Shown here: positions 1 through 54,836 of the stretch, piece after piece | Numbering within the stretch: position 1 is the stretch's first letter | Layout of the letters: each line of letters opens with the position of its first letter | Assembly (NCBI GenBank): GCA_020722005.1 | Contig: DYLP01000015.1 | Location: forward strand, 1 to 54,836 | Direction: 5' to 3' | Length of the DNA: 54,836 nucleotides | Origin: Melioribacter roseus | GTDB taxonomy: Bacteria > Bacteroidota > Ignavibacteria > Ignavibacteriales > Melioribacteraceae | Notes under the pieces: generated by a model | Database searches by the model: none | What the model saw: only the letters and a program-made list of their open reading frames with translations | What the model was told of the DNA's origin: nothing | Program-made: the position numbers and the translations under genes

Positions 1-429
1 CTCTTTAGCTGGCCTTTTGTACCTCAAAATGATTTTTCCTAATGACAATTCTGGGATAAAATAATCGCTTAGTATAGATGGGTAATGAGAGTCGTGATTC
101 GTTATTTCAACTCTGTAATGAATGGAAGGTTTTATATTTACATCAATATTCCACTCGAATTCGCCGTCGTTCTCCGTCTCCGCAGATATTATCTCTTTGA
201 CAACGGATTTTCTGAGTAAACGAATGTAGACCTTTTTTATACTGCCGGGCATTTTCCATTTAATTTTCATTATGCTCCCCGTATAATAAATATCTCCTTC
301 GGAAGGAGAAAAGATTTCTGATTTAATTAATACGGGAGGGTAAACCACTTCTTTCTCTTCGACCGGTAGTTCCTCTCGGCAGGCATACAAAATCAAAACA
401 AAAGATAGTATATGAAGAATCTTTTTCAT
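1..429 (-). CDS. Partial lipoprotein with Ig-like/Kre9-type domain (3' end outside window)
   Basis: The frame is open from an ATG at 429 to the window edge (143 codons, no stop), so the C-terminus is missing. The N-terminus has a basic start and a hydrophobic run ending in a lipobox (LYAC, lipid-accepting Cys17), indicating a lipoprotein. Residues about 30-115 contain the pattern P..G..Y..G..M.I.W followed by alternating hydrophobic residues. This resembles the Ser/Thr-rich GPI-anchored (Kre9/Knh1-type) Ig-like domain common in secreted Bacteroidota proteins. It lies 60 bases downstream of the beta-CASP hydrolase on the same strand and may end that transcription unit. The lipoprotein call is firm; the domain name is tentative and the function unknown. 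Confidence 0.6.
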   Translation of the reverse strand, partial: MKKILHILSFVLILYACREELPVEEKEVVYPPVLIKSEIFSPSEGDIYYTGSIMKIKWKMPGSIKKVYIRLLRKSVVKEIISAETENDGEFEWNIDVNIKPSIHYRVEITNHDSHYPSILSDYFIPELSLGKIILRYKRPAKE

Positions 430-489
430 CTCAATTCTTCATTTTCTATCATAAGTTAAATTAATTCGGATAAAATTGAAATGATAAAC

Positions 490-1854
490 TTAATCCCCGA
501 GAATGATTTCCCTTCCCAGTTCAGCTGAATAAAGTTTAACACCCGGCATATAAGTAAGTAAGTTATAGCCTAACCAATTCTGAGCAGATTCACCTCCGTG
601 GACAAGTATTACCGTTTCAGGTTCAAGTTTTTTTGCAAATTTTATCAGGCTGTCACGATTTGCGTGTGCCGAAAAATAGAAACGGTTTATATCACATTCG
701 ATATTAACTTGCCTGTCTCCGTTAAATTTCAGTGCATCATTCTTTTTTGCATTCATAATTTTATAACCCGGTGTGGAAGGGTCCACGTAACCTACTCCAA
801 ATATTCCGAAATCTTTCTGTTTCAACCAGAATTGAGCAAGTTGATACGAAGAAGTTCCTTCGAGCATCATTCCGCTGGATGCTAAGACGAAGCCTGGATT
901 TTTTTTGTAATAGTTATAATCGCTAATCTCATTCAAATTCGACTGGAGAATTTGTTTGAGTTCCGTCTCGGGATTTTTTCTTCTTACGACGTACCGGAAT
1001 CGGTCATAAATATTCGATATTTCTCTGCCGATTCCTCCGGTGTAAATTTCCGCATCAGTTAGTTTGCCGCTCTTAATAGCTTCGTTAATCAGCATTAACA
1101 TTTCCTGCATTTTCCCGAGCGCAAAAACAGGAATTAAAACCGATCCTCCTCTCGTAATAATTTTGTTCAATTCACTTATGAATCGATTGCTTTCGGATTC
1201 CCAGTTACCAGTCAATTTCGTGTCGGTATCGCCGTAGGTCGATTCCATTATCAATATATCTACATTGTTCAACGATTCAATGTCGGCTCTGACTTCAATC
1301 GATTGTTTAGACAAATTCATGTCTCCAGTGTAGAAAATCTTTCTGTCGTTTGCATTTATCATTACCATTGCCGAGCCGAGTATATGACCTGCGTCGTAGA
1401 AACATCCTTTTAATTTTCCGGAGGAATTCAGTCCCAGCAGTTCAAATTCTTCATTATAATCGTAATCGCGTATACTTCTTACAAGAAGGTCTATTTTTTC
1501 ATGAGTGAAAAAAGAAATGTTTTCTTCTTCTGTTATTTCTTTCTTTAGAATATTTACCGCATTATGAAGTGTAACGGACATTAATTCTTTTGTATAGGGA
1601 GTTGTATAAATAATTACATGCGGAAATTTCTTTATCAAGAAGGGCAGAGCACCGATATGGTCCTGGTGAGCATGCGAAACAATTACAAAATCGAGCGGAT
1701 AATTTTCCAATAAGTCAAATAGGGGTAGGGAATCGATTCCTTTCTTGCGCGGATGAATTCCGCAGTCGAGCAATATTCCCCTCCCGTCAATTTGAAGGTA
1801 ATAAGAATTGGCGCCTATTTCACGTGCACCTCCTATCGGCAGAAATTTAATCAT
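490..1854 (-). CDS. MBL-fold beta-CASP hydrolase (RNA-processing exonuclease-like)
   Basis: 454 residues from the ATG at 1854. It has the metallo-beta-lactamase signature HAHQDH near residue 61, a second metal ligand in AGHILGSA near 157, then GD and the ESTYGD segment that opens a beta-CASP insert. The C-terminal FYFSAHA and ILVHGG motifs complete the set. Family: COG1236-type, CPSF73-related RNA or DNA hydrolases, cytoplasmic, zinc-dependent. The ATG overlaps the upstream stop by one base (TGATG), which favours it over an in-frame TTG one codon earlier at 1857. Translational coupling to the YD-repeat lipoprotein is likely. The substrate cannot be read from sequence; RNA is inferred from the beta-CASP motifs. 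Confidence 0.85.
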   Translation of the reverse strand: MIKFLPIGGAREIGANSYYLQIDGRGILLDCGIHPRKKGIDSLPLFDLLENYPLDFVIVSHAHQDHIGALPFLIKKFPHVIIYTTPYTKELMSVTLHNAVNILKKEITEEENISFFTHEKIDLLVRSIRDYDYNEEFELLGLNSSGKLKGCFYDAGHILGSAMVMINANDRKIFYTGDMNLSKQSIEVRADIESLNNVDILIMESTYGDTDTKLTGNWESESNRFISELNKIITRGGSVLIPVFALGKMQEMLMLINEAIKSGKLTDAEIYTGGIGREISNIYDRFRYVVRRKNPETELKQILQSNLNEISDYNYYKKNPGFVLASSGMMLEGTSSYQLAQFWLKQKDFGIFGVGYVDPSTPGYKIMNAKKNDALKFNGDRQVNIECDINRFYFSAHANRDSLIKFAKKLEPETVILVHGGESAQNWLGYNLLTYMPGVKLYSAELGREIILGD

Positions 1855-2834
1855 CAATAAAATTCATATTCATAAACTGCCAGATATGCGGGACGCTCGT
1901 TGTTTGCATAACGAATTTCTTCGTGCTGCAATCCGTTTTTATAATATGAAAACGTTACTCTGTATTGGCGCGAGCCGTCAGAAAGGAAGAGTTTGTCTTC
2001 AATCAGATTGTTGCTTTCGTCATAGTTCATTTGGCGAACAGTTTGCTTGTTTTTGACTGTAATCAAATTACCGTCTTCGTCATAGCTATAAAGTACTTCA
2101 TTAACCATGTTACTGGCTTTCTGAATTTCTTTTTCCAGATATCCTTGATCATTATAGAAATAATTGATTTCTGCCACCATATTGCCTTTAGCATTATATC
2201 CGTGTACCTTAGTCAGTAAGTTGCCTTCATAAAAATATTTTTTTTCTGTATTTAAATTTTCCCCTATGTATTCACGTTCTTTAACTAGGTGATTTAATGA
2301 ATCGTACTGTAAGACAATTTTTTGTTCATTAATACTTCTGCTTGTAAGAACTCGCCTGCTTGTTTCATTTCCTTTGCTGTCATATTCGGATTCTTTACGA
2401 GTGGTAAGATTTCCAAAATTGTCGTAAACTTCCGTAGCAATTAGTTTGCCGTCGTTGTCATAGGCGTACTGATAAATCATGTCGATGCCGCCCGTGGCAG
2501 TATATCTTATCAGCCTGGTTCTCTGTCCCTTTTCATTGAAATAGAGTTCTTCAATCACAGTTAATTTTGAAGGTCTTTCACCGTTTCGCAAGAAGAAACC
2601 TGCTTTTTTCCGTCGTACTTTAACTTTTAGTTGTGTAGCTTTTTCAAGTTCTTTTGTAGGCTGGTCTTTTATCTCTTTGCTATCCTTCGGTTTTACATCT
2701 TTTTTCTTATCAACGTTTTTTATAACCTCTGTTTTATTCTCCTGAGTATTGCCGCACTGGACAATTAAAGACATGGTAATCAGTGGCATAAGTATGAAAA
2801 CCATCATCATCAATGCTTTCAATAATTTTTTCAT
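1854..2834 (-). CDS. Secreted YD-repeat protein, probable lipoprotein
   Basis: 326 residues. A basic N-terminus and long hydrophobic stretch end at Cys27 (sequence IVQC, a poor lipobox), so export is clear but lipidation less so. A Lys/Asp/Glu-rich linker (about 35-75) leads into a region of roughly 240 residues with repeated strands such as YAYDNDGKL, YDSKGNE and YSYDEDGNL. These are the YD/RHS-type repeat that forms beta-sheet shells or fibres. No toxin domain follows, so this is not a polymorphic toxin. It sits 4 bases after the hemerythrin gene and couples to the beta-CASP gene. An envelope surface role is inferred; the exact function is unknown. Confidence 0.7.
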   Translation of the reverse strand: MKKLLKALMMMVFILMPLITMSLIVQCGNTQENKTEVIKNVDKKKDVKPKDSKEIKDQPTKELEKATQLKVKVRRKKAGFFLRNGERPSKLTVIEELYFNEKGQRTRLIRYTATGGIDMIYQYAYDNDGKLIATEVYDNFGNLTTRKESEYDSKGNETSRRVLTSRSINEQKIVLQYDSLNHLVKEREYIGENLNTEKKYFYEGNLLTKVHGYNAKGNMVAEINYFYNDQGYLEKEIQKASNMVNEVLYSYDEDGNLITVKNKQTVRQMNYDESNNLIEDKLFLSDGSRQYRVTFSYYKNGLQHEEIRYANNERPAYLAVYEYEFY

Positions 2835-2838
2835 TTAT

Positions 2839-3279
2839 TCATCCTCTTAACTTGTGAGATAGTAAGGATAATTTTTCTTCACCCATTTGGTTTTGTATCA
2901 ATTCAAATAATTCTCGTTCTTCCATCCTGATATGTTCGTCTAAGAGTTTTCCTATTTCGTACATCACATTTTCGTAATTATTTTCATCTTTCAGGAAATT
3001 AAACAATTTTTCCAATTGCTTATGTTCTTCAAGCATTCTTTGAAACAGTTCGTCGAGTTCGGTTGAAATACCCGAACAGAAAGGCATAAGGATCTTTTCT
3101 TCTTTATAAAAATGCCTTACCAAATTATCTTGATATAATTGCAAGGCATATTTTCTTTTTCCTTCAGCATCTGCCGGTAAATCACGGTAAGCAGGTGCGC
3201 CTTTTTTAAGTATCTGAGCAAGTATCAACCCGTCGTGGTGCTCTTTGGATAATTCGACCAGGCTATGATATCTTTTCAT
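2839..3279 (-). CDS. Hemerythrin HHE cation-binding domain protein
   Basis: 146 residues, a single four-helix HHE domain. Candidate di-iron ligands are visible in the expected order: His14/His15, His56 with Glu60 (HFYKE), His86, and His116 with Glu120 or Glu121 (HIRMEE). The family binds a di-iron centre and is linked to oxygen, NO or iron-stress sensing, as in the YtfE/DUF438 relatives. No extra domain is present. The start overlaps the end of the YihY gene by 17 bases, so the two are probably translated together. Soluble and cytoplasmic, with no signal peptide. The ligand it senses is not known. Confidence 0.87.
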   Translation of the reverse strand: MKRYHSLVELSKEHHDGLILAQILKKGAPAYRDLPADAEGKRKYALQLYQDNLVRHFYKEEKILMPFCSGISTELDELFQRMLEEHKQLEKLFNFLKDENNYENVMYEIGKLLDEHIRMEERELFELIQNQMGEEKLSLLSHKLRG

Positions 3280-4147
3280 TCAATCTCTCCCTATACAATT
3301 GTCCTATTTCCGCGCCGGCAATAAATATACACGACGAATAAAAAATCCATAATAATATAACAACAAAAAGGACAAATGCGCCATAGAATGGATTAGTGCT
3401 GAGAAAATGTCTGATGTAATACCCAAATAGACTCCTGGCAAGTTCCCACAATAAAGTAGTTGATAGAGCGCTCGTTAGTGCTACCTTCTTTGGAAGACGC
3501 TCATAAGGTATAAGATAGTAAAGCAGAAAAAATAATAGAAGCATTACCATAAGAGATATAATCCAAACAGTTATATTCCATACATTTGCAAGTTCGACGT
3601 ATGAAATTACACGCGAATTTTGTGCATTCTCTACAATAATATTTAGTATGGGAAATATAAGCGTTGAAAGCGAAATAAAGATTACAACAAGTAATACCAT
3701 CCCGATATCGCGTAAAAATCCGATTAGTGCATGTTTCTCAATTTTTGTATGAAAAATTTGATTAAGAATTGTTCGCAGACTACTGAATATCCACGTTGAT
3801 GTAACCATTAAGCCGACCAATCCAAGATATCCGGCAAGTGTCTTATATTCGATAACCTGTGGAAGTCTTCTGCCAATAACTTCTTTAGCATAATCTGCAT
3901 ACTGCTTGTATGGAAGTAGCAATTCGATAATCTGATTGATTATTCTTTCGAGACGCGCGGCCTCGAATACATTGCCAAGCAGAGAAAATATTAACAGTAT
4001 AAGGGGAATCATACTCAACAACAATGAATATGCAATTCCCGCGCCCGATAGGAACAGGTTGTGTTCCTCAATTCTATGGTATAATCCCGACAAGTAATAT
4101 TTCAATACCTTCAGAACGTTATTGGCTCTTTGAAAAAGTTTATCCAT
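3263..4147 (-). CDS. YihY/BrkB family inner-membrane protein
   Basis: 294 residues with about six membrane segments. The family hallmark is seen near residues 33-60 (GAGIAYSLLLSMIP), followed by the long central loop and a C-terminal WIFYSSCIFIAGAEIGQ segment. The family was once annotated as ribonuclease BN, but it is an integral membrane protein of uncertain role; envelope lipid transport has been suggested. It begins 9 bases after purL ends and overlaps the hemerythrin gene, so it lies in a dense minus-strand operon. Family assignment is confident; function remains open. Confidence 0.88.
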   Translation of the reverse strand: MDKLFQRANNVLKVLKYYLSGLYHRIEEHNLFLSGAGIAYSLLLSMIPLILLIFSLLGNVFEAARLERIINQIIELLLPYKQYADYAKEVIGRRLPQVIEYKTLAGYLGLVGLMVTSTWIFSSLRTILNQIFHTKIEKHALIGFLRDIGMVLLVVIFISLSTLIFPILNIIVENAQNSRVISYVELANVWNITVWIISLMVMLLLFFLLYYLIPYERLPKKVALTSALSTTLLWELARSLFGYYIRHFLSTNPFYGAFVLFVVILLWIFYSSCIFIAGAEIGQLYRERLNEKIS

Positions 4148-4156
4148 TATGTATGG

Positions 4157-6388
4157 TCAAACAATATTCATTTTTTCTGAAATGGATGAATAATAGAGCT
4201 TAATCAAGTGCTCCAGCTTAAATTGGTATTGATCGTTCACCGAAAAGATTTTATCTGTCGTTTCCCCTAGAAAAGTGTAAGGAGTAAAACTCTTTGAAGC
4301 AATTTGTTCAAATGCATCTTTATTTTCCTGACTCAAAGAGACAATTACTCTCGATTGACTTTCTGAGAAGAACGATAAATCTTCTCTGGTTTTAACAGGG
4401 AGATGAACTTTTGCTCCGATTGGTTTTTCTTTGTTAATAATACAACACTCGGCAAGTGCAACCATGATGCCACCTTCGGAAATATCGTGAGCGGATTTAA
4501 TAATTTTCCGTTTGATTAATTCGAGTATAAGGTTATGAAGGTCTTTTTCCGTCTGGAGGTCAATCTTTGGAATTTTACCTTTAACTATATTGTGCTGGAT
4601 TTTCAGGTATTCGCTACCGCCTATTTCTTCGTAATCTTCGCCAAGCAAGTAAATAAGATCGCCCGAATCCTTAAATTCAGCTGTCGTAACATTATCGATA
4701 TTTTCGATCAAGCCCACCATACCAATTACCGGTGTCGGATAAACGGCTCTGTCCGGACTCTCATTATAAAAGCTGACATTTCCGCCTGTAACCGGAGTAT
4801 TAAAGAAACGGCAAGCCTCTCCCATTCCTTCAATAGCTTTTTTGAATGTCCAGTACATTTCGGGTTTATATGGATTTCCGAAATTAAGACAATTCGTAAT
4901 AGCCAGAGGTATTGCCCCCGAACAGACCACGTTACGCGCAGATTCAGCAACGGCAATTTTTGTTCCTTCCTTCGGATTCAGATAAACATATCTACCGTTG
5001 CAATCGGTTGTTGCTGCAATGGCTTTTTGAGTGCCTTTAATTCTTATTACTGCCGCATCGGAACCTGGACCGACGACGGTATTTGTTCTAACCATTGAAT
5101 CATACTGTTCATAAACCCAATTTTTCGATGCAATATTTGGGGATGATAAAATCTTTTCAAACACTTCAGAAATACATTCTGGCTCCGGTATTTCGTTATA
5201 ATCGAGTTTGGTAATTTCTTTCAAATATTCCGGTTCTTTAGCATCCCGATAATAAACAGGCGCTCCTCCACCGAGAACAAGATCGTATGGAGGGATGTTT
5301 GCCTTTAGTACATTGTGATATTTAATTTTAAGCAAAGGTTCGTCAGTTACGTATCCGATAATTTCACAGTTCAAATCCCACTTATTGAAAATTTCTTTCA
5401 CACGTTTTTCTTTTCCTTTCTTTACAACCACCAGCATACGTTCCTGACTTTCTGAAAGCATAATTTCGTATGCCGTCATGTTCTCTTCTCGAAGAGGGAC
5501 TATGTCGAGATTAATATCCATTCCCGATTTGCCTTTGGCACTCATTTCGGAAGTCGAACACGATATACCAGCAGCACCCATATCCTGAATACCCACGATC
5601 AGGTCTTCTTTAATAATTTCGAGAGTAGCTTCAAGTAGGAGCTTTTCAGTAAACGGATCGCCTACCTGCACGGAAGGTCTTTTCGATTCGGACTTTTCGG
5701 ATATTTCTTCTGATGCAAATGTAGCGCCATGGATGCCGTCCCTGCCTGTCGACGAGCCAACGATCATAACCGGACTGCCTTCACTTTTGGCGACTGCCGA
5801 AGCGATGCGGTTTGTATCGACTATACCAATTGCCATCGCATTAACAAGAGGATTGTATTTATACGAGTCGTCGAAATAGACTTCGCCACCGACGGTTGGA
5901 ACTCCGAAGCAGTTTCCGTAATCGGCAATTCCCTTTACAACCCCTTCGAAAAGATAGCGAGTTCTTGGATCGTCGAGCGTTCCAAAGCGGAGCGAATTCA
6001 AACAAGCTATCGGTCGTGCACCCATTGTAAAAATATCTCTTAAAATACCGCCGACTCCAGTAGCAGCGCCCTGATAAGGTTCCACAGCCGAGGGATGATT
6101 GTGACTTTCGATTTTGAATGCAATTGCCAGTCCGTCACCAATATCAACAAGCCCTGCGTTTTCTTCGCCGGCTCCTACAAGCAGTCTACCACCTGACCTT
6201 GGAAGCGTTTTTATTAGGGCAATTGAATTTTTATAACTGCAATGCTCGCTCCACATAACGCTGAAAATTCCGAGCTCGGTAAATGTGGGCGTCCTGCCGA
6301 GACGCTCGCAAATTATATTGTATTCTTCTTCGGTTAATCCGTGTTCAAGTGCCAGCTCTAAATTAACTTCCGGTTCTTTCATTTCCAC
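4157..6388 (-). CDS. purL: Phosphoribosylformylglycinamidine synthase subunit PurL
   Basis: 743 residues, the normal length of the small PurL type. It converts FGAR, ATP and glutamine-derived ammonia to FGAM in step four of purine synthesis. The N-terminal linker contains [11 protein letters not shown]; the first AIRS-like half has the ATP/metal motif [21 protein letters not shown], and the second half carries GDSPAAV-like and [10 protein letters not shown] motifs. There is no C-terminal glutaminase domain, so PurQ and PurS partners must be encoded elsewhere; neither is in this window. It is the first gene of the minus-strand run down to the window start. The ATG at 6388 follows a purine-rich GAGAGTGGAA stretch. 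Confidence 0.97.
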
Positions 6389-6472
6389 TCTCTTTAGAAT
6401 TTTTAATTACGAATATAACAACATTTCAACTTTTTCACTCCCTTGATTTTTCGGAAAGAAATTTTATCGAGT

Positions 6473-8521
6473 TCACATTACCTGTATTACATCCAATTGC
6501 AATTTTGATTTTGCATTCTTTTTCGAAATTAAATCCTCAATTTCGACTTCTATATCATAATTCCCGGATTTCAAATTACTCAAATCCAATCGGATAAAAA
6601 GCTGCAGGTCATTTCTGTCTGCTCTGTATTTGTTTGTCAAAGTAAGCGCTTTTCTTTTTGAAAAAAGATTTTTAATAGAAGATAATAATCCTTCTTCGCC
6701 TTCGTTACGTTTTATTGTAATATTTTGTCTGAATTCGACAAACCCTTCATCATTTTTTTGAAGATTGTAAACTTCATAATAAAGATAAACCCTACCGATA
6801 ACAGTATCATTAGTATGCGGATTAAACGAATAGGGTCCGCGCTGCAATATTCCCTCACCGGCGGAATACACAGTATCGGCTAAAATGAGCGAACTTAGTG
6901 ATAATAACTTTCCATAATTTGGAATGCTTAATGTTCCTCTTTTTACAGAAGTCTTTCTGCTCGATTTTTCTATTAGTTCAAAAGAATAAAAACCGATGTC
7001 GGGCTTCAATGCGGCAACAAATTCGTTTAATCCCGAGTTTGTCCCGAAATATTTATTTTCAACGATCTTTTCAATCTGATTATGATATCTATCAAAGAAG
7101 AAAAAGCCCGTCTCGATATTCAAACTGTCTACATCTGTTCTTATACTATCAGGAATATGAAAGACAATATGCACCTCTGTCTTAGACGGATAAGGGAAAG
7201 ATTTAAAGTAGTAGTCCTTAGAATACATTGTGAAATGATCGCCCTCGTAGACGGGCACGTACTTTGAATAATATGATTTCCTTAAATATTGTATAAGCTC
7301 GTGAGAGTTTAATGCATATTGAGAAACAACCTTTTCTTTTTCGAGAGGCGGTGCACTGAAAATAAAATTATTGTTCAAAGCCATATCCGTGAATCCAAAA
7401 TTCATTTCTTCATAATTCCATATATCCGTTTTCATTTCGTACCCTGTTTCGCCCATCGATGGTCTAATCCTCATAATATTCAATGGTTCACCAAAGCGTA
7501 GAATCACTTCTCCTCTGTCTGTTTGCCATCCTTTTTTATGGTCGGTACTCAAAAAAAGATTTGAAAATGTCAACCTGGAATAATGTTCAAGCAGTCTTTC
7601 GTTGTAATCGGTTAAATACAAAGGGTCGTTTACCATCCAGTAAAATTTGATGAAATGATTCCTTTTAAATTCGTTGTTGCCCATTATCTCATCAAAAACG
7701 GGCTGCAGCATTTTAAGTGCCGATTCATAATCGTATTCTTTCCTTTCTTCATAAGTCATGTATCTGAAAGCGAGGTTATAAAAGCGGCTGCTTTCTGTAA
7801 ACTTACGCAATTTATAATAACAGAATCCGAGAGCGAGATTTACATTAGCATCTTCCTTTTCGATTCGATGAAGACGTTGCAAAAAACCGACAGCATCTTC
7901 AAAGTTGCCTGCTTTCATATAGAGCAGTGCTAACTTATAATTGGCTTTATAATTTATGGAATCGATAGATAAAACAGTTCGATAGTATTTCTCAGCTTCC
8001 TTAAAATCTTCATTGGCATACTCCTGCAAACTTGCCAGAAACTCATCGCCAAGTTTTCGATAAGAATTGTTGTAATTAGTAAAGTCCTCGTCTTTTATTT
8101 CGGATCGATTCAAGTAAGCTTCAATAGAAGTCGAATCGAGTTTAAGAATTTCTTTAAATTCTTTGTAAGCAGAAACACGTGCGAAGTCTTTTAATATTGT
8201 CGCATAAGCAAGTCTGTATTTAATATTCCCTGGCTCCAGAAGGGCAGCTTTTTTGAGCAAGCGATAGGCTTTGTTCCTCTCACTGTAATCTGTTCTAACA
8301 GCCTTCAGCTTTCCTAATAAATAGAATAAATCGGGTACCTCAAATTTTTTAATTAACTGCTCCAGTAATTTTTCAGCCGCTTGAGTATCCCCTACCGAAA
8401 GGTACTGCCTTGCCGTATTAATGTAATAGATGCTACTGTCTACCCTTTGAGCGAGGGCAACTGACGCATATGTCAGAATCATCCCTGCAATTTTTAATAT
8501 TGATTTTCCAGATGCAACCAT
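6473..8521 (-). CDS. TPR protein with GWxTD domain, exported
   Basis: 682 residues from the ATG at 8521. A signal peptide ends around ASVALAQ. Tetratricopeptide-like helices fill about residues 20-280, including EAEKYYRTVLSIDSINYKANYKLA-type units. The GWxTD motif (GWQTDRGEVILRFGEP) lies near residue 325, followed by a beta-rich C-terminal region. The GWxTD domain is a named but uncharacterised domain found mainly in Ignavibacteria, Chlorobi and Acidobacteria. An in-frame ATG at 8563 would add 14 residues before the signal peptide, but it overlaps a TATGTTTG promoter-like element, so 8521 is preferred. The gene is divergent from the DUF5916 barrel gene. Probably periplasmic; role unknown. Confidence 0.83.
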   Translation of the reverse strand: MVASGKSILKIAGMILTYASVALAQRVDSSIYYINTARQYLSVGDTQAAEKLLEQLIKKFEVPDLFYLLGKLKAVRTDYSERNKAYRLLKKAALLEPGNIKYRLAYATILKDFARVSAYKEFKEILKLDSTSIEAYLNRSEIKDEDFTNYNNSYRKLGDEFLASLQEYANEDFKEAEKYYRTVLSIDSINYKANYKLALLYMKAGNFEDAVGFLQRLHRIEKEDANVNLALGFCYYKLRKFTESSRFYNLAFRYMTYEERKEYDYESALKMLQPVFDEIMGNNEFKRNHFIKFYWMVNDPLYLTDYNERLLEHYSRLTFSNLFLSTDHKKGWQTDRGEVILRFGEPLNIMRIRPSMGETGYEMKTDIWNYEEMNFGFTDMALNNNFIFSAPPLEKEKVVSQYALNSHELIQYLRKSYYSKYVPVYEGDHFTMYSKDYYFKSFPYPSKTEVHIVFHIPDSIRTDVDSLNIETGFFFFDRYHNQIEKIVENKYFGTNSGLNEFVAALKPDIGFYSFELIEKSSRKTSVKRGTLSIPNYGKLLSLSSLILADTVYSAGEGILQRGPYSFNPHTNDTVIGRVYLYYEVYNLQKNDEGFVEFRQNITIKRNEGEEGLLSSIKNLFSKRKALTLTNKYRADRNDLQLFIRLDLSNLKSGNYDIEVEIEDLISKKNAKSKLQLDVIQVM

Positions 8522-8556
8522 TTTCCAATAAGTCACGTCTAAAAGACCGTGCAAAA

Positions 8557-8564
8557 CAAACATA
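8557..8564 (-). promoter_or_regulatory. Candidate -7 element ahead of the TPR-GWxTD gene
   Basis: The minus strand reads TATGTTTG here, an exact match to the Bacteroidota -7 consensus TAnnTTTG. It lies 35 bases before the ATG at 8521. No good -33 TTTG is seen at the usual 19-21 base spacing. Its position supports the shorter start of the downstream gene. Confidence 0.35.
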
Positions 8565-8589
8565 AATAAAGTTGTTTAAAACGTCATCC

Positions 8590-8593
8590 GGAG
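8590..8593 (+). promoter_or_regulatory. Shine-Dalgarno site fixing the DUF5916 start
   Basis: GGAG lies 5 bases before the ATG at 8599. The upstream in-frame ATG at 8572 has no such site and would place nine polar residues before the signal peptide. Confidence 0.6.
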
Positions 8594-8598
8594 ATGTC

Positions 8599-10734
8599 AT
8601 GAAAAAATCAGTATTATTTTTCTTAATTCCTGTAATAATTTTTGCTGCCAACGAAGAAAAAGTAATGAAATTAAAAAAAGTCGTTCCCGGGATTAAAATC
8701 GACGGAATTATAGACGAAATTTGGAACGTTGCCGATTCGACAGGCAATTTTTTTCAATTGTCGCCATATTATTCAAAAGCGCCGAGTAAAAGAACAGTAG
8801 CAAAAATTTTGAGTACGGAGAATTCTTTATTCTGTTTAATAATTTCTTACGACGAAAAAAATAATATACACCGTTACGCTGGTAAGCACGACAATGCAAA
8901 TGGAGATGTTGTCTCGATAATGCTCGATACATTCGGCGATAGAAAGACGGCATACAAATTTGTCGTTTCGGCTGCAAATGTGCGAGCCGACTGCAGATTG
9001 CTCGACGACGCACGTAACCGCGATTATAATTGGGATGGAATCTGGTTCTCGGCAGCAAAAATCTACGACTGGGGTTACGTTGTTGAAATAGAAATTCCAT
9101 ATAAATCTCTCCAATATGACGAAAATCTCGATTACTGGGGATTGGATTTCGACCGCTGGATACCGACTTCGAAAGAAGATTTATATTGGTGTGTCTACGA
9201 ACAAAATGAAGGGCAGCGTATTTCCAAATTTGGTAAATTAGTCTTCGACAAATCTAAACCCGCAGTAAAAGGATTAAACCTCGAAATTTACCCGACGACC
9301 TATGGCAAATACACAACCCTGAACGATAAAATGAAACCAAATTTCGGACTCGACATTTTTTATAATCCATCGTCCCAGCTTACATTTCAAGCAACGGCAA
9401 ATCCTGATTTTGCTCAAATAGAAGCAGATCCATACAATTTCAATATCACTCGATACGAATCATATTTTTCCGAGAGAAGACCGTTCTTTATTCAAGGCAA
9501 TGAAATTTTCATGCCCGCCGGCAAACAGCGTAACTGGGGATTTTACAGACCGATGGAACTTTTCTATTCCAGAAGAATCGGTAAATTGTTACCCGACGGT
9601 AAAGAAGTGCCAATTAATTTTGGAGCTAAGGCATTCGGAAGACTGGGAATGTGGCAATACGGCGGTTTCGTTGCAAGAACGCCTGAAATCGAATATACCG
9701 AAGACGATTCAACGAAAATTGAGCCTTCGTCATTTTTTGTTTCGGGCAGACTGAAGCGACAGATAATGGAGAATTCTGAAGTCGGCGTTTTATTCGTCGG
9801 GAAACAAACTCCTTCTGGGACCGAAGGCGTATTCGATCTCGACGGTGCACTTAGAAATTCGAGCTGGCAACTGGCTTATCAGGTTGCGCGTTCAATTCAG
9901 AATTCAAAAGGTGATTACGCCGCTTCAATGGGATATACAAATATGACGAGCGACTGGATTCTAATGTTTCGTTCTCGTTATGTAGGAAACGACTTCGATA
10001 TCGATCAGGTGGGTTATGTGCCCTGGCGGGGAACTTTTGAAGCTGTAGGTCTTGCCGGGCCTGTCTGGTTCTTAAATAAAGGAGTTGTATCCCAAATTTT
10101 AATTTATACAGGACCTGCCATTAACTACGAAAAAGTAGATGATTATACAGACAGGGCGTGGATAGTAGGATTCAATATGCAATTCAGAAATAATTGGGGG
10201 TATGAAATTAACACCGATTTCGGAAAAGTCAAAGACGATACAGTTAAATACGATTATTATTCTGTTAATCTAAGTAGCTGGTTTAATCCCAATCCGTCAT
10301 GGTGGGGTAACATTTGGGGTGGATTTTCCAGAACTTACAATTTTTCACGAGAATATCTCGCATTCTACAGCTGGGCTGGTTCAAGCTTCGGCTGGAATAT
10401 TTTTAATTTCATGAGTATCGGTACGTCGGCTAATCTATGGATTGAAGGCAATCCGGAGAATCGTATCGAAGAGATCACTTTCAATACACGACCGTGGATT
10501 TCGTTTACTCCTCTTAACGACTTGAATTTCTACGTCTACATCGATAATCTTTTTCTCAGGTCTTCGAATCAAATGGAAAGAATATTCGTAGGCGCACTCT
10601 TCTCATATCAATTTCTTCCTAAAAGCTGGATTTATTTGGCAATAAACGATTTACGTGAACGGAACGACATGTGCGCGATGACTTCGATCGAAACAGTAAG
10701 CGTTTTCAAAATAAAATACTTATACTATTTCTAA
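8599..10734 (+). CDS. DUF5916 outer-membrane protein with CBM9-like N-terminal domain
   Basis: 711 residues. A signal peptide (MKKSVLFFLIPVIIFAA) precedes a CBM9-like sugar-binding fold (about 20-215; the KIDGIIDEIWNVAD start is typical). A long C-terminal part then alternates aromatic-rich strands consistent with an outer-membrane beta-barrel. The segment ESYFSERRPFFIQGNEIF is characteristic of DUF5916. The protein ends in Phe (YLYYF), as outer-membrane barrels often do. The start at 8599 was chosen for its GGAG site and clean signal peptide. It is transcribed divergently from the GWxTD gene and converges on cdsA. Members are often annotated as hydrolases, but no catalytic residues can be assigned. 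Ligand unknown. Confidence 0.87.
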   Translation: MKKSVLFFLIPVIIFAANEEKVMKLKKVVPGIKIDGIIDEIWNVADSTGNFFQLSPYYSKAPSKRTVAKILSTENSLFCLIISYDEKNNIHRYAGKHDNANGDVVSIMLDTFGDRKTAYKFVVSAANVRADCRLLDDARNRDYNWDGIWFSAAKIYDWGYVVEIEIPYKSLQYDENLDYWGLDFDRWIPTSKEDLYWCVYEQNEGQRISKFGKLVFDKSKPAVKGLNLEIYPTTYGKYTTLNDKMKPNFGLDIFYNPSSQLTFQATANPDFAQIEADPYNFNITRYESYFSERRPFFIQGNEIFMPAGKQRNWGFYRPMELFYSRRIGKLLPDGKEVPINFGAKAFGRLGMWQYGGFVARTPEIEYTEDDSTKIEPSSFFVSGRLKRQIMENSEVGVLFVGKQTPSGTEGVFDLDGALRNSSWQLAYQVARSIQNSKGDYAASMGYTNMTSDWILMFRSRYVGNDFDIDQVGYVPWRGTFEAVGLAGPVWFLNKGVVSQILIYTGPAINYEKVDDYTDRAWIVGFNMQFRNNWGYEINTDFGKVKDDTVKYDYYSVNLSSWFNPNPSWWGNIWGGFSRTYNFSREYLAFYSWAGSSFGWNIFNFMSIGTSANLWIEGNPENRIEEITFNTRPWISFTPLNDLNFYVYIDNLFLRSSNQMERIFVGALFSYQFLPKSWIYLAINDLRERNDMCAMTSIETVSVFKIKYLYYF

Positions 10735-10763
10735 TTTCTTTACTTTTACACTAAATTTTCTAA

Positions 10764-11588
10764 TTAAAACGTTGTCCAGTAATAGAGGTAAATGTAGACT
10801 AACGGAGCGCTGTATATCAGAGAATCGAAACGGTCAAAGATTCCGCCGTGACCTGGTATAATTGACGAAGAATCCTTGACACCACAATCCCTTTTCAACA
10901 TACTTTCTGTGAAGTCACCAACTTGACCGAACACACCAATAATCAACCCAATAATTATTCCATCTTTCACAGTGAGCACATCAATCAACAAAATAATGAA
11001 TACGATCATTGTGGCTACTCCAAATACCAAGCCTGCGATTGTGCCTTCCCAACTTTTATTGGGACTTATTCTTGGAAAAATTTTATGCTTGCCGAATGCA
11101 GTTCCAATAAAATATGCGGCTGAATCGCATACCCATATCGAAGCTAATATCCCGATTATTAAATACCCACCGTTATCATAAAGAAAAAATGAATCACTAT
11201 AAAATTCTCTGATGGCTACCAGAGCCGAAGAAAACATCCCGATATAAAATATACCAGTAAGCGTTGCTCCTATGTTGAAAATTGCAGATTCTTTACTTCT
11301 GAACATCTCCCAGAATAATGTAACGGCAACGACCAAAAATGAAAGAATTTCAAATTTGACGAAATAAAAATAAGCATTCAATATCAGCGCAATAATCGCA
11401 ACTGTACCAACGATAACATTCGGATAAAATTTCTTTTTTTTCAACATACCTGCAAATTCGACAAAAGATAAGATTCCTATAAACAAAGCCAGAAATAAAA
11501 ACGGTCCTTTTCCTGCCATTGCAAGGAATAAGATTATGGGAATACCGAAGAGAGCAACAATTACGCGCTTGGTAAGATTACTCTTCAT
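10764..11588 (-). CDS. cdsA: Phosphatidate cytidylyltransferase
   Basis: 274 residues, multi-spanning inner-membrane enzyme. It makes CDP-diacylglycerol from phosphatidate and CTP, the branch point for phospholipid synthesis. The C-terminal CdsA signature is complete: SMLKRDCGVKD followed by IIPGHGGIFDRFDS. About seven or eight hydrophobic segments precede it. The ATG at 11588 has a strong GGAGGAG site 8 bases upstream; the alternative ATG at 11604-11606 would add RRSRA-type residues and lacks one. The start lies inside the end of the zinc-ribbon gene (11-base overlap), so the pair is probably translationally coupled. Confidence 0.95.
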   Translation of the reverse strand: MKSNLTKRVIVALFGIPIILFLAMAGKGPFLFLALFIGILSFVEFAGMLKKKKFYPNVIVGTVAIIALILNAYFYFVKFEILSFLVVAVTLFWEMFRSKESAIFNIGATLTGIFYIGMFSSALVAIREFYSDSFFLYDNGGYLIIGILASIWVCDSAAYFIGTAFGKHKIFPRISPNKSWEGTIAGLVFGVATMIVFIILLIDVLTVKDGIIIGLIIGVFGQVGDFTESMLKRDCGVKDSSSIIPGHGGIFDRFDSLIYSAPLVYIYLYYWTTF

Positions 11589-11934
11589 CGCCCTGCTCCT
11601 CCGCATTTATTGAGTTTCTATTGATATCTTTAATTATTTCGAGAGCAGATTGAGCATCATTTTTTTTGACCAGAATTTTAATTATTGCCAGGTCGCCCAC
11701 AGTAGGATAGTTCCTGTCCTTCTGGGATAATACCAGTGTTTCAATATCTGCACTTTCCAGGTTTGCTTTATACATTTCGGCTTCAATATTGTCAGAGCAT
11801 GTATAAACTACTACCCAATCTTCAGGGTGTACAAGATGTCCCTCAAATTCTTCTCTGCTTACCAGTTTAACACCGCAATCAGGACATACACTTATTCCTT
11901 CAACATATTCGTATTCGCATTTCGGACAAATCAT
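11578..11934 (-). CDS. Zinc-ribbon protein with DUF2007-like domain
   Basis: 118 residues. The N-terminus has two CxxC pairs (CPKC near 3-6, CPDC near 18-21), a likely structural zinc ribbon. Residues about 40-105 (VVVYTCSDNIEAEMYKANLESADIETLV and on) match DUF2007, a small ferredoxin-like fold labelled putative signal-transducing. The tail is acidic. It shares an ATGA overlap with the CPBP protease upstream and overlaps cdsA downstream, so the three form one operon. A regulatory or chaperone role at the membrane is a guess; family membership is reasonably clear. Confidence 0.8.
   Translation of the reverse strand: MICPKCEYEYVEGISVCPDCGVKLVSREEFEGHLVHPEDWVVVYTCSDNIEAEMYKANLESADIETLVLSQKDRNYPTVGDLAIIKILVKKNDAQSALEIIKDINRNSINAEEQGDEE
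11596..11602 (-). promoter_or_regulatory. Shine-Dalgarno site for cdsA
   Basis: The minus strand reads GGAGGAG, 7 bases before the ATG at 11588, within the coding end of the upstream gene. It decides the cdsA start. Confidence 0.7.
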
Positions 11935-12890
11935 AATTCACCTCTTTTTTGTTCTTCTTTTAATTTATACATTCTGTTTACATAAAATACAAACGCTGCA
12001 AATAAAATTGTTAACACAATAAAAGTGATAAGATAAATTGAAATATCTTTTTCCGGTACTATATTTGAATTGATTAGTTCCTGCTCGCCCAGTATTAAGT
12101 ATGTCGTGACTGCAAAAAAATTATTCAGAAAATGAAGGACCATCGACACAAAAATGGACTCGCTTTTGTATGCGGCAAATCCAAAATATGTTCCGAGCAC
12201 AATTAACGGAATCAAGCCATAAGGATTGAAATGATAGATTCCAAAAAATAATCCCGTTATAAAGGCACTGAGAAATGGAGAAAATTTGAGTTGGAAGCTC
12301 GACAAAACATAACCTCTAAAAAAGATTTCTTCGCAAATAGCTGGTATTACCGCAATGACGAACACTATTAACGACGCTTCGAAAAAAGAATTTGAAACTA
12401 GCAGACTGCCGTATGCACTTTCGAGCAATTTGTCGAGCTGGTCTACAATTTGTTTGATTGATTTAACTGCTCCATAATTTTCTGCTGCTTTCGTAATAAA
12501 ATAATTTTGTATATAAAGATAATTTTGCAGCAAAGGGGTAATAATTATCATCCCGATTATAAAAAGAAAAACTTCCTTTTTTTCAGGAAATTTGAATTTA
12601 AGAATCGAAGTAACGTCGGTATAAATAAATTTTGCCAATAATAGTGACGGTAAAAGAATTAGTAATATTTGTCCACCTGCCGTTAGTAATCTGACTGCAT
12701 TGACGTCGGCTTTGTCTACTTCAAATCCAAATATCAATAATGTAAGAAGAGCACCACCGAATTGATAAAGCACAAAGACAAGTGCAAGTCCCAGAAATGC
12801 CGCACCCGTAGGTGTAATGCTTATCTTAATCTTTTGTCTTTTATCTTCGTCGTCATTGAACTCGGGGAGAGAGTTTCTTTCTTCGTCCAT
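11931..12890 (-). CDS. CPBP-family intramembrane metalloprotease
   Basis: 319 residues, about eight membrane segments after a charged 20-residue N-terminus. The three Abi/CAAX-type motifs are present: EEIFFRG near 185-191, FFGIYHFNPYG near 215-225 and a late MVLHFLNN near 250. These supply the glutamates and histidines of the active site. The family includes Rce1-like CAAX proteases and bacteriocin self-immunity proteins; bacterial substrates are mostly unknown. It is the first gene of a three-gene operon with the zinc-ribbon protein and cdsA. It is divergent from the SPOR gene, with a 59-base gap. Confidence 0.9.
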   Translation of the reverse strand: MDEERNSLPEFNDDEDKRQKIKISITPTGAAFLGLALVFVLYQFGGALLTLLIFGFEVDKADVNAVRLLTAGGQILLILLPSLLLAKFIYTDVTSILKFKFPEKKEVFLFIIGMIIITPLLQNYLYIQNYFITKAAENYGAVKSIKQIVDQLDKLLESAYGSLLVSNSFFEASLIVFVIAVIPAICEEIFFRGYVLSSFQLKFSPFLSAFITGLFFGIYHFNPYGLIPLIVLGTYFGFAAYKSESIFVSMVLHFLNNFFAVTTYLILGEQELINSNIVPEKDISIYLITFIVLTILFAAFVFYVNRMYKLKEEQKRGEL

Positions 12891-12899
12891 AATTTTTAC

Positions 12900-12907
12900 T
12901 ATTTTTG
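12900..12907 (+). promoter_or_regulatory. Candidate -7 element ahead of the SPOR gene
   Basis: TATTTTTG, an exact match to TAnnTTTG, ends 42 bases before the ATG at 12950. TTTC copies lie 18 and 22 bases upstream, outside the best spacing for a -33 element. Confidence 0.4.
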
Positions 12908-12949
12908 TTATAATCTAATGATAATATAATAATAAGAATACGAAAAATA

Positions 12950-13636
12950 ATGACCTGCATTACCAAATATTTTATAAAAGTTTTATTCTTCTCAATTTTC
13001 TTCTGCGGACTTAAAACAACTTATTCTCAGGGAAATGATATCAAAGACGCCCTTATTAATATTGAAAAGGGGAACATCGATAAAGCTGTGGAATTTCTTA
13101 AAAAAAATTATACCGACTCGGATCCATCTATATTATTCCTCGATGCCGTACTTACAAGTGACGGAAAAAGTGCATTGAATAAATACATTAACATTTTCGA
13201 AAAATTTCCAGAAAGCCGTTATGCCGATGCTGCTCTTTACCGGATTTTTACTTATTATTACTCGATTGGAGCTTATAACAAAGCCGAATCATATCTCAAT
13301 ATACTTAAGAAAAGAGATCCTTCGTCGCCTTATTTGAGATACACTGATAGAAATATGCCAGATAACACAGATGAAGAAGAGGAACTAAAAGAATACAAAT
13401 ATACGGTACAGGCAGGTGCATTTTTAAAAAAGGAAAATGCAGAGCGCCTTGCAGGTCAGTTGCAAATGGAAGGATACGAATGTGAAATAATCAACAGGGA
13501 AATCGGAGGCAGCATTTTCAATATAGTTCTTGCAGGAAAGTTCGAAAATGAAATTGAAAGCAAGCCTTTACTTGAGCTTCTTGAAAATAAATTCAATATA
13601 AAAGGGCGTTTAGTTGACTTCGACCAATACAGGTGA
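12950..13636 (+). CDS. SPOR-domain exported protein with TPR-like segment
   Basis: 228 residues. A hydrophobic signal segment ends near TYSQ (residue 26). Residues about 35-115 form helical TPR-like pairs (ALINIEKGNIDKAVEFL; DAALYRIFTYYYSIGAYNKAESYL). The C-terminal SPOR domain starts at YTVQAGAFLKKENAERLAGQL (about 147-222). SPOR domains bind glycan strands of peptidoglycan stripped of stem peptides, often at the division septum. A periplasmic, wall-associated role is therefore likely. Its last 27 bases overlap the convergent end of miaB. A TATTTTTG element lies upstream. Confidence 0.87.
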   Translation: MTCITKYFIKVLFFSIFFCGLKTTYSQGNDIKDALINIEKGNIDKAVEFLKKNYTDSDPSILFLDAVLTSDGKSALNKYINIFEKFPESRYADAALYRIFTYYYSIGAYNKAESYLNILKKRDPSSPYLRYTDRNMPDNTDEEEELKEYKYTVQAGAFLKKENAERLAGQLQMEGYECEIINREIGGSIFNIVLAGKFENEIESKPLLELLENKFNIKGRLVDFDQYR

Positions 13637-14935
13637 GGCGCCGAACAAAGTTGCTGAAGTAGCGCGTGTTATTTCAATTCTTACATAATCTCCCACTTTT
13701 ATATCGTCGCCTTTAGGAAACACTGCAACTTTATTCGTATCTGTTCTGCCTGATAAGAATTCATCGGATTTTTTACTAAATCCTTCGACTAATATTATTT
13801 CTTCTTTACCAATTAAAGATTGATTGATTTCATAGGAAATCTGCTGCTGAAGGTCAATTATTTCGTTCAATCTTCTAATTTTTATTTCTTCGGGGACGTC
13901 GTCGGTCATACTGTAAGCTTTCGTTCCTTCTCGAGGAGAATATTTGAACATATAAGCACCATCGTATCTTACTTCCTTCATTACTTCGAGCGTCATTAAA
14001 TGATCTTCTTCGGTTTCGGTGGGGAAACCTGCAATAATGTCTGTCGAAAAGCTGACGCCTGGAATAATTCTGCGTGCTTTATCAATTAGATTTAGATAGT
14101 GTTCGATAGTGTAGGTGCGATTCATTAGTTCCAGTATTCTATTCGAACCAGATTGCACTGGCAGGTGAATATAGTTGCATATATTGTCGTGTTCGGCAAT
14201 GGTATGGAGAAGTTCATCGGATAAATCCTGAGGATGCGACGTAGTAAATCTAATTCTCATTCCCGGCGCAGCGTTTGCACACGCTGCCAGCAAATCCGCA
14301 AAGTCCCTTTCGCCATCTTTGTAAGAATTTACATTCTGCCCGAGCAACGTGACTTCTTTGAAATTTCTTTCGGATAACGACATAACTTCGTTAACAATCG
14401 ATTCGAGTGAGCGACTTCGTTCCCTTCCTCTTGTAAAAGGGACAACACAGAAACTACAAAACTTATCGCAACCTCTCATTACCGAAATCCAGGCGCTTAT
14501 ACCATCTTCCCTATAAGGTATGATATCGTCGTAAGTTTCTGTACGCGATAATTTCACGCCGATCCCTTTTTCGCCTCCAAAGGCATGGTCGATATATTCG
14601 GGCAAACGTCTGTATTCATCCGGTCCTACTACCACGTCGACAATCTTTTTTTCTTCAATTAGCTTTTTCCTGAGGCGTTCAGCCATACAACCCAGAATTC
14701 CGATTACCGCTTGCGGATTTTCCCTTTTGATCCGTTTCAAATGGTCGAGCCTGTGAAATACCTTTTGCTCGGCATTGTCTCTTACACTGCATGTATTTAA
14801 AAGTATTACATTTGCGTCGTCGATATTGCGCGTAACTTCAAAGCCTTTGTTTTTTAAGATTCCCATTACCAATTCAGAATCTGCAAAATTCATCTGGCAG
14901 CCATACGTTTCGATATATACGCTGTTTTTATTCAT
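13610..14935 (-). CDS. miaB: tRNA-2-methylthio-N6-dimethylallyladenosine synthase
   Basis: 441 residues, normal MiaB length. It adds the methylthio group to i6A37 of tRNAs reading U-starting codons. The N-terminal UPF0004 domain supplies Cys13, Cys49 and Cys83 for one 4Fe-4S cluster. The radical-SAM motif CDKFCSFC (Cys156, 160, 163) supplies the second, and GRERSR follows. A TRAM domain occupies the C-terminus. The pattern GCQMNFADSE separates it from RimO, which is also in this window. The 3' end overlaps the convergent SPOR gene. A well-spaced Bacteroidota-type promoter precedes it. Confidence 0.97.
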   Translation of the reverse strand: MNKNSVYIETYGCQMNFADSELVMGILKNKGFEVTRNIDDANVILLNTCSVRDNAEQKVFHRLDHLKRIKRENPQAVIGILGCMAERLRKKLIEEKKIVDVVVGPDEYRRLPEYIDHAFGGEKGIGVKLSRTETYDDIIPYREDGISAWISVMRGCDKFCSFCVVPFTRGRERSRSLESIVNEVMSLSERNFKEVTLLGQNVNSYKDGERDFADLLAACANAAPGMRIRFTTSHPQDLSDELLHTIAEHDNICNYIHLPVQSGSNRILELMNRTYTIEHYLNLIDKARRIIPGVSFSTDIIAGFPTETEEDHLMTLEVMKEVRYDGAYMFKYSPREGTKAYSMTDDVPEEIKIRRLNEIIDLQQQISYEINQSLIGKEEIILVEGFSKKSDEFLSGRTDTNKVAVFPKGDDIKVGDYVRIEITRATSATLFGASPVLVEVN

Positions 14936-14963
14936 ACATTCCTGTAAGTTTGAATTAGAGCTA

Positions 14964-14995
14964 CAAAACTAAACAGATTTGGACTGATTAACAAG
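14964..14995 (-). promoter_or_regulatory. Bacteroidota-type promoter of miaB
   Basis: On the minus strand CTTG (14995-14992) is followed by exactly 20 bases and then TAGTTTTG (14971-14964). This matches TTTG-N19-21-TAnnTTTG closely. The predicted start of transcription lies about 22 bases before the miaB ATG. It is the best-formed promoter of this type in the window. Confidence 0.6.
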
Positions 14996-15005
14996 ATGAG
15001 AGGTA

Positions 15006-18000
15006 TTAATTTACCATTTCGGCTTTTGGGTTATATTCTCCTGTCAATTCCGAAATCCTTCGGGTAAAAGTAATCATGAATTTTAGTATGTCTTCGGGAT
15101 TCTTAAAATTATTTGTTATTTCCAGTTTAAGAAGGTCCTTTTGCTGAACAAAGCGAACTTTTCTGAAGAAATTAGAATTAATGTATTCAAGAATTGGGAC
15201 AAACTTATTTTTATAATATTCTTCTCTGTTCCCTTTAGGCAAAACCACAATTACTTTTTCCTGTTGAATGATTATTCTTTCCCACAGAGCAAGCGAAGCA
15301 TAAAAACGGAGTCGTGCGACGTCAATTAAGTTCTTAACTACTGTGGGAATTTTACCGAAGCGGTCTTCCATCTCTTCAATAATTTCTTCTGCTTCGTCGA
15401 TTTTAACCATCGAGAACAAAGAGGTATAAAAACCAAGACGGTCGGATTGGTCGGGCATGTAATCCGCAGGGATACCTATTTCGAAGTATGTATCGATAGT
15501 TGGTTCGGAACGTTCGATTTGTTTTGGTAGATCTCTGAAAATTTCTTTAAACTCGCTTTCTTTCAATTCTTCAACCGCTTCGTCGACAAGTTTCAGATAG
15601 AGGTCGAAGCCCACCGAATCGATAAATCCACTCTGCTCTGTTCCAAGCAAATTGCCAGCTCCTCTAATTTCAAGGTCTCGCATCGACAAACTAAATCCTT
15701 CTCCAAGGTCGGTATATTCTTCGATTGCCTGCAAACGACGGAAAGCCTTTTTTGTAATTGTATTGACAGATGGCACAAGGAAATAAGCGTATGCTTGACG
15801 GTTGCTTCTACCCACTCTGCCACGTAGCTGGTGTAATTCCGCAAGGCCAAATCTGTCAGCTCTGTTAATGATGATTGTATTTACACTAGGAATGTCAATT
15901 CCAGATTCGATTATTTTTGTAGAAATCAACATGTCGTATTTTTTTCCGACGAAATCGTGAATCACTTTTTCAAGTTGGGCTGGTTTCAATTTTCCGTGAG
16001 CTATGCCAACCTTTATTTCTGGGATATGCTTTTTAATGTAAGCCGCAATTTTTTCGATCGATTGTACTCTGTCGTGTATAAAATAAACCTGTCCACCTCT
16101 CTTGATTTCATTAATGACCCACTCTCTTACTTTTTGAATGTCAAACGAATCTACTTTTGTAAAAATGGGCTGCCTGTTTGGGGGAGGAGTTGCAATAATC
16201 GAGAGGTCACGTGCACCGAGTAAAGAAAGATTCAATGTTCTCGGTATCGGTGTAGCAGTAAGTGTAAGTGTATCTACATTGGCTTTAAGAGCTCTCAACT
16301 TTTCTTTTGCCATTACCCCGAAACGGTGCTCCTCGTCAATAATTAAAAGTCCGAGGTCGCGAAAACTAATATCCTTCGACAACAATCTGTGTGTACCGAT
16401 GATAATATCGACTTCGCCGCGCACAAGTTTATCAACAATTTCTTTCTGTTCTTTTGGAGAACGGAATCTCGAAAGGACGTCAATTCTAACGGGAAACTGA
16501 GCGAGTCTGTCCCTGAAAGTATTGTAGTGTTGTTCTGCTAGAATTGTAGTCGGAACAAGTAGAGCCACCTGTTTATTGTCACTGATTGCTTTAAAAGCCG
16601 CTCTCACTGCAATCTCTGTTTTTCCAAAACCAACGTCCCCACAAACGAGTCTGTCCATCGGGATTTCATTTTCCATATCTGTTTTTACTTCTTCTGTAAC
16701 ACGTGCCTGGTCGGGCGTATCTTCATACATAAAAGAGGCTTCAAGTTCTTTTTGCCAGATTGTATCGGGACTGAAGGCAAAACCTTTTGACATTTTTCTT
16801 TTGGCATAAAGATTAATTAGCTGTCGTGCGGCTTCTTTGATTTTGCTCTTTACTTTTTTCTTTGTCGATTTCCATTCGCCAGAACCAAGCACAGATAAAT
16901 TCGGTTTGGCATTATCTCCAGAAGAATATTTTTTTACAAGAGACAGATAATTAAGATTTACATATACCACGCCGCCTTCAGCATATAAAATTTTTATCGA
17001 TTCCTGCTCTACATTGCCAATTTTAATCGTCTGCAAACCGGCATATTGACCAATTCCAAAGTTTTCGTGCACTACATAGTCGCCAATTTTAAGACTCGCA
17101 AGGTTACGAGTCCTGGATTTCTTCGTTACTCTTTTTACTTTTTTCTGAACCTCGGATAGGCGCGTCCTGTAAGGTTTATTGAATATCTGGTAGTCCGTCA
17201 TCAACAGTAACTGGTCTTCTTTAACTGCAAAGCCCGACTTGATGGGCAATTCGATTATTTTGATTAATCCCTTTTCGTAATACTTTTGAATTTCCTCATC
17301 GTATTCGGTAAATAAATCATTTAGCCGCTTTATTTGTAGCTGATTTTCAACGGCAACGACTATTTCAAATTCTTTTGCAGCATAATTTTTTAGTGAGGAA
17401 AACAGAAGTTCATAATTGGAATTGATATATGGAGCTTCGCTCAAACCAAGGTTAATTCTTTCTTCACGAATTCCAATGTGGTCTTCCAGTACCCAGAATG
17501 CATCCTTATCAAATAACGATTCCACCTGCAATTCATTTTTTCTTTCCACTTCATCTTTTTTATAAGAGTAATTTTCCAACTCGTATTCGTAAAGTTCGTA
17601 TTTCAAATCCTCGTCGAGGTCTTCCGCTTCTTCGGTCAAATTTTTATTGGAATCGTTGATGTTCGTGAGGTTAGCTAAATAATAATCCGAAGCAATAACA
17701 AACGGCAATTCAAGATAATCGAAGATATCAGAAGTTTTTTCGCCTTCTGTGCAGGAGGAGGCAAGTGTAACAGAATCGACTTTATGCGTCGAACGTTGAG
17801 ATTCCGGGTCAAAATATCGAATAGATTCAATAAAATCGCCGTCGAATTCGACACGGCAGGGCAATTTTTCGCTGTAAGACCAGAAATCGATTATCGAACC
17901 GCGCAGCGCATACTCTCCGGGTTGATCGACATATTTATCCTGGTCGTAACTGATCAAGTTGAGATATTCGATTAGTTGATCGTAAGGGAGTTCTCCCCCG

Positions 18001-18383
18001 ATTTCAACTTTTGTTGTGCTTTTTCCGAGTGCATCTCTGGAAGGAAATTTCTCTTTAAGCAATTCGTAAGTCGAAGCAATAATAAATGATTTGCGATTCG
18101 AAATGTCTGTTAATTTTTCCTGGACGTCGTCACCTTCGAAATCTTCCAGTACAATCAAGTCTTCGGATAATCCAAGCAGAGCAAGTTCAACACTCAATTC
18201 TTTTAATTCAGTCAGCGAGGCTGTCAATAATAATATCTGCTTGCCTTTTCCATAAAACGATTGAACGAAGAGGCTTTTAAACGAACCCTCTAAGGGTGAT
18301 ATAAAAACTTTCCTTTGTATTTGCTCGAGTAATTTAGACAGTTTTTTAAACGGAGTTAATTTTTCAATAATTTGTTTATGCAT
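15006..18383 (-). CDS. mfd: Transcription-repair coupling factor Mfd
   Basis: 1125 residues. Mfd removes RNA polymerase stalled at DNA lesions and recruits UvrA. In order: UvrB-like N-terminal modules (about 1-330), an RNA-polymerase-interacting CarD/Tudor domain starting near 427 (IGDYVVHENFGIGQY), then RecG-like translocase lobes with Walker A CGDVGFGKT near 579 and the DEEH box (IIDEEHRFG) near 682. The C-terminal TRCF domain spans about 960-1100. The QLRGRVGRS helicase motif VI is intact. It follows the aminotransferase gene after an 88-base gap holding a small CTTTCC/GGAAAG hairpin, so it may have its own promoter. Confidence 0.97.
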   Translation of the reverse strand: MHKQIIEKLTPFKKLSKLLEQIQRKVFISPLEGSFKSLFVQSFYGKGKQILLLTASLTELKELSVELALLGLSEDLIVLEDFEGDDVQEKLTDISNRKSFIIASTYELLKEKFPSRDALGKSTTKVEIGGELPYDQLIEYLNLISYDQDKYVDQPGEYALRGSIIDFWSYSEKLPCRVEFDGDFIESIRYFDPESQRSTHKVDSVTLASSCTEGEKTSDIFDYLELPFVIASDYYLANLTNINDSNKNLTEEAEDLDEDLKYELYEYELENYSYKKDEVERKNELQVESLFDKDAFWVLEDHIGIREERINLGLSEAPYINSNYELLFSSLKNYAAKEFEIVVAVENQLQIKRLNDLFTEYDEEIQKYYEKGLIKIIELPIKSGFAVKEDQLLLMTDYQIFNKPYRTRLSEVQKKVKRVTKKSRTRNLASLKIGDYVVHENFGIGQYAGLQTIKIGNVEQESIKILYAEGGVVYVNLNYLSLVKKYSSGDNAKPNLSVLGSGEWKSTKKKVKSKIKEAARQLINLYAKRKMSKGFAFSPDTIWQKELEASFMYEDTPDQARVTEEVKTDMENEIPMDRLVCGDVGFGKTEIAVRAAFKAISDNKQVALLVPTTILAEQHYNTFRDRLAQFPVRIDVLSRFRSPKEQKEIVDKLVRGEVDIIIGTHRLLSKDISFRDLGLLIIDEEHRFGVMAKEKLRALKANVDTLTLTATPIPRTLNLSLLGARDLSIIATPPPNRQPIFTKVDSFDIQKVREWVINEIKRGGQVYFIHDRVQSIEKIAAYIKKHIPEIKVGIAHGKLKPAQLEKVIHDFVGKKYDMLISTKIIESGIDIPSVNTIIINRADRFGLAELHQLRGRVGRSNRQAYAYFLVPSVNTITKKAFRRLQAIEEYTDLGEGFSLSMRDLEIRGAGNLLGTEQSGFIDSVGFDLYLKLVDEAVEELKESEFKEIFRDLPKQIERSEPTIDTYFEIGIPADYMPDQSDRLGFYTSLFSMVKIDEAEEIIEEMEDRFGKIPTVVKNLIDVARLRFYASLALWERIIIQQEKVIVVLPKGNREEYYKNKFVPILEYINSNFFRKVRFVQQKDLLKLEITNNFKNPEDILKFMITFTRRISELTGEYNPKAEMVN

Positions 18384-18471
18384 AATAATTTTTCTTTAAA
18401 ATGCACACCTATCCCTTCTTTCCAGAAAGGAAAGCGATTTTGCAAATATTATTTTTCAGACCGTAAGCAAC

Positions 18472-19671
18472 TCAAACTAACATTTCAAGAGCATTCTTAA
18501 TTCTTTTAATTCCTTCTTCTAATCTTTCCATCGACGTCGAGAATGAAATCCTTATACAATTTTGATTTCCAAAAGCAATACCCGGAACAACTACAACACG
18601 AGCCACGTTCAAAAGAAAGAAAGAAAATTCGAATATATCGTTAATTGCTTTGCCGTTGAATTTCTTGCCGATATAATTCAATACATCAGGGAAAATATAA
18701 AACGCACCTTCGGGTTTTGTAGTTTTTATTCCTTCGATTGAGTTTAATTCTTTATAAAGAAAATCTCGCCTTCTTTCAAATTCTCTGCGCATAATTTCCA
18801 CGGAATCCTGAGGGCCCGTCAAAGCTTCCAGGGCTGCATATTGAGAAATAGTAGATGCGTTGGAAGTAGAATGACTTTGTACTTTAGACATTGCATTTAT
18901 AATATTGCGGTCAGCCGCTGCATATCCAATACGCCAGCCCGTCATCGAATAAGCTTTTGAATGTCCGTTTACTACAATAGTTCTCTTCTTAATTTCATCG
19001 CCCAGCGATGCCACACTTTCAAAATGAATATTGTCAAATATTATCTTCTCATAAATTTCGTCGGTTAAAATTAAATAATTCCCCATTCGAAGAACATCTT
19101 TCAAAGCGCCCAATTCGTTTTCATGAAATACGCTTCCTGTTGGATTCGACGGATTGCATAAAATCAACATCTTTGTCTTAGGAGTTAGAGAAGATTCCAA
19201 AAGTTCTGGAGTTAGTTTAAAACCCGATTCGATTGATGTATTAATAAAAACGGGATTGCCTCCGGCCAGTTTTACCATTTCCGGATAAGACACGTAATAG
19301 GGAGCCGGAATCAAAACGTCGTCGTCCTCTGCGACAGTTGCCTGTATAGCGTTATAAACACATTGCTTCGCTCCATTCGACACTATTATTTCATCAGCTG
19401 AATAGAAAAGTCCATTATCTCGTTCGAGTTTATCTGCAATTGCTTTACGGAGTTCAACTATGCCGGTATTTACTGTATATTTGGTTAAATTCCGTTCCAA
19501 TGCTTTTATTGCTGCATTTTTTATATTCTCTGGCGTCGGGAAATCCGGTTCGCCCACACTGAAGTCGACAATATCCTCCCCTTCAGCTCGCAATTCGATT
19601 GCTCTTTGTGCTATCTGCATCGTGAGCGACATAGCTGTTCGATTTATTCTGTCTGAAAATTTCAATTCCAT
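18472..19671 (-). CDS. PLP-dependent aminotransferase, aspartate-aminotransferase-like (class I)
   Basis: 399 residues, fold-type I. Features seen: VDFSVGEPDFPTP near the start, YEKIIFDN, the PLP-lysine motif NGHSKAYSMTGWRIGY (Lys near 237) and the substrate carboxylate-binding Arg near 377 (CIRISFSTS). This pattern fits bacterial AspC/AspAT subgroup Ib enzymes, which move amino groups between aspartate or aromatic amino acids and 2-oxoglutarate. The exact amino donor cannot be decided from sequence. A TATTTTTG promoter element lies 30 bases upstream, so the gene is probably transcribed independently of ccmB, which ends 66 bases before it. Confidence 0.92.
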   Translation of the reverse strand: MELKFSDRINRTAMSLTMQIAQRAIELRAEGEDIVDFSVGEPDFPTPENIKNAAIKALERNLTKYTVNTGIVELRKAIADKLERDNGLFYSADEIIVSNGAKQCVYNAIQATVAEDDDVLIPAPYYVSYPEMVKLAGGNPVFINTSIESGFKLTPELLESSLTPKTKMLILCNPSNPTGSVFHENELGALKDVLRMGNYLILTDEIYEKIIFDNIHFESVASLGDEIKKRTIVVNGHSKAYSMTGWRIGYAAADRNIINAMSKVQSHSTSNASTISQYAALEALTGPQDSVEIMRREFERRRDFLYKELNSIEGIKTTKPEGAFYIFPDVLNYIGKKFNGKAINDIFEFSFFLLNVARVVVVPGIAFGNQNCIRISFSTSMERLEEGIKRIKNALEMLV

Positions 19672-19701
19672 AATATGTAATTAAATAATTTTTTCAGTTT
19701 A

Positions 19702-19709
19702 CAAAAATA
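19702..19709 (-). promoter_or_regulatory. Candidate -7 element of the aminotransferase gene
   Basis: The minus strand reads TATTTTTG (TAnnTTTG), 30 bases before the ATG at 19671. No clear -33 element is seen at 19-21 bases. Confidence 0.4.
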
Positions 19710-19737
19710 ATAAATTAAGACTTCCTGCATTTGTGTT

Positions 19738-20397
19738 TTATTCTTTCCAGATAAAATCAAAAAGCAGGTACGAAGCCGTTGTCATGATTACATCGTATGA
19801 TACCAGCACGAGTATCTCAGTCATCGACTCGACCACACTATTTCCATCCATAGCAAATTTAGTAAGTTCTAGAAGAACTAAAATTAGCGGTAAAAGAATC
19901 GGAAATGAAAGCACCGGATAGAGAGTCCCCTTTGACGAGGCTTTTGAAATTATTGCCGCAATTATTGTAGAAGAAACAGCAATTCCCACATTCCCGAGCA
20001 GAAAAGCAATTAAAAACAGCAACAGGTTTTTAATAATAAAAGATTCGAATAGTATCATAAAGAGAAATGTTATAGCAAAGTTCATAAGAAATACAAGTAT
20101 GAGATTGTAAAGTAACTTGCCCGAAAAAATTGTGGATGGCGAGGCAATCAAATGAAGAGTAAGAGTCGTTCCCCGTTCTTCTTCCGAAACAAACGCTCTT
20201 GAAAGACCCGACATTGCAGAGAAGAAAATAACCACCCAGAGCAATCCCCCGGTCAAATATTCAGTTATCTTTTCGCTTCCTATCGAAAACATTATCACGC
20301 TAATGGTAACAAGAATAAACATCGACAATGCATTTAACGCATAACGAGTTCTCAGTTCCGATTCCCAGTCTTTTTTAAAGAGATGGTAAGCTTTCAT
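19738..20397 (-). CDS. ccmB: Heme exporter subunit CcmB
   Basis: 219 residues with six predicted membrane segments and little else. The N-terminal KDWESELRTRYALNAL stretch and the segment WVVIFFSAMSGLSRAFVSEEERGT fit CcmB, the permease of the CcmAB(C) ABC complex used in system I cytochrome c maturation. It starts 1 base after the ccmA stop, confirming the pairing. No ccmC, ccmE or ccmF is in the window. In this complex ATP hydrolysis releases holo-CcmE rather than pumping heme itself. Confidence 0.88.
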   Translation of the reverse strand: MKAYHLFKKDWESELRTRYALNALSMFILVTISVIMFSIGSEKITEYLTGGLLWVVIFFSAMSGLSRAFVSEEERGTTLTLHLIASPSTIFSGKLLYNLILVFLMNFAITFLFMILFESFIIKNLLLFLIAFLLGNVGIAVSSTIIAAIISKASSKGTLYPVLSFPILLPLILVLLELTKFAMDGNSVVESMTEILVLVSYDVIMTTASYLLFDFIWKE

Positions 20398-20398
20398 T

Positions 20399-21040
20399 CT
20401 AATTGCCGCTATTCTTATAGTTTTCCAGATTGATTATTTCGCCGCATAATTCCAGGTCAGATTCTTCATTCGATGCAATAATAAAGAGTTTTTCGTTTCT
20501 GTTTTTAGCAATAATTTCATAGACTTTTTCTTTTCCAGGAGCATCGAGATTGGAAGTGGGCTCGTCCAGAATGACCAGTTGAGGATTGTGAATTAAAGCG
20601 AAGATAAATTTCAAACGTTGCTTCATGCCAGAGGAATAACCTCTAATGACATCGTCTCTCCGCTTGTATAAATTAAATTCGCTCAAAAGGAAATCTGCAT
20701 ATGCTTCGTTAAATTTAACTCCTCTGATTTTTGAGAAGTAAATTAGGTTTTCATACGCAGTAAATTCATCATAAAGAAATAAATATGGCGAGACGAAACC
20801 GATGTAATTATGAAGTCGCTCATAATTTATTTCTTTTTCTCCGTCAAGATGAACAACTTTTCCTTTGGTTGGAGAAATCAAATTGGCTATAATTTTCACG
20901 ATTGTCGATTTTCCTGAGCCGTTAGGACCAGCGATGCCGTAAATATTGCCCGAATCGAAACGGTGATTGATGTTGTTAAAAACAAGTCTTCTGCCGAAGT
21001 ATTTTACCAGGTTGTTGAGAATTACGGTGTAATTATTCAT
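20399..21040 (-). CDS. ccmA: ABC transporter ATPase, CcmA-like
   Basis: 213 residues, a single nucleotide-binding domain. Walker A GPNGSGKST is at 38-46, the signature YSSGMKQ at 135-141 (SSGM instead of the usual SGGQ), and Walker B LVILDEPTS near 155-163. It pairs with the CcmB permease immediately downstream. The SSGMKQR signature is common in CcmA and antibiotic-type exporters. Its start overlaps the end of the metalloprotease gene by 8 bases, an odd genomic partner for a cytochrome maturation gene. Confidence 0.87.
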   Translation of the reverse strand: MNNYTVILNNLVKYFGRRLVFNNINHRFDSGNIYGIAGPNGSGKSTIVKIIANLISPTKGKVVHLDGEKEINYERLHNYIGFVSPYLFLYDEFTAYENLIYFSKIRGVKFNEAYADFLLSEFNLYKRRDDVIRGYSSGMKQRLKFIFALIHNPQLVILDEPTSNLDAPGKEKVYEIIAKNRNEKLFIIASNEESDLELCGEIINLENYKNSGN

Positions 21041-22646
21041 TAATCACCACAAATTTTCCTTTTTTTGTATCATCGTCTGTCTTGATTACGTAAAAGTAGA
21101 CACCTGAAGGAATTCTTTTGCCGCCATTATCGAAAACGTTCCACTTAACGAGATTTTTATCCGATACCAGCACCTGGTGTTCGCCCGAATATATTAGATC
21201 CATATCGATCGAAAAAATATAAAGGTCTGCCATTCCACTTATAGAACGCGGTGCCGGTAAATAAATAAAGTCATACGAAGAATAATTAAACGGTTGTGGG
21301 AATGGAAATTCTTCTTCGGTCAGTATAGTTGTAGAGTCCATTAATCGATTATTCAACACAGAATTTTCTGTAATCAGAAAAGAAGACTGGCAAATCAATT
21401 TGGAATAATAATTATTGGTAATCCATCTGTAGCCGCCGTCGTCATGGTCTGCAAGGTAATACGTAAGTGGTAAATCGGACGAAGGATTTTGCACACCATT
21501 TGTAACGTCACTGTTTGTGAGAATCGTAGTGAGTGTGTCGGTAAGCGATATGAAGGAAATATAATTCACCGAGGCGGGTCTCGTATTAATATCTACCGAA
21601 ACGATCGGCTTGTCGAAATTGATGTTCATCAAAGGTTTAATTAAAGGATAGTTTTCCGCTTCTTCGAAAAATTTACCAGGCTTTGATCTGTATCCCGTAA
21701 AATAAATCCAGTTTGAGAACTCGGCGAATTCCTTTTTGAAATCGGAACCGTATTCCTTAATTGCATCGGCTATTGCATAAAGAGCCCGCTCATCTTTCAT
21801 TAATTCCCATGTTCTTTTTAGAATATCGAAGCCGAACCTGTCTTTTAAAAATATGTTCCAGATAGCAAGGTTATAGCCGCTGTTCTGAGAAAACGAACGA
21901 TGGGTATTGATAAAATACGAATAAATGTAAGCATAGTAGTCGTTGATATCATCAAAGACAAACTCTTCCATCGCAGTAGAAGAAAGTTCATGATAATACT
22001 GGTCAGTCGACCTGTAGATATAGTTGCCCACTTGAATGGCATGATGGAATTCGTGGGCTACCGAAACTCGAGCACCGTCAATTCCCGCAGTGTAATAACC
22101 ATCGAAGTCATTGTCGATAAGAATGTAACTTGTGTATGTTTCTTCTCCTATTAAATCTTCAATACGAGTTTCTCCATAGAGACCTCCACTCATGTTCTGA
22201 ATGTAGATGTCGTACTTATCGTCTCCTCCTTCGTTGTCTTTAGGTGGCGGCGGATAACCCAAAATATTAATTTCATAATTGTATGCAGAATCGAGTGCTT
22301 CCGATAATAAATTTAAATCGTAGGCAGGTTTGTGTAAACCTGATTTATTGAAATGGATCCGGAATAAACCTGATTTTGTTACTATACTTGAGTCCGTCTG
22401 TGGTCTACTCATATACGAAGACAAAACCTGCTGTCGTTTTATGCTAAATTTCGAAAAGTTCTGTTTAATTTGATTATAGATACCTGTTCCACACCTGACA
22501 TAGTCACCCGACAATGAAGCAATAGTTTTTAATTCAGTTGAGCGTTCCCCCCGCGTATAAAGAAAAAAATTGTACAGTGAATCTAGATTTTGTGCATAAG
22601 AATCGAATGCTACAAAAATGGCAATAAGAATAAACAACTTCTTCAT
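21033..22646 (-). CDS. Secreted metalloprotease, MXAN_6640-like, with T9SS sorting domain
   Basis: 537 residues. A signal peptide ends near DSYAQ. A zinc-protease motif HEFHHAIQ near residues 198-205, followed about 25 residues later by a Glu-containing AMEEF segment, gives the gluzincin-type pattern typical of the MXAN_6640 family. The C-terminal 80 residues carry a FlgD-like/T9SS type A sorting domain (WNVFDNGGKRIPSGVYFYVI) ending in GKFVVINE. The product is therefore probably exported through the type IX secretion system and may be surface-bound. It overlaps the FG-GAP gene upstream by 4 bases and ccmA downstream by 8 bases. Substrates are unknown. Confidence 0.82.
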   Translation of the reverse strand: MKKLFILIAIFVAFDSYAQNLDSLYNFFLYTRGERSTELKTIASLSGDYVRCGTGIYNQIKQNFSKFSIKRQQVLSSYMSRPQTDSSIVTKSGLFRIHFNKSGLHKPAYDLNLLSEALDSAYNYEINILGYPPPPKDNEGGDDKYDIYIQNMSGGLYGETRIEDLIGEETYTSYILIDNDFDGYYTAGIDGARVSVAHEFHHAIQVGNYIYRSTDQYYHELSSTAMEEFVFDDINDYYAYIYSYFINTHRSFSQNSGYNLAIWNIFLKDRFGFDILKRTWELMKDERALYAIADAIKEYGSDFKKEFAEFSNWIYFTGYRSKPGKFFEEAENYPLIKPLMNINFDKPIVSVDINTRPASVNYISFISLTDTLTTILTNSDVTNGVQNPSSDLPLTYYLADHDDGGYRWITNNYYSKLICQSSFLITENSVLNNRLMDSTTILTEEEFPFPQPFNYSSYDFIYLPAPRSISGMADLYIFSIDMDLIYSGEHQVLVSDKNLVKWNVFDNGGKRIPSGVYFYVIKTDDDTKKGKFVVINE

Positions 22647-24775
22647 CTAATTATTCTCAATTTAATAAAGTTATTTTCGGACCCTGACGTATAAAGTATC
22701 AGGTCAGTATTATTTTTAAAGGGCTTTGAAATATAATTATTAACTGATTCAGAATCCAAAACAGTATCTGTTATAGCTGATTTATAATTTTCTTTCACTA
22801 CAATTTTTTTTAATTTTTTTGTCAATGCATCGATGAAATATATCGCAAATCGATTCCCTGTTTTCTTGAATTGAAAAGAGGATTCTTCAGGTCGTATATC
22901 TTTTAATTCATATTTGAATATCTTTTCATCCTTGAGGATGATTAATTTGGTGTTCTTTCTTTCAGTAAGTATAATTACCTTAATCAATTCGTTTGATTCT
23001 CTGTCGTTATAACACTCAAGTTTAATTTTACTGAAAGCGGATAGATTAAAAGTGCCCAGCGCGACGCTGTCCTCTCTTGCAGCCAATCTTTTTATTTCTT
23101 TTTTTATCAATACAAGGTTGTCGTTCTTATTAATTAACGAATAGACAGTAGGATACGTTTCATACACAAGCGCAGCAGCCAGCACATTACTCCCCGCACT
23201 ATCCGACCCAGCTTGCACAAATCTGAAATCCCTATAATCATAAGTTTCGAGCAGCAATTTCGATTTACTTTCCGTCACAGTATAAATTCTTTGCCTATCT
23301 TCTAATCGGTCATTGAATAAAAGCAGGTCACTAATTCTTCCTTTTGTGTAGAGAATTCTTCGCGTTGGCTTGAACGAATCGAGTCTCAAAATTTCAATTA
23401 ATGATGTGTTGGGATTGTAAAAATAGAAATCGATCTTATTTTTACGTTTGACGCTTTTAACTATGCTGTAACTATTCTGAAGAGGAAATCGATAAAGCGT
23501 ATTGGGAATCGATCTTTTGTTAAGAGCCAACAAAATCAGGTGATTAGTGTTTTTATCAATGAAAAAGAAGGCTTCCGGATTAATTTTATCTTCCGATATT
23601 ATTCCCAGCGAACTCACCTCGGAACCGTAGTTTATTAAATTAAGGTCATCAATCGTTTTTATTTTCGACAGAATGACAATCTTACCATTTCTTAAGAGAA
23701 GCGCAATTTTGTTGATGCCTCCTTCCTTATAAACTGCAAAATCTACTAAATTTTTGTCCTTATAAATCAGCAACGGTTCAAAAAAATCGAAACCAGATTT
23801 GCCAGATAATAGATACAATTTACCTTCGGAGTAATGTGCAAACAGAATATCGTTGATGCCGTCGTCATTAAAATCAGCTATACTCAAATCATCTGATTCA
23901 TCATTAAGCTCGAAGTCAATCGTATTACGAAAAGATGAAACTGTATCGCCGATAAAAATGTGGAATCGGTTTCTGGATGAAATTAATAAATCCGTAAATC
24001 CGTCAGAATTAATGTCCGAAGCTAGCAGTTTTTTGGGGTAATCGGACAGTGCAATTTTTCGCGATTCGGAAAAAATAAATTCCTGCTTGTTATAAAAGAA
24101 TACAAGTTGATTTGAAAAAAGATCGTGGGCAACGATGTCAGTAAATCCATCGTAGTCAAGGTCCACTGGAACAATCAGAGGAAAAACTCTCTTCTTCATA
24201 ATTTGAAAAAGTGAGAAACGGTTTCCATTATTCTTAATCAAAGTTAAGCCTTCGAAGGAATAACCGCTTACAACTATTTCCTTCTTCCCATCATTATCGA
24301 GGTCGACACAGGTTATGTTCGATGGGATATCGTCAAACTTTTTAATTTTCTTTCTTGAAAGAATGCCGTTTTTCGAAAAAGTTACTAGCCCTACTTCCCT
24401 GCTTTTTCTGGAAAGCCAGCAATAGATATTTGCATTTTTAGTTGAGTTACAGATATCGAGATTATTAAGTGGGCTTACGGTATTAAAGAAGTAATGTTTA
24501 TTGTTCGAAACAACCGCCATTAAATTCTTTTTATTATTTAAAAGCATAAATTCTCTGGAGCCGTTTCGATCTAGGTCGGCAGGAATAATCATATCGGGGA
24601 TAAATGCTGTATTTTCTTTAAAGCCCTCGAAAAGAATGTCTGCTTTACAAAATCCGTTTATGGGAATTTGAGCAGAAAGATAAGAGACGGATAAGTGAAA
24701 AACGAGCAGAAGTTTAAGCAGTACCGAGTCTTTGTTTGCGTCGTTGTAGAGCTTCCTCGTAGCGTTTTTGTTCAT
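22643..24775 (-). CDS. FG-GAP/VCBS repeat protein, exported
   Basis: About 710 residues from the ATG at 24775. Repeated calcium-binding-like loops occur at VDLDNDGKKEIVV, VDLDYDGFTDIVA, SDINSDGFTDLLI and ADFNDDGINDILF, marking FG-GAP/VCBS blades of a beta-propeller. A hydrophobic secretion segment (LLKLLLVFHLSVSYLSAQ) precedes them. The start is uncertain. The ATG at 24775 lies inside the thioesterase gene and leaves a long polar N-terminus, another ATG lies at 24832, and a CTG at 24721 would give a textbook signal peptide next to the upstream stop. The downstream metalloprotease starts within its stop codon region, so the two are co-expressed. Surface adhesin or protease partner is inference. 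Confidence 0.72.
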   Translation of the reverse strand: MNKNATRKLYNDANKDSVLLKLLLVFHLSVSYLSAQIPINGFCKADILFEGFKENTAFIPDMIIPADLDRNGSREFMLLNNKKNLMAVVSNNKHYFFNTVSPLNNLDICNSTKNANIYCWLSRKSREVGLVTFSKNGILSRKKIKKFDDIPSNITCVDLDNDGKKEIVVSGYSFEGLTLIKNNGNRFSLFQIMKKRVFPLIVPVDLDYDGFTDIVAHDLFSNQLVFFYNKQEFIFSESRKIALSDYPKKLLASDINSDGFTDLLISSRNRFHIFIGDTVSSFRNTIDFELNDESDDLSIADFNDDGINDILFAHYSEGKLYLLSGKSGFDFFEPLLIYKDKNLVDFAVYKEGGINKIALLLRNGKIVILSKIKTIDDLNLINYGSEVSSLGIISEDKINPEAFFFIDKNTNHLILLALNKRSIPNTLYRFPLQNSYSIVKSVKRKNKIDFYFYNPNTSLIEILRLDSFKPTRRILYTKGRISDLLLFNDRLEDRQRIYTVTESKSKLLLETYDYRDFRFVQAGSDSAGSNVLAAALVYETYPTVYSLINKNDNLVLIKKEIKRLAAREDSVALGTFNLSAFSKIKLECYNDRESNELIKVIILTERKNTKLIILKDEKIFKYELKDIRPEESSFQFKKTGNRFAIYFIDALTKKLKKIVVKENYKSAITDTVLDSESVNNYISKPFKNNTDLILYTSGSENNFIKLRIIR

Positions 24776-25190
24776 CGAGAGTTTCCGGTAGTATTTCACT
24801 GGTTTCAACAGGCTTACCATTTTCATCCACACTTACAAAAGTTAAAAAAGCCGAGTTTGTATGTATTTTTTTCCGTTCTATAAAAGATTCTGCGTAGACT
24901 TCGACTCCTACTTCCATCGAAGTTTTAAATGCCCTGTTAACAGATGCCACCAAAGTTACAACTTCACCAATTTTAATCGGGTGATGGAAATCAATCCTGT
25001 CGACAGAAGCTGTAACGCAAACTCTATTGGAATGTTTAGCGGCGGAAAGTGCGGCACAGATATCAATCCAGTGCATCAACTGTCCTCCAAGTAAATATCC
25101 CAGTTGATTTGCATGGTTCGGCAGAACCAATTCGGTCATCGTTACAGTAGAATCTTTAACTTTCTTAATTTGCTTTTGCCGTAAGTCCAT
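24714..25190 (-). CDS. Acyl-CoA thioesterase, hotdog fold (YciA/BACH type)
   Basis: 158 residues, one hotdog domain. The motif LPNHANQLGYLLGGQLMHWIDICAALSAAKH, with the Asn near 27 and Asp near 42, fits the YciA/cytosolic acyl-CoA hydrolase family. These enzymes cleave short to long acyl-CoA to free acid and CoA. The FHHPIKIGEVVTL stretch is also typical. The last 30 residues are basic (QRRKQRLGTA). The gene overlaps the end of bamD by 26 bases, an unusual partner, and its own 3' end underlies the start of the FG-GAP gene. Chain-length preference is unknown. Confidence 0.9.
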   Translation of the reverse strand: MDLRQKQIKKVKDSTVTMTELVLPNHANQLGYLLGGQLMHWIDICAALSAAKHSNRVCVTASVDRIDFHHPIKIGEVVTLVASVNRAFKTSMEVGVEVYAESFIERKKIHTNSAFLTFVSVDENGKPVETSEILPETLDEQKRYEEALQRRKQRLGTA

Positions 25191-25920
25191 TTAATTCCGC
25201 CTGTAATTTTTCGATTTCGCCAGCTCTTCCGTCATTTGGGTAGCGCTCAAGAAAAATTGCTATATCGTTTAGTGCATCGTTATTCATTCCGCGCCTTACC
25301 TCAATCTGAATTTTACGATATAGAGCCAGCGGGGCGTATTTTGTATCGTGATATGTTTCGACAACAAAATCGTAATACTTCATTGCAGCTCTTTCGTATT
25401 CCATCTTTTCATAAATTACACCACTTTCGTATTCTTTTCTTGCGAGCTTGTCATTCAACTCAATAATTTTTTTTTCGGCTTCTTCTACTTTTGGATTTGC
25501 CGGGAAAATATCGATGAAAGCCTGGAATTCTTCAATTGCTTTTTTAGTGTACGATTGGTCTAACTGAAACGGTGGCGAGAGGTTATAATACGAATCAGCA
25601 AGCATGAACTGCGCGTCTGGCACATTGGGACTTGTGGCATAATTTTGAATCAACTTACTGAATTCGTACGCTGCCAGAAGAAATTGCTCTCTTTTATAAT
25701 AAGTCATCGCCAGATAATATTGAGCGTCGTCGCTTACAGTACTGCCTGGAAACTGGAGCAATATGCTGTTAAATTCAAGAATAGCCTGCTCGTAATCCTC
25801 GCTTTCATACAATTTCATTGCATAAGCAAAATATTCTTCGGCGTTGAATTTTGACGTGTCTACCATTCCAGAACAGGCTGTAACAATCAAAGCAATTACT
25901 AATAATCTCTTATAAGACAT
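25165..25920 (-). CDS. bamD: Outer membrane assembly lipoprotein BamD
   Basis: 251 residues from the ATG at 25920. The lipobox VTAC (Cys16) follows a short hydrophobic run. TPR pairs fill the mature protein (YAMKLYESEDYEQAILEFNSILLQFPGS; AQYYLAMTYYKREQFLLAAYEFSKLI), the architecture of BamD. BamD works with BamA in inserting beta-barrels into the outer membrane, which matters here given the many barrel proteins nearby. Upstream in-frame ATGs at 25968 and 25935 are rejected: the promoter TTTC-N20-TATTTTTG overlaps the first and predicts transcription starting near 25939. The alternative name is a YfiO-like TPR lipoprotein. Confidence 0.88.
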   Translation of the reverse strand: MSYKRLLVIALIVTACSGMVDTSKFNAEEYFAYAMKLYESEDYEQAILEFNSILLQFPGSTVSDDAQYYLAMTYYKREQFLLAAYEFSKLIQNYATSPNVPDAQFMLADSYYNLSPPFQLDQSYTKKAIEEFQAFIDIFPANPKVEEAEKKIIELNDKLARKEYESGVIYEKMEYERAAMKYYDFVVETYHDTKYAPLALYRKIQIEVRRGMNNDALNDIAIFLERYPNDGRAGEIEKLQAELNGLTAKAN

Positions 25921-25945
25921 AAAATGAATTTCCATTTTTAAATAA

Positions 25946-25977
25946 CAAAAATATGCAAAGATTACCACTTAAAGAAA
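25946..25977 (-). promoter_or_regulatory. Bacteroidota-type promoter of bamD
   Basis: The minus strand reads TTTC, 20 bases, then TATTTTTG. The -7 half is an exact TAnnTTTG match and the -33 half differs from TTTG in one base. The same TTTC-N20-TATTTTTG arrangement occurs ahead of rimO. Confidence 0.55.
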
Positions 25978-25978
25978 T

Positions 25979-26557
25979 TTAATTGCTTCTAACGGTAAAG
26001 AACAAAATAACAGAAGTAATCAACGTTGCAACAATTAAAACCGGTTGCAGGAAATCCTTAAATTTTGTTTTATATGGCAGTGCGCCATGTTCTACTGGCA
26101 ATTGCAACAAGTAGTTGACGGCATAATCGTCGTACAAAATCGTGTCTTTTACTGTCCCGGAAAATAAGGTATTTTCAAAACCCGATTTTTCGGGATATAT
26201 CAACATCCCCCTCATAATCAAATTGCGTTCTATAAAATCGTCTCCCCAAAAACCGCCGTCAATTAATGAATATGACGCCGAGGCATCATTAACAACCAGA
26301 ATAATTTTATTTTCGCTGCCGTTGTTCTTATAATGAAATTTATCCTTGAAATAATCTATAAAATATGGTTTCAATCCTTCAAGTTTACGTGGAAGCGATA
26401 TAATTAAATTATAATCAGACGACGCTGAAAATAGCTGATTATATTCATTTAACGATTTATCGATTAATTCAGTAAGTATTTTTTCCTGCGATAAGTTAGT
26501 GTTGAAAGCTCCACAAAAAAGAAGAAGAATCAATATTTTTTTGTAAAGGTGCAACAT
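25979..26557 (-). CDS. Unknown exported protein with C-terminal membrane anchor
   Basis: 192 residues; I do not recognise a family. An N-terminal signal segment (about 5-23) ends near NLSQ. A soluble part of about 135 residues contains the strand-like stretches YNLIISLP and NKIILVVND. A single membrane helix near the C-terminus (VLIVATLITSVILFFTV) ends in a short RSN tail. The predicted topology is a periplasmic domain tethered to the inner membrane. Its ATG overlaps the htpX stop by one base (TAATG), so it is made together with the HtpX protease. It could be an accessory of HtpX-mediated membrane quality control, but that is only inference from position. Confidence 0.6.
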   Translation of the reverse strand: MLHLYKKILILLLFCGAFNTNLSQEKILTELIDKSLNEYNQLFSASSDYNLIISLPRKLEGLKPYFIDYFKDKFHYKNNGSENKIILVVNDASASYSLIDGGFWGDDFIERNLIMRGMLIYPEKSGFENTLFSGTVKDTILYDDYAVNYLLQLPVEHGALPYKTKFKDFLQPVLIVATLITSVILFFTVRSN

Positions 26558-27408
26558 TATCTTCGACCGTCGGCAATTTCTCTGAGTCGTTTAATTCTTT
26601 CTTCAATTGGCGGATGAGTCGAGAATAATTTAGCGAACGATTTACCCGAAAGCGGGCTGACAATAAACATATGCGCTGTCGATTCCCTAACGGTTCTCAT
26701 CGGAATAACTTCATTGGCTCTCGAGAGTTTATCAAGAGCCGAAGCAAGTCCTAACGGGTTTCCAGAAATCAATGCGCCGCCTTCGTCAGCCATAAATTCC
26801 CGCGAGCGTGATATTGCCAATTGTATGAGCATTGCGGCAATAGGTGCAATAATAATCAAAGCAAGCTCATAGAAAATATTGCCGTCTCTGTCGTCGTTTC
26901 TGCTTCCACCGAACATTGCTGCCCATCCAGCCATCCTTGCAATCAATGTAATCGTGCCGACCAGCGTAGCTGCTATTGTACCAACGAGAATATCCCGATT
27001 TTTAACATGTGTCAATTCGTGAGCAATTACTCCTTCAAGTTCGTCTTCAGACAGTATATTCATAATTCCCGTAGTTACCGCTACTGCACTGTTTGCAGGA
27101 TTTCGTCCTGTGGCAAATGCATTCGGGGTCTGTGAGTCAATTACATAAACTTTAGGCATTGGCAAATTTGCTTTCGATGCAAGATTTTCAACAATTCTGT
27201 AGAGGACCGGATATTCGGCACGCGTAACTTCTTTTGCATGATACATTGATAATACTATTTTATCCGAAAACCAATATGAGCCAAAATTTAATAATAACGA
27301 AAAAATAAAGGCAATTGTCATTCCGGTTTGACCACCCAGAAGATTGCCAACGAGCAGGAAGAGTATCATCATAACTGCCATTAAAGCAGCTGTTTTAAAT
27401 CCGTTCAT
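26557..27408 (-). CDS. htpX: Membrane metalloprotease HtpX
   Basis: 283 residues. Two N-terminal membrane segments precede the zinc motif HELTHVKN near residue 130; the third ligand lies in the ADEGGALISG segment near 205. Two further hydrophobic helices lie between them. The VIDSQTPNAFATGRNP motif is characteristic of HtpX. It degrades misfolded inner-membrane proteins alongside FtsH and is often stress-induced. The ATG follows AAAGGTG at a good distance. The upstream 150 bases contain paired hairpins that could affect its expression. It is followed directly by the unknown anchored protein. Confidence 0.95.
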   Translation of the reverse strand: MNGFKTAALMAVMMILFLLVGNLLGGQTGMTIAFIFSLLLNFGSYWFSDKIVLSMYHAKEVTRAEYPVLYRIVENLASKANLPMPKVYVIDSQTPNAFATGRNPANSAVAVTTGIMNILSEDELEGVIAHELTHVKNRDILVGTIAATLVGTITLIARMAGWAAMFGGSRNDDRDGNIFYELALIIIAPIAAMLIQLAISRSREFMADEGGALISGNPLGLASALDKLSRANEVIPMRTVRESTAHMFIVSPLSGKSFAKLFSTHPPIEERIKRLREIADGRR

Positions 27409-27444
27409 ACTTCACCTTTCAATTTGTTTTTTGAATCTAACATT

Positions 27445-27477
27445 TTCTACACAAATGATGTTCCATCAAATGTAGAA
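27445..27477. other. Inverted repeat upstream of htpX, downstream of the R-M genes
   Basis: The arms TTCTACA (27445-27451) and TGTAGAA (27471-27477) are perfect complements. Inside them GATG (27457-27460) and CATC (27464-27467) enclose a 3-base loop. A second hairpin, TGAGG-TTTT-CCTCA, lies at 27493-27506. Neither is followed by a strong T run. They may end the restriction-modification transcript or fold the htpX leader. Confidence 0.4.
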
Positions 27478-27559
27478 TCTGGAATTTAATCCTGAGGTTT
27501 TCCTCATTCCTAAAATAGTAGCAGACATTTGTTGCTTTAGACGACGCAACGATTCAAAG

Positions 27560-28144
27560 TTACAATATTTCTCCATAATCCACTTCAATTCCATTATTAA
27601 TCTTTCTATAGATGATAATTTTGGGCACAATTTGTTCTGGTAAAGCAGCTTTCACAGTATAAGTATCGGGTTTTATAGATACCGGCATATCGCCAATGTA
27701 TCCATCTATTCCTCTCGATTCTTCATCGGGCTCGGCTAAACGATAATCCGTGCTTTTTATTTCAGCTCCTTTCTTAAGTATTGCTTCCTGAAACCTGAGT
27801 CCAGCAAAAGTTTTCACGATTACTAAATCCCTTGCCCATTGTTCAACCATCTTTCGGTCAATTTTATTGAGAGTATTTTTAAGTTCTTCTAATTTATGCA
27901 ATATTTTTTCTGTTGCATTTTTGATCGCTTCTGGTTTTTGCTCCAGGTACCACTTTTCCCATTCAGATAGCGTCTTTCCTTCGAACTCCTGAATACGTTC
28001 ACTCATCTGACCTACTATTCTTGGTCGTGTCCCTTGAGCGTATTGATTTGCCAAATTGATGAGTGGTGATACATACTTTGGAAAATCTAGCTTATCTATA
28101 TCCAGATATTTTCTAATTTCTTCGATAGTGATTTTTATTTTCAT
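27560..28144 (-). CDS. Restriction endonuclease, MjaI-like
   Basis: 194 residues. The segment SPLINLANQYAQGTRPRIVGQMSERI resembles, from memory, the conserved N-terminal block of the MjaI family (Pfam RE_MjaI), whose founding member cuts CTAG. A likely catalytic region follows later: a Glu near 139 (RFQEAILKKG), then EESRGIDGYI and VSIKPDT, which has the D-x(n)-(E/S)xK shape of PD-(D/E)XK nucleases. The start overlaps the methyltransferase stop in ATGA, so enzyme and protective methylase are translationally coupled. This is the usual layout of a type II system. The recognition site is inferred. Confidence 0.72.
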   Translation of the reverse strand: MKIKITIEEIRKYLDIDKLDFPKYVSPLINLANQYAQGTRPRIVGQMSERIQEFEGKTLSEWEKWYLEQKPEAIKNATEKILHKLEELKNTLNKIDRKMVEQWARDLVIVKTFAGLRFQEAILKKGAEIKSTDYRLAEPDEESRGIDGYIGDMPVSIKPDTYTVKAALPEQIVPKIIIYRKINNGIEVDYGEIL

Positions 28145-29433
28145 GTTCCAGCTTTTTTTAAGTTCAAAAATTTCGTTTTGTATTTATAATCAAAAGTAGT
28201 ATCAACAGACGCTAAATCATTCTTTATTAAATGAGCATTTAAAAATGTTTTATTCCACAAATAAAGATAACAGAGCAGGTTGTTTTTCTCGTCGTATTTA
28301 ACATTATCGTATCTTAGAAAGACCTTCTGTCCGGCTGTTTTTTCTCTTAAAAATTTTACAGCTTCGTCATTTTTTTTCGGTTTCTCTTTTATACCCAACA
28401 ACCTTATTTTCAATCCATTACTTAAGATCAAAATTTCTGGTGATATTATGTCCTTTACAGTATAATATGTTTCCCTTTCAGAATGAGAATTATCTATTTT
28501 TGAACCAAATCTTAATTTCTTGGGGTCAATTTTTTTATCAAATTTAATTGGGTCTTTGAAAATATAGGGTAATTTTTTTATATCTTCTTCAAAATTAGTT
28601 GGTACTTCCTCCTGTTTAATTATCTCAAAAGCTGCATCTTGAAAAATAGAATTTTGTTGCAGTCCTAGTTTTTCCTTTATGATGGGGAGAAAATCCTCAT
28701 TTATTTCATATCCAATTGAGTTTCTATTAAGGTTCTTGGCTGCCATCGAGGTAGTGCCGCTTCCAAGAAATGGGTCAAGCACAGTGTCGCCAACGAAACT
28801 GAACATCTTAATAAGTCGTTTCGGCAGTTCTTCAGGAAACATCGCAAGGTGTTTGTCCTGTTTTTCGCCCGAAAAATTCCAGTGCCCGGTAAAGTATTGG
28901 TTCCATTCTTCCAGTGTCAATTTTGATTGTTCTTTAATTTCGTCGCTTACTTTTGGCGGATTCCCATATTTTTTAAATATCAAAATGAATTCATAGTCTA
29001 ACTTAAGAATTCCATTTCTTGGATAGGGATAGGACCCCATTACCGTGGCTCCTCCTGTGGTATTGCATGTAGTAACTTTTTGCCAGATAATAGCACCCAT
29101 ATAATCGAAACCGGCACTTTCACAAAATTTAATTATTTCTGTTCTTATCGGAATGACCTTATACCTTCCATAATAGACAGAGCGAGCAAACTGGTCGCCT
29201 ATGTTAATACATAGACGGCAACCATTATGTAAAACTCTGTGGCATTCATTCCAGACTAAATTGAGGTTATTAATATATTCTTCATAAGTGTCATTGAAAC
29301 CTATTTGGTTGCCGTTTCCATAATCTTTCAATTGCCAGTAGGGTGGAGAGGTAATTATAAGATGAACTGATTGATCAGGAATTTCTTTCATTTGTCTAGA
29401 ATCGCCGATTATTATTTTGTGCAACGTACTCAT
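28141..29433 (-). CDS. Site-specific DNA methyltransferase (TSPPYW type) fused to an SNase-like domain
   Basis: 430 residues. Motif IV TSPPYW (28-33) precedes the SAM motif DPFLGSG (220-226). This is the beta-class order, and TSPPYW points to N4-cytosine methylation. A spacer of about 55 residues leads to a C-terminal module (about 322-428). Its pattern, IRLLGI, AVKFLREKTAGQKVFLRYDN, then LLCYLYL and NAHLIKNDLA, matches the staphylococcal-nuclease fold. Of the nuclease catalytic residues, the first Arg may be kept (IRLLGI), but the Glu and second Arg positions hold Lys and Asn, so the domain is probably non-catalytic and may bind DNA. The gene is 4-base overlapped with the MjaI-like endonuclease. 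Confidence 0.82.
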   Translation of the reverse strand: MSTLHKIIIGDSRQMKEIPDQSVHLIITSPPYWQLKDYGNGNQIGFNDTYEEYINNLNLVWNECHRVLHNGCRLCINIGDQFARSVYYGRYKVIPIRTEIIKFCESAGFDYMGAIIWQKVTTCNTTGGATVMGSYPYPRNGILKLDYEFILIFKKYGNPPKVSDEIKEQSKLTLEEWNQYFTGHWNFSGEKQDKHLAMFPEELPKRLIKMFSFVGDTVLDPFLGSGTTSMAAKNLNRNSIGYEINEDFLPIIKEKLGLQQNSIFQDAAFEIIKQEEVPTNFEEDIKKLPYIFKDPIKFDKKIDPKKLRFGSKIDNSHSERETYYTVKDIISPEILILSNGLKIRLLGIKEKPKKNDEAVKFLREKTAGQKVFLRYDNVKYDEKNNLLCYLYLWNKTFLNAHLIKNDLASVDTTFDYKYKTKFLNLKKAGT

Positions 29434-29573
29434 GTTTTACCTGAAAATAGTATTGTCACGCTTAAGCCAAATTCGCGTAAGATATAATACCGCTCGATGT
29501 TCCGCTGGTGAGTTTTAATAGCTTGCCTTTCTATAATAATATCTTTAAAATCGCTTAACAAAAAAATGACGCT

Positions 29574-30500
29574 ATGAAAAATACGTTTTTATTGGGAATA
29601 TTACTTTTTAGTTTTTCAACTGTCTTTTCACAAACATACAAATTTTTAAATCTTGATACGAGTCCCCGTGCAGCTGCTCTGGCAGGTGGATTTGTATCAG
29701 CCAACGACGATCCAAACGTTATTTTCTACAATCCTGCTGGAATAAATCTACTCGAGGGAATGCCAATATCATTTTCATTTGTAAATCACCTGATGGATAT
29801 TAATTCAACCTCATTATCCACAGTGAAAGAATTTGAGTTCGGTAAACTTGGAGCTGCGGTCAAATATGTAAGTTACGGCAACTTTACGAAAGCTACTTCA
29901 ACAGGCGAAAAAATAGGCAACTTCGGCGCTTACGATATTGCTTTTATTATTGGTTACGGGAATCAACTCGATGACAATTTTTATTACGGCATAAATACTA
30001 AATTCATCTATTCCAGTATAGATGAGTATAATTCTTCTGCTGTTGCTGCGGATTTAGGATTGCACTACGAATTTCCCGAATCGATGTGGAACATCGGTTT
30101 TTCAGTTCTAAATATTGGAAGTCAATTATCGACATACGCCGAAACCGACGAGGATTTGCCACTCGATGTCCGTGTCGGTGTTTCAAAACAATTACAAAAC
30201 GTACCTTTTCGTTTTTATTTTTCACTCAACAAATTAAACGAGAGCCAGGAGAACATTGCCGACAGACTTCGTAATTTTACGATTGGAGCCGAATTTAAAT
30301 TGGGCACCAGTTTCAGACTTCGTTTCGGATACGACAGCGAAAAAAGGAAAGAACTTAAAATTGGTTCGAGTGCTGGATTGGCAGGTTTCAACCTCGGCTT
30401 CGGATTCAATGTAAAGAATTTTACTCTCGATTATGGATTTTCATCGATGGGATTTATAGGCTCGATTCACCGATTTGGTATTTCGACAAATCTCGAATAA
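29574..30500 (+). CDS. PorV/PorQ-family outer-membrane barrel
   Basis: 308 residues. A signal peptide ends near FSQTYKF. The opening pattern LDTSPRAAALAGGFVSANDDPNVIFYNPAGI is the hallmark of PorV/PorQ (UPF0164) proteins. The remainder is alternating strands ending in a typical barrel C-terminus. PorV is the shuttle and anchor partner of the type IX secretion system; PorQ-like paralogues have related roles. The window also contains a T9SS-tagged protease, so a functional system is likely. The exact paralogue cannot be fixed. Its stop abuts the convergent TPR gene with no gap. Confidence 0.85.
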   Translation: MKNTFLLGILLFSFSTVFSQTYKFLNLDTSPRAAALAGGFVSANDDPNVIFYNPAGINLLEGMPISFSFVNHLMDINSTSLSTVKEFEFGKLGAAVKYVSYGNFTKATSTGEKIGNFGAYDIAFIIGYGNQLDDNFYYGINTKFIYSSIDEYNSSAVAADLGLHYEFPESMWNIGFSVLNIGSQLSTYAETDEDLPLDVRVGVSKQLQNVPFRFYFSLNKLNESQENIADRLRNFTIGAEFKLGTSFRLRFGYDSEKRKELKIGSSAGLAGFNLGFGFNVKNFTLDYGFSSMGFIGSIHRFGISTNLE

Positions 30501-31646
30501 TTATTTGCCGTAGGGATTCTTCAGATATTGTTCAGCAAGTTTATGAGAATTGCTCCGCTCCCTCATAGTCAGAACTTCACGGTAATATTTAACTGCTCGC
30601 TGTCTATCTCCTTTTAAATCATAGAGCATCCCGAGATAGAGGACAGTATTTATCAGAAAGCCTGATTCGTTTTCTTTATCGAGTTTTCTCGACAGATTTT
30701 CTGAAATTGTAAAATAATAAATTGCAGAATCTACATTGTTAGAATTTTTGAAATTCAACCCGACATAATAACTGGCTTCTCTCTTATAATAATTGTTATA
30801 ACCCTGCATCTCTCTTACACATTTGGAATAGATGTCCCGGAATATTTCTGCGGCTTTATCGTATCTGTTTTCTTTAACGAATGTAAGTCCATAATATTTC
30901 TGGAAATTCGGATTATCCGGATAATCAGCCAAGAGAATTGATGCCCACTTGCGTGTTTCGTTCATGTTTTCTTCAAACTGGAAATTCAGCGTCATCAGAA
31001 AATATCTGGCTTCAATACGGGCATATCTGCCTTTAAGAGCGACGTATTCGAGTTCGCGCAAACCTTTATTGCGGTCACCGTGCGGGAAAAAAATCATAAG
31101 AGGTTTGACGACAGGATATTTTTCAGGTATAACTTCGGCGTAATAATGATAAATTCCGAATCCGAATTGAACGTCGGGATTATGTGGGTCAGCTCGATAA
31201 AATTGATAGAGCAATTCGAGCCCTTCTTTGCCGTCCAGCGCAGCATTGATCCATTTTTCGCGTATGCCTAACAATCTTCCCCTGAAACCGATGGAACCAC
31301 CTTTAAAGAAAAGGGCATCTCTGTTGTTCTTATTCTTTTCCAGAATTTTGTCGCACATTTTTATTACTTCATCCAGCTGCTTAATAAATTTATCGTCCAG
31401 ACTTTCATCTTCGAGTTTAAGAAGAATACGCCACCATGTCACCATAGCTTTAAAGAATTTGCCCGAAGGGTGAGTGGGAAATTCTCTGATTACTGTGTCA
31501 AAATTACTTTCAGCTTTTTCGAGTTCGATTCCGTAGATTTGATTGATACCCACCTTTATAAGTGAGTCGTGACGAGCCCAATCATAATTCTGTGCTTTTA
31601 GCGGCAGCGAAAGAATAATAAACAAAATAAAAAAAAAGTTTCTCAT
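30501..31646 (-). CDS. Exported TPR protein
   Basis: 381 residues. A signal peptide (FFFILFIILSLPLKAQ) is followed by tandem tetratricopeptide helices, for example FQKYYGLTFVKENRYDKAAEIFRDIY and YLGMLYDLKGDRQRAVKYYREVL. It has a hydrophilic, helical make-up and no enzymatic motif. TPR arrays act as protein-protein scaffolds. It follows the second TPR gene by 8 bases and belongs to a minus-strand run with the GT2 glycosyltransferase and lptE. A periplasmic scaffolding role in polysaccharide or envelope assembly is a positional inference. Confidence 0.75.
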   Translation of the reverse strand: MRNFFFILFIILSLPLKAQNYDWARHDSLIKVGINQIYGIELEKAESNFDTVIREFPTHPSGKFFKAMVTWWRILLKLEDESLDDKFIKQLDEVIKMCDKILEKNKNNRDALFFKGGSIGFRGRLLGIREKWINAALDGKEGLELLYQFYRADPHNPDVQFGFGIYHYYAEVIPEKYPVVKPLMIFFPHGDRNKGLRELEYVALKGRYARIEARYFLMTLNFQFEENMNETRKWASILLADYPDNPNFQKYYGLTFVKENRYDKAAEIFRDIYSKCVREMQGYNNYYKREASYYVGLNFKNSNNVDSAIYYFTISENLSRKLDKENESGFLINTVLYLGMLYDLKGDRQRAVKYYREVLTMRERSNSHKLAEQYLKNPYGK

Positions 31647-31654
31647 TGTTTTCC

Positions 31655-32305
31655 TCAGATAAGTCCCGTGTCGATTATTCGGTTTATCTCTTCGATTTTT
31701 TGCTTGAAATAGTCTGCCTTTTCAGGATTAGACTTAGCGAGGTCTCTATAAATTGCAATGGCCTCTTTGTAATTCCTCTGTGCTTCATAAATTTTAGCCA
31801 TCGTTTCAGTGACTATTCTTGTTTTCTGAATTTCGGGTAGCTCAACAACAGTATTGTCTCCTGCATCCGGATTGTATTTTATGCGGGCTTTGCTTAATAC
31901 CTCCGCTAACTCATCCAGTTTGTCTTCAATGGAATTTTTTCTGTCGTTTTTATTATTAAAGAACCTGTGTATTTTCAATCCTTCTAAAGATTTAATTTCA
32001 TTTTCAATTCTATCTATCATTTCGAGATAATATTTCTCCGACAACGAATTTTCATAGAGCGCTGAAGCTGTATGAACATCCCTTCTGGCTTCCATAACTT
32101 TACCAGAATAAGCATGGGCTATTGCTCTTATGTAATAAGCAGTGGAATAATCGGGATATAGTTCCAGTCCTCTGTTTAAAATTTCGATTGCTTCATTAAC
32201 CTTACCCTCATCGAGTAATATTTTGCCTACACGTGCAAAGAGAGGAGAACCAGGGTTAAATTCATAGATTAATTTAATTTTATCTTCTGTAATTGTTCCG
32301 TTCAA
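31655..32305 (-). CDS. TPR protein, cytoplasmic
   Basis: 216 residues, with no signal peptide. TPR units are visible near 12-75 (LFARVGKILLDEGKVNEAIEILNRGLELYPDYSTAYYIRAIAHAYSGKV) and 165-210 (AKIYEAQRNYKEAIAIYRDLAKSNPEKADYFKQKIEEI). A basic, charged linker near 110-130 separates them. It starts directly after the GT2 stop (no intergenic base), so it is co-translated with that enzyme and is a candidate regulatory partner of it. Exact role unknown. Confidence 0.75.
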   Translation of the reverse strand: MNGTITEDKIKLIYEFNPGSPLFARVGKILLDEGKVNEAIEILNRGLELYPDYSTAYYIRAIAHAYSGKVMEARRDVHTASALYENSLSEKYYLEMIDRIENEIKSLEGLKIHRFFNNKNDRKNSIEDKLDELAEVLSKARIKYNPDAGDNTVVELPEIQKTRIVTETMAKIYEAQRNYKEAIAIYRDLAKSNPEKADYFKQKIEEINRIIDTGLI

Positions 32306-33784
32306 TTAAAACCCATCATTTAACTGACGTTTCTTTAAATATGCCTGTCTCAGAGACATCGCCGATACACCAGCGAATCCGGTAAAGAACATCAATTGAA
32401 AAGGTAACGCAGCAATTTCCATGAAATAAATTGATGCCACAACTCCAATAAAACAATAAACCGCTAAGATCAATTCTACGTAAGTCGATGCCTGAACGCG
32501 GGTCGATTTGAAATATTTGTTCTTGATCGGACTGTCGTTTTTAGTTACGACTTTGAATTTGGGCGTTCTCACAAACTCACTTTTACGATTCAACAATCCT
32601 TCGATGACCGCGCGCGTGTTGTTCAAGGCAAGTCCCATACTCCCAGCCATAAAAAGAGGGAATAATACAATCCTTTTACGCCAGTCGGGATAAACATCTT
32701 TTTGAGCGAACATGTAAAAGAGGAACGAGCCAATAAAAGCTATAACAAAGATTGCCATAATGTTAAAAAAGCTCCAGTAGGGACCTGCATTTTTAATGAA
32801 AATTAACGGTACATTCAATATGCCCGCCAGTAAGATAAATGGGAAAGCAATATTGTTTGTAAGATGAAAAGTGGAATGAATTTTAAGTCTAAGCGGAATA
32901 TTAGAGTTCCAGACAAGAGGGAGAATTTTTTTTGCCGTTTCTACTGCACCTTTAGTCCATCTGAACTGCTGAGCTTTAAATGCATTCATTTCGGCTGGCA
33001 ATTCTGCAGGAGTGGTAAAGTCTCGAAGATAAATAAATTTCCAGCCTTTTAGCTGAGCCCTATAACTCAGGTCGAGGTCTTCGGTCAATGTGTCGCCTTC
33101 CCAATTGCCGGCATCCTCAATACAATCCTTACGCCAGACACCGCCTGTACCGTTAAAGTTGATAAAAAACCCGGCTTTATTTCTGACGGTTTGTTCGATT
33201 ACAAAATGTCCGTCGAGAGCCAATGCCTGTATACGAGTGAGAAGCGAATAGTCTTCGTTCAGGTGTTCCCATCGGGTTTGAACCATCCCGACTTTTTCGT
33301 CGTAAAAATACTGGAGAGTATTTTTAAGAAAATCTTTTTTGGGAATAAAGTCGGCATCGAAAATAGCCACGTATTTGCCTTTTGCCGTTTTCAGTCCTTC
33401 TTTTAGAGCACCTGCTTTGAATCCTTCGCGTGATTCCCTTCTGATGTGCTTAATGTCGAATCCTTCCTTTTGTTTCTCTTCAACTAATTTTGCCACCACT
33501 TCGACAGTCTCGTCAGTTGAATCGTCGAGCACCTGAATCTCGAGTTTATCTTTCGGATAATCCATATTGCATACGGCATTTATTAATCTGTCGACCACAT
33601 ACATTTCGTTATAAATCGGCAGTTGAACTGTGACAGTTTCCGGAGATACATCATCTTTTGCTTTATGCATTTTCCTTTTATACTTTTCGTGATAATAGAT
33701 CATTATAAATCCGTAGCTGCCGAAAAAGAGGAGTATCGACAGCGAAAAGATATAAGCATATAAAATTATTTCATCGAGTACCAT
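32306..33784 (-). CDS. Membrane glycosyltransferase, GT2 family (cellulose-synthase-like)
   Basis: 492 residues. One N-terminal membrane helix (about 8-30) precedes the GT-A catalytic domain. It has VLDDSTD (Asp87/88), the DAD motif FDAD (143-145), TED at 234-236 and the processive-type QQFRW motif (272-276). About four membrane helices follow. These are the D,D,D,QxxRW residues of processive beta-glycosyltransferases. There is no PilZ domain, so it is not bacterial BcsA. It probably extends a beta-linked polysaccharide across the inner membrane, or glucosylates lipids. It lies 17 bases after lptE, with two TPR genes downstream. Confidence 0.88.
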   Translation of the reverse strand: MVLDEIILYAYIFSLSILLFFGSYGFIMIYYHEKYKRKMHKAKDDVSPETVTVQLPIYNEMYVVDRLINAVCNMDYPKDKLEIQVLDDSTDETVEVVAKLVEEKQKEGFDIKHIRRESREGFKAGALKEGLKTAKGKYVAIFDADFIPKKDFLKNTLQYFYDEKVGMVQTRWEHLNEDYSLLTRIQALALDGHFVIEQTVRNKAGFFINFNGTGGVWRKDCIEDAGNWEGDTLTEDLDLSYRAQLKGWKFIYLRDFTTPAELPAEMNAFKAQQFRWTKGAVETAKKILPLVWNSNIPLRLKIHSTFHLTNNIAFPFILLAGILNVPLIFIKNAGPYWSFFNIMAIFVIAFIGSFLFYMFAQKDVYPDWRKRIVLFPLFMAGSMGLALNNTRAVIEGLLNRKSEFVRTPKFKVVTKNDSPIKNKYFKSTRVQASTYVELILAVYCFIGVVASIYFMEIAALPFQLMFFTGFAGVSAMSLRQAYLKKRQLNDGF

Positions 33785-33800
33785 AGTTTTTCTCCTTTGT

Positions 33801-34319
33801 TTACCAGTTAGACACTACCGCAAGAAGAATGTCGTCCGCTATAAAATCGAGCACCCGCTCGATGGCATTATTTCGGACGGTTATCAAATCTGCGCTGTCA
33901 GTTTCATAGTCGCTATATTGTGAAAAATTTCTTTCGAATATTTTTTTCTTTTTGATTAAATCACGATAGACTACTTTTACATTTATTGTAATTCTTTGCG
34001 TTGTAGCAGTTTCGTTTCCACTTACGACCGACAATTGATCCGTAAGAGAAGTTATTGCGGCTTCGAGAATACAATCTGGATTAGAACTGTTGACGACTTT
34101 GAGCGTATTGTCGTGAGTAAATTTTTCGATTAGTACAGTAGTCAGTCGCTCTCCAAGATCAGGCTCTGCCTTACCGCTGCGATCCTCGATTGTCGGTATC
34201 GAAATAGTTTGAAGGTGAGGCGGCACTGAGGCACCTGTAAAAGAGTAGGAACAGCTCGTTATAATCAACGCCGGCATTGTAAACAATACTATAATTAATA
34301 TTTTTCTATTGTATGCCAT
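33801..34319 (-). CDS. lptE: LPS-assembly lipoprotein LptE-like
   Basis: 172 residues. A hydrophobic leader ends in the lipobox TSCSYSF (Cys near 23). Conserved LptE features follow: [11 protein letters not shown]-like strand, [13 protein letters not shown] helix and paired strands [26 protein letters not shown]. LptE plugs the LptD barrel in the outer membrane and helps deliver lipopolysaccharide. The gene overlaps the end of the sigma-54 activator by 14 bases, so it is transcribed with it. LptD is not in the window. The family is divergent, so confidence is moderate to high. Confidence 0.83.
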
Positions 34320-35415
34320 ATTCCTTCAGTTTTCGATAAAGAGTTCTTTCACTTATATTGAGCAATCTGGCGGCTTTCCGTTTGTTATTTCCCGTATATT
34401 TAAGTGCATTGAGTATCGCTCTTTTTTCGAGTTCTTGAAGCGGTAAAACTTCCTCCGGTTTGATTGTTGGGGAGGTGGAATTGTTTTCGTGAGTATGATT
34501 TAGAGCGATATTTTTTAATTCGATCAAATCTTTCTTTATCTCAATTAGTGCTCTGTAAATCATTTCCCTGTCGAGTGCATCGGCTGAACGATTCAAATGG
34601 ACAGGTAAATTCCGGGGTTCAAATTCTTCAACAGCCTCAGGAACCAGTAAAGGCTTCAATAAATCTTCATCTATAATACCGTTGCGACACAAAGCCGCTG
34701 CAGTTTCAACTACATTTTTCAGCTCACGAATATTTCCAGGCCAATTATAACTTACCAGCAATTCTTCTGCGCCTTTTGTAAAAAACGGCAATTTAATTTG
34801 ATTAGTCTCGGAAAATTTTCTTAGAAAGAAGAGCGCCATCTCAAGAATATCTTCCTTCCTTCTCCTCAATGGTGGAATAAAGAGCGTTACAGCTTTTAAC
34901 CTGAAATAGAGGTCATTTCTGAATTTTTTGGCGTCGACTTCTTTTTGCAAGTCTTTATTCGTTGCAGCAATAATTCTGACATCGACTTTTGTAACGGTTT
35001 CGCTTCCGATTGGCATGAATTCTTTAGTCTCAAGAACACGCAATAATTTAACCTGCGTGGTCAGAGCCATTTCGGCAATTTCGTCTAAAAAGAGGGTGCC
35101 TCCGTCTGCAATTTCAAAATATCCTTTTCGATCTTCTGTGGCGCCAGTAAATGATCCTTTTTTATGACCGAAGAGTTCACTTTCCAGAAGTGTTTCGGGA
35201 ATAGCTCCACAATTAACGCTTACAAGCGGTTTGTCTGCACGTTTGCTGAAACCGTGTATTGCACGTGCAAATACTTCTTTCCCCACTCCACTTTCTCCAG
35301 TAATTAATACGGTTATATCACTCTGAGCAACCTGCATGGTTATATCAATCAGATCCCGTATTTCCTTTGACTTACCTATTATACCGTATTTCTTCTGGAA
35401 TTCCTCTATTTGCAT
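34306..35415 (-). CDS. Sigma-54-dependent transcriptional activator without sensor domain
   Basis: 369 residues: an AAA+ domain starting almost at residue 1, then a C-terminal Fis-type helix-turn-helix ([19 protein letters not shown]). Walker A GESGVGKE is at 40-47 and Walker B GGTLFLDE at 105-112. The sigma-54-contacting loop is GSFTGA (87-92) rather than GAFTGA. There is no receiver, GAF or PAS domain, as in PspF, so its activity must be set by a partner or by constitutive remodelling of sigma-54 RNA polymerase. It is the first gene of the run lptE, GT2, TPR, TPR and probably has a link to that cluster. Confidence 0.9.
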
Positions 35416-35478
35416 TATTCAGTTACTTTTAAGACTGTAAATATAATAAATGAATCGTTCAATTGTACCGATATTTTC

Positions 35479-36252
35479 TTAGCCCAAAGTTTCCACTAAT
35501 CCGTCGTTGCAGATAGTTATCTTATCCCTAAGAGCATCGTCGAGGTTATCGTACCAATCGACCAGTTTGTTGAATTTTTCATCGTCAATGTGAGTTATGA
35601 ACATTTTAGCGGGATTAATTTTTTTAAAAACAAGATATAAATCTTCCGGTTCAATGTGCGCCATCTCGGTTATATAAATATCAGGTTTGAGAGTGTCAAA
35701 AAGATACAGATCGTTCGGGCTGCCGACATCAGACGTGTATACTATCGAATTACCAGCTATTGTAAAGGAAAGACTGGAAGAAATACACATCGATTCAGGG
35801 TAAAATTCGATGCCTCCTTTGGGAACGACATGAGAATTTTGTTTTGCCATAAAACTAAAATCTTCCGCCACAATCATTTTTTCGGCAAAGCGGTACCCAA
35901 TAATCTTCAAATTAAAACCGAGTGTTTCGGGAAACATATAGACATAATAAAGGAGATTAATCAACGGTTCTACAAGATTTTTGTGCGTAAAAAGTGTCAA
36001 TTCCAACTTACGTCCCGAAATTTTCATTTGAGTAATCAAAGCGCCAATTCCAGTAAAGTGGTCGGCGTGATAATGAGTAAAAATAATTCCATTAATCGAA
36101 TTGAAATCAATCGATGAATTCATCAGGGCTTTAGCCACTCCGTCGCCGGCGTCAATTAATAAATTGAAAGCGGCAGATTCCAGAAATATCGAAGAATGGA
36201 ATCTCTCTTTACTCGTTTTTCCAGACCCGGTGCCGATAAATATGATTTTCAT
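35479..36252 (-). CDS. MBL-fold hydrolase, RNase Z-like
   Basis: 257 residues. The zinc motif HYHADH (His60, His62, Asp64, His65) and the GTGSGKTSKERFHSS start fit the RNase Z/ElaC superfamily. A VYTSDVGSP segment near 165-175 supplies Asp and Gly residues, and the ITHIDD near the C-terminus supplies the last His. At 257 residues it is shorter than tRNase Z (about 300), and its flexible arm is not evident, so it may be a related phosphodiesterase or nucleotidase. The neighbours are divergent rimO and the convergent sigma-54 regulator gene. Confidence 0.78.
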   Translation of the reverse strand: MKIIFIGTGSGKTSKERFHSSIFLESAAFNLLIDAGDGVAKALMNSSIDFNSINGIIFTHYHADHFTGIGALITQMKISGRKLELTLFTHKNLVEPLINLLYYVYMFPETLGFNLKIIGYRFAEKMIVAEDFSFMAKQNSHVVPKGGIEFYPESMCISSSLSFTIAGNSIVYTSDVGSPNDLYLFDTLKPDIYITEMAHIEPEDLYLVFKKINPAKMFITHIDDEKFNKLVDWYDNLDDALRDKITICNDGLVETLG

Positions 36253-36280
36253 AATATCATTGGGTAATTATTAATCATAA

Positions 36281-36312
36281 TTTCTGATTGCACTTATAAA
36301 TCACTATTTTTG
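36281..36312 (+). promoter_or_regulatory. Bacteroidota-type promoter of rimO
   Basis: TTTC (36281-36284), 20 bases, then TATTTTTG (36305-36312). The predicted transcript would begin near 36319, which argues for the rimO start at 36342 rather than 36315. Confidence 0.5.
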
Positions 36313-36341
36313 TTATGCTTAAACAATATGAAAGACCCGAA

Positions 36342-37631
36342 ATGCCAAAGAAAGAGAAAATATCAGTTATTACATTAGGATGCTCGAAAAATACGGTCGA
36401 TTCAGAACGCCTCATGAACCAGCTAAAAATAAACGATTTTGAGCTGACCGACAACCCTGAAAATGCAGATTCAATTATTATCAATACTTGCGGTTTTATT
36501 GAAGCCGCAAAAGAAGAATCGATAAATACAATTTTATCCGCAATTGAACTTAAGAAAAAAGGACAATTAAAAAAAGTTGTCGTTTCCGGATGCCTTTCCG
36601 AAAGGTATATGAACGATTTAAGGAAAGAAATTCCGGAGGTGGACGCTTATTTTGGTACCGAAGCCTACGAAGGAATTTTAAGGAAATTTGGCGGAAACTT
36701 GAAATATGAATTGCTCGGCGAACGACTGCTAACCACACCAAAACATTTTGCCTATCTTAAAATTTCCGAGGGTTGCGACAATCCCTGCTCGTTTTGTGCC
36801 ATCCCATTAATGCGAGGCAAACACAAAACGAAGCCAGTGGAAGATTTAATTGCCGAAGCTGAAAAATTGAGCACCCAGGGCGTCAAAGAACTAATTTTAA
36901 TCGGTCAGGATACTACCGATTACGGAATTGACCTCTATGGTAAAAGAAATATATCTGAACTGATAAATAAACTTTCGGAAATTAAATCAATTGAATGGAT
37001 TCGTTTAATGTACGCCTATCCTTCACATTTTCCCGAGAGCTTAATTGAAACGATCGCATCGAATCCTAAAGTATGCAAGTATATCGATATTCCTTTACAA
37101 CACATATCGGATAATGTGCTCAAATCGATGAGACGTGGAATTACTAAACGCCGCACACTTGAACTTCTGAACAAAATGCGTATGTCGATTCCAGAACTAA
37201 CATTGAGAACCACTTTTATTACGGGATATCCTGCTGAAACCGACGCCGATTTTGAAGAGCTGGTCAATTTTGTAAAAGAATTCGAGTTCGAACGATTTGG
37301 TGTATTTACATATTCAATGGAAGAAAATACTCCGAGCTTTATTTTAGGCGACCCACATTCAGAAGAATTGAAAGAAAAACGAAAGAACATTTTAATGGAA
37401 ATTCAAAAAGACATTTCGTATCGCAAAAACGAAAAGTTAATTGGTAAAAATCTCAAGGTATTAATCGATTCCTATGAAAACGGTGTCTATATCGGTAGAA
37501 CGGAGAGAGACGCTCCTGAAGTTGATTGCGAGGTATTTGTGGAAACGAACGAGAAACTCAAGATTGGCAATTTTTATGATACCGTAATTTATGATTGCAA
37601 CGAGTATGATTTATTTGCTAAATTGGATTAA
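36342..37631 (+). CDS. rimO: Ribosomal protein S12 methylthiotransferase RimO
   Basis: 429 residues from the ATG at 36342. RimO methylthiolates Asp89 of ribosomal protein S12. N-terminal UPF0004 cysteines are Cys14, Cys50 and Cys84; the radical-SAM motif CDNPCSFC supplies Cys145, Cys149 and Cys152. A C-terminal TRAM domain is present. The signature LGCSKNTVDSE separates RimO from MiaB. An in-frame ATG at 36315 is rejected because it lies before the predicted transcription start. It is followed 17 bases later by the second GWxTD gene, probably in one transcript. Confidence 0.95.
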   Translation: MPKKEKISVITLGCSKNTVDSERLMNQLKINDFELTDNPENADSIIINTCGFIEAAKEESINTILSAIELKKKGQLKKVVVSGCLSERYMNDLRKEIPEVDAYFGTEAYEGILRKFGGNLKYELLGERLLTTPKHFAYLKISEGCDNPCSFCAIPLMRGKHKTKPVEDLIAEAEKLSTQGVKELILIGQDTTDYGIDLYGKRNISELINKLSEIKSIEWIRLMYAYPSHFPESLIETIASNPKVCKYIDIPLQHISDNVLKSMRRGITKRRTLELLNKMRMSIPELTLRTTFITGYPAETDADFEELVNFVKEFEFERFGVFTYSMEENTPSFILGDPHSEELKEKRKNILMEIQKDISYRKNEKLIGKNLKVLIDSYENGVYIGRTERDAPEVDCEVFVETNEKLKIGNFYDTVIYDCNEYDLFAKLD

Positions 37632-37648
37632 AATTATCGGGGTAACAA

Positions 37649-38929
37649 ATGAAAAGCTTCGTATTATTATTTGTTTGCATGGTGTATACAATCTCGGCAC
37701 AGGTGGAGTCATCAGAAGATATTAACATCAGTAAATTCGAACCCGTTTTTTATACTGATTTCGTTCAATATAAAACAGCCGACGATACAAACAAAATTCG
37801 CCTCGACGTTTTCTTTCAGGTACCGTATGCTAATATACAATTCGTTAAAAGAGGCAATTCATTTTATGCCGAATACAGTCTCTCTGTTATATTTTACGAA
37901 GCCAAAACCGACAAAATGATTTTCGAAAGAATCTGGAAAGAAAGAATTTCTACAACAGATTTCGACGAAACCATTTCAAGAAATAATTTCAACATGTCCT
38001 ATAAATCATTTCCTATTGATGCAGGCGATTATAAAATTAAATGCATCCTCGAAGATACCGATTCAAGAAAAACACATTCGTATACCTATAACGTATCGTT
38101 AAAAAAATTCAATCGCGATCTTTCGGCAAGCGACATCCTGCTCGTTAAAGATATTCTGAAGAATGAAAGCGGTGAAGTTATTGTGCCAAATGTTTCAAGA
38201 ATAGTAACAAATAAAGACACCGTTCTCCGCTTCTATTACGAAATCTATTCCACAGAGAAAACGGAGTTAGAAATAACATATTTGCTCGAACACCTCGACA
38301 GCGAAAATAAAATAGAAGAAAAAAGAACACTAAGTCTCAATGATGGAATAAACACGGTTTACGATTCACTAAACACATTAAAATTCATACTCGGCACTTA
38401 CAAATTATTCATGACTGCAAAAGACTTAAAACGCAATTTAAGCGCCGAAGTCCAAAAGATTGTATTATCAAAAATAACCGGGTTACCAAATTCGATAACA
38501 GACATCGACAAAGCAATTGAACAGATGATCTACATCGCTTCACCCACCGCCCTGGCATATATAAAAGAAGGAAAAACTTACGAAGAAAGGTTGATGAGAT
38601 TCCTTGAATTCTGGGACAAGAAGAAACCAAATCCCAAGATGTTAGTAAATCCTATTATGAATGAATACTACAGACGAGTCGAGTACGCCAATAAAAATTT
38701 CAAAGCATTTGGAAACGAAGGCTGGCGTACCGACATGGGAATGATTTATATTACATTTGGTCCTCCCAGTTACGTAGAGAGGCATCCGTTTGACCCGGAT
38801 TCCAAACCGTATGAAATTTGGGATTATTACGAACTGAATCGTTCGTTCGTATTTGTAGACCAAACCGGATTCGGGGACTATCGACTTCTTAATCCAGATT
38901 ACAGTCGCTGGCCTGGTTATCGTTACTGA
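37649..38929 (+). CDS. GWxTD-domain exported protein
   Basis: 426 residues. A signal peptide ends near TISAQ. About 330 residues of beta-rich, low-similarity sequence lead to the C-terminal motif GWRTDMGMIYITFGPPSYVERHPF near residues 350-375, then an aromatic tail ending WPGYRY. This is the second GWxTD protein in the window; unlike the first it has no TPR region. It is co-directional with rimO and its stop overlaps the convergent FecR gene by 7 bases. The domain is named but has no established function; surface or periplasmic location is likely. Confidence 0.82.
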   Translation: MKSFVLLFVCMVYTISAQVESSEDINISKFEPVFYTDFVQYKTADDTNKIRLDVFFQVPYANIQFVKRGNSFYAEYSLSVIFYEAKTDKMIFERIWKERISTTDFDETISRNNFNMSYKSFPIDAGDYKIKCILEDTDSRKTHSYTYNVSLKKFNRDLSASDILLVKDILKNESGEVIVPNVSRIVTNKDTVLRFYYEIYSTEKTELEITYLLEHLDSENKIEEKRTLSLNDGINTVYDSLNTLKFILGTYKLFMTAKDLKRNLSAEVQKIVLSKITGLPNSITDIDKAIEQMIYIASPTALAYIKEGKTYEERLMRFLEFWDKKKPNPKMLVNPIMNEYYRRVEYANKNFKAFGNEGWRTDMGMIYITFGPPSYVERHPFDPDSKPYEIWDYYELNRSFVFVDQTGFGDYRLLNPDYSRWPGYRY

Positions 38930-39618
38930 GAAACTTCAGCCATTTTTTCCTTCAGCAATTTGCTGATTTTTTCCAGCCGTTTTATGCTTTCAGAATCTAT
39001 ATTGTATTGTGATATATCATTGATTTCTTCAGCGGCTTCATTAATAAGATTCATCTCAACCATCAATTCAACAAAGTAGATACGGTCAGATATCCGTTCT
39101 TTTGTTGCAGGATATTTTCTGTAGGTTTCTTTCGCAAGTAAAATGGCGGATTCTTTATACCCATTTTCAACAAGTTGTTTTGCTCCATTTAATTTTTTGA
39201 TCCCAAGCAAATTGGAAGCCTCTGATTCAGTTTCAGCCCTGCGGTTTTCGATTTTTTCGCTGTAAACGGCAGTATTACGAGTTTTGTTATTGTTTTTGCC
39301 GGGACGTATATTTTTAATTTCTTCAGAAGCCAGAGCCAGCAAAAGTTCGTTGAGTGTCATCTTTTTTATGTTATTGATTCCGAGCGCTGAATTATCCTCC
39401 AGAATAAATCTCGAGCCACCACTTTTCAAATAAACGACTGAATTTTTTCCAGTGGCAATAATATCCATTCCTGACAATTTCATCCCCTGCTTTACGGGTT
39501 TCCAGTTCTCTTCTGTCGTAGTTAGAACTTCAACGTCTCCCCTAACTTTTTCGACTTCGAACGTCTGTGCCATTATCGAGATTGTAAAAACTATCATCAT
39601 TGGAATTACTTTTTTCAT
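38923..39618 (-). CDS. FecR-domain exported protein with helical tail
   Basis: 231 residues. A signal peptide ends near IMAQTF. A FecR-like beta-sandwich follows (VEKVRGDVEVL, WKPVKQGMKLSGMDIIATGKNSVVYL), then helical segments that resemble TPR (AKQLVENGYKESAILLAKETYRKYPATKERI). Isolated periplasmic FecR domains often sit on outer-membrane-associated proteins. The start codon follows a clear AAGGAGG site. It is the last gene of the four-gene run headed by the Gly/Asn/Met-rich lipoprotein. No partner sigma factor is present, so classical FecR signalling is not implied. Confidence 0.76.
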   Translation of the reverse strand: MKKVIPMMIVFTISIMAQTFEVEKVRGDVEVLTTTEENWKPVKQGMKLSGMDIIATGKNSVVYLKSGGSRFILEDNSALGINNIKKMTLNELLLALASEEIKNIRPGKNNNKTRNTAVYSEKIENRRAETESEASNLLGIKKLNGAKQLVENGYKESAILLAKETYRKYPATKERISDRIYFVELMVEMNLINEAAEEINDISQYNIDSESIKRLEKISKLLKEKMAEVSQ

Positions 39619-39632
39619 AATGATATTCCTCC

Positions 39633-41639
39633 TTAATAAATATCAATAATAATCACTGTGCCTTTCGAGAGACCCAACTTTTCAATTGCCTCGCTATTAA
39701 ATTTATCTGCACCGGCTGTCCATGCATCTTTAAATCCACTCAAGACAGTTGTTTCTATTGGCAGCCATATCTGGTCGATTCCTTTTTCATTTTTTCGCAC
39801 AACTACTTTATTGTCATTATTTGTTATCTTAAATAATTCTGAAGGAGTAAGCTCCGTATTAACGAGTAAATTAACATGACTAACACCACCTAAATTTTTG
39901 TAGTCTACAAAAGCTGTTTGAATACCGATACTTTCGAGCATCGAAGAGAAGCATACACTCAAATCGTCACAATCGCCTCCTTTAAGTTCAATCGTTTCGT
40001 GGGGAAACTGCACACTCTCTGTGCTGGACCTCGGGTCAGATACATATTCCAGGCTATGCGAAAATTCATCGTAAAGAATTTTTATTTTCCTGAAAACGTC
40101 GGCTGTACTTTCTCGCGGATATTTATTGAGAATTTCTCTCGAATATTTGTTCGTAAACTCAAAATCTTTTCTAACAAAATAAATTAGATTGAATACATTG
40201 CCATCCCAGCTGTTTTTATCGTGAATTAAAACTGGTTTTTGAATATAATCGTCCGGTTCCGATTTATCGGTGTAAAGATAAAAATCTGCTTGTTCAATTT
40301 TTCTTTTGTCCACTTCTATATTCGAGATAGTAGTAAAAAAGCTGACATCGACAGTATCGCCAGGCAAGATTTTAACAACCGGAGAATATATCAGTTCGTT
40401 GTTAATGCCATTAATGAAACTTGCTGGACGTACTTCGACAATTTCATTCGAAATATTAACTACCCTTCCAGTTGCAAACGGTTTGTTTAAATAAATTTCT
40501 GAGAGAGTGGGGTAGACATCTGAATCGATCGAAACATCGATGAATTTAACAAATTGCTTGCTTTTGAAACTCAATGCCAAATTAAAGTTTACGAAAGCTC
40601 TATCCGTACTGTAAGGATTATTAAACAAGCTATAAATACCGTCGTTTACAAGCGACTCTGTCGTTTTAGAAGTATTATTCAAAGCATATATAATACCGCC
40701 CGCTGAAATCGTATATCCGTCTTTTGTAAAAGAAATCGAAGGGATAACCGACGAAATATAAGGTTGCCTGAATCTATCGTGTGCCAAAAGAGTTCCAGCC
40801 GTAATTATTCCCCCCGCTAAATTGAACGAATAATTTAATCCCGCATAAAAAGCTTTGTATTTATCAAATCCATACTCGTAACCAAATTTTGTCATAAATT
40901 TATTATTGCTCTTTAATTGAAACGAGGCGTGTATTCCTTTTTCAGTTTTTAATGAATAAAGACGGCTAGCTTCGCTTGAATTGTCCTCCTTACTTATAAA
41001 TAAATTAATTGTAGAAAGTGAGATTGATAATATGTCGTTCAAGATAAAATCAAATCCTAAATCCCCTCGCCAGAAGTTATCGCTCAATTCTTCTTCTTTA
41101 ATTGAAATATAATTTACGCTGTCGGTATAAAATAAAATTGGTGATTCCTCCCTGAAAGTTTGCTCGAAATATCTGAGAGATAAACCAAGATTGACACCCG
41201 AAGAAAATTTATAGGAATAACTTGTTCCGAATTTTTCAGAGTAATTTATTTCGGTTTTCAAATTGGCAACTGTGTCCGGCAGTTGAATCGTTGTGCTTCT
41301 TTTTATAATAAAGTTTTGGGCAATACCTGGACTGTAGCGAAAATAGAAATTATGATTACCGAATGCTTTTGAAATCGAGAGCGAATATAGATTTGAATTG
41401 AAACGGTTTTCGTTCTGGAAAGAAAAAGATGCCATCAGCTCGAAATCTTTTGTATTAGAAAAATTTGATATGTTGCCTTCCAGTCCGTTCATGCGAAACC
41501 TACTGGCGCTATTTAAATAACCATAATTATCGATGCTTTGCTGAGCGTAAATATTTTTCTGTCCAATGAACAGAAAAAATAATTCAAGGCAGATCGATCC
41601 TAATATTATGAATACTTTCCGAAACGATATAGGAATCAT
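39633..41639 (-). CDS. Outer-membrane beta-barrel protein with C-terminal transglutaminase-like domain
   Basis: 668 residues from the ATG at 41639, after which a signal peptide (about 5-33) is predicted. The middle 320 residues alternate strand-like stretches typical of a barrel (FELMASFSFQNENRF, YFRYSPGIAQNFII, GTSYSYKFSSGVNLG). The C-terminal 190 residues hold a transglutaminase-like triad: Cys in GGDCDD (about 555), His in GVSHVNLLV (about 587) and Glu in LPIETTV (about 627). The in-frame ATG at 41684 overlaps the upstream gene further and would separate the signal peptide. The gene overlaps its upstream neighbour by 56 bases. A protein cross-linking or peptidase role is possible; unproven. 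Confidence 0.72.
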   Translation of the reverse strand: MIPISFRKVFIILGSICLELFFLFIGQKNIYAQQSIDNYGYLNSASRFRMNGLEGNISNFSNTKDFELMASFSFQNENRFNSNLYSLSISKAFGNHNFYFRYSPGIAQNFIIKRSTTIQLPDTVANLKTEINYSEKFGTSYSYKFSSGVNLGLSLRYFEQTFREESPILFYTDSVNYISIKEEELSDNFWRGDLGFDFILNDILSISLSTINLFISKEDNSSEASRLYSLKTEKGIHASFQLKSNNKFMTKFGYEYGFDKYKAFYAGLNYSFNLAGGIITAGTLLAHDRFRQPYISSVIPSISFTKDGYTISAGGIIYALNNTSKTTESLVNDGIYSLFNNPYSTDRAFVNFNLALSFKSKQFVKFIDVSIDSDVYPTLSEIYLNKPFATGRVVNISNEIVEVRPASFINGINNELIYSPVVKILPGDTVDVSFFTTISNIEVDKRKIEQADFYLYTDKSEPDDYIQKPVLIHDKNSWDGNVFNLIYFVRKDFEFTNKYSREILNKYPRESTADVFRKIKILYDEFSHSLEYVSDPRSSTESVQFPHETIELKGGDCDDLSVCFSSMLESIGIQTAFVDYKNLGGVSHVNLLVNTELTPSELFKITNNDNKVVVRKNEKGIDQIWLPIETTVLSGFKDAWTAGADKFNSEAIEKLGLSKGTVIIIDIY

Positions 41640-42468
41640 CGGTAAATTTATCTGTGTTTTCAATTTTTCTTGCAAAACTAACAACTAAAGAACGGTTGTC
41701 TTTATCAATTATATTTTTAAAAACTTTAAAAGGCACTTTCATATTTCCATTGTCATTTCCCTTTACTTTCATGAGAGGATTAACTTCCCCGTTCTGATTT
41801 ATGGTTGCAAATACGATTTCTACACGTCCTCGTCCTTCGGAATTCCATTCGAGGTCAAAATACTCATCACTGGCGTTCCTGTTTCCAATTAATCTAACCC
41901 TTCCGATAATTTCAGACGGTGTGGGTATGTCGAATTCGATATTTCGACCAGGTCCGCTAACCACCCTAAAATTTACTCTACCTGCATACGGAAAGTTATT
42001 CATCCTTCCCATCATGTTCATCATTCTTTGAGAAGCAAAATATTTCACACCCAATAGTGTATCGAGATATACCGAACCAATTTTATACTTTAGTTTATAG
42101 TCAATTTTTCTTGCCTGGAAATTGTTAAAAAAGACAGAATTCATTTGCAGCGTTTTGTAACCCAGCATATGTCCATTCGCTGTTTGAACGGGGTTAGATT
42201 TATCATTAAATATAGCATAATAATAACCTTCCGTTTGAACCGTTCTAAAGTTCGTATTGCGCACCCCCACAACACTTACGACAATACTTTTATCTATATT
42301 CCTGTCGACAATTCCTGTGCTATCGTAGTCCAGATTTGCCGAGCCAGGAGGTACAGCCTCGAATTCGACCTCAGAAGTATTAGTAACTTCAATTAATTCG
42401 GTTGGGAGCGGCTCGCCGCAACTGAATAGTAAAATCGATATCAACAATGTTAATGTTATGTTCTTCAT
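41584..42468 (-). CDS. Lipoprotein of unknown function
   Basis: 294 residues. The lipobox LLFSC (Cys17) follows a short hydrophobic leader; the mature N-terminus is GEPLPTELIEV. Segments of beta-type sequence recur (VSVVGVRNTNFRTVQTEGYYYAIFN, RVNFRVVSGPGRNIEFDIP, GRGRVEIVFATINQNGEVNPL). No family is recognised. It lies between the Gly/Asn/Met-rich lipoprotein and the barrel protein, whose coding regions it adjoins or overlaps. A perfect 20-base palindrome sits just upstream of its start. Likely an envelope partner of the barrel protein. Confidence 0.68.
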   Translation of the reverse strand: MKNITLTLLISILLFSCGEPLPTELIEVTNTSEVEFEAVPPGSANLDYDSTGIVDRNIDKSIVVSVVGVRNTNFRTVQTEGYYYAIFNDKSNPVQTANGHMLGYKTLQMNSVFFNNFQARKIDYKLKYKIGSVYLDTLLGVKYFASQRMMNMMGRMNNFPYAGRVNFRVVSGPGRNIEFDIPTPSEIIGRVRLIGNRNASDEYFDLEWNSEGRGRVEIVFATINQNGEVNPLMKVKGNDNGNMKVPFKVFKNIIDKDNRSLVVSFARKIENTDKFTDDSYIVSESIHNIRIDLP

Positions 42469-42494
42469 TTTTTAAGACCTGCCTTTAATTATAC

Positions 42495-42514
42495 GAGGAG
42501 GCAATTGCCTCCTC
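42495..42514. terminator. Perfect 20-base palindrome between two lipoprotein genes
   Basis: The arm GAGGAGGCAA is followed immediately by its exact complement TTGCCTCCTC. On the minus strand it would form a strong hairpin after the upstream lipoprotein stop. No long T run follows, so it may be an attenuator or a 3' stabiliser rather than a full terminator. Confidence 0.45.
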
Positions 42515-42545
42515 ATAAAATATAATCATATAAAAGATAAAACGC

Positions 42546-43628
42546 TCATTGGATAAGATACGGAATTCCCCATGTCTTTTCTTCAACTGGCGTATCGGTA
42601 TCTTTAATTACTCCTTGCGGCAGCATATTGACTACTGCATGCATAAATCCAGGCATTGTGTTTGTGATAATAGTTTTTTCGTATGTACGGATGTAATAGA
42701 CACCGTCGAATTGGGTATCGATCAATTCGAAGCGCTCTTTAACTCGGTTACCTTTATTGATTATCGAAGCGCCGTGAGTTACAGCTACAAAGTCAGGCTC
42801 TTCATAAATACTTTTTACTTCGACTGTAATTGTAATAGGCTCTCTTTTTCTGATATAAGGGATCATACCGTACATACCTCTGTTACCGTATGCATTGCCA
42901 TTGTTATAATTATGTTGTCCGCCATTGTTTTGATTATTGCCATGCATACCCATTCCACTGTTTTGACCATAACCGGGATTTCCGCCCATCATTGCTTGTT
43001 CTCCAGTCATAAGTCTCCTCCCCAGATCGAAGAAGAAATCATTCGGTGAAGTAATAGTAATAGAATTGCCTTCGAGCGTGGTTAAAGTAATTTTAGTAAT
43101 TGCAATATTATCAGTGGATGTACCAGCTTCGGGCAATGACATACCGATTATTTTCCAGTCGACAAGATTATCGCCTGTGCTGTCAACGCGTTCGTACTTA
43201 ATTTTGCGCGTCATAACAGTCGTAAACGGTTTTTTTACAAGAGTGTCAGGTACATTTGTACTGTCTTGCAATGCCCCAAGTATAAGTAATTCACCTTCGA
43301 ATCTCTTCGTAAGTGTACCGAGGGCAGTATCAGCACCGTATTCAATCTGAAGATCACGTTCTACGAGATGAATTACCTGTCCTACTCTTAAAGGATAAAT
43401 TGTTTTAGCCAGACCACTTCCTAAAATATTCATGGCGTCTTCTTCATTAAAATTTGGCTCGAAGGAATTAACCGCCTCGTCTTCATAAGTAATTTTTTCA
43501 AGCGCAGCTTTAACCGAAAGCCCCGATTCGGGTTCTGTAATTAAACTATTGTCATTACATCCGACAAAAAGTAGTGCAAACAATAAGATTGCAGCTGGTA
43601 CTGCTAAGTAAGACCTTCTAACTTTCAT
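42546..43628 (-). CDS. Lipoprotein with Gly/Asn/Met-rich segment
   Basis: 360 residues from the ATG at 43628. The lipobox is LFVGC (Cys24). The first 200 residues of the mature protein are beta-rich, with a strand pair around VIHLVERDLQIEYGADTALG. Residues about 209-256 are a low-complexity insert rich in Gly, Asn and Met (runs such as NNQNNGGQHNYNNGNAYGN). A conserved-looking strand region resumes after it (TITVEVKSIYEEPDFVAV). I do not know the family. The start was chosen over 43700 because GGGAGGT lies 5 bases before the ATG. It heads the envelope run and lies next to a sigma-54 activator. Confidence 0.7.
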   Translation of the reverse strand: MKVRRSYLAVPAAILLFALLFVGCNDNSLITEPESGLSVKAALEKITYEDEAVNSFEPNFNEEDAMNILGSGLAKTIYPLRVGQVIHLVERDLQIEYGADTALGTLTKRFEGELLILGALQDSTNVPDTLVKKPFTTVMTRKIKYERVDSTGDNLVDWKIIGMSLPEAGTSTDNIAITKITLTTLEGNSITITSPNDFFFDLGRRLMTGEQAMMGGNPGYGQNSGMGMHGNNQNNGGQHNYNNGNAYGNRGMYGMIPYIRKREPITITVEVKSIYEEPDFVAVTHGASIINKGNRVKERFELIDTQFDGVYYIRTYEKTIITNTMPGFMHAVVNMLPQGVIKDTDTPVEEKTWGIPYLIQ

Positions 43629-43633
43629 TTTGA

Positions 43634-43640
43634 ACCTCCC
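43634..43640 (-). promoter_or_regulatory. Shine-Dalgarno site of the Gly/Asn/Met-rich lipoprotein
   Basis: The minus strand reads GGGAGGT, 5 bases before the ATG at 43628. It rules out the in-frame ATG at 43700, which would also precede the candidate -24/-12 promoter. Confidence 0.75.
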
Positions 43641-43678
43641 TTTTTGTGTGATTATATCGTTGTTCCGGCTATGAAGAT

Positions 43679-43693
43679 ACATACAATGTGCCA
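43679..43693 (-). promoter_or_regulatory. Candidate sigma-54 (-24/-12) promoter
   Basis: The minus strand reads TGGCAC, 5 bases, then ATGT. The consensus is TGGCAC-N5-TTGC, so the -24 half is perfect, while the -12 half keeps the central TG and lacks the final C. Transcription would start about 40 bases before the lipoprotein ATG at 43628. The neighbouring gene encodes a sigma-54 activator, which raises the prior. The -12 mismatch keeps confidence moderate. Confidence 0.42.
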
Positions 43694-43745
43694 AATTCAT
43701 TTTCTTAAAAAATGGGGTAAATTCTCATTTTTTCTCAATTAAAAT

Positions 43746-43776
43746 TGCCTGGAAAACTGGCTAGAAATGCCTGGAA
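43746..43776. repeat. Pair of 9-base direct repeats, possible activator-binding sites
   Basis: TGCCTGGAA occurs at 43746-43754 and again at 43768-43776, 22 bases apart (about two helical turns). A half-site CTGGC lies between them at 43757-43761. They lie about 55-80 bases upstream of the candidate -24 element. That distance suits enhancer-type sites for a sigma-54 activator. The link to the adjacent CHASE2 regulator is inferred. Confidence 0.45.
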
Positions 43777-43990
43777 TAAAAAATTCACTCAGTTTAGTAG
43801 TTTATGAAATAGAGCGATATTGAAGTTTATCCAACATATTTAAATTTGTATCAATTTTTAGAGCTGTAAATGCTTCCTTACAGTGTTTACTATAAGCTCT
43901 TCGAGGCTACTCAGTCACCTTATAAATTTTTCATTATGTGGTCGCTAAGTTGTACAATCAGGGCGTATTGAAGTGAACGGCAGGAGTTAC

Positions 43991-46432
43991 CTAAAACTCA
44001 AGACTATCCTTCTTTGCATTTTTATCCGAAAGCAGATGTCTGATAACATCGTCGAGATAATCGTGATAACGGACCGGTAAGTTTTTATATTTAGATGTGA
44101 AAGCTCTTTTGACTTCTTCGAAATCGTCGGTCTTAATTTTCTTTAAGTCGTTTTCAATATTTTCAAGATATTTTACGACTTTCGATCTTAATCTGTTCAA
44201 GACCTCTTCTTCGTCCGTGTCTGCAATCGACCTTACTGCAGTGTCTATGTTATAATCGTTCAGGACATAATTCTTAAAAAAGAGACCCCGCAAAATTTCG
44301 CCCACAACAGTTCGGCTGACATTTCCAATTTCCCTGGCAGTTTCTACTACTGACGAATGTGAAAATTTTTTAGCTCTCAGAGAATCGAGAATAAAACTTT
44401 CTAGGTCTGCTTTTTGATAATGCCTGTAATCGTCGGGCAAATCAGATAGTAGAATTACATGTCGTCCTTCGGCTTTTGCAAAAATAGCCGCTCTTTTTAC
44501 AATCGATTCGAGCTCTCTTACATTTCCCTTCCAATCATTTTTCATTAAACTGTCTAAAGCCGCTTTCGAAAATTTCAGATTGTCGGCTTCACATTCCAGG
44601 AAATATTCCGCCAGTATTGGAATGTCTTCTTTCCTATCTCTTAATGGAACAATTTCAATTCGGACTACATTAAGTCTGTAATACAAATCTTCTCTGAATT
44701 TTCCTTCGCCTATTAACCTAGTCAGATTTTTATTTGTAGCCGCAATTATACGCACGTTTATTTTTTGGGTTTGAGTCGAACCGACTTTTTGTAATTCGCC
44801 GAATTGAATGACTCTCAAAAGTTTAGCCTGGAACGAATCGCTCGTTTCCCCTATTTCGTCCAGAAATATTGTGCCTCCGTCGGCAGCTTCGAACAATCCC
44901 TTTTTATCGGATAGGGCATTTGTAAATGCTCCTTTAACGTAACCGAAAAGTTCGCTTTCGAGTAAACTCTCGGTCAAAGCTACACAGTTGACAGCAATAA
45001 ATTCCTTTTTCCTACGATTGCTTAAATTATGAATTGCTCTTGCCACCAGTTCTTTACCGCTTCCACTCTCACCGACAATTAAAACCGTAGCATCTGTTGG
45101 TGCAACTTTTTCAATTGTTTTAACTACTTTCTCCATCGCATCACTTTTATAAACCATGCTTTCGAATTGATGCCTGCCAGCAAATTTCTCAATCGGTCTG
45201 GAATCTTCTTCCAGCTCCTTTAATTGTTTTATTTCACTTTTCAATTTTTCTATTTGATTTAGGAATTCGCCTTTTGCTTGCTCGGAATTCTTTGAAATTC
45301 TTTCGAGTAAAGCTTCTTTACTTTCGAGCGTTTTTTTCAATAATTCGCTTTCACTCATTGCGTGCATTGCCTGCCGTTTGCTTTCCGCTATAATGAGATA
45401 TATATCGAAAACTAAGCATAATATTGCAGGCAGAAACGCCGCCGAATAATTGAATACAATATAGAAGTTATTGAAAAGAATAAAAGATGCAATCAATATG
45501 AAAAACAGATAGAGGACAATGCGTTTTTCCGGAGAAGTGAAGTGTAAGAAATAGATGGAAAGAAGGAGCAAAACTACTGAGAGTACCGACAATAAATTCG
45601 AATATTTGTAATTCAGTGAGCGATGCGTAATTATATTATCGAGAACAAAAGCGTGAAAACCGACTCCTGGCAGTTCTTTATCGTAGAAAGTGGAAACCGT
45701 TTTTGCAATCGTCGGGTCACTAACTCCGATTAATACAAATTTATTTTTAAACGCATCGGGGTTATTTTGAATTTCCCCGAAAAACTCTATCAAAGAATAA
45801 TTATGAAATTTTCGCCATGAATTGAAAAAATTAATTTTCAGTAGATCGCTTCCTTCAGTAAATTTACCGCCCGCTATTTCCACAGCGAACGCTTTTTCAA
45901 TCTGTCCGTTTACCGAGATAAACTCCGGCACATAATATCCTCCCGAATCGAAATAATTCAAGTGCCCTGTTTTCAGAGAAGGAAAATCGTATTTGGGTTG
46001 GGAATAAATAATCGTATCGGAAGCCGCAACAATCGAGGATAGAATCACATTATTCGATTTTTTTAACATTTCATTCAACAAATCGTTATAAATCTCCTGA
46101 AAAGCTAATCTCGAAGAAAACATAACTTCTATACCGATTTTTCTGGCACCTAGCTTATTCAGCTGGTCAATCAACAAAGCGTAGTAACTTCTTTTGAGAG
46201 GCCAACCACCCAGTTGTTCGATGTCGTCCGAATTTATATGTACAATTACAATAGAATTGTCGGGTTCTTTTGCTCCGCCAATTATACGCATTAGCTTTTC
46301 ATATCCGCTGTTTATTGAATAACAAACAGAATCCAGATTCAGCGACACAAGAAGTCCTGCCACAATCAACGACAAAAGAATAATTTTTTGATATCGTAAC
46401 AAATTCGATAATGTCGAATAGTTTTTATCCAT
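43991..46432 (-). CDS. CHASE2-domain sigma-54-dependent transcriptional activator
   Basis: 813 residues. One N-terminal membrane segment (about 14-32) is followed by an extracytoplasmic CHASE2 sensor (about 50-265; IVIVHINSDDIEQLGGWPL is typical). A cluster of three membrane segments (about 275-345), a coiled coil (about 350-415) and an AAA+ domain come next. Walker A GESGSGKE is near 450, Walker B FLDEIGE near 515. The sigma-54 contact loop reads GAFTNA, with Asn for the second Gly. After the AAA+ lid there is a helix-turn-helix-like stretch and an extra 100-residue helical tail. This is a one-component membrane sensor. Its gene ends just upstream of the lipoprotein operon promoter region. 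Confidence 0.92.
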   Translation of the reverse strand: MDKNYSTLSNLLRYQKIILLSLIVAGLLVSLNLDSVCYSINSGYEKLMRIIGGAKEPDNSIVIVHINSDDIEQLGGWPLKRSYYALLIDQLNKLGARKIGIEVMFSSRLAFQEIYNDLLNEMLKKSNNVILSSIVAASDTIIYSQPKYDFPSLKTGHLNYFDSGGYYVPEFISVNGQIEKAFAVEIAGGKFTEGSDLLKINFFNSWRKFHNYSLIEFFGEIQNNPDAFKNKFVLIGVSDPTIAKTVSTFYDKELPGVGFHAFVLDNIITHRSLNYKYSNLLSVLSVVLLLLSIYFLHFTSPEKRIVLYLFFILIASFILFNNFYIVFNYSAAFLPAILCLVFDIYLIIAESKRQAMHAMSESELLKKTLESKEALLERISKNSEQAKGEFLNQIEKLKSEIKQLKELEEDSRPIEKFAGRHQFESMVYKSDAMEKVVKTIEKVAPTDATVLIVGESGSGKELVARAIHNLSNRRKKEFIAVNCVALTESLLESELFGYVKGAFTNALSDKKGLFEAADGGTIFLDEIGETSDSFQAKLLRVIQFGELQKVGSTQTQKINVRIIAATNKNLTRLIGEGKFREDLYYRLNVVRIEIVPLRDRKEDIPILAEYFLECEADNLKFSKAALDSLMKNDWKGNVRELESIVKRAAIFAKAEGRHVILLSDLPDDYRHYQKADLESFILDSLRAKKFSHSSVVETAREIGNVSRTVVGEILRGLFFKNYVLNDYNIDTAVRSIADTDEEEVLNRLRSKVVKYLENIENDLKKIKTDDFEEVKRAFTSKYKNLPVRYHDYLDDVIRHLLSDKNAKKDSLEF

Positions 46433-46496
46433 CAGAAATATTATTTTGGTTTCTTAATGGAAATAAATTTACGAAAAAATTAATAAAGGAAATGCT

Positions 46497-47288
46497 ATGA
46501 AAACCAACATTAACGGGATAGCGGTTTATGCTTACGGCGATCCTAAAAATAAACCGATAGTATTTGTACACGGTTTTCCTTACGACCATACAATGTGGGA
46601 AGGTCAGATTAAAGAACTTCAGGAAGAGTATTATTGTGTAACATACGACGTTAGAGGATTGGGTAAAAGTTACATAGGCGACGGACAATATACGATGGAA
46701 TTCTACGTTGACGATTTGTTTATGGTAATCAAGGAAATGAAACTTCGTAAACCGATATTGTGCGGATTATCGATGGGAGGTTATATTGCGCTAAGAGCCA
46801 TTGAAAGAAATCAAAATAAATTCAGTGCATTAATACTTTGCGATACAAGAGCGGAAGCCGACAATAACGAAGGAAAAATTAAACGTTCCGCAAATATTGA
46901 TATGATTAATAAAAAAGGACTCGAGGCATTTATAAATAAATTCGTCCCGACATGCTTTTCTACAGAGGCAGTTAAAAATAAAAAGGACTATTATACATCG
47001 ACACTCGTAAAAGCGTACAGAAATAATCCGACAGGAGTCAAAGGAGCAATTTTTGCACTAATGAGCCGCACTGATACTACACACGTCTTGCCCGATATAA
47101 AAATTCCCACGCTCGTATTATGCGGTTCTTTCGACAGTTTAACACCACACCAATCAATGCGTAAAATGGCAGAACAGATCCCAAATTCTGAATTTGCTAT
47201 AATCCCCCTTTCGGGTCATATGTCGCCAATCGAAAACCCGGGCGCAGTTAACGATTTAATCAGAGGTTTTCTTAAAAGAAGAGTTTAA
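46497..47288 (+). CDS. Alpha/beta-hydrolase
   Basis: 263 residues. The oxyanion motif VFVHGFPYDHTMW, the nucleophile elbow GLSMGG (Ser near 93), an Asp in CGSFDSLTP (about 212) and a His in LSGHMSPIENP (about 241) give a complete Ser-Asp-His triad. The layout matches the 3-oxoadipate enol-lactonase/haloperoxidase-like branch, but the substrate cannot be determined from sequence. It follows an AAAGGAA ribosome-binding stretch and is divergent from the CHASE2 gene with a 64-base gap. It has no signal peptide. The gene converges on a DMT transporter through a shared hairpin. Confidence 0.85.
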   Translation: MKTNINGIAVYAYGDPKNKPIVFVHGFPYDHTMWEGQIKELQEEYYCVTYDVRGLGKSYIGDGQYTMEFYVDDLFMVIKEMKLRKPILCGLSMGGYIALRAIERNQNKFSALILCDTRAEADNNEGKIKRSANIDMINKKGLEAFINKFVPTCFSTEAVKNKKDYYTSTLVKAYRNNPTGVKGAIFALMSRTDTTHVLPDIKIPTLVLCGSFDSLTPHQSMRKMAEQIPNSEFAIIPLSGHMSPIENPGAVNDLIRGFLKRRV

Positions 47289-47297
47289 CTATTAAAC

Positions 47298-47325
47298 AGC
47301 AGGACGATCACTTCTCCGTCCTGCT
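47298..47325. terminator. Convergent hairpin between hydrolase and DMT transporter genes
   Basis: The arms AGCAGGACG (47298-47306) and CGTCCTGCT (47317-47325) pair over 9 bases with a 10-base loop. A T-rich run (TTAATTTCATT) follows on the plus strand, so it should stop hydrolase transcripts. On the minus strand one arm encodes the last residues of the transporter, and the T run there is weaker. Confidence 0.6.
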
Positions 47326-48231
47326 TAATTTCATTCTTACTTCTGCACTCCCTTTTTTTACCAGATAAACCCCGGTCAAAATTATTGCAGCCGATAAAAG
47401 CAATTCCATATTAAATGCTTCGTCCAGAATAAGCCATCCAAGAAAAATTGCAATTATTGGATTGATATACGCATAAGTGGAAACGAACGAAACGGGTAGA
47501 TGTTCTATTGCATAGATATAGGAACCATAGCCGATTAAGGACCCGAAAATCAACAGGTATATAAAAGCCAGTGTGCTTTCTGTAGTAAAACTAAGATGTC
47601 TATGTTCTCCTATGATAATACTTACCAAAGTCATTACCGTACCTGCAATTGTCATCTGAAGAGCGGCACTCATTAAAGGATGTACTTTCGTCGTATTATA
47701 TTTCGAGTAAATCGTGCCAAAAGACCAGCATGTTACAGCGATGAAAAGTCCTGCCACACCTTTGAAATAATGAGAGTCGAAAATATTTATAATATTGCTA
47801 CCAAAAATTAACATTACACCAGCCATTCCTGATAGCAAACCAATTATAATTCGTAAATTTAGATTTGCTCCTTTTACATAAAAAGATTCGGTTCCAACTA
47901 TCCAGAAAGGAACAGTAGTAATTAAAAGCGCAGCCAGACCGCTTGGAATCCATTGTTCTGAAAAGACAACAAATCCATTTCCAAATCCCAACAGCAGAAT
48001 GCCCACTACTGTAGAATGTTTAATATCGTTCCACTCTGGAAGATGGTAGTTTTTTTTCACGAGAAATAAGAAGAGAATTGGCCCGGCTAAGAACCATCTG
48101 AATCCTGCAAAAAGTAAAGGCGGCAGGTCTTTCACTCCAATCCTTATTGCCAGATATGTAGTTCCCCAAATTAAACAGATTGCAGCCCACGCCAGGTAGG
48201 CTTTTGTTTTTGTCTCTGGTACCATCGTCAA
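47308..48231 (-). CDS. EamA/DMT-family transporter
   Basis: 307 residues with about ten membrane helices in two EamA repeats. The first repeat opens with WAAICLIWGTTYLAIRIGVKDLPPLLFAGFRW and the second with FIAVTCWSFGTIYSKY. The family exports or imports small metabolites such as amino acids and purines; the substrate is not predictable here. An ATG at 48225 (third residue) is an alternative start. It is alone on its strand, flanked by divergent mscS and the convergent hydrolase. Confidence 0.88.
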   Translation of the reverse strand: MTMVPETKTKAYLAWAAICLIWGTTYLAIRIGVKDLPPLLFAGFRWFLAGPILFLFLVKKNYHLPEWNDIKHSTVVGILLLGFGNGFVVFSEQWIPSGLAALLITTVPFWIVGTESFYVKGANLNLRIIIGLLSGMAGVMLIFGSNIINIFDSHYFKGVAGLFIAVTCWSFGTIYSKYNTTKVHPLMSAALQMTIAGTVMTLVSIIIGEHRHLSFTTESTLAFIYLLIFGSLIGYGSYIYAIEHLPVSFVSTYAYINPIIAIFLGWLILDEAFNMELLLSAAIILTGVYLVKKGSAEVRMKLSRTEK

Positions 48232-48297
48232 TTAAATTAATAAATATAAAAATAATATTTTATAACGGTAATTCTCAGAATAGAGTTATTATTTTAT

Positions 48298-48305
48298 TAA
48301 TTTTG
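48298..48305 (+). promoter_or_regulatory. Candidate -7 element of the mscS gene
   Basis: TAATTTTG matches TAnnTTTG and lies 18 bases before the ATG at 48324. No -33 motif is seen at the expected spacing. Confidence 0.35.
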
Positions 48306-48323
48306 TAATAAAAAGAGACGGAT

Positions 48324-49553
48324 ATGATGGATTATATAGAAAAATTGATAGAAGGATATCCGTTTGTGATGGAGAATATTAAATTTCCTGGTATTCTTCT
48401 GCTGGCGGTAACAGCGTATTTTCTTACTAAATACATACTTCTCCGAATAATTAAAAAATTCGTGAGCCACACAAAAACGGAACTCGACGACATACTTCTT
48501 CACGATCGGGTGCTTAAAAACATTTCTTATATTGCTCCGCTAATAATAATAAAGCTGTTCGCTTATACCATCCCTTCAATTGAAGATTTTATTCATGTTC
48601 TTGTAAATGCGCTCATAGTACTTCTGATCATTTTTACTATTAATGGTTTATTGACTGGTTTCACGGACGTTTTGAATCGAATGGAAAGATTTAAGGAAAA
48701 ACCCGTAAAAGGATATATACAGGTAGTAAAAATTATCGTATATATTTTCGGTGGTGTAATTCTCATATCAACATTACTCGGGCAATCTCTGTGGGCATCG
48801 CTCGGTGGATTGAGCGCTTTAACAGCGGTGCTCGTACTGGTTTTCAGAGATACAATCCTTTCGTTCGTTGCCAGCGTTCAGATTTCATCTTACGATCTTG
48901 TTAAAGTAGGCGATTGGATTGAAGTTCCCAAATACGGAGCAGATGGCGATGTAATTGATATCTCACTTAATGTGGTAAAAGTACAAAACTGGGACAAAAC
49001 AATTACGGTAATTCCCACCTATAAATTAATTGAAGATTCGTTTAAAAACTGGAGAGGAATGACTCTTTCTGGCGGCAGGAGAATCAAAAGGTCGGTTTAC
49101 ATCGACCAGTCGAGCATAAAATTCTGCACCGAAGAAATGATTGCAAAATTTGAACGTATTCAATTGTTAAAAAACTATATTAAGCAGAAACGCGAAGAAA
49201 TTAAAAAATATAATGAAGAACGTAACATCGACGAATCGGTTATTGTCAATGGTAGAAGAATGACAAACGTTGGAACATTCAGGGCGTATCTCAAAGAATA
49301 TCTCCTTCAACTAGAAGATATCAATAAAGAGATGACTTTCCTTGTGCGACATTTACCGCCAGGACCTGAAGGTTTGCCAATTGAAATATATGTTTTCACA
49401 AAAACAACAAACTGGAACGAATACGAAGAAATTCAGTCGAATATATTCGACCACATACTTGCCGTTATACCTCAGTTCGAACTGAGAGTATTTCAAAATC
49501 CAACCGGACAAGATATTAAAGAAGCGGTAAGTACATTAAAAGAACTGAAATGA
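48324..49553 (+). CDS. Mechanosensitive channel, MscS family (YbdG-like)
   Basis: 409 residues, close to YbdG length. Several N-terminal membrane segments lead to the pore helix and the MscS beta-domain: LGGLSALTAVLVLVFRDTILSFVASVQI, then DLVKVGDWIEVPKYGADGDVIDI and FKNWRGMTLSGGRRIKRS. The NWRGM-SGGRRIKR stretch is the YbdG/MscM signature as I recall it. The channel opens under membrane tension to release osmolytes. Its stop overlaps the TPP-enzyme start (ATGA), so it is the first gene of an operon with two metabolic proteins. Confidence 0.9.
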   Translation: MMDYIEKLIEGYPFVMENIKFPGILLLAVTAYFLTKYILLRIIKKFVSHTKTELDDILLHDRVLKNISYIAPLIIIKLFAYTIPSIEDFIHVLVNALIVLLIIFTINGLLTGFTDVLNRMERFKEKPVKGYIQVVKIIVYIFGGVILISTLLGQSLWASLGGLSALTAVLVLVFRDTILSFVASVQISSYDLVKVGDWIEVPKYGADGDVIDISLNVVKVQNWDKTITVIPTYKLIEDSFKNWRGMTLSGGRRIKRSVYIDQSSIKFCTEEMIAKFERIQLLKNYIKQKREEIKKYNEERNIDESVIVNGRRMTNVGTFRAYLKEYLLQLEDINKEMTFLVRHLPPGPEGLPIEIYVFTKTTNWNEYEEIQSNIFDHILAVIPQFELRVFQNPTGQDIKEAVSTLKELK

Positions 49554-50713
49554 TTAACGAACCGATCCATAAAGCCCTCGGGCAGGCGCTCAACGACAAC
49601 GGAGTTGAGGTTGTCTCTTTTGTTCCGGGTTACGGAGCCTCCGAAACATTCGTATCTTATAACGAAATTGCAGGCAAAATCGGTAAGATATCGTATCACG
49701 AAGAAGTTGCTTATACAATAGCACACGGAGCCGCAATAACAGGAAAGCGTTCCGCACTTCTTTGCAAAGCTCACGGCGTAATGAAAGCTGCTAACAGCAT
49801 TACCGATTCGCTCTATACAACTCCAGCAGCGGGACTGGTTTTATTTGTGTTCGAAGACTTCACGGGTAAACATTCCGATAATATTCTCGACATCCGTCCT
49901 TTTCTCAAATCAATAAAAATTCCAGTTGTTAAAACCGATAAGACGAAAATTTACGACGACGTAATTACAGCGTATCAACTTTCGGAAAAGACAAAACTAC
50001 CGGCAGCTCTTCTTATCGACGCCATGACGATTAACGAAACGACTGCATTTGAACCTCGCCAGGATTTGAAAAAGAATTTTTCATACAAAAGAAATATCTA
50101 TTTCCATGTAGTTCATCCATTGCTTGCGGAATATCAATATAGAGTTTTAACGGCAAAAGTAGAAGGTGGAAATCTCGAAACGGTTTCGCGTCCTGAATTA
50201 CCGATTGTGCCCGAAAGTTTGACGCCAAAAGTAAAAGAAGGTGCATCTAAGTATGTTCCTTTTTTCGAAGTATTTAAGAACATAAATAGAGAAATTACAA
50301 CCGGCGATACCGGTTCGTCGAGTGCCTTTGCTTTTCCCCCATATAATTCAATCGACATCGTCACATACATGGGAGGCTCAATTCCTCTGGCATTGGGCGC
50401 TTATTTAGGTGGATTCAGAAATGTATGGGCTTTAACTGGCGATTTTGCATTTATATCTGCAGGTCATCTTGGATTGCTCGAAGCTATTCAAAGAAATATC
50501 CCGCTGAAAATTGTTATCTTCTACAACCGTCGGGCTTCTGCTACCGGAGGACAATTAATCAATAAAAACATACTTTTCAGAATACTGGCAGGCTATGAAA
50601 AGTTTATAATGCAAATCAGCAATCCCGACGACCTGTTCGAAATCGATTCTGTTTTAAATGAAGCAGCCGCATCCGACGAAATGAAAATAATAATAGTCAA
50701 CTATCCCGAATAA
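49550..50713 (+). CDS. TPP-dependent enzyme, IorA-like, without ferredoxin domain
   Basis: 387 residues. The N-terminal PYR-like domain (HEEVAYTIAHGAAITGKRSALLCKAHG) and the C-terminal TPP-binding domain (TGDFAFISAGHLGLLEAIQRNIPLKIVIFYN) form the two-domain arrangement of 2-oxoacid enzymes. The motif TGDTGSSSAFAFPPYNSIDIVTYMGGSIPLALGAY resembles the indolepyruvate:ferredoxin oxidoreductase alpha subunit. The 4Fe-4S domain of IorA is absent, so electrons cannot be passed to ferredoxin by this chain alone. A decarboxylase or a partnered oxidoreductase is possible. It overlaps the mscS gene and is followed 3 bases later by a cupin. Confidence 0.75.
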   Translation: MINEPIHKALGQALNDNGVEVVSFVPGYGASETFVSYNEIAGKIGKISYHEEVAYTIAHGAAITGKRSALLCKAHGVMKAANSITDSLYTTPAAGLVLFVFEDFTGKHSDNILDIRPFLKSIKIPVVKTDKTKIYDDVITAYQLSEKTKLPAALLIDAMTINETTAFEPRQDLKKNFSYKRNIYFHVVHPLLAEYQYRVLTAKVEGGNLETVSRPELPIVPESLTPKVKEGASKYVPFFEVFKNINREITTGDTGSSSAFAFPPYNSIDIVTYMGGSIPLALGAYLGGFRNVWALTGDFAFISAGHLGLLEAIQRNIPLKIVIFYNRRASATGGQLINKNILFRILAGYEKFIMQISNPDDLFEIDSVLNEAAASDEMKIIIVNYPE

Positions 50714-50716
50714 ATT

Positions 50717-51040
50717 ATGTTACCCGAAGTAAAAAATCTGTTTGGGAATATCCCGGAGAAAATTACCGAAGAAATTTTCGAAGATATCTTACGAACCGAT
50801 AAATTACGGATAGAAAGAATAATTTCGGAAGGACATAAAAGCCCGGAAGGTTTCTGGTATGATCAAACTGAGAATGAATTCGTATTGCTTTTAAAAGGAT
50901 ACGCGCAACTTGAATTTGAGGATGGAAATAAAGTTGAACTCAATGAGGGAGATTATTTAATAATACCCGCTCATTTGAAACACCGTGTGGATAAAACTTC
51001 CAAAGATAAAGAAACAATCTGGCTGGCGATTTTTTATTAA
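50717..51040 (+). CDS. Cupin-domain protein
   Basis: 107 residues, a single small cupin. The second motif GDYLIIPAHLKHRV is clear. In the first motif the usual HxH is replaced by WYDQ while the Glu (ENEFVLLLKG) remains, so the metal site may be atypical or missing. The family includes small-molecule dioxygenases, isomerases and sugar-binding proteins. It starts 3 bases after the TPP enzyme and is likely co-expressed with it. The gene ends at a strong hairpin shared with convergent groES. Confidence 0.83.
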   Translation: MLPEVKNLFGNIPEKITEEIFEDILRTDKLRIERIISEGHKSPEGFWYDQTENEFVLLLKGYAQLEFEDGNKVELNEGDYLIIPAHLKHRVDKTSKDKETIWLAIFY

Positions 51041-51076
51041 AAAAGCGGTAAAGACTTTCAAGTCGATACCGCTTTT
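51041..51076. terminator. Hairpin between cupin and groES genes
   Basis: The 10-base arm AAAAGCGGTA (51041-51050) pairs exactly with TACCGCTTTT (51067-51076), and an inner GACT/AGTC stem extends it. The short T tail on both strands suggests a bidirectional terminator for the two convergent operons. Confidence 0.65.
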
Positions 51077-51103
51077 ACCAGGAATGGAACATATGCAATT
51101 TTT

Positions 51104-51376
51104 CTAATCTTCAATTATGGCAAGGATGTCCGACCTTTGAATAATTTTCAGGTCTTTTCCGTTAACGGTAATATCTTCGCCGCCGTATTTAGCAAATAAT
51201 ACGCGGTCGCCTTCTTTAATATTTTGGCGTAAGTCTTCATCGGTTCCGACTGCCAGAACTTTACCGATGATTGGTTTTTCTTTCGCAGTATCGGGGATTA
51301 TAATGCCCGATGGCGTCTTAGATACTTCGTCGACAGGTTCAATCAAAACTCTGTCGTCCAATGGTTTTACTTTCAT
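51104..51376 (-). CDS. groES: GroES co-chaperonin
   Basis: 90 residues. The start KVKPLDDRVLIEPVDE, the mobile loop KTPSGIIIPD (about 20-29) and the dome segment are all canonical. GroES caps GroEL and helps fold newly made proteins. A groEL gene usually follows directly; here the next gene downstream is a convergent cupin, so no groEL lies within reach in this window. The gene follows glutaredoxin on the minus strand by 13 bases and ends at a terminator. AGGAG lies upstream of its ATG. Confidence 0.97.
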   Translation of the reverse strand: MKVKPLDDRVLIEPVDEVSKTPSGIIIPDTAKEKPIIGKVLAVGTDEDLRQNIKEGDRVLFAKYGGEDITVNGKDLKIIQRSDILAIIED

Positions 51377-51389
51377 AGAACAACTACTC

Positions 51390-51638
51390 CTAATCTTTTA
51401 TGTTTAACAAACGGTTGATTTTGGGTTTATCGAATCCCACAATTGGTTGATTATTAATTAAAATTACGGGTACACCGGTTTGACCTGTACGTTTCATCAT
51501 ATCTCTAGCTGCAGCCTGATCCCGCGTAACGTCGATATCTTTGAAACGAATATTCTTTTCGCGGAAATATCTCTTTGCAGCATTGCAGAAACTACAAGTT
51601 GGTGTTGTAAATATTATTACTTTCGGTTGTGCAGACAT
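51390..51638 (-). CDS. Glutaredoxin-like thiol-disulfide protein
   Basis: 82 residues from the ATG at 51638. The redox motif CSFC (Cys15, Cys18), TGQTGVPVILI cis-Pro segment and GFDKPKINRLL ending match the NrdH/glutaredoxin-like group that is common in Bacteroidota. It probably reduces disulfides or ribonucleotide reductase and receives electrons from thioredoxin reductase. A longer reading starting at 51653 adds five residues and is less likely. It lies immediately upstream of groES, suggesting shared control under oxidative or heat stress; that is inference. Confidence 0.88.
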   Translation of the reverse strand: MSAQPKVIIFTTPTCSFCNAAKRYFREKNIRFKDIDVTRDQAAARDMMKRTGQTGVPVILINNQPIVGFDKPKINRLLNIKD

Positions 51639-51707
51639 CTTAAAGTACCACAAATTTGTTTTAGGATATGATGAGTGAAGGATAAAAAGGATTCATATAG
51701 TATGAAA

Positions 51708-53603
51708 TTATTTAATAATTTTTTCAAAACCAATTTTTTTTAGATTATAATAAATTAAGAAGGCACCTCCCAAACTTATTAAAAGAAGCAGGAAACCCTT
51801 AAAATAATTCTGAAAGATCAGAGAGCCTGTTCCGAATAAAAAGGAATAGACAACTACAATGCCCGTCAACCAACTCACAAACAATCTTCCAAAGATGCCC
51901 CCCAGCTGTTTGATCCCCATTTCATCCGTAATTTTTTTCCATCCGATTCCGCCGGGTTCGGTTTTTTCGTAAAATTCAAATAACTTTTTGCGATTAACAG
52001 GTTTTGTCGTATAAGTCACACCCAACCATACTATTGTTGTAATTAATACAATTGGGAAAAGAGATATCGGTGAAGGGATGTCAAGATAATATATGACAAA
52101 AGGATAAATAAATAATGGAGCTACCATGGCTGATATTTCCGACCAGGCATTTATCCTCCACCAGTACCAGCGCAATATCAGAACAGCACCAATGCCTGCG
52201 CTTGCATTGAGTATGAATTCCCAGGCACCCGAAATTGTTGATAGAAAATATTTAGTTAGCAAAAGCGACAAAACTGTAAGAATGATGATACTTACCCGTG
52301 ATATTATTACATAATGTTGTTCGCTGGCATTTTGTGCAATAAATCTTCTGTAAAAATCATTAATAATATATGAAGTTCCCCAATTCAATTGCGATGCTAT
52401 CGTCGACATATAAGCGGCAAGAAAAACGGCAATAAGCAAGCCAAGTAGACCCGACGGTAAATATCGAACCATTAATTTCGGGTACATAATTCCGGGGTCC
52501 ACTGTATTTTCATAAATTTCATACATTTCCTTAAATTCCTGCGAATTAGCATAACTAAGATTACTTAAATCTGCATTTGAATTATATGCTTTCACAACTT
52601 TATCATACATATCGGGATTTTGGGTTCTCAGATGATTAAGATTATCTGTACGTGGTAAAATTGCCAATGCTGCCAGTGCAACCAGAATCCAGGGCCAAGG
52701 TCTAACTGCATAGTGTGCAATTGTAAACCAAAGAGTTGCAAAAAGGCTGTGTTTTTCGTCTTTAGCAGACATCATTCGTTGAGCTATATATCCTCCCCCT
52801 CCCGGATCGGCGCCTGGATACCAGCTTGCCCACCATTGTAGCCCTATATAAGCAAAAAACGAACCCATCGATATTGAAAATACTCCGCTTATTACTCCTT
52901 CACTTCCAATCCTTGGCAAGAATGAAATTACCTGGGGTGACAGTTTTTCTTTCAATTCCGACATTCCACCGACTGCAGGTAACGAAACCACTATCACAGC
53001 TAAAATGATACAGCCGATCATGGCAAATATGAACTGAAAGCTGTCCGTCCTTGCCGTACCCAATAATCCAGAAGCGGCCGTGTAAATTCCAATAATTATT
53101 GCAGCAATTATGACAAGCAGGAACGAATCGTACTGAGGAAAAATCACAGCAAATATTTTTTCCATGGCTTTATGTACCCAGCCGAGTACAATAATATTCA
53201 TAAATAATCCTAGATAGAGCGCTTTAAAAGCTCTCAGAGCGGCAGCGGCTTTGCCATCATATCGAAATTCAATAAATTCGACATCAGTCATAATTTGAGC
53301 ACGTCGCCATAAACGCGCAAAAAAGAATACGGTCAACATACTACCGACCGCCATATTCCACCAGAGCCAGTTCCCCGATATACCATTTTTTGCAACTAAT
53401 TCGGTTACTGCCAGAGGAGTATCGGCGGCAAAAGTGGTTGCCACCATTGCAGTCCCCGATATATACCACGGAAGGTTTCTGCCGGAGAGAAAAAACTCGC
53501 CTGTACCTTTTCCAGCCTTTTTGGAATAATAAATTGCGATTGAAAACACTACCAGGAAATAAATCAAAATGACAAACATGTCAACATAATTCAATGCAGG
53601 CAT
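51708..53603 (-). CDS. Sodium:solute symporter, SSS family
   Basis: 631 residues with about 13-14 membrane helices. The start VDMFVILIYFLVVFSIAIYYSKKA, the loop GEFFLSGRNLPWYISGTAMVATTFAADTPLAVTELV and the segment LRWYWWRINAWSEISAMVAP match the SSS/sodium-galactose-like family. A long loop near 325-385 (with Asn/Asp-rich stretches) and a C-terminal extension make it longer than the usual 500-600. It probably imports a sugar, organic acid or nucleoside with Na+. It starts 10 bases after the ROK regulator gene, which likely controls it. Confidence 0.93.
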   Translation of the reverse strand: MPALNYVDMFVILIYFLVVFSIAIYYSKKAGKGTGEFFLSGRNLPWYISGTAMVATTFAADTPLAVTELVAKNGISGNWLWWNMAVGSMLTVFFFARLWRRAQIMTDVEFIEFRYDGKAAAALRAFKALYLGLFMNIIVLGWVHKAMEKIFAVIFPQYDSFLLVIIAAIIIGIYTAASGLLGTARTDSFQFIFAMIGCIILAVIVVSLPAVGGMSELKEKLSPQVISFLPRIGSEGVISGVFSISMGSFFAYIGLQWWASWYPGADPGGGGYIAQRMMSAKDEKHSLFATLWFTIAHYAVRPWPWILVALAALAILPRTDNLNHLRTQNPDMYDKVVKAYNSNADLSNLSYANSQEFKEMYEIYENTVDPGIMYPKLMVRYLPSGLLGLLIAVFLAAYMSTIASQLNWGTSYIINDFYRRFIAQNASEQHYVIISRVSIIILTVLSLLLTKYFLSTISGAWEFILNASAGIGAVLILRWYWWRINAWSEISAMVAPLFIYPFVIYYLDIPSPISLFPIVLITTIVWLGVTYTTKPVNRKKLFEFYEKTEPGGIGWKKITDEMGIKQLGGIFGRLFVSWLTGIVVVYSFLFGTGSLIFQNYFKGFLLLLISLGGAFLIYYNLKKIGFEKIIK

Positions 53604-53613
53604 CGTAATCTGG

Positions 53614-54795
53614 TTATTGTTTAACTACAGGTAATTTGAAGAAATTCTCCAACACAAGAGATGCAGCTCCAACTGCTACAGAGAATTGATGATATCTATC
53701 TACAACTATATCAAGTGCATTACTCGTTATTGAGATCACTCTCATTTCAATCTCTTTTCTAACAGCCTCCAAAATTATATCTTCAAGTTCCGAAACCACT
53801 CCGGTAAGTATAAGCGTATCCGGATTCAACAGCGACACTGCGGGAGCTATTGTTTGCCCGACGATACTACCGATCTTTGAGAAGATCAGTTTGGCAATCT
53901 CATCCCCTTCTTTAGCTGCTTGAAGTACCACTTCGATATCAATCGAGTCAAATGAATTCATATAATTTTTCAATACTTTACCTTCGGCAAAACGACTCCT
54001 GTATGAAGCCATTATCTCTTTGAGAGTGGGTAGATGGGGATAAAGCTCGCCGGCGCAATATGAAGAGCCCCTGTATAAATTGCCGTTGATTACCACACCT
54101 ATTCCAAGACCACTTACATTTTTATCTATTTCAATCAGGATAGTCAAGTAGTTTCTTCTTGCTTTAACATTGTTTTTCCACTTATATCCAACTGCAACTG
54201 CATTTGCATTATTTTCGAGTAATATCTTAAAAGGAAATACATTCAGCCTCTCTAGCAAATTAAAGTTCAACTCAGGTAGAATACTAGACATTACAACAAC
54301 GCCTCTCTTGCAGTCGACAATACCGGCGAATGCTATACCAACGCCAAGTATTTTTGAATGTTCGAGTTTATTATCCTCGATGGCAAGATTTACAGCGGTT
54401 ATGATGCTATCTGCTAATTCAGCGACTGTATTCACCCTATCTATTTTAATGTTCCGCTTATAAATCAGTTCCCCCTTGAAATTAAGAACCACCAGAGACA
54501 TTTCGCCGACTTCGATGTCCAATCCTATGACATAAGCAGCATCTTTATTGAGGGTCCACATATACGGTTTTTTGCCGCCTTTACTGGTAGAGTCCCCTTT
54601 TCCATAGAAAAGAACAAAAGATTTGGCTGATAGCTCTTTCAAAATATTAAATATTGTCGAGGGTCTCATACCAGTAATTTTAGCTAAGTCGGAACTGGCA
54701 ATAACTTCATTTTCCTGAATCAAATTAAGAACAAGTTGCTCGTTAATGTCTTTAACTACTTTTGCATGGAACGATAGTAATTTTTTACTTCTCAT
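53614..54795 (-). CDS. ROK-family transcriptional regulator (NagC/XylR type)
   Basis: 393 residues. An N-terminal winged helix (about 20-75; SDLAKITGMRPSTIFNILKEL) is fused to a ROK domain (about 88-390) with GLDIEVGEMSLVVLNFKG at the nucleotide-binding start. The ROK sugar-binding region reads ENNANAVAVGYKW, then GELYPH. The zinc motif CxCGxxGC typical of ROK proteins is absent, so the sugar-binding site is likely altered. Such regulators sense a sugar or sugar phosphate and repress transport operons. The downstream symporter gene is its obvious target. AGGA lies upstream of the ATG. Confidence 0.87.
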   Translation of the reverse strand: MRSKKLLSFHAKVVKDINEQLVLNLIQENEVIASSDLAKITGMRPSTIFNILKELSAKSFVLFYGKGDSTSKGGKKPYMWTLNKDAAYVIGLDIEVGEMSLVVLNFKGELIYKRNIKIDRVNTVAELADSIITAVNLAIEDNKLEHSKILGVGIAFAGIVDCKRGVVVMSSILPELNFNLLERLNVFPFKILLENNANAVAVGYKWKNNVKARRNYLTILIEIDKNVSGLGIGVVINGNLYRGSSYCAGELYPHLPTLKEIMASYRSRFAEGKVLKNYMNSFDSIDIEVVLQAAKEGDEIAKLIFSKIGSIVGQTIAPAVSLLNPDTLILTGVVSELEDIILEAVRKEIEMRVISITSNALDIVVDRYHQFSVAVGAASLVLENFFKLPVVKQ

Positions 54796-54836
54796 TCTTT
54801 TTGTTCCTATGAAATTAAACTATATAAATAATATAT

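Follow-up and report, generated by a model that had tools for sequence, protein, structure and literature searches.

The nearest described relative that we found for the locus studied here is the CHASE2-FecR operon of Burkholderia. This BiofilmReg operon encodes a CHASE2 histidine kinase, a response regulator, and a LysM-FecR protein (PMC5192318). Our locus likewise links a CHASE2 receptor gene to a gene whose product is probably FecR-related. It differs from BiofilmReg in that CHASE2 is fused to a sigma54 activator, the FecR-TPR protein is divergent, and a barrel-transglutaminase protein (BTG) and two putative lipoproteins (LP1 and LP2) are encoded alongside. The locus lies in a 54,836-nucleotide stretch of Melioribacter roseus DNA that was analyzed as a whole (the window), and its features are collected in Table 1.

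By analogy, the arrangement also recalls the FecA-FecR-FecI system, in which an outer-membrane barrel signals across the envelope via FecR to an ECF sigma factor. Both appear to combine an outer-membrane barrel and a FecR-type domain with a path through the inner membrane to an alternative sigma factor, but here the predicted barrel is of the FadL type and a sigma54 activator stands in place of the ECF sigma factor and anti-sigma factor. The Pfam matches show no ECF sigma factor in the five proteins of the unit or in one neighbor. The transducer of FecA-FecR-FecI signaling is a TonB-dependent outer-membrane protein; for BTG, the fold matches listed are to barrels of the FadL type. The predicted BTG barrel has the fold of FadL/TodX, PorV, and BamG (Z ~20), and beyond its final strand BTG carries two further domains, one Ig-like and one transglutaminase-like.

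A further point of comparison is LapG of the LapG/LapA/LapD system, a free-standing periplasmic transglutaminase-like cysteine protease that cuts LapA. The enzyme domain of BTG has the cysteine transglutaminase fold in common with LapG, but it hangs on a barrel and its third triad residue is Glu. The GDC motif of BTG aligns to 4fgo and 4u65, which we take to be LapG, at E values (0.78 and 0.90) that are not significant and lend no support to membership of BTG in LapG; the LapG Pfam family gave no match to BTG at E ≤ 1. Pfam identified neither a LapA adhesin nor LapD in the five-gene unit, and the N-terminus of the neighbor matches the NCBIfam LapA retention module weakly (E 0.0014, 18.8 bits against a cut-off of 50).

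In open-licence papers, we found no description of such a barrel-transglutaminase/CHASE2/FecR unit and no link between CHASE2 and sigma-54 or an enhancer binding protein. No paper on transglutaminase in Ignavibacteria in that literature was relevant as judged by title, and among the matches listed for transglutaminase together with FadL, none was related by title. The M. roseus genome paper mentions none of the terms transglutaminase, CHASE2, FecR, and sigma-54, and our literature search turned up no account of how Ignavibacteria relay the state of the outer membrane to the cytoplasm. What CHASE2 domains recognize was stated to be unknown in the 2016 paper (PMC5192318).

The barrel-enzyme, its four partner genes, and what appears to be their own switch may represent an undescribed envelope sensing or remodeling system. 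On balance, we think it fairly probable that they form a trans-envelope module that regulates itself and places a periplasmic amidase or peptidase, anchored by the barrel, and its FecR-like partner under a CHASE2 receptor. The unit is a tractable case, with a receptor of its own, repeats beside a candidate promoter, and a partner that may be catalytic, and BTG would add a new way of holding an enzyme at the outer membrane. The host belongs to a poorly studied bacterial group.

Table 1. Positions of the BTG locus features in the window
Feature	Positions	Strand	Remarks
FecR-like gene: FecR-related N-terminal domain, TPR-like C-terminal region, signal-like N-terminus	38923..39618	minus	
Barrel-Ig-transglutaminase-like gene (BTG)	39633..41639	minus	668 aa; exact start uncertain
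Signal-peptide-like N-terminal segment, BTG residues 1-33	41541..41639	minus	hydrophobic, by eye; ends ...YAQ
FadL-type outer-membrane barrel (predicted), BTG residues 34-361	40557..41540	minus	model and fold matches
Ig-like beta-sandwich (predicted), BTG residues 364-474	40218..40550	minus	models and fold matches
Transglutaminase-like domain, BTG residues 479-668	39636..40205	minus	Pfam PF01841, model, fold matches
Triad Cys557 codon	39969..39971	minus	
Triad His588 codon	39876..39878	minus	
Triad Glu629 codon	39753..39755	minus	within WLPIETT
LP1, putative lipoprotein	41584..42468	minus	lipobox-like Cys17
LP2, putative lipoprotein	42546..43628	minus	lipobox-like Cys
Sigma54-type -24/-12 promoter-like site TGGCACATTGTATGTA	43678..43693	minus	begins 65 bp upstream of LP2 ATG
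Candidate activator-binding tandem repeat TTCCAGGCATTT...TTCCAGGCAATTT	43740..43776	minus	CAGGCA copies
Membrane-bound activator: CHASE2, sigma54-interaction AAA+, helix-turn-helix-like C-terminus	43991..46432	minus	

Domain architecture of the barrel-enzyme protein

BTG has 668 residues if translation begins at the ATG at 41639 and 683 if it begins at an upstream TTG, and its start region overlaps LP1 by 56 bp. Q33, at the end of the signal-like segment, is invariant in all 67 rows of the family alignment. The AlphaFold2 model of the full protein, based on 67 aligned rows, has a mean pLDDT of 85.4 and a pTM of 0.56, so the mutual placement of the domains is uncertain; the C-terminal 305 residues (364-668) modeled alone reach a pLDDT of 92.7 and a pTM of 0.87. 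The first-pass annotation had joined a barrel to a transglutaminase-like domain, and this description holds in the model, the fold matches, and Pfam, whereas the intervening Ig-like domain had been missed. With a FadL-type barrel predicted N-terminally and a transglutaminase fold C-terminally, structure prediction confirms BTG, at the level of the model, as an outer-membrane barrel fused to Ig-like and transglutaminase-like domains.

In the predicted model, residues 32-366 match FadL-family barrels with VIA-align Z scores of 19.5-21.7 over 267-294 aligned residues, the best-scoring example being TodX (3bs0; Z 21.7, 294 aligned, rmsd 4.9). A chain of 9n2d, a BAM complex from F. johnsoniae (Z 20.0), and one of the T9SS 8gl6 (Z 19.6) match as well, as do FadL, a T9SS chain of 6h3i, and chains of the Bacteroidota BAM complexes 9hjm and 9hiv. 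We take the BAM-complex chains (9n2d, 9hjm, and 9hiv) to be BamG and the T9SS chains (8gl6 and 6h3i) to be PorV. In a profile search of PDB sequences, chain 9hiv_F, from the BamADG entry, matched weakly (E 0.0082). With the FadL family profile PF03349, three of 67 BTG family members match at E ≤ 0.01, the lowest value being 3.9e-4. For the window's BTG itself, the Pfam scan gave no PF03349 match at E ≤ 1, and a single-protein search against PDB sequences returned nothing at the same threshold.

Both ends of outer-membrane barrels face the periplasm, and the enzyme domain comes after the last strand; by this general topology, the Ig-like and transglutaminase-like domains are probably periplasmic. 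Of the two placements named at first, surface or periplasm, the surface is thus unlikely, and a surface-exposed cross-linker was dropped as a reading of the protein.

Transglut_core (PF01841) is the sole Pfam match in the window's BTG, where it covers residues 512-578 (25 bits against a cut-off of 23, E 2.4e-5), and it matches 61 of the 67 family members at E ≤ 0.01. By fold, the enzyme domain resembles 3kd4 (Z 11.1, 137 aligned, rmsd 2.9), PNGase 1x3w (Z 9.7), XPC/TFIIH 8ebv chain H (Z 9.7), TglA 9crn (Z 9.6), and 3isr (Z 9.5). These matches are moderate, since the fold-comparison tool cautions that Z scores of 7 to 8 are common without kinship, and they are backed by the Pfam match and the triad. 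The first 110 residues of the C-terminal model match Ig-like domains from GH2 enzymes, HAP2, and others (Z ~9.5-11). Overall, both the membership of BTG in the transglutaminase-like superfamily and its FadL-type fold are supported. The enzyme region also has an NCBIfam anti-phage ProA match (E 7.6e-4; 17 bits, where the cut-off is 1500), which we took to reflect the shared domain.

The first-pass annotation had noted a Cys-His-Glu triad near residues 555/587/627, spaced by roughly 32 and 40 residues. It is real, and a check of the codons places it at C557, H588, and E629, spaced by 31 and 41. The third catalytic residue of the transglutaminase-like superfamily is usually Asp, and the Glu of the BTG family is a conservative change. 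All three residues are invariant across the 31 sequences aligned at the order level, among them that of the window; in the 67-row alignment, C557 and H588 are likewise invariant (67/67) and Glu is present in all 66 readable rows. Among 136 family-profile matches (again with the window's), 109 of the 114 distinct sequences carry the triad, a count made with a profile built from many of those same sequences, and it is kept in all 14 long relatives (825-1674 aa). This conservation excludes a triad by chance. As for the exceptions, the letter at the Glu position is unreadable in L127; L062 and the first half of L132 are fragments that lack the domain; L144, a distant protein of 183 residues, shows a gap at that position and an Asp nearby; and L138, a 100-residue contig-edge piece, has Ala in place of Glu.

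In the model of residues 364-668, C557 opens a helix, H588 opens a strand, and E629 comes after a later strand, which is the usual transglutaminase/papain arrangement. The transglutaminase-like domain of XPC/Rad4 is inactive and serves non-catalytic binding, and we take 8ebv chain H to be XPC; its match to BTG would suit a domain that senses unfolded or specific peptides as a binder and no longer as an enzyme. Retention of the triad across architectures, as counted above, argues against such a role, which we consider quite unlikely. A genuine transglutaminase, cross-linking envelope proteins or attaching them to peptidoglycan or lipoproteins, would agree with the superfamily name and with the match to TglA of S. 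pyogenes. However, putative cysteine proteases and PNGase match equally well or better, no sequence feature tells the reactions apart, and we regard this activity as very improbable; the cross-linker of the first-pass annotation is to that extent unsupported. Cutting or transfer of peptide or amide bonds on an envelope protein, perhaps one of BTG's own partners, is the most likely reaction, much as LapG acts on LapA.

A conserved five-gene unit

Comparison of gene order and gene content shows that the genes for the activator, LP2, LP1, BTG, and the FecR-like protein, all on the minus strand of the window, are a conserved unit and that, as far as genome sequences can tell, BTG, LP1, the FecR-like gene, and the activator are co-inherited. 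A search of a genome contig collection with the BTG-family alignment gave 78 loci, whereas a search of the same collection with the single BTG protein found no relative; the named relatives are mostly from Ignavibacteria MAGs, several of them Melioribacteraceae or Melioribacter. In a set of 78 distinct relatives of 600-700 aa, a FecR-like gene follows within 300 bp downstream wherever there is flank (73/73), all 71 with flank on the other side have LP1 no more than 100 bp upstream, and LP2 is upstream in 65 of 66 with enough flank. In 27 of 60, the CHASE2 activator gene is also upstream and has the same orientation. It is non-adjacent in most of one family (f3), yet is encoded elsewhere in the same genomes. 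Neither this unit, which is the main finding here, nor the motifs upstream of it had featured in the first-pass annotation.

Across 58 genomes, including the window's own, BTG is matched at E ≤ 0.001 in 37 and over its full length at E < 1e-90 in 33, so that the protein is beyond a chance observation. The genome-wide comparison covered BTG, LP1, the FecR-like protein, and the activator. LP1 (E < 1e-60) and the FecR-like protein (E < 1e-50) each occur in exactly those 33 genomes, and the N-terminal 400 residues of the activator (E < 1e-40) occur in the same 33 plus G004, G019 (68% complete), and G055. The association of BTG with the activator has a Fisher p of 4e-13, a statistic that ignores kinship. 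There are also lesser matches: G054 has fragments of BTG and LP1, G019 has a weak LP1 match, and nine genomes have weak FecR-like matches.

The near-constant presence of lipoprotein genes beside BTG, together with the matches of its barrel to chains of the BAM and T9SS complexes, would fit a structural or remodeling machine. PorV, for its part, works with the sortase PorU. Barrel and lipoproteins would then make up an outer-membrane assembly or export site, the enzyme would process passing cargo, and the CHASE2-sigma54 protein would only time production. A precedent is BamG, which anchors the surface lipoprotein BamH (PMC12611786). The lipoproteins are less constant among 15 more distant homologs of 600-760 aa, where LP1 was found in six of 14 and LP2 in five of 14, which speaks against this alternative; we rate it as possible but rather doubtful. 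In 14 of these 15 homologs the next gene downstream is FecR-like, and all 13 with enough flank have CHASE2 within the locus.

The downstream protein is, we infer, FecR-related, by an indirect profile route. Pfam FecR (PF04773) gave no match to the window's protein, and hhalign against canonical FecR returned a weak match (27% probability, E 6.6e-4). Its profile (A3) finds proteins in G044, G051, G014, and G043 (E 2e-6 to 6e-4), of which the three scanned are all PF04773 FecR, and the one such locus with a scanned neighbor has a CHASE2-cyclase gene close by. The lipobox-like Cys residues of LP1 (Cys17) and LP2 are each invariant in 21 of 21 sequences.

The activator matches CHASE2 (E 1.5e-28) and Sigma54_activat (E 5e-70) in Pfam. 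On sequence features, it would be classed as a sigma54 enhancer-binding protein, given its interaction AAA+ domain, GAFTGA-type loop, and Walker A. A GAFT/GSFT loop is present in 33 of 33 distinct homologs (GAFTNA in the window) and the Walker A pattern in 32 of 33, and a helix-turn-helix-like stretch at the C-terminus is conserved by eye. RpoN is encoded in the same genome.

Motifs upstream of LP2 and the proposed circuit

Translation of LP2 likely starts at the ATG at 43626-43628, which is preceded by gggagg, and not at the ORF start at 43700. Upstream, the sigma54 promoter-like site has two mismatches to the strict consensus, and the CAGGCA copies, 22 bp apart, lie 58 and 80 bp upstream of its -24 box. 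Both site and repeats are kept in the one other genome and species of the genus.

Counts across homologs show both motifs to be enriched upstream of LP2 genes and rare at control genes, at least as sequence patterns. The pattern TGGCA[CT]N6TG (from -200 to +90) was counted in 36 of the 74 distinct LP2 regions and 5 of 683 controls, and in none of 333 regions upstream of the other four unit gene families. It is present in 32 of 41 LP2 regions with the CHASE2 activator in the locus and in four of 33 in which CHASE2 is elsewhere in the genome or the flank is short. A variant, TGGCA[CT]N5[ATC]TG within 150 bp, is found in 24 of 73 LP2 regions as against 5 of 1205 other ORFs. A CAGGCA pair spaced by 20-23 bp occurs in 30 of 73 LP2 regions (26 at 21 bp and four at 22 bp), compared with 4 of 679 control regions and 0 of 327 regions of the other unit families. 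These counts are to be read with the facts that TGGCA[CT]N6TG and CAGGCA were picked after seeing hits, with identical patterns counted in the controls, and that LP2 regions from related genomes are not independent.

The strict form, TGGCACN5TTGC, was present in only two of 74 LP2 regions. With up to two mismatches, TGGCACN5TTGCW has 28 matches in the window, the LP2 site included, where 14.9 are expected and the shuffle maximum is 25. A first, weighted sigma54 score with one threshold picked out 32 of 72 LP2 regions and 22% of 620 controls. It was less specific, being high before the FecR-like gene (35/85) and LP1 (23/76) too, with 19 of 95 for BTG and 12 of 57 for CHASE2.

Genome-wide, the repeat pattern was found at 44 places in 29 of the 58 genomes, and a reversed control pattern at five. 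By coordinates, about 13 of the 44 sit at the five-gene unit. Ten of 30 inspected loci are inside ORFs and look like chance, and others are upstream of unrelated-looking genes; the window's own genome has two places, one of them upstream of LP2.

In the self-regulated module that we favor, the BTG barrel would sit in the outer membrane and carry the Ig-like and cysteine enzyme domains into the periplasm, where BTG, the two lipoproteins, and the FecR-related protein would act as one envelope module. The CHASE2-sigma54 activator would sense the state of the periplasm, bind the tandem CAGGCA repeats, and fire the -24/-12 promoter before LP2, switching on expression of the module. The pair of barrel and FecR-like protein may signal to CHASE2, and the enzyme domain is presumed to be catalytically active. 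As a tentative and more specific version, conceivable but not one that we would call probable, the barrel's own periplasmic enzyme might respond to a challenge to the outer membrane by trimming or modifying a partner, either the FecR-like protein or a lipoprotein; the CHASE2 receptor would read this change and activate sigma54 transcription of its own operon, and related modules would use a cyclase output instead.

Long relatives and a parallel locus

Of 296 genomes of the phylum, 83 have a match, which in many covers just a portion of the barrel or the enzyme region. The Ig-transglutaminase module also occurs in proteins of 825-858 and 1154-1686 aa, and these long proteins show no match to the barrel part of the profile. 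A CHASE2-cyclase gene, confirmed with Pfam, is present in seven of 14 long-protein loci (L063, L065, L066, L178, L179, L182, and L183). The module's place beside CHASE2-cyclase genes in proteins without a matching barrel is better accommodated by signaling than by an outer-membrane assembly or export site. Scanned long relatives have TPR parts in L064, L065, and L139 and an NHL-type propeller in L064 and L065, with neither in L063. In the five Treponema loci, whose proteins have 1045-1080 aa, the window-family profiles matched neither CHASE2 nor FecR.

The genome that contains the window has, on another contig, a second, parallel set composed of a FecR gene (PF04773), a CHASE2-cyclase gene, and a gene for an 815-aa protein that is without a Pfam match and looks barrel-like by eye.

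A second CHASE2/FecR set in the same genome

Another contig of the same genome (C75) carries a set that is a parallel of the window's five-gene unit, differing in its output, which here is a CHASE2-cyclase. One further member looks barrel-like by eye.

Coordinates and members of the features discussed
Feature	Location	Strand	Detail
Second CHASE2/FecR set	L206 (contig C75), 2973-9356
Set member			350-aa protein bearing a signal
Set member			FecR protein, PF04773
Set member			815-aa protein, barrel-like in look
Set member			CHASE2-cyclase gene
GWxTD-domain protein	window 37649-38929	+	TIGR04514, E 2e-31
Overlap of BTG predicted start and LP1 end	window 41584-41639		56 bp
Barrel-enzyme gene of one MAG	L132:624-2590		split into two ORFs

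Boundaries of the five-gene unit

The GWxTD-domain gene is convergent with the unit and, by locus comparison, directly adjoins it only in the same-genus genome. The predicted start of BTG, the barrel-Ig-transglutaminase-like gene, overlaps the end of the lipoprotein gene LP1, and the conserved RKVFI/RRVFT-like stretch at the BTG N-terminus may be constrained by this overlap rather than by BTG itself.

The Ig-transglutaminase module in longer proteins

The same module occurs in longer proteins of 825 to 1674 aa (L063, L065, L066, L178, L179, L182, and L183), at loci that also hold Pfam-confirmed CHASE2-cyclase genes. Proteins of 1045 to 1080 aa from Treponema MAGs (L139 to L143) likewise contain it and keep the C-H-E triad; the single one scanned has TPR. 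Window-family profiles found no CHASE2 or FecR match near these Treponema genes.

The CAGGCA repeat at other genes

A few genomes have the CAGGCA tandem repeat in front of genes for other proteins with a signal as well (loci L212, L225, and L237), accompanied in L237 by a -24/-12-like site. The genes that follow it may be further regulon members.
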